Notes: generated by a model from the letters alone, not told the origin. Positions 1 through 38,577 are shown, counted from the first letter of the stretch. The stretch is DNA of 38,577 nucleotides from Syntrophaceae bacterium (GCA_003141195.1 PLLC01000096.1:3134-41710), one strand, 5' to 3'. Made by a program: numbers and translations.

Positions 1-45
1 TGGCGTACGCCGCAATGACGAAGGATGAAGCGCAACGCAGCATCC

Positions 46-68
46 GGACTTTTTACGAAGCCGTCATC
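46..68. repeat. Short dispersed repeat, copy 1
   Basis: The core GACTTTTTACGAAGCCGTC recurs in similar form near 14624 and 27963. Upstream, at about 10-20, is a GCAATGACG-like stretch comparable to the GGAATGACA before the copy at 27963, so all three look like fragments of one intergenic repeat family. It abuts the 3' end of the minus-strand kinase gene. Confidence 0.5.
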
Positions 69-69
69 T

Positions 70-597
70 TTAGCGGTATTTCAGTACAATGGCGTCCAGG
101 GCTTTCAGCGCTTCTTCCAGGGTTCCCGTGTTGAGGATGTATTCATCGGCCAAGGCAATCGGGGCGGCCGTTCCATAGGAAATTTCCCGATCGTCCCTCT
201 CTTCGAAAGCCGCCGCCTTATCGTCGCTCCGCCCCCGGGAAACGATGCGTTCGCGTCTCAAGGAGAGAGGCGCAACAAAGGCGAGCACGACGGAAGGGGC
301 ATTCTTGCGGATCAGCTCTATCTCGGGCCAGGACCTCATCCCTTCGATCATCACGACGGGCGCCTCCGTTTTCATCGCCGAAGTTAGGGCCAGACGGGTC
401 ACCCCCATTCCGTCTTCCCCGCGCAGTTCCGTCGAAAGTCTGGCCATGTTGCCCGGTGTCGGTTCGATTCCCCGTCGCCTGACCTCTTCCCGTACGAGAT
501 CACCCGTCGCAAAATAGGGCAAACCCCGTTCCTCCGCATAGATCCGGGCAATATTCTTGCCCGCTGCGGGCATGCCGACAATAATGAATATTTTCAT
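70..597 (-). CDS. UPF0200-like P-loop nucleotide kinase
   Basis: A 175-residue cytosolic P-loop protein resembling the UPF0200/adenylate-kinase-like family. The Walker A is GMPAAGKN at residues 8-15, where Asn replaces the usual Ser/Thr. Family-like stretches follow: FATGDLVREEVRRRGIEPT, the Walker-B-like VVMIEGMRS, and a lid-like SRGRSDD. The start at 597 is chosen because GGAGGA lies 11 nt upstream of this ATG; an in-frame ATG at 633 has no comparable site. UPF0200 members are known mainly from archaea and their substrate is unsettled, so nucleotide phosphorylation is a family inference. It stands alone and diverges from the methyltransferase-like gene. The Asn in the P-loop could weaken Mg-ATP binding. 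Confidence 0.8.
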   Translation of the reverse strand: MKIFIIVGMPAAGKNIARIYAEERGLPYFATGDLVREEVRRRGIEPTPGNMARLSTELRGEDGMGVTRLALTSAMKTEAPVVMIEGMRSWPEIELIRKNAPSVVLAFVAPLSLRRERIVSRGRSDDKAAAFEERDDREISYGTAAPIALADEYILNTGTLEEALKALDAIVLKYR

Positions 598-912
598 CTG
601 AATCCGTTCCTCCATCCAAGACCAGATCAACACCCGGACCCGTCTTCATTCGGAAGAACAGGCATCAGGCTTCCCGTCGCGATGCCAGCCGCAGATTCTC
701 AGGAAGAGGATCGAGAGCCCCTAAGTGATATCCCGCAGGACGGGAACTTCGAATAGGGTGTAGCGCATCAAACGATCATTTTTTTACAGCAAACCGTAAA
801 AGGCGATCGCGCCACAGACTACAAATCTCATGATTTGTCAAGGGGGCGGTTCCGGAAAATGGGTGAAATCCGAATCGGGATGTGGTAGATATCAAACCGG
901 AGGCGAATGCAG
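598..912. other. Intergenic region between divergent genes
   Basis: This stretch holds the 5' regions of two divergent genes. I see no convincing ORF, RNA gene or strong hairpin. An AT-rich patch near 775-800 (ATCATTTTTTTACAG) is the most promoter-like part. The GGAGG at 899-903 serves the downstream gene. Confidence 0.5.
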
Positions 913-1464
913 ATGAACGGTTTTTGTGAAAGGATTGTCACCTTCATCCATCAGAAGGTCACGGGTCCCGAAAAGATCCGGCTGCTCCTCACCCCCCTTT
1001 TCGCGGGTTTCTTTTTCTGCCTCATTTTTTTCGTAATCGGCGCTTCATTTTTCATGGACCGGTTCTTAGGATTCCCCGAGTTCATTCCGAAGGCGTACGG
1101 CAGGGCGGTTTCCCTGCCTTTTTTCATCATCGGGGCCTCTTTGTGGGTCTGGTCGGTCTGGAGATTTCTGAGAGCGAAGGGGACCCCCGTTCCCGTCAAC
1201 CCGCCTCCGAAACTGGTAACCGACGGCCCTTACGTCTATTCCCGTAACCCGATGCTGACGGGGGTTTTCCTGTTTCTGGCCGGGATCGGGATCCTGTACG
1301 GATCGGTCTTTCTCACGTTCATCGCGACGCCGGTCTTCGTGTTCGTCAGCATCCTCGAGTTCAGGTACATCGAAGAGCCGGAACTCGAGAAGCGTTTCGG
1401 AAAAGCGTACGCGGAGTACAGGGCAAGAACCCCGATCATCGTTCCCCGGGTCCGCCGGAAATAA
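913..1464 (+). CDS. Isoprenylcysteine carboxyl methyltransferase-like membrane protein
   Basis: A 183-residue protein of the ICMT/phospholipid methyltransferase (PEMT) family, multi-pass membrane enzymes that use S-adenosylmethionine. Hydrophobic segments lie near residues 22-48, 62-84 and 115-148. The hallmark C-terminal part is clear: GPYVYSRNPML, then EEPELEKRFGKAYAEYR. The second ATG (913) is preferred over the first (907) because GGAGG at 899-903 lies 9 nt from it but only 3 nt from the first. Bacterial homologues rarely have known substrates, so the methyl acceptor (lipid or small hydrophobic thiol) is unknown. It appears to be a single-gene unit. Confidence 0.82.
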   Translation: MNGFCERIVTFIHQKVTGPEKIRLLLTPLFAGFFFCLIFFVIGASFFMDRFLGFPEFIPKAYGRAVSLPFFIIGASLWVWSVWRFLRAKGTPVPVNPPPKLVTDGPYVYSRNPMLTGVFLFLAGIGILYGSVFLTFIATPVFVFVSILEFRYIEEPELEKRFGKAYAEYRARTPIIVPRVRRK

Positions 1465-1639
1465 GGAACCGCTTGTGTGCAAAAAGCGCCGTAGGTCCGC
1501 GTTTCGGAGCACCGCTTATTTTTTCTTGTCCCCTCGGACCTGCCGAAGGGGGCTTCGCCCGCAGCGATAACGGGGCGGTCGCGATGACCGGCGCCTTTTC
1601 CAAAGGCATCCGATATCCCATTCGTTTAAGGAGTCACCC

Positions 1640-2443
1640 ATGAAAACCGATCTTTTCTTCTACACAGGCACCGGCAATTCCCTCTGGACGGCCAGGTCGC
1701 TGGCGAAGGAATTGGGCGACGCCGAGGTCATCCCGATCACCCGGTGTTCCGGGGCGCCGGTCGTGAGTCGGGCCGAGGCGATCGGGATCATCTTCCCCGT
1801 CCACATCTGGGGGCTGCCGCCAAGGGTGATCGCCTTCGCGGACGCGCTTGCGAAAGACCCGTCCCGGTACCATTTCGCCGTGGCCGTCAACGCCGGACAG
1901 GTTGCCGCCACCCTGCTTCAACTGAATAAACGGATGCAGGCAAGGGGATTATCCCTTTCCTCCGGATTCGAACTGGCGATGCCGTCCAACTACATCCCCT
2001 GGGGCGGCCCCGGACCCGAAGCGGAGCAAATCCGGCGGATCGAGGCGGCAAGGGAAAAGATCGGCCGAATCGCCGCCGCGGTGGCTGCGAGGGAGAAGCG
2101 GCCGGTCGAGAAGGGCCCCCTGTGGCAGAATATCATTTTTACCGGGTTCAACCGGCTCTCCTTTTCCCGCGTTCCGACGATGGACAAGGGATTCTGGGTT
2201 GATGAGAAATGCAACGCCTGCGGCGTCTGCAAGACCATCTGCCCTTGTGGAAACATCGACCTGCAGGCAGACAGACCTGTCTGGCGTCATCACTGCGAAC
2301 AGTGCCTTGCCTGCATCCAGTGGTGTCCGCAGGAGGCGATCCAGTTCGGCAAAAAGACGCCGCGTTACAAGCGCTACCACCATCCGGAGGTGACCCTGCA
2401 GGAGATGATCACCGCGGCGGAACCGCCGGCGATGAGCGAATAA
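1640..2443 (+). CDS. EFR1-type flavodoxin/4Fe-4S ferredoxin fusion
   Basis: A 267-residue electron-transfer protein. The N-terminal flavodoxin-like domain carries the FMN phosphate loop YTGTGNS at residues 9-15. The C-terminal third has two 4Fe-4S cluster motifs: CNACGVCKTICPCGN near 190-204 and CEQCLACIQWCP near 215-226. This order matches the EFR1-family ferredoxins of anaerobes, which link flavin and Fe-S electron transfer; partners here are unknown. AAGGAG lies 6-7 nt upstream of the ATG. No transmembrane segment or signal peptide is seen, so it should be cytosolic. It is monocistronic in this window, with a gap of about 500 bases after it. Confidence 0.88.
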   Translation: MKTDLFFYTGTGNSLWTARSLAKELGDAEVIPITRCSGAPVVSRAEAIGIIFPVHIWGLPPRVIAFADALAKDPSRYHFAVAVNAGQVAATLLQLNKRMQARGLSLSSGFELAMPSNYIPWGGPGPEAEQIRRIEAAREKIGRIAAAVAAREKRPVEKGPLWQNIIFTGFNRLSFSRVPTMDKGFWVDEKCNACGVCKTICPCGNIDLQADRPVWRHHCEQCLACIQWCPQEAIQFGKKTPRYKRYHHPEVTLQEMITAAEPPAMSE

Positions 2444-2947
2444 CACATCTGCGTTTCAGGGGTCGCACGCGGGACGGCTCGTGACGCTTTTTCGTGACAT
2501 CCGTATTCGAGGTAGCGTCAACACATTCAAACCGCAGGCAGCGCGCAGTTTGGTTGGTTCCATCAATGGGCTGCCATAGCCCGGATGTCCGGATGAAAAG
2601 GCGGTAGATGAAACGTTTCAAGCCATAACAATGCTGAAATCCATTTTTTTATCGAAAATGGACAAAAAACGGCAATTAGAGAAAAAATCGAGAGGTGAGT
2701 CGTTAATTAGTAATAGATAACAAACTGTTATCATACTTCAACGCGTTGAAGTTCTCTTTTGGGCCGATGCTTCCGGGCCGGTGGCAGGCTGTTTACCATC
2801 CTACGGCTGGAGATGTATTGGGATGAAAAGAAAGCCGATCCATAACCCGATCCGGGAATTTCATCTTCTGTCAGCTCATGCGGGATTTTTATATCCAGTA
2901 TTGGTTCCATTGATTTTCGTTTGACAGAAATCATTTCTTATGTCAAT
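2444..2947. other. Non-coding stretch upstream of attC, with adjacent palindromes
   Basis: No credible gene is seen. From about 2635 the sequence is AT-rich compared with its surroundings. Two inverted repeats sit side by side: GATAACA-aac-TGTTATC at 2716-2732 and the perfect 18-bp palindrome ACTTCAACGCGTTGAAGT at 2735-2752. Neither is followed by a T-tract, so they look more like protein-binding sites than terminators. The stretch ends at the first attC, so it may be a gene-poor cassette or the boundary of an old array. Confidence 0.4.
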
Positions 2948-3020
2948 GTCTAACGCAATCATTACAATTGGAGCGGCGGTGACAAAAGGCCGCCGTTCGG
3001 TGGCCTACACTATGTTAGCC
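2948..3020 (+). other. Putative attC site, left side of nuclease cassette
   Basis: The site begins with the R''-type heptamer GTCTAAC (2948-2954) and ends with the R'-type heptamer GTTAGCC (3014-3020), 73 bp in all. Its inside is GC-rich with complementary GGCGG and CCGCC tracts. The orientation matches a cassette gene on the plus strand, and the next gene starts 16 bases later. The fold was judged by eye only. Confidence 0.6.
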
Positions 3021-3036
3021 GAAAAGGAGAAGGACA

Positions 3037-3909
3037 ATGGACAAGATCGAGGCCGCAAAGATCCGGACAGTTCGGGAATGTGGGTACGACGAGTACTGGC
3101 TTCGGGACAAGATCTTTGAAGACCCCACGATCCTCGGCTTGGGGGATTTGCAGGCAGTAATGAAGGAAAAGACCCAATCTCGGGGGGGCCGACTTGACTT
3201 ACTGCTCAAGAATCCAGAGGACGACTCTATGTTCGAGGTGGAACTGCAACTAGGTGCCACTGATGAATCTCATATCATACGGACCATCGAATACTGGGAC
3301 AATGAGAAGCGAAGGTGGCCGAATCGGAGTCACACAGCGGTATTGGTGGCAGAGGAAATCACGAACAGATTTTTCAACGTGGTTCACTTGCTCAGTATGG
3401 CAGTCCCGATGATCGGTATTCAGGCAAATATCATACAGGTTGGCGAAGTTAGGGGGCTTAACTTCACAAAAGTCATCGATTCTTACGAGGAACCGGAAGA
3501 GGAGGAGACGCCTCAGCAAGCATACGATGAGAAACATTGGGTTACGAATTACCCGGTCGCACTCGAATGCGCTCGCTGGTACAAAGCACTTCTCGAAAGG
3601 CTCTATGGCGCAGTCCCAACAAAATACTTCGAATCCTATATCTCTCTTTCAGTGGGCGGTACGGCCCGGGTATGGGTCACCAAGAGAAAGGGCGACCGTG
3701 CATTTATTGAAGTAAAACATGGGGAGGATAACTTTCAGGAAGCAGTAGACTACCTGAACCAGGAAGGGGTTTCGTTTAACGTGCGAGGTGGAAAGTACCT
3801 CACATTCAATGTAAATGGGCAACAACTCAAAGATAAAGCAGCGGCACACGAATGGTTGGCATCGAGGTTGTCACCAGACAACATGAAAAGTCGGCTAACA
3901 AACGGCTGA
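3037..3909 (+). CDS. PD-(D/E)XK nuclease-like protein in an integron-type cassette
   Basis: A 290-residue protein. Its N-terminal half has a restriction-nuclease-like core: GRLDLLL with Asp54, then FEVELQ with Glu69 and Gln71 where the usual motif has E-x-K. An alpha-helical stretch (RTIEYWDNEKRRWPN) follows. A charged linker near 155-165 leads to a C-terminal domain (about 175-280) that may mediate binding. The family call is inference from these motifs, and the E-x-Q variant leaves catalysis uncertain. AAGGAGAAGG lies just upstream of the ATG. The last codons (SRLTNG, stop) are encoded inside the downstream attC, as is typical of gene cassettes. Base composition is lower in GC than the neighbouring core genes, consistent with transfer. 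Confidence 0.72.
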   Translation: MDKIEAAKIRTVRECGYDEYWLRDKIFEDPTILGLGDLQAVMKEKTQSRGGRLDLLLKNPEDDSMFEVELQLGATDESHIIRTIEYWDNEKRRWPNRSHTAVLVAEEITNRFFNVVHLLSMAVPMIGIQANIIQVGEVRGLNFTKVIDSYEEPEEEETPQQAYDEKHWVTNYPVALECARWYKALLERLYGAVPTKYFESYISLSVGGTARVWVTKRKGDRAFIEVKHGEDNFQEAVDYLNQEGVSFNVRGGKYLTFNVNGQQLKDKAAAHEWLASRLSPDNMKSRLTNG

Positions 3910-3968
3910 AGCTGGGCTTGGTAAAGCGCTGGCGCGCTTTACCAAGCCGCTTAGCCGTCCCGTTGGCT
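3893..3968 (+). other. attC site, right side of nuclease cassette
   Basis: The 76-bp site runs from GGCTAAC (3893-3899) to GTTGGCT (3962-3968). Between them is a long imperfect hairpin: ACGGCT pairs with AGCCGT, AAGC with GCTT, and GGCTTGGTAAAGCGC with GCGCTTTACCAAGCC. Small bulges on one arm are as expected of the extrahelical bases in attC sites. It overlaps the end of the preceding gene. This is the best-paired recombination site in the window. Confidence 0.8.
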
Positions 3969-3971
3969 TTT

Positions 3972-4199
3972 TCATATCAAATTCAAGAAATCATCAATGG
4001 TAATGCGGGCCTGTTTGAGGATATGGGCGAGCGTAGATCGCTTGACCGGCTGATGAGCAGGAATTGTCAGTTTCAGCGTCTCATTCATGATATGTTTTTG
4101 AAGACGAATGTGGCTTCCTTTCGTTCTGACCATGACCCATCCATCCCGCTGAAGTGCTCGGATGATCTTATCGTAGGAGAGACTCGGCACTTTGTTCAT
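3972..4199 (-). CDS. hicA: HicA-type toxin (mRNA interferase)
   Basis: A 75-residue HicA-family protein with a double-stranded-RNA-binding-like fold. The catalytic His lies in TKGSHIRLQK (His30), and the C-terminal KRSTLAHILKQARIT matches the family. HicA toxins cleave mRNA and are neutralised by HicB. Its ATG overlaps the hicB stop (ATGA at 4196-4199), so the pair is translationally coupled, antitoxin first. The gene lies tail-to-tail against the attC ending at 3968, opposite in direction to the nuclease cassette. It may be an inverted cassette or an independent acquisition. No damage is visible, so it should be active. Confidence 0.92.
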   Translation of the reverse strand: MNKVPSLSYDKIIRALQRDGWVMVRTKGSHIRLQKHIMNETLKLTIPAHQPVKRSTLAHILKQARITIDDFLNLI

Positions 4200-4399
4200 A
4201 CGGCCAGTTCCATCAATTCAGCACCAGGTGAAAAGGTTTGATCATCTTCCACCGGTTCCAAATACAATTCGATTGCCTCTCGAATATTTCGTATAGCCTC
4301 TTCTCGTGATTCTCCTTCCGAGATACAGCCGGGAAGTGATGGGGCCATGACCGTGTATCCGCCCTCTTCACTGGGTTCCAAAATGACTTTAAGCTTCAT
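4196..4399 (-). CDS. hicB: HicB-type antitoxin, short form
   Basis: A 67-residue HicB-family antitoxin. It consists only of the N-terminal domain, with EEGGYTVMAPSLPGCISEGESREEAIRNIREAIELYL in the usual order from residue 10 (family landmark: SLPGCISEG). The separate C-terminal DNA-binding domain of longer HicB proteins is absent; such short forms are common partners of HicA. GGAGG lies 6 nt upstream of the ATG. It is the first gene of the hicBA operon. Autoregulation is expected from the family, but no operator is evident by eye. Confidence 0.92.
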   Translation of the reverse strand: MKLKVILEPSEEGGYTVMAPSLPGCISEGESREEAIRNIREAIELYLEPVEDDQTFSPGAELMELAV

Positions 4400-4966
4400 G
4401 TTATCCTCCGAGAATCAATTTCTATTTGGTGTTGGTTTCAAATTTGTGCAGGACAAAGGTATCACCGACCATAGTCATGATATCCAGACCAATCTGGAAT
4501 CTTCAGACGCCAAGCAATAACCATGCGGTCGAATTCTCGCACCCATAGACTGCCGGCTTCCCCTATCTCGTTTTAAATACGGTGGGATATATATAAATCT
4601 CTCAACAGGCATTACGCAACCATTTTTTTTACTTCCGGATATCCTGCCAAAATTAAGATCATAAAAAAGGTGAAGATCTCCACATGCCGGCAATCGCTTT
4701 TGCAGGATGGAACCGGGGGGAGAAATCTCCCATGCGTAAATCCTGTCATTGGCGGGTACATTGCTGCAAGTACCGGCCAAATGGCAAAGTAAGGCAGTGC
4801 ATTTATTCCAATTTCCGGCAAGGATCCCGCCGATGAGCTGCCGGGGAACGTTTCGGCGTTGATCCTTCTCCGCTTTTGGCATATGATGCCGCCCACGCAT
4901 TCATCAAAAGGAAGGTCCGGGTAAGCGTGCATCCCCGGGCGGATGGACCCATGGCAGGAGGAACAG
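4400..4966. other. Intergenic region between hicBA and the HEAT/SEC-C gene
   Basis: This gap of about 565 bases contains no gene that I can support. It is partly AT-rich (4575-4680) and includes ATATATATAAATC near 4587. Minus-strand reading frames exist (4475-4932) but have unnatural composition. The stretch near 4435-4490 reads on the minus strand as a plausible short C-terminal tail (DIMTMVGDTFVLHKFET), possibly a remnant of a lost gene. The AGGAGGA at 4956-4962 serves the next gene. Confidence 0.35.
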
Positions 4967-7900
4967 ATGACGACTTTGTTGTGGAGCTTTGAAGAGCTGG
5001 CCCGACTGTGCGGCCATCAGGACCGGCGGGTGAAAGGCTGGGCGGCCGGCCGGATGCGCTGCCTCTACCCGAAAGAGGCGGGGCCGCTCATGGTCAGCCT
5101 CCTGAACGACCGGAACGGACCGGTGGCGGCTCAAGCCGCCGCCTATTTTTGCGATGATCCCGACAGGAACTTCGCCGATGCCCTGCTTGCCGCCTTCAGG
5201 ACAAGCTCGGGCATTGCCGCGAAGCACCTCGCCCATGCGCTGGCTTTGATGAAAGACGGCAGGCTCCTCGACGCCGTGCGGGACAAGCATGCCCGGATAC
5301 CCGGGGCCGATCCGGCCGACTTCGCCGGGGTGTTGATGAATGTCGCTCTCCTCGGAACGGACGAGTCGCAGCGGTATGTGGAGGACGCCCTGCGGCATCT
5401 CGACTCGTTCGGCGACTTCAAGGAGATGGCCGCTGGCGCGTTTTTCAACGCAAACATCGAGGCGGGCACGGAGATCGGGAAACTGCTCCTCTTCGCCTAT
5501 CACAGCGGCGTGAGCGGCTACGTCCCGGCGCTCCTGGCCGAGATCGCGAACCGCGCCGGAGCATGGTGCCCGGTCGATGCCCTCACCGGCAAGTCCGGCA
5601 AGGGGCAAGCCTCCAAGGTCCTCGCCGGCGAGGTGGAGGCGTCCCTGGATCTTCTGGCCGGAACCGGGTGCGACGCCGGGAATGCCATCGAAAAGCTTTT
5701 GAAAAAGCGGAGATTCGACGAAATTCTGGAAGAGGCGGAAAGGACCGCCCTGGCGATCCAGCAGGCGAAAAGGCTGGAGCGCGGCGAGGAGGCCTATATC
5801 CGCTGGCAGGCGGGGAGGGATGTCCCGTACTTTCATTGCGCCGCCCTGGACGCCCTAAAGGCAACCGCCGCGGAGGCCCCCACGGCGCAGAGGGAGACCG
5901 TGGCCGGGATTGCCGTCATCGTTCTTGCCTTCCTCGCGGAGTCCCGGTCCCTCATCGCGCTGAATCCGGAGACCCTCGACGCCGATGCGGCGCTCGATCT
6001 CTTCTTCGAGGACAGGCCCGATGCGCCCCAGGATGATGCGATCATGGATCTCCTTGCCAAAAGGGCGGATGTGAAGAGCCTGGCGCGCGAGGCCGTGCGC
6101 CGGGTGGGCCAGTTACCTTTCGCCCAGGCGAACGGGAGACTCATCCGGTTCGCGGGCAGGTTCATCGACGAAAGGCTGGCCCGGGAACTGCTCGCGGTGG
6201 ACTTCGACGGCAACGGGTTCGAGGATGATGTCGCCGAGGCCGTCGGCGGGCTGGGGCCCCTTTCCATCCCCCTTCTGCGCCCCTTTTTCGAGAAGAACGA
6301 TCCGGCCGGAATACCCCTGGCGTTGCGGATACTGGAGAACCTTCCGACGGAGGCGTCGGTCGATCTCATCCTGGCCCACTGGTCCCGGTTATGGGACGGG
6401 TACAGGGAATGGCTTCTGGACGCCGTGGCCTACATTGGGGACAAAAGGTTCATCCCTGCCCTCAAGATCGAACTGAGAGAGGGAGAGCAAGCCGAGGGCG
6501 AAGCCTTTTGCCTCCTCTGCCTCATCAACGGTGAGGCAGACCCCGAACTTGAGCGCATCGAGCGGGAAATGGAGCTCCGGGAAGAAAGAGAGAAGCGCTT
6601 GCAGGGCGCGATGGAGAAGGAGGATATGGGCGCCTTCCTGAGGGAACCCCTGGAAATTTCTCTGAAGTGCCGCTCCTGCCGGAACGTCTATCATTACACG
6701 GTCGACAAGGTCTTCGTGGCCGTCGGCGCCAAAGACACGGTGATAGAGGACCACATCGTCTGCAAGAAATGCGGAGCCCTCGACCACTATGAGATCGCCA
6801 GTGAGGGAATGATCGCGGTCACCGCCCGGTTGGCGCTCCTCACCTATGATCCCGAAACCGCCAAAATGGACCGGGATGAAATGACGGTCGTCCCCATAAG
6901 ATCGATATCGGCCTTTGGGAAGGAGATTCCTCTGCAGGATCTGGTTGACAAGTATGAGAAGAAGCTGAGAAAGAACCCGGAGAGCCCCGAACTCCTCATC
7001 GGGTTCGCCAATGCCCTCCGGCAGATCAAGCGGAGAGAGGATTCCGTGTCCTTTTACGAGCGGGCGATCAAGAACGATCCTCTGGCGGTGGAGGGCCACG
7101 TCAGCCTCGGTGAATACGCCCTTGACAAGGGCGATCTTGAAACCGCCTTTTCCCATTACAGCAAGGCCGCGGAGATCATGGACCGGGGACACTACTACCG
7201 GGTCAGCGCCGATCTCGATCAATTCAAGGAAGGCCTCCTCGACAAGCTCATGATGGTGGCGGAACGGCTCGGAAGGAGGCTTCCCCATCCGGGTGCCCCA
7301 CGCCTTGTAACGGAGGCGCCGGTCCCCGCGCGACAGGAAGTCGGCCGGAACCACCCGTGCCCCTGCGGAAGCGGAAAGAAATACAAGAAGTGCTGCCTCC
7401 TCAAGGAATCCGGTCAGGAGCACGCACCGGCCGAACCGGGGCCCCGCAAACCGCCCGCTCCCGACCCGGTTTTCCAGAGCCTCCAGAAAAGCCTCTCCCG
7501 CTATGTCGAAAGGGAGATATTCCGCAAGGACTTCCTGAGGGCTACGGGTATATTCTGGAATATCGAACCCTTGGAGCCCATCATACTGCCCGAGAGGGCC
7601 TCCGAAGACAAAGGCCAATTCCACGACTGGTTCATCAACGACTACCGCACGGCAGACGGCAAAACGATCTTACAGGGCTTCTGCGACCGGCGGCTGAGCA
7701 CGCTGTCCGCGGATGAGAGACGCCTCGCCGAATCCCTCATGAAAAGTTACCACTCCATCTATGAGGTACAGGCTGTCCGGGAAGGGGAGGGCCTGACGAT
7801 CCGAGATGTCTTTACCGGCGAGGAGATGGACGTGGAGGAGGTCTCCGGGTCTTACATGGCCGTCAAATGGGACCTCGTTCAGGTGAGGGTCTACAGGATG

Positions 7901-8797
7901 GATGGCGTGTGCAGGTTTGGGGGAAACGGGCAGACGATACCGCGGATGAGGCTCGAAGCCCTGAAGGCATACCTGGACAACGCGCGCCGGGCGTTCGAGG
8001 CTGACACGGGCCGGGCGGGCTGGCCCGCCTTCCTGAAGGAGAACGCCTTCCTGATGGGACGTTTCTTCGATGAGGTCGTTGAAGAGCCGCGCGTGCTGCT
8101 CACCGAAGAGAGGCACAGGATCATCTCTTCGAAGGCCCGCTTCACGGTGTCCGATTACGGGCGCGCCCGGAAGCTCCTTTCCGGGGAGTACGATTTCGCC
8201 GATGAGGATGAGATCCCCTCCGGGGGCGTGCGCGTCTCGTGGCTGAAAAGAGGCCCCTCCAAGGACTGGGAGATGGGCCCCGAGTCAGACGAAAAGGGAA
8301 TGGTCGTCACCTCCAGCATCGTCCATCCCTCCGGGAAAATGACATTTACGGTTCTCGGCACGGTCGACCTCCATCCCGACAGACTGACCCTCGAATGCAT
8401 GTCCCGGGAACGGCTCGAAAGGGGTAAGAAGAGGCTTCTCGATCTGCTGCGGGGGTCCGTCCGTCACCGCGTCGACGAGTTCGAAGACATCCATGTGGCC
8501 ATGGAACGGCGCGAAGGAAAAGGCGAAGCGGCAAAGCCCTTAAAGAATGAGGAGGCCCGGGCCATGCTGGCCTCCATGATGCAGAAGCATATGTCCGCCT
8601 GGCCTGATAAAGAGATTCCGGCCCTCGGTGGCAAGACCCCCCGTGAGGCCTTGGCGACAAAAGCGGGGCGGGAGAAAGTCCTCGACCTCATTAAAGACCT
8701 GGAAAACGGAGAAGCCAGGAAGAAGAAGGCCGGGGAACCCTTCATTGACCTCGGTCTCTTGAGGAGCGAGCTGGGAATAGGGAGGGATGAAGGGTAG
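4967..8797 (+). CDS. Large HEAT/zinc-ribbon/TPR/SEC-C protein
   Basis: A 1276-residue cytosolic protein with an unusual domain chain. Residues 1-560 look like alpha-helical HEAT-type repeats. A four-cysteine zinc ribbon follows at about 568-600 (CRSCRNVYHY, then CKKCGALDHY). TPR-like helices lie at about 655-730. A SEC-C zinc motif is at about 793-812 (HPCPCGSGKKYKKCC). The C-terminal part ends with ALGGKTPREALATKAGREKV near 1225, a motif found with SEC-C proteins and similar to the DUF2384 toxin-binding region. SEC-C motifs are known from SecA and other protein-binding contexts. The function is unknown; a scaffold or adaptor is the best guess. The start at 4967 is chosen because AGGAGGA lies 4 nt upstream; an earlier ATG at 4943 lacks a site. 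It is an isolated gene. Confidence 0.85.
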   Translation: MTTLLWSFEELARLCGHQDRRVKGWAAGRMRCLYPKEAGPLMVSLLNDRNGPVAAQAAAYFCDDPDRNFADALLAAFRTSSGIAAKHLAHALALMKDGRLLDAVRDKHARIPGADPADFAGVLMNVALLGTDESQRYVEDALRHLDSFGDFKEMAAGAFFNANIEAGTEIGKLLLFAYHSGVSGYVPALLAEIANRAGAWCPVDALTGKSGKGQASKVLAGEVEASLDLLAGTGCDAGNAIEKLLKKRRFDEILEEAERTALAIQQAKRLERGEEAYIRWQAGRDVPYFHCAALDALKATAAEAPTAQRETVAGIAVIVLAFLAESRSLIALNPETLDADAALDLFFEDRPDAPQDDAIMDLLAKRADVKSLAREAVRRVGQLPFAQANGRLIRFAGRFIDERLARELLAVDFDGNGFEDDVAEAVGGLGPLSIPLLRPFFEKNDPAGIPLALRILENLPTEASVDLILAHWSRLWDGYREWLLDAVAYIGDKRFIPALKIELREGEQAEGEAFCLLCLINGEADPELERIEREMELREEREKRLQGAMEKEDMGAFLREPLEISLKCRSCRNVYHYTVDKVFVAVGAKDTVIEDHIVCKKCGALDHYEIASEGMIAVTARLALLTYDPETAKMDRDEMTVVPIRSISAFGKEIPLQDLVDKYEKKLRKNPESPELLIGFANALRQIKRREDSVSFYERAIKNDPLAVEGHVSLGEYALDKGDLETAFSHYSKAAEIMDRGHYYRVSADLDQFKEGLLDKLMMVAERLGRRLPHPGAPRLVTEAPVPARQEVGRNHPCPCGSGKKYKKCCLLKESGQEHAPAEPGPRKPPAPDPVFQSLQKSLSRYVEREIFRKDFLRATGIFWNIEPLEPIILPERASEDKGQFHDWFINDYRTADGKTILQGFCDRRLSTLSADERRLAESLMKSYHSIYEVQAVREGEGLTIRDVFTGEEMDVEEVSGSYMAVKWDLVQVRVYRMDGVCRFGGNGQTIPRMRLEALKAYLDNARRAFEADTGRAGWPAFLKENAFLMGRFFDEVVEEPRVLLTEERHRIISSKARFTVSDYGRARKLLSGEYDFADEDEIPSGGVRVSWLKRGPSKDWEMGPESDEKGMVVTSSIVHPSGKMTFTVLGTVDLHPDRLTLECMSRERLERGKKRLLDLLRGSVRHRVDEFEDIHVAMERREGKGEAAKPLKNEEARAMLASMMQKHMSAWPDKEIPALGGKTPREALATKAGREKVLDLIKDLENGEARKKKAGEPFIDLGLLRSELGIGRDEG

Positions 8798-8884
8798 CGA
8801 AAATACACCTCTTCAAATCGCATTTCCGGATCTCCTGTAGCATCTGCGTCCGTCTCATCCGCCGCCTCCAATGGCGACCATCCT

Positions 8885-8936
8885 AAACCGGACAGATCGT
8901 GCGCTACAAATCCGGACAGTTTACGTGCACCTGACA
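8885..8936. repeat. Tandem repeat resembling an insertion-sequence end
   Basis: Two near-copies lie head to tail: AAACCGGACAGATCGTGC at 8885 and AAATCCGGACAGTTTACGTGC at 8908. Repeated CCGGACAG boxes of this kind are found at the ends of some insertion sequences, including IS21-type elements, where the transposase binds. No transposase gene is present, so this would be a solo end or remnant. The IS link is from memory and not confirmed. Confidence 0.4.
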
Positions 8937-8952
8937 AGTGGCCAGATACCTG

Positions 8953-8981
8953 TTGACATGCAAGCTGGTTCTTCGTATCCT
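8953..8981 (+). promoter_or_regulatory. Putative sigma-70 promoter for ndk
   Basis: TTGACA (8953-8958) is followed after 17 bases by TATCCT (8976-8981), 72 bases before the ndk ATG. The -35 box is perfect and the -10 box matches at four of six positions. It sits just after the IS-end-like repeat. Confidence 0.5.
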
Positions 8982-9052
8982 CCTCCGGCGTTTGATAGGA
9001 TGTTCGTCAAGCAATCCGGTGTTTCCGGATATCATTTTTTCAGGAGGAAGAA

Positions 9053-9505
9053 ATGGAACGTTCTCTGGTTCTGGTCAAACCCGACGGGGTGCAGCGCGGT
9101 CTCGTAGGCGAGGTGATCGCCCGCCTGGAGCGACGCGGACTGCTTCTCGCGGGGGCGAAATTCATGCAGGTCAGCCGGGAGCTGGCCGAAGAGCACTATG
9201 CGATTCACAAGGGCAAGCCGTTTTACGACAGTCTGATCGCCTATATCACCTCCGCCCCGGTGATGGCGATGGTCTGGGAAGGCCCCAAGGCAGCGGCCGC
9301 CATCCGCCAGACGATGGGCGCCACCCGCCCTCTGGAAGCCGCGCCGGGGACGATCCGCCACGATTTCGCCCTGGAAGTGGGCCGCAACCTCACCCACGCT
9401 TCGGACAGCCCCGAAAACGGCGTGACGGAAGCGGCGCTTTGGTTCAAACCGGAGGAGATGGTCTCCTGGAAACGCGCCGTGGATCCGTGGATTTTTGAGA
9501 AGTAA
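9053..9505 (+). CDS. ndk: Nucleoside diphosphate kinase
   Basis: A 150-residue cytosolic enzyme that transfers the gamma phosphate of ATP to nucleoside diphosphates through a phospho-histidine. ERSLVLVKPDGVQRGL at the N-terminus and RNLTHASDSPENG near 111-123 are diagnostic; His115 is the catalytic residue. The family usually reads NxIHGSDS here, so the Thr and Ala are mild variations. AGGAGG is well placed upstream of the ATG. It is the first gene of a co-directional run that continues with a transglutaminase-like protein and a GMP-synthase subunit, so nucleotide supply may be a shared theme. Confidence 0.96.
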   Translation: MERSLVLVKPDGVQRGLVGEVIARLERRGLLLAGAKFMQVSRELAEEHYAIHKGKPFYDSLIAYITSAPVMAMVWEGPKAAAAIRQTMGATRPLEAAPGTIRHDFALEVGRNLTHASDSPENGVTEAALWFKPEEMVSWKRAVDPWIFEK

Positions 9506-9590
9506 GGCGCCATACGCCGGTGCGTCGTTCAGGTGATTAACCGGGAACCTCGGAGGATCCGTGCTTTTCTCATAACCGGAGATGTGCATC

Positions 9591-10280
9591 ATGGTCTCAT
9601 CCACGACTGAGGATTTTGATGTTTATCTGCGGCCCACCGTATTTATCGATTGCGACCACCCGGCGGTCGTCGCGTTTGCGAAAACAACCGCCGGGGATGC
9701 TGCAGACGAGACCGGTCAGGCGGTCCGCATCTTTTACGCCGTCCGTGATCAGATCCAATACGATCCCTATGGGATCGACCTGGCGGAAGATCGGTTCAAG
9801 GCCAGCGTGGTCTTAGGCAAGAAATCCGGTTATTGCGTGGAGAAGGCGCTGTTGCTGGCTGCGGCCGCGCGCGCCGTCGGTATTCCCAGCCGCCTCCGGT
9901 TCGCCGACGTCCGGAATCACCTGACCACGGAACGTCTGAAAGAGATCATGAAGACAGACCTGTTCATCTACCACGGCTATGCGGAAATGTTCCTGAACGG
10001 CCGCTGGGTCAAAGCCACCCCCACCTTTAACCTGTCCCTCTGTGAACGGTTCGACGTCAAGCCCCTTGATTTCGACGGCATTCATGATGCGGTCTTCCAC
10101 GAATTCGACCGGAAGGGAAACCGGCATATGGAATATGTTTATGACCACGGCCCTTTTGCGGACCTGCCCTACGAGATGATCCTGGCCGCCTTCCGAAAGC
10201 ATTACCCCATCTATTTTTCAAAGGAAAAAACGGCCGTCGCCGGGGATTTCGCGGCGGAGGCCCTGAAGGAACAATCATAA
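9591..10280 (+). CDS. Transglutaminase-like superfamily protein
   Basis: A 229-residue protein with the cysteine-protease-like transglutaminase core. Cys82 lies in KSGYCVEKALLLAAAARAVG, His128 in FIYHGYAEMFLNGRW, and the third polar residue is probably Asn147 in TPTFN. No signal peptide is seen, so it is likely cytosolic. Such bacterial proteins usually hydrolyse or transfer amide bonds; the substrate is unknown. The ATG at 9591 is chosen because GGAG lies 9 nt upstream, while the ATG at 9582 is too close to it. It sits 37 bases before the GMP-synthase-like gene, with which it is probably co-transcribed. Confidence 0.82.
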   Translation: MVSSTTEDFDVYLRPTVFIDCDHPAVVAFAKTTAGDAADETGQAVRIFYAVRDQIQYDPYGIDLAEDRFKASVVLGKKSGYCVEKALLLAAAARAVGIPSRLRFADVRNHLTTERLKEIMKTDLFIYHGYAEMFLNGRWVKATPTFNLSLCERFDVKPLDFDGIHDAVFHEFDRKGNRHMEYVYDHGPFADLPYEMILAAFRKHYPIYFSKEKTAVAGDFAAEALKEQS

Positions 10281-10317
10281 AGAATTCAAACGATCAAAGA
10301 AGGGAGAACGGGACCAT

Positions 10318-11283
10318 ATGAAAACCAAGGAAATCCGGGCGGAAGATCTGAATGCGGGAAAATGGATCCAGGAAAAGGTCCGGGAATTGCGAAAAAAGGT
10401 CGGAAACGGTCTGGCCGTCAATGCCCTGTCCGGCGGGGTGGACTCATCGGTCGTCACCGCCTTGGGACACAGGGCCCTGGGGGATCGTTTGAAAACCTGT
10501 TTCATCGACAACGGCCTCATGCGGCAGGGCGAACCGCAGCGCGTCGCAGCCCTCTTCAAAGGGATCGGCGTCCCCGTTGAGATCATCCCGGTCCGGAAGG
10601 CGTTCTTTGCGGCCCTGAAGGGGATCACCGATCCGGAAGAAAAAAGGGAAGCCATCACCCAGGCCTTCTATAAAAACGTATTTCGGGACATTGTGCTCAA
10701 AAGCGGGGCCCGTTATCTTCTCCAGGGCACGATCCTCACCGATGTGGACGAAACGGTGGCGGGCATCAAGCGGCAACATAATGTCTTCGAGCCGTTGGGC
10801 ATCGACCCGCAGAAGGCCTTCGGATACAAGATTCTGGAACCCCTCATCCAGTTCCGCAAGGACGGCGTGAGAAAACTGGGCCAGGCCCTGGGACTGCCGG
10901 AAGCGGCCTTTATGAGAATCCCCTTCCCGGGTCCCGCCCTCGCCGCGCGGGTGATTGGAGAAGTTACGCCGGATAAAATCAGAATGGTCCGGAAGGCGAC
11001 AGCCATAACCGAAAAGTGGCTCGCCAAATCGGGCGCCTTTCAGTACCTCGCCATTCTGCATGAGGATCGCGTGACGGGGATGAAAGACGGCAAAAGGGTC
11101 TTTGGAAACCAGATTGAAATCCGCTGCTGGGACAGTTTGGATGCCCGCACGGCCACACCGACGAGACTGCCCTTCGAAATCCTGGAAAAGATCGCAAACG
11201 GCATCGTTGAGGCCATTCCGGAGGTCGTGAGCGTTACCTACAATATTACCGCCAAACCGCCCTCCACCATCGAGGCGATATGA
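10318..11283 (+). CDS. Stand-alone GMP synthase PP-ATPase subunit (GuaA C-terminal type)
   Basis: A 321-residue protein equivalent to the ATP-pyrophosphatase and dimerisation parts of GMP synthase, which adenylates XMP before amination to GMP. The P-loop SGGVDSS lies at residues 38-44. The GTILTDVDE region, FPGPALAARVIGEVTPDK, and the C-terminal ITAKPPSTIE match GuaA; the usual ending is TIEWE. There is no glutamine amidotransferase domain and no such gene beside it. It may be an archaeal-type GuaAb subunit with its partner elsewhere, may use ammonia, or may be a paralogue with another substrate. Its stop overlaps the start of the transglycosylase gene (ATGA). Confidence 0.85.
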   Translation: MKTKEIRAEDLNAGKWIQEKVRELRKKVGNGLAVNALSGGVDSSVVTALGHRALGDRLKTCFIDNGLMRQGEPQRVAALFKGIGVPVEIIPVRKAFFAALKGITDPEEKREAITQAFYKNVFRDIVLKSGARYLLQGTILTDVDETVAGIKRQHNVFEPLGIDPQKAFGYKILEPLIQFRKDGVRKLGQALGLPEAAFMRIPFPGPALAARVIGEVTPDKIRMVRKATAITEKWLAKSGAFQYLAILHEDRVTGMKDGKRVFGNQIEIRCWDSLDARTATPTRLPFEILEKIANGIVEAIPEVVSVTYNITAKPPSTIEAI

Positions 11284-13235
11284 GGATTTGCACGGCGGCA
11301 TCGATGCGGGCGATCCTGGCGGCGGTCTTGGTGGCGCTGCCCGCGGCGGTTTTTGCGGCCGGGGGTTCGTCCCAGGACAAGGCGGTGCTTGCCGCCCGCG
11401 ATGCCTTTGTCTCCGGCGACGGGTTTAAGCTTGCCGGATATGTGGGAAAGGTCCGGGGCCATGCGCTCGACGCCTATGTCGCCTTCTGGCGGTTGCGGCT
11501 GCGCCTGGAGGAAGCCGCTCCGGGCGAAATGCGGAATTTTCTGGGCCGGAACGAAGGGACCGTTCTTGCCGAGCAGCTGCGCCGGGAGTGGCTTCGCGTC
11601 CTGGGCAAAAACGGACAATGGGATCTTTTCCGGGAGGAGTACCCCTTGCTCGTCAAAGCGGATCCCGATGTCGCGTGTTATGCGCTTCAGGAACGCTGGC
11701 GTCGGCAGGACGTCTCCGTGTTTGCCGAGGTCAGATCCTTCTGGAAAGCGCCGCGGGCCCTTCCCGCAGGCTGTGCGCCGGTGGTTGAGGCAATGCTGCA
11801 ATCCTGGGATCTTACGCCGCGAGACCTGCGCGACCGCTTCCGGCTTCTCGTCCAGGCCAACCTCATGGCGGAGGCCCGGCGGATCGCGGAACGCCTTCCC
11901 GCAGATCAAGCCCCTTCCGCGATTCAGATCGACAACGCCGACGGGGCGCCGGCCAGGTTTCTGGAGCGATCCGCTGCCGATCCAAAAACGGCGGCCGGGC
12001 GCGAACTCTGGATCGTTGCGCTCACAAGCCTGGTCCGGAGCGATCTGCAGCGCGCGGTGAGCTGCTGGGACGGCAGGCTGAGGGAACGTTTTCCGCTGGA
12101 GGACCAGCAGTATGTGTGGGCGATGCTCGCCACCCACGCCGCTTGCCGTCACCTTCCGGAGGCCCTGGATTGGTTCGGAAAAGCCGGGGAGATGCCGCTT
12201 TCGGACGAACAGCTTGCCTGGCGTGCGCGCATCGCGCTCCGGCAGGAAAACTGGTCGGAGGTGAAAAGTGCGATCGAGCGGATGTCGCCGTCTGAGCGCC
12301 ATGAGCCGGTCTGGATCTACTGGTTGGGACGCTCGCTATGCGCGCTCGGGGCGCAGGAAGATGGACGGACGCTTCTTGGCCGTATCGCCGGCGAACATCA
12401 TTTCTACGGCCGGCTCGCTGCGGAGGAGTTAGAGATGCCGCTGGAGATCCCGCCGAAGGCGGCGCCGCCGACCCGGAAAGAGATTGCCGAGGTCGCCGCT
12501 CGGGCCGGCATGCAGCGGTCGCTGGCGCTTTACCGGCTCGGCTTGCGGACCGAGGCCGTTGCCGAATGGCTGTGGACCGTCCGCACGATGGACGACCGGG
12601 CGCTGCTGGCCGCCGCGGAGCTGGCGAAGCGAAACGGGATCTGGGACCGCGCCATAAACACGGCCGACCGGACGGTCGCCGAGCACGACTTTACCATCCG
12701 CTACCCTGTACCCTACAGCAAAGTGCTCTCGAAGCAGGCGCGCGTCCGGAAACTTGACGAACCGCTGCTCTTCGGGCTGGTTCGCCAGGAAAGCCGCTTT
12801 ATCGCCGACGCCCGGTCTTCGGCCGGCGCCGTGGGATTGATGCAGTTGCTGCCGTCGACGGCGCGCCTGGTCGCAAAAAAAATCGGCATGAAGGGATTTC
12901 ACCCGTCCCGCCTGGGACGGCCGGAGGTGAACGCCGCGCTTGGAGCCTTCTATCTGCGGCAAGTGCTCGATGAGTTCGGCGGCAACGCGGCGCTCGCCGC
13001 CGCCGCCTACAACGGCGGTCCGGGCCGCGCGCGCAGGTGGTGCGACGCGAAACCCCTCGAGGGCGCCATCTACGTCGAGACGATCCCATTTGCCGAGACG
13101 CGCCAGTACGTCAAGAAGGTGATGACGAACGCCGTCTATTACGCCGCCTTGTCGGGCGGGGAGCAACGCTCTCTGAAGTCCCGCCTGGGGACGATCGGAG
13201 GCGTGACGGCGATGAAGAACGGGGCGGACGAATGA
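11280..13235 (+). CDS. Soluble lytic murein transglycosylase, Slt70-like
   Basis: A 651-residue exported enzyme that cleaves the glycan strands of peptidoglycan. A signal peptide is evident (hydrophobic residues 8-24 ending PAAVFAAG). A long alpha-superhelical region follows to about residue 480. The C-terminal lysozyme-like SLT domain has LVRQESRF with catalytic Glu504, then SSAGAVGLMQLLPSTA and AAAAYNGGPGRARRW. Length and order match Slt70, though without a lipobox, so it should be periplasmic. It is translationally coupled to the GMP-synthase-like gene by a 4-bp overlap, an unusual pairing. The whole CDS is intact. Confidence 0.93.
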   Translation: MRICTAASMRAILAAVLVALPAAVFAAGGSSQDKAVLAARDAFVSGDGFKLAGYVGKVRGHALDAYVAFWRLRLRLEEAAPGEMRNFLGRNEGTVLAEQLRREWLRVLGKNGQWDLFREEYPLLVKADPDVACYALQERWRRQDVSVFAEVRSFWKAPRALPAGCAPVVEAMLQSWDLTPRDLRDRFRLLVQANLMAEARRIAERLPADQAPSAIQIDNADGAPARFLERSAADPKTAAGRELWIVALTSLVRSDLQRAVSCWDGRLRERFPLEDQQYVWAMLATHAACRHLPEALDWFGKAGEMPLSDEQLAWRARIALRQENWSEVKSAIERMSPSERHEPVWIYWLGRSLCALGAQEDGRTLLGRIAGEHHFYGRLAAEELEMPLEIPPKAAPPTRKEIAEVAARAGMQRSLALYRLGLRTEAVAEWLWTVRTMDDRALLAAAELAKRNGIWDRAINTADRTVAEHDFTIRYPVPYSKVLSKQARVRKLDEPLLFGLVRQESRFIADARSSAGAVGLMQLLPSTARLVAKKIGMKGFHPSRLGRPEVNAALGAFYLRQVLDEFGGNAALAAAAYNGGPGRARRWCDAKPLEGAIYVETIPFAETRQYVKKVMTNAVYYAALSGGEQRSLKSRLGTIGGVTAMKNGADE

Positions 13236-13283
13236 GCGGAATCGTCTGATATCCATTCCCATATTGCAGAGAGGTTATTCGAC

Positions 13284-14009
13284 ATGGCAAAAATGACGGA
13301 ACAGAAGATGTTGCAGGCGCTAACAAATTTTGATACCCCCTCCATCACCAACGTGGTGGCCACCTATCCTTCAAACCCCCTCTGTCTGGGGCTTTACAAT
13401 CCCTGGACCGAGAACTGGTACACCGATCAGACGATCCGCTGCATGTACCCCGAGCTTGGGCGAATCGCCGGTTATGCGGTCACCTGCGTTTATGGTTTAC
13501 CCGATCCGGGCTTCAAGCGGCTCTCCTTCATGGACGTCATCGATGCGCTCGACGCCTCCCCGAAGCCGACGATCATGGTCTTGCAGCAGAAGTTTCCCCC
13601 CGAGATCGCAGGCAAGGTGGGACTGTCGGGAGGCAAGATGACCACGGCGATGAAGGCCGTGGGGTGTCTGGGCGTGATTTCCAACGGCCCTTCGCGCGAT
13701 ATCGATGAGATCCGCCCGATGAAATTCCAGTACATGCTGAGCGGTGTGACCGCCGGGCACGGCGAAATGGCGGTGTATGCGGTGAACGTGGCGGTAGCGG
13801 TGGGGGGGATGGACGTATGCCCGGGCGAGATCGTCCACATGGACGAAAACGGCGCGGTCAAGTTCCCTGCGGACAAGCTGGAAGCGGTGCTGACCAACGT
13901 GCAGGCCCTGCAGAAAGATGAAACCGGGATCATGAGCCGGCTGCAAAAGGCCGCCTCGGCCGCCGAGGTGCGGGCCATCTATGCCGGGCAGTCCTACGCG
14001 AAAAAATAG
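13284..14009 (+). CDS. RraA-like / demethylmenaquinone methyltransferase-like family protein
   Basis: A 241-residue member of the RraA-like fold family. These proteins include RNase E regulators and 4-hydroxy-4-methyl-2-oxoglutarate aldolases; many were misnamed as methyltransferases. TPSITNVVATYP at the N-terminus and KAVGCLGVISNGPSRDIDEI near residues 121-140 correspond to the family's metal and substrate loop (usually DGxxRD; here NGPSRD). Later GEIVHMDENGAVKFP is typical. The Asp-to-Asn change in the loop makes activity hard to assign. It lies between the transglycosylase and a broken substrate-binding protein gene, on the same strand, and a catabolic role is possible. Confidence 0.82.
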   Translation: MAKMTEQKMLQALTNFDTPSITNVVATYPSNPLCLGLYNPWTENWYTDQTIRCMYPELGRIAGYAVTCVYGLPDPGFKRLSFMDVIDALDASPKPTIMVLQQKFPPEIAGKVGLSGGKMTTAMKAVGCLGVISNGPSRDIDEIRPMKFQYMLSGVTAGHGEMAVYAVNVAVAVGGMDVCPGEIVHMDENGAVKFPADKLEAVLTNVQALQKDETGIMSRLQKAASAAEVRAIYAGQSYAKK

Positions 14010-14044
14010 CGCCTCGATAAGGCCTGAACAAAAGAGGTCATGTC

Positions 14045-14623
14045 ATGAAAAGATCCCTGATTTTCGCATTGGCAATCGTCTTTTTGACCACCCTGGCCAC
14101 CGGTATTCTGTGGGGACAGGGGAAGTTTCCCAAAGAAACCGAGGAGTGGCTGAAAAAGTCGGAGCTCGGTCCTTACGAAACCCGGGGTTATGACGAAAAG
14201 CAGCTCTACGAGAAGGCCAAGCTGGAGAAGGAGGTGGCCGTCTATTCCTACTCGTCCCGCGTCCATCAGTTCGGGAAGACCTTCGAGCAGCAGTTTCCCG
14301 GCATCAAGGTGAACGGTTTCGATATGGATTCCACGGAGATCGTGACGAAGGTCCTGGCCGAACAGAGGGCGGGGAACTTTGCGGCCGACGTCATCTTCCT
14401 GAAGGACCCCTCCACCGTCCACCATGAACTTCTCGAAAAAGGGCTGGCCTTCACCTATGTCCCACCGGACCTGAAACCGGTCCTTCCCGAGCGCTTCCAG
14501 AAGCCCTTCCTTGTCCACCACGTCAGCCTTAACGCCCTGGTCTACAACACCGGGGTGAACAAAGTCCCTCCGGTCCAGAGCCTCTGGGACCTGACGAAGC
14601 CGTCCCATTTTCACGGCTTTTAA
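14045..14623 (+). pseudogene. ABC transporter substrate-binding protein, 3' truncated
   Basis: The 192-residue product has a signal peptide (residues 1-25). The N-terminal lobe of a Fe3+/2-aminoethylphosphonate-type periplasmic binding protein follows: EVAVYSYSSRVHQFGKTFEQ, then GNFAADVIFLKDPS and LNALVYNTGVNKVP. Family members are usually 330-400 residues. Here the sequence ends after SLWDLTKPSHFHGF, just where the second lobe should begin. The stop lies against the short repeat at 14624-14642, which suggests that a deletion or repeat insertion removed the rest. No permease or ATPase gene is nearby. The fragment is unlikely to bind ligand. Confidence 0.8.
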
Positions 14624-14642
14624 GACTTTTTACGAGGTCGTC
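14624..14642. repeat. Short dispersed repeat, copy 2
   Basis: GACTTTTTACGAGGTCGTC resembles the copies at 49-66 and 27963-27981. It lies directly at the broken end of the substrate-binding-protein gene and 33 bases from the 3' end of the convergent acyl-CoA synthetase. Confidence 0.5.
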
Positions 14643-14675
14643 TTTCTTCACGTAAACGCTATCCCCGGAGCCCTG

Positions 14676-16382
14676 CTATTTTATCTCCTTCCGCAGGACC
14701 TTCTTGTCGATTTTGCCCACGACCGTGAGTGGTATTTCCTTCCTTATTTCAATATATTTCGGTACCTCGTAGGGAGAAAGCCTCTCCCTGGCCATTCTCA
14801 GGATGTCCGCCTTCAGGGTCTCCTCGTCGCCGCCGAAGGTGAAGTCCGGCTTGAGGGTGACCACGGCCTTGACGTGTTCCGAGCCGGGACGCTCGGGATT
14901 GGGGAGGCCGATGATGGCGATCATATCGATCGCCGGATGATCGACCATGACCTCCTCCACTTTCTTGGAGAAGACCTTGAAGCCGCCCACAATGATCATG
15001 TCCTTGGTCCGGTCGACGATCCGCAGGTAGCCCTCCTCGTCCTGGACGGCCACGTCGCCGGTATGGAGATAACCGTCCGCATCGAAGACCTGCCTGGTTT
15101 CATCGGGCTTCTTGTAATAACCGGCCATGACCTGCGGTCCCTTGACGCATATCTCTCCCGGCTCACCCACCGCCACTTCCCGGCCCGTCCCGGGATCGAC
15201 CAGTCTGATGTCGGTATTGAGCAGGGGAAGCCCGATGGAACCCAACTTCCGCACTCTCTTAGAGGGGTTCATGGTGGTCAGGGGCGATGTTTCGGTCATT
15301 CCGTACACCTCCAGGAGTTTCCCCCGACCGACGATCTCCTCCAACTTCCGCTGGGACTCCTCGGGGAAGGGGGCGGCGGCGGAGATGCAGACCTCCAGGC
15401 GGGAGTGGTCCAGTTCCTTGAATCGGGGATTGGCAAGGAGCATCTGGAAGAGCGAGGGAACATTGACCAGGGCCGTGGGCCGGTACTTGGCCAGTTCCTT
15501 GCAGATGTGATCGGTATCCCGGGGATTGGGGATCAGGATCTGCGTCCAGCCCAGGTAGATGCAGTTCTCGTTGAAGAAGAGCCCGGCGATATGGAAGAAG
15601 GGAAAGCCCGAGAGGGCTAAGCCCTTGCCTTCCTCCCAGCCCAGCCAGGTCTGGACGATGATGAGATCGGCGACGGCGCTGCGGTGGGTGAGCATGGCGC
15701 CTTTGGGGCTGCCGGTGGTCCCGCCGGTGTACTGGATGTAAGCGACGTCGTCGGGGGTCAACGTTACCTCGGGCGGTTCGGCGGAAAATTCCCCTCCCTG
15801 GATGACCTTGATCATGTCGGCGACATATCTTCCCGGCAGGGGGGTAACCTTTCCCTGGGGTATCTTTTTCAGAAGCCGGCCCAGGACCCTTTTTATCGCC
15901 GGGAGGAAGCCCCCCACACTGGTTGTCACCACGACCTTCAGATCGGGAAGATCGGCAACGATTCCCGTGAGCCGCGCGGCAAAAATGGCATCGAGGGTCA
16001 CCAGCCCCCCGGCATTGGAATCCTTGAGCTGGTATTTCATCTCCTCGGCGGACAGAAGGGGAGAAACGCCGGAAACGACACACCCCGCCCGGAGGATGCC
16101 CATCCAAGCGATGACATATTCCGGTATGTTGGGGAGGTTGATGCCCACCACGTTCCCCTTCTTGAGTCCCTGCGCCAGGAGCATGTGGGCGAATCGGTTG
16201 GCGTAACAATCCAACTCGGCGAAGGTCACCTCCACCCCCATGAAAGCTAAGGCCGGCTTGGCGGGGAATTTTTTGAAGATGGGGGCGACCGCATCGACGT
16301 AACTCTTCTCCCATTGGACGGGGTCAATGTCGGCTAACCCCGGATCGTAGGATTTCGTCCAGAATCTCTCCTCGGCCATCAT
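14676..16382 (-). CDS. Acyl-CoA synthetase (AMP-forming, FadD-like)
   Basis: A 568-residue ANL-superfamily ligase that activates a carboxylic acid to acyl-AMP and then acyl-CoA. The P-loop-like YTGGTTGSPKGAMLTH lies near residues 216-231. GMTETSP (about 365), the YLHTGDVA hinge region (about 440) and VVGKIDKKVLRKE with the C-terminal catalytic Lys complete the set. Length and order match long- or medium-chain fatty-acid CoA ligases; chain-length preference cannot be read from sequence. AAAGGAG precedes a double ATG. It is a single-gene unit, convergent with the broken substrate-binding-protein gene. Such enzymes are numerous in syntrophic fatty- and aromatic-acid degraders. Confidence 0.93.
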   Translation of the reverse strand: MMAEERFWTKSYDPGLADIDPVQWEKSYVDAVAPIFKKFPAKPALAFMGVEVTFAELDCYANRFAHMLLAQGLKKGNVVGINLPNIPEYVIAWMGILRAGCVVSGVSPLLSAEEMKYQLKDSNAGGLVTLDAIFAARLTGIVADLPDLKVVVTTSVGGFLPAIKRVLGRLLKKIPQGKVTPLPGRYVADMIKVIQGGEFSAEPPEVTLTPDDVAYIQYTGGTTGSPKGAMLTHRSAVADLIIVQTWLGWEEGKGLALSGFPFFHIAGLFFNENCIYLGWTQILIPNPRDTDHICKELAKYRPTALVNVPSLFQMLLANPRFKELDHSRLEVCISAAAPFPEESQRKLEEIVGRGKLLEVYGMTETSPLTTMNPSKRVRKLGSIGLPLLNTDIRLVDPGTGREVAVGEPGEICVKGPQVMAGYYKKPDETRQVFDADGYLHTGDVAVQDEEGYLRIVDRTKDMIIVGGFKVFSKKVEEVMVDHPAIDMIAIIGLPNPERPGSEHVKAVVTLKPDFTFGGDEETLKADILRMARERLSPYEVPKYIEIRKEIPLTVVGKIDKKVLRKEIK

Positions 16383-16805
16383 CGTTTCTCCTTTCCTAAA
16401 AGCAGGCCCCTTTTCCAGGGAGCAGGGTTCAGAAAAACCGTATCACACCATCCGTCCGCACATTTTGAAGGACCCTTTGGGCCTTTGATGCAGCTCACCC
16501 CCTTCTGTTGAAGACCAAACCGCAAGCCAATAATGATCTTGATGATCCTACTGGAAACATGCGTAGAAGATTCGTGCGAACCGGGAAGCGATCCTCTCGC
16601 TCTGTGTAACGATATGAAGAGAAAGCTTTTTTAGCAGGAAAGGGAATAATCGGATAAGCCATCGCTTTCTCCGGGCCGAGTATACCGGCCCGGAATTGGG
16701 GTGTCAAGGTCGAAAGAGGTTTCCGACGAGCGCCTCAGCCGGCGGAAATGAGAGGCAATTCGCAATCATATTCGCGTCGCCGGTCCGGGGGAGAACGACC
16801 CCGTT

Positions 16806-17035
16806 AGCCTGTTGAAAAAATCTCTTTTGCAGGCTGTTCAAAAGCTTGTCCCGTACAGGATACGGGATGTCCGGATGCAAGGCCCCCGAAATCCCCAAGC
16901 CGTGAGGCGTTGTTCCGGGGACACGTTCCGATCCCTTTGGGCTTCCGGAACATGTCCCCGACGCCTCCAGATCGTCTTGAACGGCGAAGGATGAGGGAAA
17001 CGCAGCAGACGGGCGTTTTTCAACAGCCCGTCATG
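16806..17035. repeat. MITE-like palindromic repeat element
   Basis: About 230 bp are bounded by inverted copies of CTGTTGAAAAA (16809-16819) and TTTTTCAACAG (17016-17026). Inside is a long stem: AGGCGT (16905-16910) pairs with ACGCCT (16961-16966), and GGGGACACGTTCCG (16917-16930) pairs with CGGAACATGTCCCC (16946-16959) with one mismatch. No ORF of substance lies within. It abuts the stop codon of the response regulator. The rest of the gap (16383-16805) shows only the palindrome CCGGGCC...GGCCCGG near 16670-16692 and no supported gene. Confidence 0.6.
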
Positions 17036-17759
17036 GGTGATCGAAGAGATACCCGACGGAGCGGAGACTGCGGAAATAGATTGGATTCTGAGGGTCCTCC
17101 TCGAAATACTTTCGAAGTCGAACGAGGAAAATGTCCACGGTCCGGGTCATCGTCACGCCGGAGTAGCCCCATCCCACCTCCAGGAGGGTTTTGCGGGTCA
17201 GGGGTTTCCCCCGGTTGGCGATGAAGATCTTGAGCAGCCTCACCTCCTGCTCGGTCAGATGGATGGTTCCCTGCCTGGTCTCCGCCGTCATCGTTGTAAA
17301 GTCGATTGTATTGCCGCCGAATGCGTATTGCTTCACCTCCGCCGGGTCTGACGCGCTTGCGGCGGAATGGTCGTGGCCCCAGAAGGACCGGGTCAGCAGG
17401 CGTTCGACCCTCAGGAGAAATTCCGCCAGGTTAAAGGGCTTCGCAAGGTAGTCGTCGACGCCGCAGGAAAAGCCTTTGATCCGGTCGTCGGGAGCCCCCT
17501 TGGCCGAAAGGATCAGAATGGGAAGCCGCTCGTCCTTCAGGCGGATGTGGCGCAGAACGGAGAGGCCGTCCAGGGCGGGGAGCATGATGTCGAGTACAAT
17601 CAGGGCCGGATTCCAATCCTTCCACATCCGGAGGCCCTCGGTCCCGCTGCCGGCAATGGCCGTCTCATAGCCCTGCAGCGTGAGATTCAGCTTCAGTCCC
17701 TCGGCGATATGGGTGTCATCCTCGACAATCAGGATGCGCCTTTTCTCAGTCTGCTTCAT
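17031..17759 (-). CDS. OmpR/PhoB-family response regulator
   Basis: A 242-residue two-domain regulator. The receiver domain (1-120) has EDD at 13-15, the phospho-acceptor Asp57 in LIVLDIMLP, and Lys near 107 in LILSAKG. The C-terminal winged helix (about 145-240) has the typical NRGKPLTRKTLLEVGWG, then RTVDIFLVRLRKYFEED and the terminal RSVGYLFDHP. It should be phosphorylated by the kinase encoded just upstream, whose reading frame it overlaps by 14 bases. Two tandem TATTGTAAAA repeats upstream of the operon are a candidate binding site. Its target genes and stimulus are unknown. Confidence 0.95.
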   Translation of the reverse strand: MKQTEKRRILIVEDDTHIAEGLKLNLTLQGYETAIAGSGTEGLRMWKDWNPALIVLDIMLPALDGLSVLRHIRLKDERLPILILSAKGAPDDRIKGFSCGVDDYLAKPFNLAEFLLRVERLLTRSFWGHDHSAASASDPAEVKQYAFGGNTIDFTTMTAETRQGTIHLTEQEVRLLKIFIANRGKPLTRKTLLEVGWGYSGVTMTRTVDIFLVRLRKYFEEDPQNPIYFRSLRSVGYLFDHP

Positions 17760-18726
17760 TTCTTTTCCTTTCCGTAAGTTTCACGGGAAGGATCAGCGTC
17801 AATACGGATCCCTTCCCAACACCGTCACTGTCGGCGACCATCTTCCCGTGATGAAGTCGGGCGATCTGCTGGACGAGATAGAGGCCGATCCCGCTTCCCC
17901 CCACGGGGATGCGGTCATCGTGCCGGGCCTGATAGAACTTGCGGAAGATTTGCCTCCGCTCCGCTGGAGCGATGCCGATCCCGTTGTCCCGGAAGTGGAT
18001 CATTAGCGATTTCTCTTTATTTTCAAAGGTGATGTCGATCCGCGGTTTTCCGGAGGTGTTGTATTTGAGGGCATTCGTCAGGATATTCATGAGGAGCATA
18101 TCGAACAGGGAGGTGATCACAGGATAAAAAAGAGGGCCTCCGGGCGGCGGGTCCACACGGATGTCGCAGTCGTGGAAAATATGGCGGTTATCGTGGATAA
18201 ACTGCCGGATCGTCTCCGGAAGGTCGACCGATGTGGGCACCCCTTCCTGGAACCGGCTTTCGATCCGGGCAAGGTTCAGAATGCTGTTGATGTTGGCGGA
18301 GAGGCGTTCCACGTCCAGGAGCATGAAACCGATGTATTTGAGCTGCTCCTCCCGGGGCAGGTCGTGTTTCGTGAACGTCTCGAGATAGAGTTTCAGGGAG
18401 GTCACGGGGGTCTTAAGCTCATGGGTGAAATTGTTGATGAAGGTATGCTGGAGGCGGTAGAGCTGCAGCGTCTTCAAATTGTAGATGAAAATGATGAGGA
18501 TCCCCAACAGGATGACGCCGACCAGGATCGACAGGATGAGGATCACCACCCAGGTTTGGGCCTCGAAAAACTGATTCGCGTCGAGCTGGTAGCGCCGGAT
18601 CACCGAATTCAGGTTTTCGCTGACGCTGATGTACCAGTAGATGTAAAGAAAAAGGGAGATCGCCAGCGCAATGGTGGACAGGACAAAGACAAAAACCGGA
18701 TGGATGAACCATTTCGCCTGTTTCAT
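17746..18726 (-). CDS. Membrane sensor histidine kinase
   Basis: A 326-residue kinase. Two transmembrane segments (about 10-32 and 59-82) bracket a short extracytoplasmic loop of only about 26 residues, so it may sense a membrane or intracellular cue. The H-box is FTHELKTPVTSL with His102. The ATPase domain has the N-box ILTNALKYNT, the G1 box DNGIGIA, the F-box FRKFYQ and the G2 box GGSGIGLYLV. There is no clear HAMP domain. The ATG at 18726 is preferred to the TTG at 18732 because AAGGA is better spaced. It is the first gene of the operon with the response regulator. Confidence 0.94.
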   Translation of the reverse strand: MKQAKWFIHPVFVFVLSTIALAISLFLYIYWYISVSENLNSVIRRYQLDANQFFEAQTWVVILILSILVGVILLGILIIFIYNLKTLQLYRLQHTFINNFTHELKTPVTSLKLYLETFTKHDLPREEQLKYIGFMLLDVERLSANINSILNLARIESRFQEGVPTSVDLPETIRQFIHDNRHIFHDCDIRVDPPPGGPLFYPVITSLFDMLLMNILTNALKYNTSGKPRIDITFENKEKSLMIHFRDNGIGIAPAERRQIFRKFYQARHDDRIPVGGSGIGLYLVQQIARLHHGKMVADSDGVGKGSVLTLILPVKLTERKRNEAD

Positions 18727-18900
18727 TTGCAATCCTTCATTCCTCGACTGTTTTTTATCGAGATCTGGCCCCTTGGAAATCGGATCCCGGAAGCGCGCAT
18801 TGGAGATTTTTCGGGGTTCCCTACCCCCGCAGCGAAGCGAGAAGGCGCAGGGTCGAAAAATGTCCAGCGCGCGAAGGGATCATGATTTCCAGAGGGCTCA

Positions 18901-18922
18901 TATTGTAAAAGTATTGTAAAAC
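18901..18922. promoter_or_regulatory. Tandem 11-bp direct repeats, candidate OmpR-type operator
   Basis: TATTGTAAAAG is followed at once by TATTGTAAAAC (10 of 11 identical). OmpR/PhoB-type regulators bind tandem half-sites with an 11-bp period. The pair lies between the two-component operon (minus) and the radical SAM gene (plus), so it could control either. Confidence 0.45.
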
Positions 18923-19005
18923 GGCAACTTGGCCCTTCACAATTGCCTGAATATCGATTAGCGTATTACCCGGCGGCCAAAGACGGCCTCAATAAGGAGA
19001 ATAGC

Positions 19006-20757
19006 ATGCCGGAAAGAAATCAGCCAGTCCATCCTCTCGGAAGCCGTGCCCGCGTCCTGCTCGCGAGCGTCTTTGGCCCTTACGCCCGGGATGACGAGTA
19101 CGGAAGCCGCAAAATCAACCCCATGGAACTCTACCAGAATCAGGTCACCCGAGTCCAGGGGGGGTTCTCGCTCCGGATGTTTCATCGCTCCTTCGGGTTG
19201 ATGATGATCCAGAACAACCTGGACGCCCCCTGCACCCTGCTGGACTTTCCCACCCTGGAGGGTTTCACGGCAGAGATCACTGAGAACAGTTACGACATCA
19301 TCGGGATCGGCGCCATCCTCCCGAATATCGGCAAGGTCCGGAAGATGTGCAGGCTGATCCGGCGGCATCAGCCTGCCGCAACGATCGTCATCGGCGGCCA
19401 TATCAGCAACAAGGAAGGTCTCAATGAACTGATCGATGCGGACCATATCGTGCGCGGGGAGGGGATTCGCTGGTTTCAGCGCTATCTGGGTCAGGACGAC
19501 CGACGGCCCGTCAAGCACCCTCTGGCGATATCGGGGTTCGGCGGGAGGATGATGGGGATAGGCCTCGGAAACCGCCCCGGCGGCACGGCGGCGATCCTGA
19601 TTCCCTCGGTCGGTTGCCCGGTGGGCTGCAACTTCTGCTCCACCTCCGCCCTGTTCGGCGGGAAGGGAAAGTTCGTCAATTTCTTCGAAACCGGCGATGA
19701 ACTCTTTGCCGCCATGTGCGACATGGAGAAAAAGCTCAAGGTGAAATCCTTCTTCACGCTGGACGAGAATTTCCTCCTCCACAAGAAACGGGCGCTCCGG
19801 CTCCTGGAGCTGATGGAATCCAACCGGAAAAGCTGGGCCATCTACGTATTCAGCTCCGCGCGCGTCCTGCAATCCTATACGGTCGATCAGCTCGTGAGAC
19901 TGGGGATCGGCTGGGTCTGGATGGGGCTGGAAGGGGAGGAGAGCGCCTACGACAAGCTTCAGGGGGTGGATACGCGTGCGCTCGTAAACCTCTTGCAGAC
20001 GCATGGGATCCGCGTCCTGGGTTCATCGATCATCGGCCTCGAAAGCCACAGGCCGGAAAATATGGATGCCATCATCGATTATGCGGTCAGCCACGAGACG
20101 GTCTTCCACCAGTTCATGCTCTACATGCCGATTCCGGGCACGCCCCTGTACGAAAAACACAAGCAGGACGGGTCGCTCCTGCCGGAGACGGAGTTCCCCA
20201 TCGCCGACGCCCATGGGCAGTACCGCTTCAATTACCGCCACCCGCATATTCAGGATGGCCGGGAAGAAGAGTATCTTCTGGAGGCCTTCGGGAGGGACTT
20301 TGCGGTGAACGGCCCGAGTCTGCTCCGGATGATCCGGGTTCTTCTGAATGGCTGGTGGAAGTACCGGGATGATCCCCGCCCGCGCGTCCGGAAGCGCGTC
20401 GCCTGGGAGATATTCCCGCTGCGATCCACGTATGCAGGCGCCGTCTGGGCCATGAGGAAGTGGTATCGAAACGATCCGCGGCTGACCGAAAAAGCGGATC
20501 GCCTGCTCAAGGATATCTACGTCGCCTTCGGCTGGAAAACGCGTATCGCCGCTCCGCCTCTCGGGTGGTTTGCCTGGTTCGCCCTGAAGAGGGAAGAGGC
20601 GCGCCTTGCCATGGGCTGGACCTATGAACCCCGTTCCTTCCATGAGAAAAATGAAGCGGCCATGGCGCTGGAAAAGGCGCATCCCGCTAGGCTCAAAAAA
20701 GAAAAAGCAAACAGGATTGCCGTTGCCGGTGAACCGGTGGCGACCTTCGGAAAATAG
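19006..20757 (+). CDS. Radical SAM protein with N-terminal B12-binding-like domain
   Basis: A 583-residue protein. The N-terminal part (about 10-190) resembles the cobalamin-binding-like fold of BchE-type enzymes, with YDIIGIGAILPNIGKV and ATIVIGGHISN. The radical SAM cluster motif CPVGCNFC (CX3CX2C) lies at about residues 204-211, followed by FTLDENFLL and LEGEES. The C-terminal 180 residues are uncharacterised. Family members carry out methylation or ring chemistry on lipids, porphyrins or natural products; the substrate here is unknown. The start at 19006 is set by AAGGAGA at 18994-19000; an upstream in-frame start at 18943 has no such site. No biosynthetic partners are adjacent. Confidence 0.85.
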   Translation: MPERNQPVHPLGSRARVLLASVFGPYARDDEYGSRKINPMELYQNQVTRVQGGFSLRMFHRSFGLMMIQNNLDAPCTLLDFPTLEGFTAEITENSYDIIGIGAILPNIGKVRKMCRLIRRHQPAATIVIGGHISNKEGLNELIDADHIVRGEGIRWFQRYLGQDDRRPVKHPLAISGFGGRMMGIGLGNRPGGTAAILIPSVGCPVGCNFCSTSALFGGKGKFVNFFETGDELFAAMCDMEKKLKVKSFFTLDENFLLHKKRALRLLELMESNRKSWAIYVFSSARVLQSYTVDQLVRLGIGWVWMGLEGEESAYDKLQGVDTRALVNLLQTHGIRVLGSSIIGLESHRPENMDAIIDYAVSHETVFHQFMLYMPIPGTPLYEKHKQDGSLLPETEFPIADAHGQYRFNYRHPHIQDGREEEYLLEAFGRDFAVNGPSLLRMIRVLLNGWWKYRDDPRPRVRKRVAWEIFPLRSTYAGAVWAMRKWYRNDPRLTEKADRLLKDIYVAFGWKTRIAAPPLGWFAWFALKREEARLAMGWTYEPRSFHEKNEAAMALEKAHPARLKKEKANRIAVAGEPVATFGK

Positions 20758-20843
20758 GGTTGAATCGTCGGTAGCCGGTGTCATCTTACGGTTCCCCTCT
20801 GTTCGGGACATGCGGGCATATGGCCGTGAGTCAAAAATACTTC

Positions 20844-20871
20844 TTGACAAGATAGCGGGATTCCCCATACT
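20844..20871 (+). promoter_or_regulatory. Putative promoter upstream of the integron integrase
   Basis: TTGACA (20844-20849) is followed after 16 bases by CATACT (20866-20871). It lies about 140 bases before the proposed integrase ATG. The remainder of 20758-21014 shows no gene. Confidence 0.4.
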
Positions 20872-21014
20872 TAGCTCATTCGCAAAACACATTCGCCGGT
20901 TTGGATCAGTGCTGTTCGCTTTATGTAAGGGGAAGAGAGGTGTCCGTTCCCAGAGCATCGTTTCCGATCGTCTCACGCGTTCAAACGGGCCTGTCAGCGA
21001 CGCCGACCCAGTCC

Positions 21015-21497
21015 ATGCCGCCTTCTTCCCATCCGTCCACCGGGAAACCGAAACTCCTCGATCAACTGCGGGAAGCCCTGCGCTCGCGCCATTACAGCCG
21101 TCGGACCGAGCAGACCTACTGCCATTGGGTCAAACGCTTCATCTTTTTCCACCATGTGCGTCATCCGGCGGATATGGCCGAACCGGAAATCAACGCTTAT
21201 TTGACCCATTTGGCCGTGAAGGAAAAGGTTAGCGCCTCGACGCAGAATCAGGCCCTTTCGGCGCTCCTGTTCCTTTACCGCCACGTGCTGGACCGACCAA
21301 TCGGCGACCTGGGCGAGGTCATCCGCGCCCGCAAGCCAACACGCCTGCCCGTGGTCATGGCCCGCGACGAAGTGAAAGCCGTATTGTCGAACCTTTCGGG
21401 TGATAAGTGGTTGACGGCTTCTCTAACGACGATGATCTATACCCATGTCCTCAACCGCGGCCCGTCGGGTGTTCGCAGTCCGATGGACGGGCTTTGA
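21015..21497 (+). pseudogene. intI: Integron integrase with in-frame catalytic-domain deletion
   Basis: A 160-residue product from a family normally 320-340 residues long. The N-terminal SAM-like domain is intact: LRSRHYSRRTEQTYCHWVKRF, then LTHLAVKEKVSASTQNQALSALLFLYRHVL. It runs to VKAVLSNLSGDKWL, where full-length integrases enter the catalytic core. It then jumps, near 21420-21428, straight to TTMIYTHVLNRGPSGVRSP, the C-terminal signature with the nucleophilic Tyr. The stretch with catalytic Arg, Lys, the HxxR motif and the integron-specific insertion, roughly 160-170 residues, is gone, yet the frame is kept. The start at 21015 is by comparison with the family; the frame is open from 20901. 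Recombinase activity should be lost. Confidence 0.92.
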
Positions 21498-21680
21498 GCC
21501 AATCGAGGAGGTTGTATTATGCCGATCCGCATAAGATGTCGTGATAAACCGCGATATAGGGCGCAACCAAATGAATATAAAGAGCTTATCGCGTCTTTGG
21601 CAATCGCTCTAATGGTGTGTTATGCGGACAGGAAACCAAATTTCCGTGTGTTATACGGATCAATCTAATTATTGTTATGT
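21498..21680 (+). other. Putative attI / degenerate recombination region
   Basis: This stretch joins the integrase stop to the first cassette. It contains three core-like heptamers in cassette orientation: GTTATGC (21619-21625), GTTATAC (21650-21656) and GTTATGT (21674-21680). The last one sits directly before the Shine-Dalgarno site of the PIN gene and would be the insertion point. No clear long hairpin is seen, which fits attI better than attC, but an eroded attC is possible. Confidence 0.45.
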
Positions 21681-21694
21681 GTGAGGAAGCCGCG

Positions 21695-22588
21695 ATGTCC
21701 AAGTTATTATTCATCGACACGAATATCTATCTTGATTTCTATCGCATAAGAAATGAGGTAAAGGCTTCTTTCCTGGAAAACCTTGAGGCGATAAAGGACA
21801 GCTTGATTGTTACAGATCAGGTAGAAATGGAATTCAAGAAAAACCGGCAATCGGCAATTCTTGATGGAATGAAAGAACTCAAACCTCCTTCTAAGATTAA
21901 TGTCCCTGGCGTTCTAAAGAACGATAAGTCTGCTACTGCATTAGGAAACGATCAAAAAAAAATAAATGACCGCATAAAAAAGCTTAAGGACCGATTAGAC
22001 AATGTTCTTGAGAATCCGGTTAGGTACGACAAAGTATATCAAGTCCTTCAAAGAATATTTTCAAAAAAACAAGACATTGATCTCTATAGAAACCATAAAA
22101 TACGTTATGAAGTCCGCGAGTTGGCGCAGAAGCGCTTTATGTTGGGGTACCCGCCACGCAAGAAAAATGATACAAGTATCGGTGATGCAATTAACTGGGA
22201 ATGGTTACTTTACGTCGCTGAAGAAAAGAACGCTGACCTATGGATAGTTTCTAGAGATGGTGACTTTGGCACAACACAAGATAACAAGGGATTTCTGAAC
22301 GATTGGTTAAAACAAGAGTTTCGGCAAAGAATTAACAAGCAACGGAAGATTATTTTATGTCCAAAGCTGTCGCTTGCGCTTCGTGAGTTCGAGATAACAG
22401 TTACTCCGGAAGAAGAAAAAGAAGAGGAGAGGGTTATAGAAACTGAAGCCCTATCAATCAGCATCAGAGATACAATAGGCTTGAGCGATAGTGTCTCCGT
22501 TACGGTTCACAGAACATGCGAGCGATGTGGTGCACGGTTCGAAGTACAGGAAAATGAGAGAGTTTGCCCTGATTGCACATCAACATAA
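21695..22588 (+). CDS. PIN-domain protein with C-terminal zinc ribbon (cassette 1)
   Basis: A 297-residue putative metal-dependent ribonuclease. The PIN core has FIDTNIYLDFYR with Asp8, an acidic residue near 44-46 in DQVEMEF, and Asp164 in SIGDAINWEW. WIVSRDGDFG follows (Asp188/Asp190). A charged coiled-coil-like insert separates the first and second halves (about 80-140). The C-terminus has CERCGARF and CPDC (about 278-296), a four-cysteine zinc ribbon that could bind nucleic acid. GAGGAAG at 21683-21689 selects the ATG at 21695. PIN proteins often act as VapC-type toxins, but this one is larger than VapC and has no antitoxin beside it. Its base composition is AT-rich relative to the core genes. 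Confidence 0.85.
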   Translation: MSKLLFIDTNIYLDFYRIRNEVKASFLENLEAIKDSLIVTDQVEMEFKKNRQSAILDGMKELKPPSKINVPGVLKNDKSATALGNDQKKINDRIKKLKDRLDNVLENPVRYDKVYQVLQRIFSKKQDIDLYRNHKIRYEVRELAQKRFMLGYPPRKKNDTSIGDAINWEWLLYVAEEKNADLWIVSRDGDFGTTQDNKGFLNDWLKQEFRQRINKQRKIILCPKLSLALREFEITVTPEEEKEEERVIETEALSISIRDTIGLSDSVSVTVHRTCERCGARFEVQENERVCPDCTST

Positions 22589-22595
22589 AAAAAAC

Positions 22596-22668
22596 ACATA
22601 ACAATTGCATTAAGGCGGATTGCAATTCCGCTGCGCTCCATTGTAACCGCTTATGCAAAACGTTAGAC
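22596..22668 (+). other. attC site of cassette 1
   Basis: The 73-bp site runs from ACATAAC (22596-22602) to GTTAGAC (22662-22668). Between them, AAGGCGGATTGCAAT pairs imperfectly with ATTGTAACCGCTT around a TCCGCTGCGCTCC centre. It follows the PIN gene stop by 8 bases. Confidence 0.8.
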
Positions 22669-22693
22669 GCAAAGATGAGGAGCGATAAGTCTT

Positions 22694-23065
22694 ATGAGCC
22701 AACGAATCTATAGATCTTACGGACAGCCCAAAAGAGAGGGGCTTTCTTGGCAGGAACTTTGGCAAGGTGACGATAAAGGATTGATTCTTTGCTGGGAAAT
22801 TGGAAGGGAGATGCGGCAGAGTGAACCAGAGCTCGCACGGCGTGCAGAAAATGGGGAGCTTCCTGTATTGGGGTGGAAAGGCGGTATTGAGAAAAAAACA
22901 AAGATAAGCGAAAAGTATGGAACTCTTAATTATCTAGCGCAATGGCAGGGGTTACGGGGAGAAGATTTGAATATAGATTTATACGAAGAACCTGAACTTA
23001 TTTGTTCCAAAACCGGAATGAAAGTCATCTATACAGGCGATGTTAAGAAGTATGGTAACACTTAA
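22694..23065 (+). CDS. Unknown small cassette protein (cassette 2, first gene)
   Basis: A 123-residue soluble protein that I do not recognise. It begins MSQRIYRSYGQPKREGLSW and contains two Trp-rich patches (LSWQELWQG, VLGWKGG) and a basic stretch near 73-81 (EKKTKISEK). No signal peptide or membrane segment is seen. GAGGAG at 22677-22682 is 11 nt from the ATG. There is no attC between it and the exonuclease-BRCT gene 18 bases later, so the two share one cassette and may be functionally linked. The C-terminal half reads DLYEEPELICSKTGMKVIYTG. A modifier or inhibitor of the exonuclease is a guess only. Confidence 0.7.
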   Translation: MSQRIYRSYGQPKREGLSWQELWQGDDKGLILCWEIGREMRQSEPELARRAENGELPVLGWKGGIEKKTKISEKYGTLNYLAQWQGLRGEDLNIDLYEEPELICSKTGMKVIYTGDVKKYGNT

Positions 23066-23083
23066 ACGAAGGGGCAAAATACA

Positions 23084-23959
23084 TTGAACTTCGTGGCAAT
23101 TGATGTTGAAACTGCAAATGCCGACATGGCATCAATCTGCCAGATTGGCTTAGCGAAGTTCGAAAATGGCATTTTGTCACATGAATGGAAATCCTACGTT
23201 GATCCAGAGGACTACTTCGATGACATAAATATATCTATTCATGGGATCGACGAGATTACTGTCGAAGGTGCCCCAACGTTCCCAGAATTGTACGACACGC
23301 TTCGTTCATATCTTGCGGGTACAGTAGTTGTCTGCCACACACACTTCGATCGGGTGGCAATGCACCAGGCATACAAGCGCTACAACGTTATCGCACCAGA
23401 ATGCACATGGCTCGATTCGGCAATGGTAACCCGTCGCGCTTGGACAGAATGCGCAAGGAAAGGATATGGACTATATAACGTTTGTAAAATGCTTGGGTAC
23501 GAGTTCAAGCATCACGATGCTCTAGAAGATGCGAAAGCAGCCGCTCATATTTTTCTTGCAGCATCTAACGAAACCGGACTGGACATAGACAACTGGCTTA
23601 AGCGGATACGCCAACCTATCGATCCCACAGCAAGCAGTTCAGGCTCTGCGATAAAGCGTGATGGAAATCCAGAAGGTGCGCTTTTTGGTGAGGTTCTCGT
23701 TTTCACGGGTGCTCTTGAAATACCGCGCCGAGAAGCAGCGGATTTGGCATCCACTATTGGGTGTCAAGTGGCGTCAGGAGTCACGATAAAGACAACGATA
23801 CTGGTGGTAGGGGATCAGGATATAAAGAAGCTTATCGGCCACGAGAAGAGCTCGAAACACAGAAAAGCCGAAGAATTAATCGTGAAAGGCGTGCCAATAC
23901 GTATTCTGAAAGAAAGTGATTTCAAAGAATTGGTGAGGTTCTCGACTGAATTCGTCTAA
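23084..23959 (+). CDS. DnaQ-type 3'-5' exonuclease with C-terminal BRCT domain (cassette 2)
   Basis: A 291-residue protein. The N-terminal DEDDh exonuclease has a complete set of catalytic residues: Asp7 and Glu9 in AIDVETAN, Asp89 in HTHFDRVAM, and His144 and Asp149 in HHDALEDAKAAAHIF. Residues 207-285 resemble a BRCT domain (GEVLVFTGALE, then TILVVGDQD and RKAEELIVKG), as in NAD-dependent DNA ligases. Such fusions are known and are thought to act in DNA repair or turnover. The start is TTG at 23084, since the conserved N-terminus begins here. The stop overlaps the R'' box of the next attC, as in many cassettes. It is part of a two-gene cassette. Confidence 0.88.
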   Translation: MNFVAIDVETANADMASICQIGLAKFENGILSHEWKSYVDPEDYFDDINISIHGIDEITVEGAPTFPELYDTLRSYLAGTVVVCHTHFDRVAMHQAYKRYNVIAPECTWLDSAMVTRRAWTECARKGYGLYNVCKMLGYEFKHHDALEDAKAAAHIFLAASNETGLDIDNWLKRIRQPIDPTASSSGSAIKRDGNPEGALFGEVLVFTGALEIPRREAADLASTIGCQVASGVTIKTTILVVGDQDIKKLIGHEKSSKHRKAEELIVKGVPIRILKESDFKELVRFSTEFV

Positions 23960-24009
23960 CATCACATTCCACCGGAGCGCTAACGCGCCCGGTGAATTTG
24001 TCGTTATGC
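23954..24009 (+). other. attC site of cassette 2
   Basis: The 56-bp site runs from GTCTAAC (23954-23960) to GTTATGC (24003-24009). TTCCACCGG pairs with CCGGTGAA with one extra base on the left arm, the usual extrahelical base. It is nearly the same as the site at 25004. Confidence 0.88.
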
Positions 24010-24035
24010 CAAGAAATACAGGGACTAAGAACCTA

Positions 24036-24099
24036 TCCGTAAATAACGTTTTGCCTGTGATAACAATTCAAATTCATGGGACATTATTTTATTTACGGA
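24036..24099. repeat. Inverted repeat inside the leader of cassette 3
   Basis: TCCGTAAATAA (24036-24046) and its exact complement TTATTTACGGA (24089-24099) enclose 42 bases. The unit fills the leader between the attC and the protease gene. It could be a tiny insertion-sequence derivative or a regulatory hairpin. Confidence 0.5.
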
Positions 24100-24124
24100 C
24101 AAGCTCTAAGTATCAGAGGTGGAC

Positions 24125-25009
24125 ATGAATAGTGGCAAGCCAGACGAAGGAGGTACTGAGAAGCTCCTTGAGTTTTTTTGTAGGCATCTCGTGGCCCTCT
24201 GCATCACTTATCGACAAGTCAAGAGTCGAATACCAGTGGGAGATCAGATATTCTCCGCATACCCGGGGGTCGTGATCTGTATTCGTGGTACTTGCAGCTT
24301 TCTCACGGCAGGACACGCACTCAAGGATCTGACCGCCTCTCTTGAAAGTGGCGATATTGTAGTTGAATCGGCGGTGCTTGCTGATACCTTTGGCCCCGAC
24401 GCCATCTCCGAAAAGCCAATACCATTCGATCTACTGAACGAACCAAGGTTCTTTATTGACGACACGGAAGAAGGTCTCGATTTTGGTCTCATCGCTCTAA
24501 GACCTTACTATGTGGCCCTTCTTGCTAAGCATGGGATAAAGGCACTTTTTGAAGAAAACTGGATAGCCCAGCACCGCGTAAAATTCGACGCTTACGCAAT
24601 GCTGGGTTTGCCCGAGGAGTTCGTATCATACGAGAAAGACGGTCCGGAAATAGTTGGTAAGGTCTCCCCAACCATGATTTTGGTCAAAGCAATAGACATT
24701 CCGCCAGAGGGCACCAAACGCACGATTTACCCACGCTTCATCGGAAAACTGGATGAGAATCTACCTTTTTCCAGTGTTGTCGGAATGAGCGGTGGACCCA
24801 TATTCGGGTTCAGGTATGGACCACCAACGGCTTATTGGGTGGTCGCAATACAAAGCCGTTGGTTAAAAAGCCAACGAGTTGTTTTTGCATGTCCCTTGCC
24901 CGTTTTGGCGGAGTTGCTCACCACGTGGATTGACGTCCTATCCAAGTCGGGTGACTTTCAATCCTTCGGTACGGAGGAGCGAAACGAAGACTCCAAAAAG
25001 CGGGTATAA
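24125..25009 (+). CDS. Trypsin-like serine protease (cassette 3)
   Basis: A 294-residue protein with the chymotrypsin-fold triad in order: His64 in FLTAGHALKD, Asp119 in GLDFGLIAL, and Ser222 in VVGMSGGPIFG, which has the GxSGGP form. There is no signal peptide, so the protease should be cytosolic, unlike DegP-type proteases. No PDZ domain is present. Cytosolic trypsin-like domains occur in some bacterial defence and conflict systems, but here it is a single-gene cassette and its substrate is unknown. The ATG at 24125 is chosen because GAGGTGG overlaps the alternative GTG at 24119. The C-terminus is charged (TEERNEDSKKRV), and the last codons lie in the attC. Confidence 0.87.
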   Translation: MNSGKPDEGGTEKLLEFFCRHLVALCITYRQVKSRIPVGDQIFSAYPGVVICIRGTCSFLTAGHALKDLTASLESGDIVVESAVLADTFGPDAISEKPIPFDLLNEPRFFIDDTEEGLDFGLIALRPYYVALLAKHGIKALFEENWIAQHRVKFDAYAMLGLPEEFVSYEKDGPEIVGKVSPTMILVKAIDIPPEGTKRTIYPRFIGKLDENLPFSSVVGMSGGPIFGFRYGPPTAYWVVAIQSRWLKSQRVVFACPLPVLAELLTTWIDVLSKSGDFQSFGTEERNEDSKKRV

Positions 25010-25059
25010 CGAGTCATTCCACCGGATCGCTTACGCTCTCGGTGAACTTCGTGTTATGC
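25004..25059 (+). other. attC site of cassette 3
   Basis: The 56-bp site runs from GTATAAC (25004-25010) to GTTATGC (25053-25059), with TTCCACCGG against CGGTGAA. Its sequence closely follows that of the site at 23954. The protease stop codon overlaps its R'' box. Confidence 0.87.
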
Positions 25060-25085
25060 ATCTAATTGTCGAAAAGGAGAGAGAA

Positions 25086-25571
25086 ATGCGAAAAAATTTG
25101 AATGCGTTGTTGGCCATTACTTTATTCCTAATATCAGGCTGCGCGGTCACCAAACAAGTGCCGGTTGTGCCTCCTGAGGAGCTTACTCTCCAAGAGATTC
25201 ACGAAATTACTTTGAGTAAAGACGCAATATTTGCGAGATCGCTCGAATGGATGGTGCGAGCTTTCGTTGATTCTACACAGGTAATTGAGTTGCGAGATAA
25301 AGAGAATGGCAAGATTATAGGGAAAGGTATGACAGAGTTCTATAATGGAGAAATGCCTACTCCCTGTCGTTTCACGATGATGATCGAAGCAAAAGACAAT
25401 AAATACCAGGTCACTTATAGCAATTTTACCGGTATGTGGGGTGCGGCCCGCAACCTACCAAGGCCACTCTGGCATTCAGGGCACATCGAACAAGTGAAGG
25501 CGAAATTGAGAAAATTAGACGCCAGCCTTTATTCGTATCTTTCAGAGGAGAAGAATGGCAAGGATTGGTAG
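25086..25571 (+). CDS. Lipoprotein with DUF4468-like domain (cassette 4)
   Basis: A 161-residue protein. Residues 1-18 form a lipoprotein signal (KNLNALLAITLFLISGC) with the lipidated Cys19. The mature part has SKDAIFARSLEWMVRAFVDS, then VIELRDKENGKIIGKGMTEF and FTMMIEAKDNKYQVTYSNF. These resemble DUF4468-type, TBP-like domains of unknown role found in outer-membrane or periplasmic lipoproteins. AAGGAGAG at about 25074 selects the ATG at 25086; the frame is open further upstream, but that part overlaps the previous cassette and its attC. It is the only clearly exported product of the array. Confidence 0.85.
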   Translation: MRKNLNALLAITLFLISGCAVTKQVPVVPPEELTLQEIHEITLSKDAIFARSLEWMVRAFVDSTQVIELRDKENGKIIGKGMTEFYNGEMPTPCRFTMMIEAKDNKYQVTYSNFTGMWGAARNLPRPLWHSGHIEQVKAKLRKLDASLYSYLSEEKNGKDW

Positions 25572-25601
25572 CAGGCATGCTCCGGTTTTCTATGAGCGAG
25601 G

Positions 25602-25656
25602 CATAACCAAGCAATCCAGCCGATCGCTACGCTCCGGCTGATTTCATCGTTAGACG
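25602..25656 (+). other. attC site of cassette 4
   Basis: The 55-bp site runs from GCATAAC (25602-25608) to GTTAGAC (25650-25656). CAGCCG pairs with CGGCTG across ATCGCTACGCTC. It resembles the site at 26899. Confidence 0.87.
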
Positions 25657-25686
25657 GGACGTACGCGCAAACTAAGGAGATACGTC

Positions 25687-26892
25687 ATGCCTCAGTTCGA
25701 AGCGATCGCCCATGTCCTTTGGGAGTTACCGTTTCCTCTCCGCCTGCCCCCGCACGCTTTCTTAACCTGGGAGCCTGATGAGGAGATTGCCCTCTGTGAT
25801 CCACGCCCTTCGGTAGGTGATCTCACCTGGAGACGCACTAGCGAACTCCTCAGACCCGAGCAAGTGTTTTCGGATCTTGGGCCACCCAATAACATCTTTC
25901 CTCAGCATGACTACGTTATCACTGCTCGGCTCGCCTCAGGGGATGAGATACCGACCGCCAAACTGACGCAGGGTCCTATGGGCGGCTTCATCGAGCCCCG
26001 TCCCTACACCATCGCCAATTTTTTTCTATGTCTCCGCTTTAAACGCGACTACGCTGGGCCGAGGCTCATGGAGCGGGCTGGCCTAGCGCTAAACAATATC
26101 CTGGAGGTGTATCGTTTTGTCACGATGGACCCGCTCGCGCGTTCCGTCCGTGCGGATCTCGATTCCTATTACACAATTATTTCCGTTGCCGACATTCCGC
26201 AACCCACGAAGGAACGCACCTCTCACGAGGCGCTGTCGCTTCTCGGCACCCTGTCCTTCGGCTCCACAATAGGTGAGAATCGCGTGCATCATATTGGCCT
26301 GAATAGCCTTGACGATTTAGTCTCCGGAAGAGTGCTGCCGCCCGACACTGTGCACCTATTCTGCTCGATTGTTCGCACACCCCATTCCCTTGAGCTATTC
26401 CACCAGCTCCTCCTCGAGGCGGTTCGTCGCCTGAAGCGCGGTGAGCACGCGTTTGCCGTACTGGACGCCCAATCCGCGTTTGAAAGCTTTGTCGCTGTGC
26501 TGACGTCAGAAAGTTTGCAGAATCAGGGCATGACGCCGGCAGCCATAGAAACGGAGATGGCGCTCGGTGGCAAGCTACATCTCCTGCAGCCACGCCTTAA
26601 ACATTTGGATAGCATTGCCAGGGCGCTCAACCCTCCTTTTCTTGGTTCCGTTAAGGAGACAAATTGGCGGCGTGACCTTTACGATGTTAGGAACCGCATA
26701 GTCCACGGCAGTGTTCGATTAGTATCTTTCGCCGATGCACGGGCGGCCTTAATTGCAGGGCTGCACGCCGTGGCTGCCGTGCAGAGTCTTAGCCCGTCGT
26801 TCCAGCGCAAGATGACCTGGTCGGGAAGCGCCTTGGATTTACCTCACATCCAACAGACTGCTGGGCGCTTGTCCCGGTTTTTCGAGGTATGA
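25687..26892 (+). CDS. Uncharacterised protein with HEPN-like Rx4H motif (cassette 5)
   Basis: A 401-residue soluble protein. I do not recognise the N-terminal 230 residues. The C-terminal part is helical and contains DVRNRIVHG, with Arg335 and His340 forming the Rx4H motif of HEPN-type RNases. Upstream helices (FAVLDAQSAFESFVAVL, about 258-274) fit the four-helix HEPN arrangement. HEPN domains are common in toxins and antiviral RNases, and also in non-catalytic apical proteins. The assignment rests on the motif and its helical setting only. AAGGAGA lies 7 nt before the ATG. It is a single-gene cassette with no MNT-type partner. Confidence 0.75.
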   Translation: MPQFEAIAHVLWELPFPLRLPPHAFLTWEPDEEIALCDPRPSVGDLTWRRTSELLRPEQVFSDLGPPNNIFPQHDYVITARLASGDEIPTAKLTQGPMGGFIEPRPYTIANFFLCLRFKRDYAGPRLMERAGLALNNILEVYRFVTMDPLARSVRADLDSYYTIISVADIPQPTKERTSHEALSLLGTLSFGSTIGENRVHHIGLNSLDDLVSGRVLPPDTVHLFCSIVRTPHSLELFHQLLLEAVRRLKRGEHAFAVLDAQSAFESFVAVLTSESLQNQGMTPAAIETEMALGGKLHLLQPRLKHLDSIARALNPPFLGSVKETNWRRDLYDVRNRIVHGSVRLVSFADARAALIAGLHAVAAVQSLSPSFQRKMTWSGSALDLPHIQQTAGRLSRFFEV

Positions 26893-26898
26893 GTGACC

Positions 26899-26954
26899 GC
26901 CTAACCAGCCGTTGGAGCCGATCGCTTACGCTCCGGCTCAACTCTGTGTTATGC
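26899..26954 (+). other. attC site of cassette 5
   Basis: The 56-bp site runs from GCCTAAC (26899-26905) to GTTATGC (26948-26954). TTGGAGCCG pairs with CGGCTCAA, with one extra base, around ATCGCTTACGCTC. Confidence 0.88.
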
Positions 26955-27004
26955 CCCACCCGTGCCAAAGGCGGTGCGGGGAGTCAAATCGCGGGGAATC
27001 CTGC

Positions 27005-27033
27005 TTGACAATATGTAATCGAACGATTACACT
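27005..27033 (+). promoter_or_regulatory. TA-module promoter with embedded palindromic operator
   Basis: TTGACA (27005-27010), a 17-base spacer and TACACT (27028-27033) form a near-consensus sigma-70 promoter. The palindrome TGTAATCG-AA-CGATTACA (27014-27031) fills the spacer and overlaps the -10 box. It is a natural site for repression by the antitoxin encoded downstream. Confidence 0.75.
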
Positions 27034-27039
27034 TCTGCA

Positions 27040-27154
27040 ATGTTCTCGATTAAGCCTTTGCCCGAATTCACCGAATGGCTGGACGGCCTGTCCGATGTGG
27101 CGGTGCGCGGGGTGGTGGTGGCGTGCCAAGGCACTGACTGCGAGGCTGGATTGA
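27040..27154 (+). pseudogene. RelE/HigB-type toxin remnant with internal deletion
   Basis: The first 24 codons (MFSIKPLPEFTEWLDGLSDV and on) match the N-terminus of the RelE-like addiction-module killer proteins, which are usually about 100 residues. The tail RAKALTARLD, stop at 27152-27154, matches their C-terminus but lies in another frame. The middle of about 60 residues, which carries the active site, is missing. The toxin is therefore dead, although its promoter and its partner antitoxin gene remain. If the first frame is read on, it runs into the antitoxin gene. Confidence 0.8.
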
Positions 27155-27169
27155 CTGAAGGAGATGACC

Positions 27170-27460
27170 ATGACCCAACGCATCAAGGTGGCAGACCTGC
27201 CCGAGTTCGACGCAGCGCCGTATCTCGACAGCAAGGCGGCGATTGCGGCCTATCTGACGGACATTCTGGAGGCGAATGATCCGGCCTTGCTGGCGGCCGC
27301 ATTGGGCGACATCGCCCGGGCGCGCGGCATGAACGAGATCGCCAAGGCATCTGGTCTCACCCGCGAAGCCCTGTACAAGGCGCTCAGGCCCAATGCGAAA
27401 CCGCGCTACGACACCATCGCAAAGGTTTGCGGGGCGCTGGGGGTGCGGCTGGTGGCGTAG
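27170..27460 (+). CDS. Addiction-module antidote protein, HigA-like HTH
   Basis: A 96-residue DNA-binding antitoxin of the family paired with RelE-like killers. The N-terminus has DLPEFDAAPYLDSKAAIAAYL, typical of the putative addiction module antidote. The helix-turn-helix follows: LGDIARARGMNEIAKASGLT and REALYKALRPNAKPRYDTIA. It should bind the palindrome at 27014-27031 and repress its own operon. The ATG at 27170 has AAGGAG 6 nt upstream; the ATG at 27164 is too close. With the toxin deleted, it may persist as a self-regulated orphan, or neutralise related toxins elsewhere. Confidence 0.9.
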   Translation: MTQRIKVADLPEFDAAPYLDSKAAIAAYLTDILEANDPALLAAALGDIARARGMNEIAKASGLTREALYKALRPNAKPRYDTIAKVCGALGVRLVA

Positions 27461-27470
27461 GCGATTCATG

Positions 27471-27520
27471 TTTGAGCCTTCGCGCTCAAAGGCATAACAC
27501 GGCGGTCAAGCGGACGGGGC
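27471..27520 (+). other. Hairpin and truncated attC (left half), end of array
   Basis: A hairpin, TTTGAGC-cttcgc-GCTCAAA (27471-27490), follows the antitoxin. It is followed by an R''-type heptamer GCATAAC (27492-27498) and ACGGCGGTCAAGCGGACG, which looks like the left arm of an attC. No matching right arm or GTTRRRY heptamer follows, so the array appears to be cut off here. Confidence 0.5.
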
Positions 27521-27547
27521 ATCCCATGAGGAGGCGGAGAAGGGACC

Positions 27548-27832
27548 ATGAAATCTTCCGATTTATTGATCATTCTCCGGCATTATTGCCGGACGTTACG
27601 GGAAGTTCTCTACGGATTCACCACATACGAAATGGACGTTTCCCTGCAGAAGGAGAGGGGAACTCTCAATCATTATTTCACGCTGATCATCTTCGGCGAT
27701 CTTCTCGGACTGCCCTTGCTCCCGCCTTACTACACGTTGAGGCTCCTGCCCCATATCTTTCCGGAGCTGAAGGCGTGGAAACGGAGCATGTTGCGGGAGC
27801 GGGACCTGATGGATAAAGCGACCAACCTGTAG
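27548..27832 (+). CDS. Small ArsA-neighbourhood protein, paralogue A
   Basis: A 94-residue protein with a hydrophobic centre (YFTLIIFGDLLGLPLLPPYY, about 43-62) and a basic C-terminus (WKRSMLRERDL). It is clearly related to the product of 30094-30360: both share GD-LG-P-LPPYY-LRLLP and WKR-MLRE-DL. The two lie outside the ArsA pair, one at each end. A short hydrophobic stretch could associate with membrane or with the ATPases. I recall small proteins next to ArsA ATPases in other bacteria, such as the cory-CC-star family, with a similar LG-P-YY pattern, but homology is unverified. It is transcribed convergently to the ATPases. Confidence 0.75.
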   Translation: MKSSDLLIILRHYCRTLREVLYGFTTYEMDVSLQKERGTLNHYFTLIIFGDLLGLPLLPPYYTLRLLPHIFPELKAWKRSMLRERDLMDKATNL

Positions 27833-27919
27833 AGGGTGCGGCGATCATAGCGCTGCCGTCCCTACGTCGTAATAAGCTTGCCCCTACGAAAGCAGGAGTC
27901 CAGAACTACTTGAATACAC

Positions 27920-27981
27920 TGGATTCCGTATCAAGTACGGAATGACAAAACAGGCCGTAATTGACTTTTTGCGAGTTCATC
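27920..27981. repeat. Short dispersed repeat, copy 3
   Basis: An inverted repeat (GGATTCCGTA...TACGGAATGAC, near 27921-27945) is followed by GACTTTTTGCGAGTTCATC at 27963-27981. The latter is the same repeat type as at 46-68 and 14624-14642. This copy is the most complete in the window. Confidence 0.55.
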
Positions 27982-27985
27982 AAAG

Positions 27986-28016
27986 AAAAAGGCCGGACGA
28001 TCCGTCCGGCCTTTTT
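27986..28016. terminator. Bidirectional intrinsic terminator
   Basis: GGCCGGACG-atc-CGTCCGGCC (27991-28011) is flanked by AAAAA on the left and TTTTT on the right. It should end the minus-strand ArsA operon and can also act on plus-strand transcripts from the small protein gene. Confidence 0.88.
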
Positions 28017-28036
28017 CCATAACGGGTGAGGAGTTC

Positions 28037-29026
28037 TTATTGCTCAGGGACGAAGAGGTATTCGATCGTCCGGTTGAGCATCTTCGCCCCTTTGATCTCC
28101 GTCTCGAGGAGCGGCGCGATCGCCCGGACGCGGTCGCCGAAGAGCTCCCAGATCTCCTTCATGTGCTCTTCCTGCATCAGGATCCTGTTCTTGACGAAGT
28201 CGATGGTGTCCGCGCCGGCCTGATCCTTCTGGATCAGGCCGTTGACGATGACGCCCCCCACGGGGATCCCGAATTCATGGAACCAGTTGATGAACCGGGT
28301 GATGACGGCGATGGGAAGACTCTCCGGCAGCGTGACGAAGAAGAAGGCGGTGAGCGCCTCATCCTTGAGAAGTTCCGCCGCCTTGCCCATCCGGTTCTTG
28401 AAGGCGAGGAGGTCGTCCAGGAGCGGATCCGACTCCTTTTTCTTCGTGTAGGAGAGCAGCTCCCGGAGGGACTTCGCCTCCCCCCGGCTCTTGAGCATCT
28501 TGTCCACCCAGAGGGAGTAGACCTTCGACATCCCCAGGAGCCGCCGGGCGTTGGCCGTCGGCGCGGTGTCGAAGACGTAGAAGTCGTATTCGTCCTTGAA
28601 CATCAGATCGACCATATTCTCGAACATCGCCGATTCCTCGAAGGCCGGGTTCATCGTAGCCGACTCGACGAAGTCGTCGGCCTTGGTCGTGATGTCGGCG
28701 AACTTGAGGAACCAGTTCATCTTTTTCCGGATTTCGTTTTTGGACCGCTCGATCGTGTCCTTGGTGTCGATCTCGAAGGCGTAGCAGTTCTGCTCGTCGC
28801 AGACCACGGCCGCCTTGCCGAAAACGTCCTGCTCCAGGAGGCTGGAGAGGCTGTGGACGGGGTTGGTCGAGGCCAGGAGCGTCTTTTTCCCCTGCTTGGC
28901 GGCCCACAACGCCGCCGTTCCCGCCATGACCGTCTTGCCCACGCCCCCCTTGCCGCCGAAGAAGATGTACTTCATCCGCGGGTGGTTCTTCATGTACTGG
29001 GTCATGCTGGTCGTGATCTGATCCAC
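28037..29026 (-). CDS. ArsA-family ATPase, second gene of the pair
   Basis: A 329-residue P-loop ATPase of the ArsA/GET3 group within the SIMIBI class. The deviant Walker A is GGKGGVGKT at 24-32, with the signature Lys. The switch region reads YVFDTAPTANARRLLGM, whereas ArsA has DTAPTGH; the His is lost here. Family members drive anion export or insert tail-anchored proteins. No ArsB permease or ArsR regulator is nearby, so arsenite export is unlikely. The GTG at 29026 is chosen because GAGGAGG lies 6 nt upstream, whereas the TTG at 29041 overlaps that site. It follows the first ATPase gene by 28 bases and probably forms a heterodimer with its product. Confidence 0.88.
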   Translation of the reverse strand: MDQITTSMTQYMKNHPRMKYIFFGGKGGVGKTVMAGTAALWAAKQGKKTLLASTNPVHSLSSLLEQDVFGKAAVVCDEQNCYAFEIDTKDTIERSKNEIRKKMNWFLKFADITTKADDFVESATMNPAFEESAMFENMVDLMFKDEYDFYVFDTAPTANARRLLGMSKVYSLWVDKMLKSRGEAKSLRELLSYTKKKESDPLLDDLLAFKNRMGKAAELLKDEALTAFFFVTLPESLPIAVITRFINWFHEFGIPVGGVIVNGLIQKDQAGADTIDFVKNRILMQEEHMKEIWELFGDRVRAIAPLLETEIKGAKMLNRTIEYLFVPEQ

Positions 29027-29054
29027 GGTTATCCTCCTCAAACGCTGTATTCCG

Positions 29055-30038
29055 TTAGAAATTTCCGAACATTCCCTTCGCCACCTTCTCGATCATATCG
29101 AGGCCGGTCACGTCCCGTTCCATCTCGGGGACTCGGGCGAGGATCTCCTTCCCGAACCGGTTGTCGATGACCTGAAGGTAGTGCTCCTGCATGGTGATCC
29201 GGTTCTTGAGATACTCGGGGATGTTCTGATCCTTGAGCTCCGCGGGCAGGACCCGGTTGATGATGTAGCCGGAGAGCGGCACGTCGAACTTGGCGAAGAG
29301 TTCCGCCGCCTTGAGCGTGTCGCTGATGATCATCTCCTCCGCGGTGAGGACGAAGAAGAAGGCCGTCATTTTCTTGTCGGTGAGGATCCGCGAGGACTTA
29401 TTGATCCTCTCCTTGATGTAGAGGAGTTCGTTCAGGATGGCGTCCTCGTCGAGCTCCTCCTTGTCTCGGCGGATTACCGCGGCCACCTGGTCGTACTCCC
29501 GCATCTGCTGCCGGAGCCCCGTGATATTGTCGATCCAGCTGTCGTAGACCGAGGCCATGCTGAGGTAATAGAGCGCATGGCCCAAGGGGACCAGATCGTA
29601 GATGTAGTAGTCGTACCCTCCCTTGACAACGATGTCCACCACCTCGTCGAAGATCGCGCTCTCCTCCATCGCCGGCTCCGCCGCCGCCGCCTGGATGTAG
29701 CTTTCGATCTCCTCCGGGATTTTGTCCATCCCGTACATGTCGAGGATCTTCTGGCGGATCTCCTGCTGGTACGCCTTCACCCGCTTGTCCGCGTCGATCT
29801 CCTGGGCGTAGAGGTTGGGTATGATTTCCGTGGGGCCCTTCCCGAAGATGTCCTGTTTGAAAATGTCGCTGAGCGACGCCTGGGGATCGACGGAAAAAAC
29901 GAGGACCTTCTTCCCCTGCTTCGCGAGGTAATAAGCCGTTGCCGCCGAAAAAGTGGTCTTGCCGAGGCCGCCTTTGCCTCCGAACATGATGTATCGCCGG
30001 TCCGGGTACTGCTCAAATATCGTTGTAAGCGATATAAT
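29055..30038 (-). CDS. ArsA-family ATPase, first gene of the pair
   Basis: A 327-residue ATPase (if begun at 30038) related to its downstream neighbour. The Walker A GGKGGLGKTT lies at 20-29 and is intact. The switch region reads YIYDLVPLGHALYYL: it keeps Gly-His but has lost DTAPT, the reverse of the partner. The start is uncertain. AAGGAGG at 30044-30050 is followed by a rare ATT at 30038, which gives an N-terminus matching the partner in length. A GTG at 30044 overlaps the site, and a TTG at 30089 lies inside a palindromic repeat. A membrane or chaperone role is inferred only from family. It is co-transcribed with the small protein gene upstream. Confidence 0.85.
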   Translation of the reverse strand: MISLTTIFEQYPDRRYIMFGGKGGLGKTTFSAATAYYLAKQGKKVLVFSVDPQASLSDIFKQDIFGKGPTEIIPNLYAQEIDADKRVKAYQQEIRQKILDMYGMDKIPEEIESYIQAAAAEPAMEESAIFDEVVDIVVKGGYDYYIYDLVPLGHALYYLSMASVYDSWIDNITGLRQQMREYDQVAAVIRRDKEELDEDAILNELLYIKERINKSSRILTDKKMTAFFFVLTAEEMIISDTLKAAELFAKFDVPLSGYIINRVLPAELKDQNIPEYLKNRITMQEHYLQVIDNRFGKEILARVPEMERDVTGLDMIEKVAKGMFGNF

Positions 30039-30060
30039 AACCACCTCCTTCTTTATATTG

Positions 30061-30089
30061 TTGGGGACAGATTTGAAATCTGTTTCCAA
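30061..30089. repeat. GGGGACAGATTT palindrome, imperfect copy
   Basis: TTGGGGACAGATTT, one base, then AAATCTGTTTCCAA; the arms match at 12 of 14 positions. It is a degenerate copy of the palindrome at 30421-30454. The two flank the small protein gene. Confidence 0.7.
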
Positions 30090-30093
30090 GACC

Positions 30094-30360
30094 CTATGCC
30101 AGGGCGTCCGTCAGATCCTTTTCCCGGAGCATCCGCCGCTTCCACGTGGCGATCTGCGGTACCACGTAGGGCAGAAGCCGCAGCGAATAGTACGGGGGGA
30201 GGATGGGGACGCCAAGCATGTCCCCCATCGTGATGAGGATGAAGAGGTGCTCCATGCTTGCCCGCGATTTCAGGGCAAAACGCGCTGAGTCGTGGGCGGC
30301 GACCCCGTAGGCAAACTCCTTGATAGCCTGAAACAGGCCGCCCTTTTTCTCTTTCGACAT
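30094..30360 (-). CDS. Small ArsA-neighbourhood protein, paralogue B
   Basis: An 88-residue protein related to the product of 27548-27832. The hydrophobic middle (HLFILITMGDMLGVPILPPY, about 37-56) and the basic end (WKRRMLREKDLTD) align between the two. The N-terminal 30 residues differ. AAGGAGTG precedes the ATG at 30360, so the longer frame from 30396 is not used. It is the first gene of the minus-strand unit leading into the two ArsA-type ATPases, so its product is probably their partner, perhaps a membrane anchor. No Cys motif or signal peptide is evident. Confidence 0.8.
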   Translation of the reverse strand: MSKEKKGGLFQAIKEFAYGVAAHDSARFALKSRASMEHLFILITMGDMLGVPILPPYYSLRLLPYVVPQIATWKRRMLREKDLTDALA

Positions 30361-30376
30361 AAGTTCACTCCTTGAT

Positions 30377-30408
30377 AAAAATCCCCGTCCGGCCATTTCC
30401 GGACGGGG
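30377..30408 (-). terminator. Intrinsic terminator after cstA
   Basis: On the minus strand, CCCCGTCCGG-aaatgg-CCGGACGGGG (30408-30383) is followed by ATTTTTAT. It lies between cstA and the small protein gene, so it separates the two units or acts as an attenuator for the ArsA operon. Confidence 0.8.
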
Positions 30409-30420
30409 TACATCTTGAGA

Positions 30421-30454
30421 GATTGGGGACAGATTTGTAAATCTGTCCCCAATC
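30421..30454. repeat. GGGGACAGATTT palindrome, perfect copy
   Basis: GATTGGGGACAGATTT-gt-AAATCTGTCCCCAATC is a perfect inverted repeat with 16-bp arms. Palindromes with this core are frequent in some proteobacterial genomes and resemble REP-type elements. It lies just after the cstA stop codon. Confidence 0.8.
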
Positions 30455-30463
30455 TCCCAGTCA

Positions 30464-32149
30464 TTACGCCTTCGCCGGCGCCCCCTGTGCCTTCAGGGCC
30501 CGGAGGCGGTTGAACGCCTTGAACCCCTCATAGCCGAGGATCAGGGCGCAGATGACGAGGAAGAACCCCACCAGCCCCATCAGCAGGTTTCCCACGAACG
30601 CCTCGCCCTGGACGCCGCCCCCGAAGACCTTTCCGAGGAGACTCCAGGAGGTGTAGAGGAGCGCCGCCACGGTGGTGACGAACATGAAGATCATCGGATA
30701 GAAGGTCCAGGCATAGCTCTTCCCTTCCGACATCAGCCAGACGGTGACCAGCATCAGGGCCAGAGACGCCATGAGCTGGTTCGCGCCGCCGAAGAGGACC
30801 CACAGGTACTGCCACCACCCCGTCAGAACGAGGATGATGCCGAGGACGCTCGCGATAAAGGTGCCGACATGGGGGTTCCGGAAGACCGGGCTGACGTCGC
30901 TCAGCAGTTCGGAGGTGGCTACCCTCATGAAGCGCATGACGAGCTGCATGATGGTGATCGCGAGCACGATCATCATGACGCTCCCGTAAGATTTTCCGAT
31001 GTCCGCCGGCATCCCCAGGGCGCCCAGGAACTTGGAGACCCCTGCTGCGAAGACGCCGCCCGGTCCCAGCTTAACGGCCGCTCCGTATTCCACGGGGGAG
31101 GCGAAAATCGTGCCGGCGATGATCAGTGCGAAGATGGCGAGCATCATCTCCACGAACATCACCCCGCCGCCGACGGGACGGGCGTCGAGCTCATTCTCCA
31201 ACTGCCGGGCAGTTCCCGAGCTGGAGACGATGCTGTGCCAGCCGGAGATCGACCCGCAGGCGATGGTCACGAACAGGATCGGCCAGAGCGGTCCGATACC
31301 GATGGAGAAACCCGTATAGGCGGGAAGTGTGAAGTCAGGGTGCAGGATGAAGATCCCGATGATCCCGAAAAAGAGCCCGAGAAAAACGATGTAAGAGGCC
31401 ACATAGTTGATCGGCAGCGCGAAACGCCAGATCGGCAGAACCGCAGCGAAGTAGCAGAAGACGAAAGCGACGATTGCCCAGACGGGCCGGCTGCTGGCTA
31501 TGGACGCCCCGAGGACCTGGTCGGAGGGAAGGATGGTGCCGAGATAGATGCCGAGGAGGGCGATCACCACGGTCACGACGGTCGTCAGGATGATGTCCTT
31601 GCGCCACTTGTAAATCATCTGGCCGGCGAGGATGCCGCCGATCGTCAGGAAGAGCCAGGCCATCGGGGCCGCCTTGAGTCCGACGGCCGTGCTGACCACG
31701 ACATTCCCGAACGCCCCGGCGATGAGGAGCAGGTAGAAATAGATGAACGCCAGGAGGATAACGCGGGCGCGGGGCGAGATCAGCTTGTGGCTCAACCCGC
31801 CGAAGGAGGCGCCGTCGTTCCGCATGGCCACCATCATGCTGGAGTAGTCCTGAACCCAGCCGATGAATAAGGCGCCCCCCAGGATCCAGACCAGGGCGGG
31901 CAACCAGCCCCACTGGATCGCGATGATCGGGCCGATGATCGGCGCGGCGCCCGCGATCGACTTGAACTGGTAGCCGAAGAGGACGTTTCTGTTGGTGGGC
32001 ATGAATTCCACCCCATCCATATACATCTTCGCCGGGGTGGCCCTTTGTGGATCGGATTTGATGATCTTCGCGTCGATGTATTTGGCATAGACGCGATACC
32101 CGAGAAAAGCGACAACAAATCCCAAAATTAGAACAATGACTGAATTCAT
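30464..32149 (-). CDS. cstA: Carbon starvation protein A family transporter
   Basis: A 561-residue polytopic membrane protein with about 14-16 hydrophobic segments. Family landmarks include RATPAKMYMDGVEFMPTN near the N-terminus, FKSIAGAAPIIGPIIAIQWG (about 65-84), and the central GSISGWHSIVSSSGTARQLE near 300. CstA proteins transport pyruvate or peptides and are often induced by carbon limitation. It is shorter than the E. coli protein (about 700 residues), as are many anaerobe homologues. A candidate promoter lies about 240 bases upstream. The next gene upstream on the same strand is a radical SAM protein, 354 bases away, so cstA is probably its own unit, ended by the terminator at 30377. 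Confidence 0.93.
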   Translation of the reverse strand: MNSVIVLILGFVVAFLGYRVYAKYIDAKIIKSDPQRATPAKMYMDGVEFMPTNRNVLFGYQFKSIAGAAPIIGPIIAIQWGWLPALVWILGGALFIGWVQDYSSMMVAMRNDGASFGGLSHKLISPRARVILLAFIYFYLLLIAGAFGNVVVSTAVGLKAAPMAWLFLTIGGILAGQMIYKWRKDIILTTVVTVVIALLGIYLGTILPSDQVLGASIASSRPVWAIVAFVFCYFAAVLPIWRFALPINYVASYIVFLGLFFGIIGIFILHPDFTLPAYTGFSIGIGPLWPILFVTIACGSISGWHSIVSSSGTARQLENELDARPVGGGVMFVEMMLAIFALIIAGTIFASPVEYGAAVKLGPGGVFAAGVSKFLGALGMPADIGKSYGSVMMIVLAITIMQLVMRFMRVATSELLSDVSPVFRNPHVGTFIASVLGIILVLTGWWQYLWVLFGGANQLMASLALMLVTVWLMSEGKSYAWTFYPMIFMFVTTVAALLYTSWSLLGKVFGGGVQGEAFVGNLLMGLVGFFLVICALILGYEGFKAFNRLRALKAQGAPAKA

Positions 32150-32386
32150 CTCTTTCTCTCCTTTCCTGCAAAAAAACGGTCAAAGTCATTGGCTGCTTCG
32201 CCGTCCTGCCGCCGGTTTAATAAGGATCCGAAACGAGGATGAGAGCCCGGAAAACGCCGTGTAACGAGGGGAAACATCCCTTTCGTCCGCTCCCGAGGGA
32301 GAGTGCTCTGATGCGAGAATGGGAACGGATGACGAGGGGGAAAACAGCCCACCTCGTTGCGGCTGTCTGTTTGGAACTCTTTGGCC

Positions 32387-32416
32387 TATGTAAATGAATG
32401 TAGTTTTGAAAGTCAA
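32387..32416 (-). promoter_or_regulatory. Putative cstA promoter in the 32150-32503 gap
   Basis: On the minus strand, TTGACT (32416-32411) and TACATA (32392-32387) are separated by 18 bases. This leaves a leader of about 235 bases before cstA, long enough for control elements, though no riboswitch is recognised. The direct repeat AAAAAACTGCTAAAAAACTGC lies at about 32419-32442. The gap holds no gene. Confidence 0.35.
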
Positions 32417-32503
32417 GAAAAAACTGCTAAAAAACTGCTAAAAGAACATTCTTTTGGGTTCATCCGCCATGGGTCCCAGCCACTCCTTCGGAAGGCAGCG
32501 CCA

Positions 32504-33400
32504 TTACAACGCCCGCATCCACTCGGGCTTCAGGCCGACCTCTCCCCGCAGGGCCGCATCGATCAGATCGAGGGCCTTTTGCTTGCCGCCGGGCAGCTTT
32601 GCCTTGACCGGCAGGTAATTGGAGGCGTGGTTCGAGAAAAAATACCCCCGGGTCAAATCGGTCGCGGCGATCATTTCCCGCAATTCCCGGAGCAAGCCGG
32701 CTTCGTCGGGCAATGCAAATGACCCGTTTACATAATCCTCGTACAGCGGCGTTCCGGGAATGAGCATCACCGTCAAGGCCCCGACAAAATCCGGGTCCAT
32801 GGCGCTCAACAGCTCGCCCGTCGCCCGGGCATGCGGGAGCGATTTCTCGCGGCCGCCGATGCCCAGAAGAACCGTGACCGACAACTGGATGCCCGCCTCC
32901 TTGACCCGGCGCCCCATTTCAATGCATGTTGAGGCTGTAGAACCTTTGTGGATCGCAGTTCTGATTTCATCATCGCCGGTTTCGACGCCGTAATACAGGA
33001 TGCCAAGGTTGGTTTGGCGCAATTGCTTCAGCTCTTCCACGGATTTCATTTTGATGCTCTTGACATTCGCGTAGGCCCCGACCCTTTTCACCCGCGGCAG
33101 ATGCTCCCTGATCCGTTCCAGGATCCACATCAGCCTTTGCTGGGGAATGATCAGGGCGTCGCCGTCCATCAAAAAGAGGCGGTCATCGTTTTGCATGTGT
33201 CCGGCGGCAAAAAGGATGTCGCTCAGGATGATCTTGTCGTCCTTGATCTTGAAGCGTTTGTCTCCATAAGTACCGCAAAAGGTGCAGCGGTTATGGGAGC
33301 AACCCAGCGTGACCTGAAGGAGGATGCTGTCAGCCTCGCTCGGCGGTCTGATGCAATACCCTTCATAATGCATACCTTCATCTTCGGAAACGAAAGCCAC
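32504..33400 (-). CDS. Radical SAM protein (B12-independent type, GCSHNRCTFC family)
   Basis: A 298-residue enzyme. The 4Fe-4S motif is GCSHNRCTFC, with Cys34, Cys39 and Cys42 (CX4CX2C), characteristic of one COG1032 subgroup. FLMDGDALI, then YYGVETGDDEI and MLIPGTPLYEDY are typical radical SAM core segments. There is no N-terminal cobalamin-binding domain and no SPASM domain. The substrate is unknown. The start is GTG at 33400, with AAAGGAG 7 nt upstream. It lies just downstream of the truncated cbiL fragment on the same strand, so read-through from the cobalamin cluster is possible. Confidence 0.88.
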   Translation of the reverse strand: MAFVSEDEGMHYEGYCIRPPSEADSILLQVTLGCSHNRCTFCGTYGDKRFKIKDDKIILSDILFAAGHMQNDDRLFLMDGDALIIPQQRLMWILERIREHLPRVKRVGAYANVKSIKMKSVEELKQLRQTNLGILYYGVETGDDEIRTAIHKGSTASTCIEMGRRVKEAGIQLSVTVLLGIGGREKSLPHARATGELLSAMDPDFVGALTVMLIPGTPLYEDYVNGSFALPDEAGLLRELREMIAATDLTRGYFFSNHASNYLPVKAKLPGGKQKALDLIDAALRGEVGLKPEWMRAL

Positions 33401-33474
33401 TATTTTTCTCCTTTGGCAATACTGCCCGGATGGTGGTTTAAGATCATACGGGGACGGAACCCCAAGGGCGATGA

Positions 33475-33720
33475 TCAGAGTTTTAGAAGGCGCTCCGCGA
33501 GTTTCTCCCGGTCCGCCGTCATCGGGAAGAGGAGCTCCTCGATTCGGACGCCGGAGCCGACAAGAGGCCGGGCGATGGCGAGCGCGACGCTTTCCGAAGC
33601 GGTCCGCGCCTTGGGGACGAAGAGGTTTCGGCAGGCGCTGATGAGCCTCGCCCCCTTCAATGTGATCCGTTTCGGATCGCCCGGACCGATCCCGATGCCG
33701 TAAAGGGTTCCTGAAATCAT
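33475..33720 (-). pseudogene. cbiL: Precorrin-2 C20-methyltransferase, N-terminal fragment
   Basis: Only 81 residues remain of an enzyme usually about 230 residues long. The N-terminus is typical of CbiL/CobI: GTLYGIGIGPGDPKRITLKG, then LFVPKARTASESVALAIARP and LLFPMTADREKL. It then stops (RLLKL). The SAM-binding and catalytic parts downstream are absent, and the following bases lead directly into the radical SAM gene. The start overlaps the cbiE stop (ATGA), so it was once coupled in an operon. It should be non-functional. Confidence 0.85.
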
Positions 33721-34364
33721 GATAGCAATTCTCCCTGGATGATCAGGACAATCGCCCGTGACGAAACCGGAAGCCCGGCCAGGTCGGTGGGGGCGACCTC
33801 GCGGATCCGTTCGCCCGGAAGCGTCAGGTCCTCGCAGAGAAAGACGCGCCGGCCGCTACCGAGATCCCGAAGCAGCCCGGCAATCCATGCCAGCGCGGTC
33901 TCCCGTCCTCCGAGGACGGCGATTTTTCCGGCAGGGCGAAGATCGGCGGCTGTCATCTCCGGTTCGGAGCTGTGGGCCGAGATGATCCGGGCGTCCTGCC
34001 AGTCGAGGCCGAGCCTGGCGAAGGCGACCTGGACGGAGCTGATTCCGGGGATCACCTCGCAGTTCTCCCGCCCGAAGCGCCGGATCACCGGCTTCGCCAG
34101 GCTGAAGATCCCCGGATCGCCCGTGGCGAGGAGGACGACCTGCCGCCCGTCGTCACGGCGAGAGGCGATGGTGTCGAGAATTCCGGCGACATCCGTGCCC
34201 GAATCGATCCGCTCCGCGGGGCACTTCGGGAAGAGGTACTTCAGGCGCTGGGAGACGATGAGGACGTCGGCCTTCCCCGCAGCCGCCTCCGCCGCCGGCG
34301 TGATGCAATCCACCGCGCCGGGGCCGCACCCGACGATAATGATCTTCTTTTTTTCTACAGCCAT
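33717..34364 (-). CDS. cbiE: Precorrin-6Y / cobalt-precorrin-7 C5-methyltransferase
   Basis: A 215-residue SAM-dependent methyltransferase of corrin ring synthesis. The N-terminal IIIVGCGPGAVDCITPAA and the LLATGDPGIFSLAKPV loop (about 78-94) are family motifs, with VIPGISSVQVAFARLGL following. It is the CbiE-only form, since the decarboxylating CbiT half of the CobL fusion is absent and no cbiT is seen here. GGGAGA precedes the ATG. It overlaps the cbiL fragment by four bases and follows cbiC by 4 bases, so these remain a coupled unit. The reading frame appears intact. Confidence 0.9.
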   Translation of the reverse strand: MAVEKKKIIIVGCGPGAVDCITPAAEAAAGKADVLIVSQRLKYLFPKCPAERIDSGTDVAGILDTIASRRDDGRQVVLLATGDPGIFSLAKPVIRRFGRENCEVIPGISSVQVAFARLGLDWQDARIISAHSSEPEMTAADLRPAGKIAVLGGRETALAWIAGLLRDLGSGRRVFLCEDLTLPGERIREVAPTDLAGLPVSSRAIVLIIQGELLS

Positions 34365-34368
34365 GGTT

Positions 34369-35055
34369 TCAGATCTCCCGATGAACCGCGAGGCCGCAGA
34401 GGGCGTGGATGACGCTCACCGCGAGCGGGCTTCCCCCGCGGCGGCCGGCAAGCGCGATGTACGGCACGCCGAGCGCCATCAGCTCCTCCTTGCTCTCTAC
34501 GACGTGGACGAAGCCGACCGGCATTGCGACGACAAGGGCCGGCCGGAGCCCCTCCTCGACGATCATCCGATTCAGCTCCATCAGCGCGATCGGGGCGTTT
34601 CCGAAGACCGCGATCGCCCCGGAGAGGAGGGGCCGGGCCTTTTCGATCGCGTGGAGCGAGCGGGGTAGGCCGGTCCGACGGGCCGTGCGTTCGATATCCT
34701 CATCGGCGTTATGGCAGATGAGGCTCTCTTTCCGATAGAACCCACAGACGCCCCGCAATCGGGCGAGGGAGATCCCCGAACGGATCATGTTCGAATCGAC
34801 GATGATCGACCGGCAGCCGTGAAGGGCCTTGATGCCGGCGGTGATTGCGTCCGGCGAAAAACGGACCGCCTCCATGATCCCGAAATCGCCGGTGGTGTGG
34901 ATCATCCGGCGCACGATTTGCCACTCCTCCGCGATGAATCGGTGCGGCGGGGCCTCCCGGTCGATGATTTCCATCGATTTCGCTTCGACCTCCGGCCCGC
35001 TCAGCGGGGCCTCCAGAAAGGCGCGGATCAGCGGGCGTCTAAGTGTCTCGTTCAT
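34369..35055 (-). CDS. cbiC: Precorrin-8X methylmutase / cobalt-precorrin-8 methylmutase
   Basis: A 228-residue enzyme that moves a methyl group from C11 to C12 to form hydrogenobyrinate or cobyrinate. IHTTGDFGIMEAVRFSPDA contains the conserved catalytic His; IVDSNMIRSGI, CHNADED and the C-terminal AMPVGFVHVVESKEEL and AGRRGGSPLAVSVIHAL follow in order. The ATG at 35055 is chosen because GGAGGT lies 5 nt upstream, and it overlaps the stop of the preceding cobQ fragment (TGATG). The longer frame from 35208 runs through that fragment. The gene seems intact, although several pathway neighbours are broken. Confidence 0.92.
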   Translation of the reverse strand: MNETLRRPLIRAFLEAPLSGPEVEAKSMEIIDREAPPHRFIAEEWQIVRRMIHTTGDFGIMEAVRFSPDAITAGIKALHGCRSIIVDSNMIRSGISLARLRGVCGFYRKESLICHNADEDIERTARRTGLPRSLHAIEKARPLLSGAIAVFGNAPIALMELNRMIVEEGLRPALVVAMPVGFVHVVESKEELMALGVPYIALAGRRGGSPLAVSVIHALCGLAVHREI

Positions 35056-35267
35056 CATGTACCTCCGCATCGTTTGAGAAATCGGGCGACCGCCGCCATG
35101 CCGCTTGTCTGAAGATCCGTTAGGTCGCCGATCACGTTCTTGCTCCCCGGGAGGATCACGGCGTCCGGCTCGCCCAACCCTTCCGGGCGCCGGACCACCC
35201 GCAGGCAAATGTCCGGCTCGATTCGGAGCGGGTCGAGGTCGGTGAAGTTCGAGATGTGAACGCGACC
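35055..35267 (-). pseudogene. Cobyric acid synthase (CobQ/CbiP), internal fragment
   Basis: About 65 codons of a protein usually 480-500 residues long. [20 protein letters not shown] and [18 protein letters not shown], joined by a short linker, match the region between the synthetase and amidotransferase domains. The amidotransferase part (GxCGGYQML) is missing; the frame ends KRCGGT, stop. The 5' end merges with the cobS fragment in a different frame. It is a remnant left by at least two deletions. Confidence 0.8.
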
Positions 35268-35461
35268 GAGCAGACGATCGCAGCGACCTCCATCGGCCCG
35301 GTCCGGTTGTCCCTCATGATTTCGAAGATTCGTTCACGCGGGCGGGAGCTGAAGAAACCATCCGCCGTGTCGGCGAGGCCGTCGAGGTGAAGACCGCCGG
35401 GGAGTGATGTCGAGCGGCCTTTGTCCCCGGTTACAGCGGCGGGACCGCGACGGAATCGCAC
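35265..35461 (-). pseudogene. Cobalamin synthase (CobS), fragment
   Basis: The segment [18 protein letters not shown] and then [15 protein letters not shown] is the conserved metal-binding region of adenosylcobinamide-GDP ribazoletransferase. The full enzyme has about 250 residues and several transmembrane helices; here only about 45 recognisable residues remain. The sequence before and after is unrelated or belongs to the cobQ fragment. The remaining bases to the next gene (35462-35697) show no further gene. Confidence 0.78.
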
Positions 35462-35697
35462 CGTGTTCCCTCATCGCCCATCCAGGCAACCCGCAGGAAT
35501 GGTCTCATCCGTAATACAGCCCGCGGGCGCTGTCAAGGGGAATGTAATCCGCTTTTTCGATTGCATTCTTGAACCCGCAGGGATATGAAAAGCGCATTCC
35601 CATCTTCCCATGCAAAGAGAAACGACGGATCTGCGCCGGCGAAATCGTGCGCCGACGCTTTGACGATTCAAACGAAAAAACGAAAGGAGCCATCACC

Positions 35698-36702
35698 ATG
35701 GACGGATCGTTTCATGCATACCAGGTCGTTCGCGAAGGGGACTCTTTCCAGGGACGAATCGTGAAGCTGCCCATCGATGCCCTGCCGTCGGGGGACGTCC
35801 TCATCCGGGTCGAACATTCGTCGCTCAACTACAAGGACGCCCTCTCCGCCGCGGGCAACCCCGGCGTAACCCGGAAATATCCCCACATCCCGGGGATCGA
35901 CGCGGCCGGGGCCGTCGCGGAGTGCACGGCAGGGCCGTTCAAACCCGGCGATCCGGTCATCGTGACAGGCTATGACCTCGGGATGGATACGGACGGCGGG
36001 TATGCCGAATACTGCCGCGTCCCCGCGGGCTGGGTGGTGCCTCTGCCCCAGGGTTTGAGCCTCCGGGAGGCGATGATCCTCGGAACGGCCGGTTTCACCG
36101 CCGCCCTGGGCATTCGGCACATGCTGCACAACGGCCTTATGCCTGAGAAGGGGCCGGTCCTCGTCACCGGCGCCGCGGGCGGCGTGGGGAGCGTAGCGGT
36201 TTCGATCCTCGCGAGGCTCGGCTTCCAGGTTACAGCGGCGAGCGATCCTGCCCATGCGGACTACCTCCGGGAGATCGGCGCCGCCGAGGTGATCTCCTGG
36301 GAGACCCTTAACACGGAATCCCTCAAGGCGATGCTCAAGGAGCAGTGGGCGGGCGCCTACGACACGGTGGGCGGGAAGACGCTGGAGAACGTGATTAAAT
36401 CCATGCGCTACCTGGGCGTCATCGCGAACTGCGGGATGGTCGGCGGCGGGACGGTTTCGACGACCGTCTTCCCCTTCATCCTCCGGGGGGTCAAGCTTCT
36501 GGGGACCGATTCAGTGCAGTGCCCGATGGACCTGAGGCTGAAGGTCTGGGAAAAGCTGGCCGGGGAGTGGAAGCCCGCCCGCCTGGAGCGGCTGGTCCGG
36601 ACAATTACGCTCGACGACCTCGATGAGCAGATTCAGGCGATCCTGAAGGGGAAGATCGCCGGCCGGACGCTGGTTGTGCCGGAGACGCGCTTGAAAGGGT
36701 GA
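35698..36702 (+). CDS. AcuI/YhdH-type acryloyl-CoA reductase / quinone oxidoreductase
   Basis: A 334-residue medium-chain dehydrogenase/reductase without structural zinc. SSLNYKDALSAAGNPGVTRKYPHIPGIDAAG (spanning 41-71; key part YKDALS) is typical of YhdH/AcuI. The Rossmann loop VTGAAGGVGSVAV lies at 156-168. AcuI reduces acryloyl-CoA to propionyl-CoA with NADPH, so a role in dicarboxylate or propionate metabolism is possible. AAAGGAG selects the ATG at 35698; the open frame extends upstream to 35569 without a ribosome site. It is a single-gene unit, convergent with the phosphopantetheinyl transferase. The exact substrate is inferred only. Confidence 0.9.
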   Translation: MDGSFHAYQVVREGDSFQGRIVKLPIDALPSGDVLIRVEHSSLNYKDALSAAGNPGVTRKYPHIPGIDAAGAVAECTAGPFKPGDPVIVTGYDLGMDTDGGYAEYCRVPAGWVVPLPQGLSLREAMILGTAGFTAALGIRHMLHNGLMPEKGPVLVTGAAGGVGSVAVSILARLGFQVTAASDPAHADYLREIGAAEVISWETLNTESLKAMLKEQWAGAYDTVGGKTLENVIKSMRYLGVIANCGMVGGGTVSTTVFPFILRGVKLLGTDSVQCPMDLRLKVWEKLAGEWKPARLERLVRTITLDDLDEQIQAILKGKIAGRTLVVPETRLKG

Positions 36703-36749
36703 GCGTGCAGCTCCCCCATGGGATTGGCCGGTTTATCCCGCGATGGGGA

Positions 36750-37544
36750 TCATCTCGGCGATTCCACGCCGGGCGACAATCCCACGGGTTCAAAACGCAG
36801 GAGCGAAATTTCTCCCGACGGCAGGGCGTGGAAACACCGGATTCGAACGGGGTCCGGCCGGGCGGAGGAGACCCCGACGGCTGCCACATATTGCGGCAGG
36901 GGCCTAAGCAGGGCGAAACGCCACCCCCCCCCCGGACCATCCGGGTTATCGCCGGAAAAGCCGATCCGGAAGGGGATTTCCCCCGCAAGGCGGAAGGAAA
37001 AGGAGTCGAGGGGCAGGGAAAGGCCGAGCCCCCGTGCCTTGATATAGGATTCCTTCAGGGTCCAGTAGAGGAAAAAACGCTCCCGCAACCGGTCGGGGGA
37101 AAGTTCTTGCAGCGCAGTGGTCTCCTCCGGCGAGAAGAAGCGGCTGCTCAATCTTGCCGCGTTCACAAAACGGTCTGCCCTTTCCACGTCCACCCCGACG
37201 TCCGCCCCCCCCGTCACTGCGACAACCGCCAGCCCTTTCGTATGGGCAAGGCTGAACCTCAGCGGGGAGGAATCGAGGTCCGGATCGATACGGGGTTTCC
37301 CATGCGCATTCTCCACGAACCGCCATTCCCGTGGGGGGATTTCCGAATACCGTGAGAGCGCCGTCCGGACCAGGGTGTGGCTTACCCCGAAAAGGCGGCG
37401 GCCCTCCGGAAAATGGAGCCGCTTCATCCGGGCCTCTTCCCCGTCATCGAGGACCGGACCGGCGGAGGCGGGTTTTTGCGGATCCCCCGTTTCGCCGGGA
37501 AACGCAAACCAGAGATGGATTTCACTTTCAGACAGGTCCAGCAA
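36750..37544 (-). CDS. 4'-phosphopantetheinyl transferase, Sfp type
   Basis: A 264-residue enzyme that transfers phosphopantetheine from CoA to carrier proteins. GVDVER at 117-122 (metal-binding Asp119 and Glu121) and WTLKESYIKARGLG at 161-174 are diagnostic, with FFSPEE between. The N-terminal half (IHLWFAFPG and RRLFGVSHTLVRTALSRY) matches the Sfp pseudodimer. The start is TTG at 37544, with GGAGG 6 nt upstream. The frame remains open to 37742, but that part runs through low-similarity sequence up to the terminator. No polyketide or peptide synthase lies nearby, so its carrier protein is elsewhere. Confidence 0.9.
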   Translation of the reverse strand: MLDLSESEIHLWFAFPGETGDPQKPASAGPVLDDGEEARMKRLHFPEGRRLFGVSHTLVRTALSRYSEIPPREWRFVENAHGKPRIDPDLDSSPLRFSLAHTKGLAVVAVTGGADVGVDVERADRFVNAARLSSRFFSPEETTALQELSPDRLRERFFLYWTLKESYIKARGLGLSLPLDSFSFRLAGEIPFRIGFSGDNPDGPGGGWRFALLRPLPQYVAAVGVSSARPDPVRIRCFHALPSGEISLLRFEPVGLSPGVESPR

Positions 37545-37700
37545 TCTGTTCCTCCCCGGACAACGGGATTCCTTCCGGCCACGGCTGACCGTAAATCCGG
37601 TCAGCGCTTGCTTTTCGTTTCGTGAAATATAGGGAATCCGGTCTTGGGTGTCAATGTGAATCACCGCATATAGGGTCGTATCGGGGCGGGACAGGGACAC

Positions 37701-37738
37701 AAAAAAAGCGTTCCGCCGTTGTCGGCGGAACGCTTTTT
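37701..37738. terminator. Intrinsic terminator after the alanine-rich lipoprotein gene
   Basis: GCGTTCCGCC-gttgtc-GGCGGAACGC (37708-37733) is flanked by seven A on the left and five T on the right, so it can act in both directions. On the minus strand it lies about 30 bases past the lipoprotein stop. Confidence 0.9.
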
Positions 37739-37767
37739 CCATTGCTGAAACAGCGGCGTTGACAATC

Positions 37768-38367
37768 TTACTTCTTTGCCTTCTTTTTCCCCTCGGCCTT
37801 GGCAGCAGGGGCGGCGGCCAATTCCTTGAAGGCGGCTTCCCATTTGTCGATGACGGCCTTGAGCTCGCCCGCTTTTGCCTTCGCAGCGGCCGGTTCGGCG
37901 GCGATCATCTCTTTGGCGGCCTTCAGGTTTTCCCCGAACGCCTTCGCATCCGCGGCCCAGGCGTCTTTCTTGTCCTTCATCTTCTTCTCGACCTTCTTGG
38001 CGGCGGCCTCGACGCCCTTCCAGGTTTCTTCCACGGCGGTTACGGCGGCGGTCGCTTCGTCGGTGATGGCCTTCTTGCCCGCTTCCACGGCACCGGCGGC
38101 CTTCTCGAAGGCGGCCTTGGCATCAACGTAGCCCTGCTTGGCTTCCTTGTACTTCTTGTCCTTTACCTGGGCATCAGCCGCATCCATTACCTTCTTGGCG
38201 GCATCCAGATCGGCGGCGGCGTACTTGTCGGCGCCCGCGGTGACGGCGGCGTCCATGGCTGCCTTGGCGGCCTTCTGCTCCGCCTCGGGGGGTTTTGCAC
38301 AGCCGATGAAAACCAGGACCAGCGCAAGAATCATCATCAATGATACTGAATACTTGAAATGCTTCAT
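37768..38367 (-). CDS. Alanine- and lysine-rich coiled-coil lipoprotein (DUF4398-like)
   Basis: A 199-residue exported protein. The lipoprotein signal (residues 1-22, ending LVLVFIGC) gives a lipidated Cys23. The mature part is almost wholly helical, rich in Ala, Lys, Glu and Asp: KYAAADLDAAKKVMDAADAQ resembles the DUF4398 repeat. The C-terminus is very basic (EGKKKAKK). A periplasmic structural role at the outer membrane or peptidoglycan is plausible, as for Lpp-like proteins. AAGGAGG lies 6 nt before the ATG. A strong terminator and a single-gene layout suggest high expression; this is inference. Confidence 0.87.
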   Translation of the reverse strand: MKHFKYSVSLMMILALVLVFIGCAKPPEAEQKAAKAAMDAAVTAGADKYAAADLDAAKKVMDAADAQVKDKKYKEAKQGYVDAKAAFEKAAGAVEAGKKAITDEATAAVTAVEETWKGVEAAAKKVEKKMKDKKDAWAADAKAFGENLKAAKEMIAAEPAAAKAKAGELKAVIDKWEAAFKELAAAPAAKAEGKKKAKK

Positions 38368-38514
38368 ACTTACCTCCTTGTTGAATGATTATAATGGCTT
38401 CCGGTGCGAAACTGCTATTTATATATACCTTTTTTCGGAATTGTCAAGATGGATGTTGTGAAAAATCTGCAATGCCGCGTGATGAGGACCCATTTAATCT
38501 CATCCGGGTTAATT

Positions 38515-38577
38515 CCCCGCAGCTTGCTGCGAAAGGCCTATTCCTTATAGGTGCTTTTGATACCCCGTAGCTTGCTG
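38515..38577. repeat. CCCCGCAGCTTGCTG repeats at the window end
   Basis: CCCCGCAGCTTGCTG (38515-38529) recurs as CCCCGTAGCTTGCTG (38563-38577), 48 bases apart and with one difference. The second copy runs to the window edge and may continue. The bases from 38368 hold the lipoprotein gene's upstream region and no other gene. Confidence 0.5.

Follow-up and report, generated by a model that had tools for sequence, protein, structure and literature searches.

A conserved pair of divergent ArsA-family ATPases that probably serves a CstA-family transporter

We analyzed a stretch of 38,577 nucleotides from a Syntrophaceae bacterium (GCA_003141195.1, PLLC01000096.1:3134-41710), which we will call the window; positions are counted from its first letter. 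An initial annotation had described two ArsA-family genes that are transcribed together, with a small protein gene at either end, and all four open reading frames are where it placed them. It was also right that no arsenic genes are nearby, but it left out the immediate upstream neighbor, a CstA-family transporter (PF02554). The features are:

30464-32149, minus strand: cstA, CstA-family transporter (PF02554), 561 amino acids, the first gene of the cluster (Pfam E = 3.3e-142, 475 bits)
30425-30450, no strand: perfect inverted repeat GGGGACAGATTTGTAAATCTGTCCCC, between cstA and s1
30094-30360, minus strand: s1, small protein of the CstX / cory-CC-star superfamily, 88 amino acids from the ATG at 30360 (reading frame open to 30396)
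29055-30089, minus strand: open reading frame of ATPase A, probable gene 29055-30035 (PF02374, 235.6 bits); the subunit predicted to hydrolyze ATP, with the switch-I Asp (VDPQASLSD) and with DLVPLGHALYYL as switch II
30042-30050, minus strand: extended Shine-Dalgarno sequence of ATPase A, AAGGAGGTG, read from the sequence
30033-30035, minus strand: probable ATA start of ATPase A, or else the ATT at 30036-30038, from the analysis of start codons
28037-29026, minus strand: ATPase B (PF02374, 220.4 bits); the subunit predicted not to hydrolyze ATP, with Asn (STNPVHSLS) for the switch-I Asp and with DTAPTANARRLL as switch II
29026, minus strand: probable GTG start of ATPase B (reading frame open to 29041)
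27548-27832, plus strand: s2, small protein and paralog of s1 (47% identity), convergent with ATPase B

The order of transcription on the minus strand is cstA, s1, ATPase A, and ATPase B, while s2 is on the plus strand. Each ATPase is a full-length member of PF02374, and the two are 33% identical to each other. We found no further full-length ArsA in the genome, and the cstA of the window is the genome's sole CstA. The paralogy of s1 and s2 was borne out (47% identity over 75 amino acids, E = 9e-21). A degenerate copy of the inverted repeat, at ~30060-30090, overlaps the codons annotated as the N terminus of ATPase A. No RNA families were found within 27-33 kb.

No Pfam family matched s1 or s2. 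Against the cory-CC-star model (NF041419), s1 and s2 score 36.2 and 34.4 bits, which is below the cutoff of 80 (a true member scores 128). Cory-CC-star is NCBI's name for the canonical CstX. A comparison of the s1-type profile to annotated cory-CC-star proteins with hhalign indicates homology of the core (97.8%, E = 7e-13). The C-termini are not the same: s1 ends in DALA and s2 in TNL, and annotated cory-CC-star members end in RCC. The three small families, from loci with the ATPase pair, from type II loci (see below), and from cory loci, form one superfamily (hhalign 97.8, 95, and 93%). We also considered, and rejected, the idea that s1 and s2 are homologs of YbdD/YjiX (PF04328), as hhalign gave 0.3% and there was no Pfam match; the terminal Cys-Cys that canonical cory proteins have in common with YbdD is within an alignment of only 8 columns, and s1 and s2 have no Cys-Cys. 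The AlphaFold model of s1 is all helical and is too weak for use (pLDDT 67, pTM 0.32); Foldseek with this model found no significant match. A search of plasmids for relatives of s1 gave no match.

To examine gene neighborhoods, we scanned one genome per species (~85,000 species, Archaea being outside the scan) with the s1-type small protein as the only query. Because the query was the small protein alone, linkage to the ATPases or to CstA was not selected for. The scan found 352 relatives, and the best 80 were kept as loci, mostly from metagenome-assembled genomes. Among these best 80 of the 352, ATPase A is downstream of s1 in all 72 testable loci, ATPase B is present in 61 of 62, and CstA is upstream of s1 on the same strand in 68 of 74; no other neighbor recurs in more than 7 of the 80. 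The initial annotation had held that its reading would fail if the small proteins mostly occur without ArsA genes, and the linkage (72/72 for A, 61/62 for B) is strict instead. In two of the six loci that lack a same-strand upstream CstA (L107 and L108), CstA is close by in inverted orientation, and these two CstA proteins still belong to the same CstA clade as those with the ATPase pair.

The same association is seen in 155 genomes of the window's class. There, 44 of the 54 small-protein matches are directly downstream of CstA, and the other 10 are s2-type copies or contig-end cases. Every genome with the small protein (47/47) also has CstA, which is present in 93 of the 155 overall (hypergeometric P = 6e-14, which is nominal because the genomes are related). 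Also, 51 of the 56 single-domain ArsA genes in these genomes are within 2.5 kb downstream of CstA. Co-occurrence and co-evolution are not proof of contact.

The placement of the second small gene is more variable. Of 48 genomes with the ATPase pair, 36 have at least two small-protein matches, one of the s1 type and usually one of the s2 type (in 3 of these 36, the second match is partial or weak); s2 was not found in the other 12. Its position differs among the loci and is often far from the pair: several Chloroflexota loci have s2 in tandem, in four loci and in the window it is behind ATPase B on the other strand, and elsewhere, including many Desulfobacterota, it is unlinked. So the bracketing of the ATPases by two small genes, although real in the window, is a local accident. 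The small protein s1 is better conserved than its partners: median identities across the loci are 0.86 for s1, 0.84 for ATPase A, 0.78 for ATPase B, and 0.76 for CstA; the loci were found via s1, which favors s1.

For the CstA of the window, the AlphaFold model has a pLDDT of 83, and its top Foldseek matches in the PDB are all carriers with the LeuT/APC fold. By its fold, CstA is a secondary carrier. In a tree of CstA proteins, those with the ATPase pair, those of type II, those with cory, those linked to YbdD, and those without partners separate cleanly, and the CstA of the window is within the clade that has the pair (support of 100). The set of partners follows the CstA subfamily. For instance, one genome (G091) encodes a type II CstA with its partners and another CstA without partners. 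The type II form, which is found in most of the class genomes that have the system, has a single ArsA, together with CstA and a divergent small protein. This ArsA is canonical, with SLDPAHN where switch I was matched (17/20) and DTPPTGLTLRFL in 20/20. In Paracoccus, Cytobacillus, and Pseudochrobactrum, plasmids encode CstA and one canonical ArsA with an annotated cory-CC-star protein between them. The cluster in the window is a third form of the system, with a pair of ATPases. CstA genes on haloarchaeal plasmids had no annotated CstX or ArsA adjacent, and no PF04328 proteins (YbdD/YjiX) were found in the 155 class genomes.

The two ATPases differ from each other in complementary ways. As initially annotated, switch II of ATPase A (DLVPLGHALYYL) keeps Gly-His and has lost DTAPT, while switch II of ATPase B (DTAPTANARRLL) keeps DTAPT and has lost Gly-His. 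The change in switch I had been overlooked: ATPase B has Asn in place of the catalytic Asp (STNPVHSLS), and the corresponding sequence of ATPase A is VDPQASLSD. Across the loci, switch I of ATPase A is FSVDPQAS (FSADPQAS in one), with Asp in 74/74, and switch II is YDLVPLGHALYYL in 73/74. For ATPase B, switch I is ASTNPVHSLS, with Asn in 69/69, and switch II is FDTAPTANARRLL in 66/69. The P-loops, including the signature lysine, are intact in all 74 A and all 69 B sequences. With patterns this constant, the changes are no accident of a single genome.

A HMMER alignment places the switch-I residues of both ATPases on the STDPAHSLS and STDPAHSLR motifs of the archaeal Get3 structures 3ZQ6 and 3UG6, with the Asn of ATPase B opposite Asp. 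This Asp is D57 of yeast Get3. The D57N variant of Get3 binds ATP and does not hydrolyze it (PMC12506534), and the Asn of ATPase B is the natural equivalent of this hydrolysis-dead variant. In a tree of 87 ArsA sequences, the A clade (support of 99) and the B clade (100) are sisters (98), and each contains Desulfobacterota, Chloroflexota, Bacillota, Planctomycetota, and Latescibacterota. The two subunits derive from one old duplication, followed by joint inheritance. Their pairwise distances correlate (r = 0.94), to which shared ancestry contributes, and no ATPase B without A was seen in the surveyed loci. As a pattern of evolution, the earlier idea that each ATPase makes up for what is missing in the other has good support, from the fixed complementary changes, the separate clades, and the absence of B without A, and it fits a heterodimer. 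We infer an obligate A-B heterodimer with a single firing site. Because switch II of ATPase A is itself altered (DLVPLGH), its activity is not certain.

The start of ATPase A is also unusual. In the window, a gene finder would choose the TTG at 30089, which is within an inverted repeat. In about 53 of the 74 loci, the start instead appears to be at AUU, AUA, or AUC, 18 codons before the P-loop; at the same position, the A genes of Chloroflexota and Bacillota mostly have ATG, TTG, or GTG. A strict tally gave ATT in 45/70, ATA in 3 (including the window), and ATC in 3. A Shine-Dalgarno core is 6-8 nucleotides upstream of the AUU, AUA, or AUC in 51 of the 53, and in 14 loci the interval from the preceding in-frame stop to this codon contains no ATG, GTG, or TTG. 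Further downstream, the first ATG is at codon 17, which falls within the strand leading to the P-loop, and the residues that precede this ATG show conservation at the protein level. At the same loci, ATPase B has a normal start with a Shine-Dalgarno sequence in 72/73; an NTG start is available for s1 in 64/65, and for the type II ArsA in 23/23. The mean Shine-Dalgarno duplex is -16.4 kcal/mol for A genes with AUU, AUA, or AUC (n = 52), as compared to -8.7 for A genes with NUG starts (n = 22) and -10.1 for B genes; as the loci are related, P values here are nominal. On the tree, about 4 changes suffice to explain the 53 cases.

From these patterns, ATPase A appears to begin at a rare start codon, AUU or AUA. 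For other genes, AUU or AUA with an extended Shine-Dalgarno sequence was measured in 2026 to give ~10% of the yield of AUG, and for one gene the use of AUU or AUA depended on the medium (both from PMC13009471). The conserved AUU, AUA, and AUC starts are a concrete set of genes whose starts gene finders are likely to misplace.

We propose that the cluster encodes one multi-subunit transporter, in which an ATPase cycle acts via CstX to drive or gate CstA; we give this a probability of roughly 0.64. The set has stayed intact in several bacterial phyla, so it probably forms a complex that uses ATP and acts as a partner of CstA, rather than an unknown membrane-protein chaperone. Its parts would be the LeuT-fold CstA carrier, two CstX-type small linkers (s1 and s2), and the heterodimeric ATPase, in physical contact with CstA. 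A and B would bind nucleotide at their shared interface. Hydrolysis would occur only at the site formed by the P-loop and switch-I Asp of A, with the signature lysine of B acting in trans, and the B site would hold ATP without turnover, like the degenerate site of asymmetric ABC transporters. The cycle would then be passed through CstX to CstA. The most likely function is ATP-dependent energizing or gating of the carrier, whose substrate may be pyruvate, a peptide, or another small carboxylate. Since there are CstA proteins that function with no ATPase, energizing may not be needed. A more tentative idea, to which we give less than even odds, is that the obligate one-site heterodimer makes CstA ATP-powered or ATP-gated while the conserved AUU or AUA start, with its extended Shine-Dalgarno sequence, sets the amount of the hydrolytic subunit, which would tie the pump to the nutrient state.

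A weaker form of this explanation, with the same anatomy, is a nucleotide-sensing gate: A/B, with ATP or ADP bound, would open or close CstA according to the energy state of the cell, with no stoichiometric coupling, and CstA would remain a proton symporter. CstA belongs to the carbon-starvation family, one fixed non-hydrolyzing site suits a sensor, and the weak start codon of the hydrolytic subunit is of a kind whose use is medium-dependent in at least one other gene (PMC13009471). By sequence alone, such a gate looks the same as energizing; we consider it somewhat unlikely. It is less likely still that A/B is a Get3-like chaperone that captures and inserts CstX or CstA and has no part in transport. 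The closest solved structures are indeed archaeal Get3 (3UG6 and 3ZQ6), the two ATPases score 205 and 229 bits against TIGR00345 (GET3/ArsA; cutoff 135), and CstX has a hydrophobic stretch in mid-protein (best 19-residue Kyte-Doolittle mean of 1.4-1.8). But this stretch does not resemble a tail anchor, as it is central and weakly hydrophobic and in s1 and s2 includes Asp and Pro; A and B have no CxxC like that of archaeal Get3 (at the CDFC position, A has IPEYL and B has TIDFV, with no Cys); and the linkage is to only one family of transporters, in which subfamilies without an ATPase are common. The initial annotation had suggested either membrane-protein handling or transport. Transport was the better half of this guess, given the linkage to CstA (68/74 and 51/56), the missing CxxC, and an association that has been in print since 2010 (PMC2963123).

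Two separate homodimers with different jobs would be in keeping with the single ArsA genes of the type II and canonical cory loci, which are linked to CstX and presumably form homodimers, and homodimers are suggested in PMC2963123. However, B-B would lack the switch-I Asp, A-A would lack a normal switch II, and both genes are fixed in every locus, so we think this very improbable. An arsenic or metalloid efflux system has only the family name of PF02374 in its favor; with no ars genes, no metalloid cysteines, single-domain proteins, and the linkage to CstA (see also PMC2963123), we rejected an arsenic function as scarcely credible. We also rejected a role in anti-phage defense, for which the sole hint was a weak match to a PADLOC candidate in the P-loop.

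Of the known systems, the CstA-CstX-ArsA operons that were described computationally by Castillo and Saier in 2010 (clusters 14-18 of PMC2963123) have the same gene content as the window. As in those operons, cstA adjoins a CstX gene, and single-domain ArsA proteins of ~330 amino acids are encoded with them, with no arsenic genes. The closest is cluster 15 (Pyrobaculum arsenaticum and Symbiobacterium thermophilum), in which ArsA genes occur as adjacent pairs; P. arsenaticum also has two CstX. That paper also proposes, independently, that ArsA is coupled to CstA through CstX, and it notes Asp to Asn changes in some single-domain ArsA proteins. Its accessible text does not describe the fixed reciprocal loss of motifs, a non-hydrolyzing subunit, the strict co-inheritance of the two subunits, or the AUU start, which are new here, as is the finding that the set of partners goes with the CstA subfamily. 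In the literature that we searched, this was the only paper to name both CstX and CstA, and we found no experiments on such a complex or on the 2010 proposal.

The cory-CC-star proteins (NF041419) are homologous to s1 and s2 and have the same place between CstA and ArsA, but s1 and s2 score below the cutoff and lack the C-terminal Cys-Cys. CstA-YbdD and BtsT-YjiX of E. coli also combine a CstA-family carrier with a small partner, and E. coli CstA needs YbdD for pyruvate import (PMC5847655). But these systems have no ArsA, and YbdD and YjiX (PF04328) have no detectable homology to s1 or s2. Get3/TRC40 proteins are the best structural relatives of A and B, with a homologous switch I in which D57N blocks hydrolysis; A and B differ in lacking CxxC, in forming a predicted heterodimer, and in their transporter context. 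Two different ArsA-fold ATPases were also solved in one entry for mycobacterial BagA-BagB (Rv3679-Rv3680, PDB 6BS3). Their sequence match to A and B is weak: the models NF053622 and NF053621 give 40-54 bits, as compared to cutoffs of 400 and 521. We know of no link between BagA-BagB and CstA.

In the ArsA-ArsB arsenite pump, a carrier is likewise served by a PF02374 ATPase whose two nucleotide sites are not identical. But there, ArsA is a single fused polypeptide that contains metalloid cysteines and the carrier is unrelated, whereas the window has two genes and no metalloid site. A and B score 97-101 bits against TIGR04291 (the fused, two-domain ArsA of the arsenical pump), far below the cutoff of 650, and the metalloid cysteines C113, C172, and C422 are absent. 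ATPase A is entirely free of cysteine, so it has no ArsA metalloid site, and ATPase B has only C81 and C86. Because the hydrolysis-blocking residue of ATPase B is fixed across several phyla, the division of labor between the two sites could be addressed by single point changes. The textbook example of a carrier turned into a pump by an ATPase is ArsA-ArsB; CstA, for which this has been on paper since 2010, would be the second.

The ATPase A gene appears to start at an AUU, AUA or AUC codon preceded by an extended Shine-Dalgarno sequence, and this arrangement is conserved in the window and in other loci:

30033-30050, (-) strand: AUU/AUA/AUC start codon with extended Shine-Dalgarno, ATPase A gene (conserved)
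30425-30450, between cstA and s1: perfect inverted repeat, GGGGACAGATTTGTAAATCTGTCCCC
about 30060-30090, upstream of ATPase A: degenerate copy of GGGGACAGATTTGTAAATCTGTCCCC

No conventional start is possible 5' of this codon in the loci from other genomes L044, L048, L054, L067, L074, L082, L090, L091, L093, L094, L102, L105, L107 and L108. The degenerate repeat copy gives rise to a false TTG start.

The cluster order is retained in L067, L082, L091, L094 and L102 despite genes inserted between s1 and ATPase A; by eye, these are Phd-like antitoxin and HEPN-like genes. In the window an antitoxin gene lies beside s2, and the toxin-like frame upstream of it looks disrupted by eye. Some s2-type genes in other loci are solitary, away from CstA.

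27164-27460, (+) strand: HI1420-type antitoxin (TIGR02684, 115.8 bits), adjoining s2
27040-27279: toxin-like reading frame, upstream of the antitoxin
L150:4002-4325, L151:5431-5727, L152:6036-6410 and L153:5791-6078: solitary s2-type genes

As judged by eye, one of the four abuts an apparent 2-oxoacid:ferredoxin oxidoreductase operon, and one is near apparent leucine biosynthesis genes.

ATPase B has cysteines at residues 81 and 86 (CDEQNC). About 70% of B proteins keep both, whereas A lacks them; they correspond to none of the metal motifs known for this family.

Among other ArsA-like proteins, L171-L176, L180, L181 and L183 are double-domain fusions of 630-720 amino acids, which fall outside the L170/L182 clade in the ArsA tree. 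The single ArsA-fold proteins L177, L178 and L179, whose genes are not adjacent to CstA, form a clade of their own, with STDPAGS or STDPSGS as switch I.
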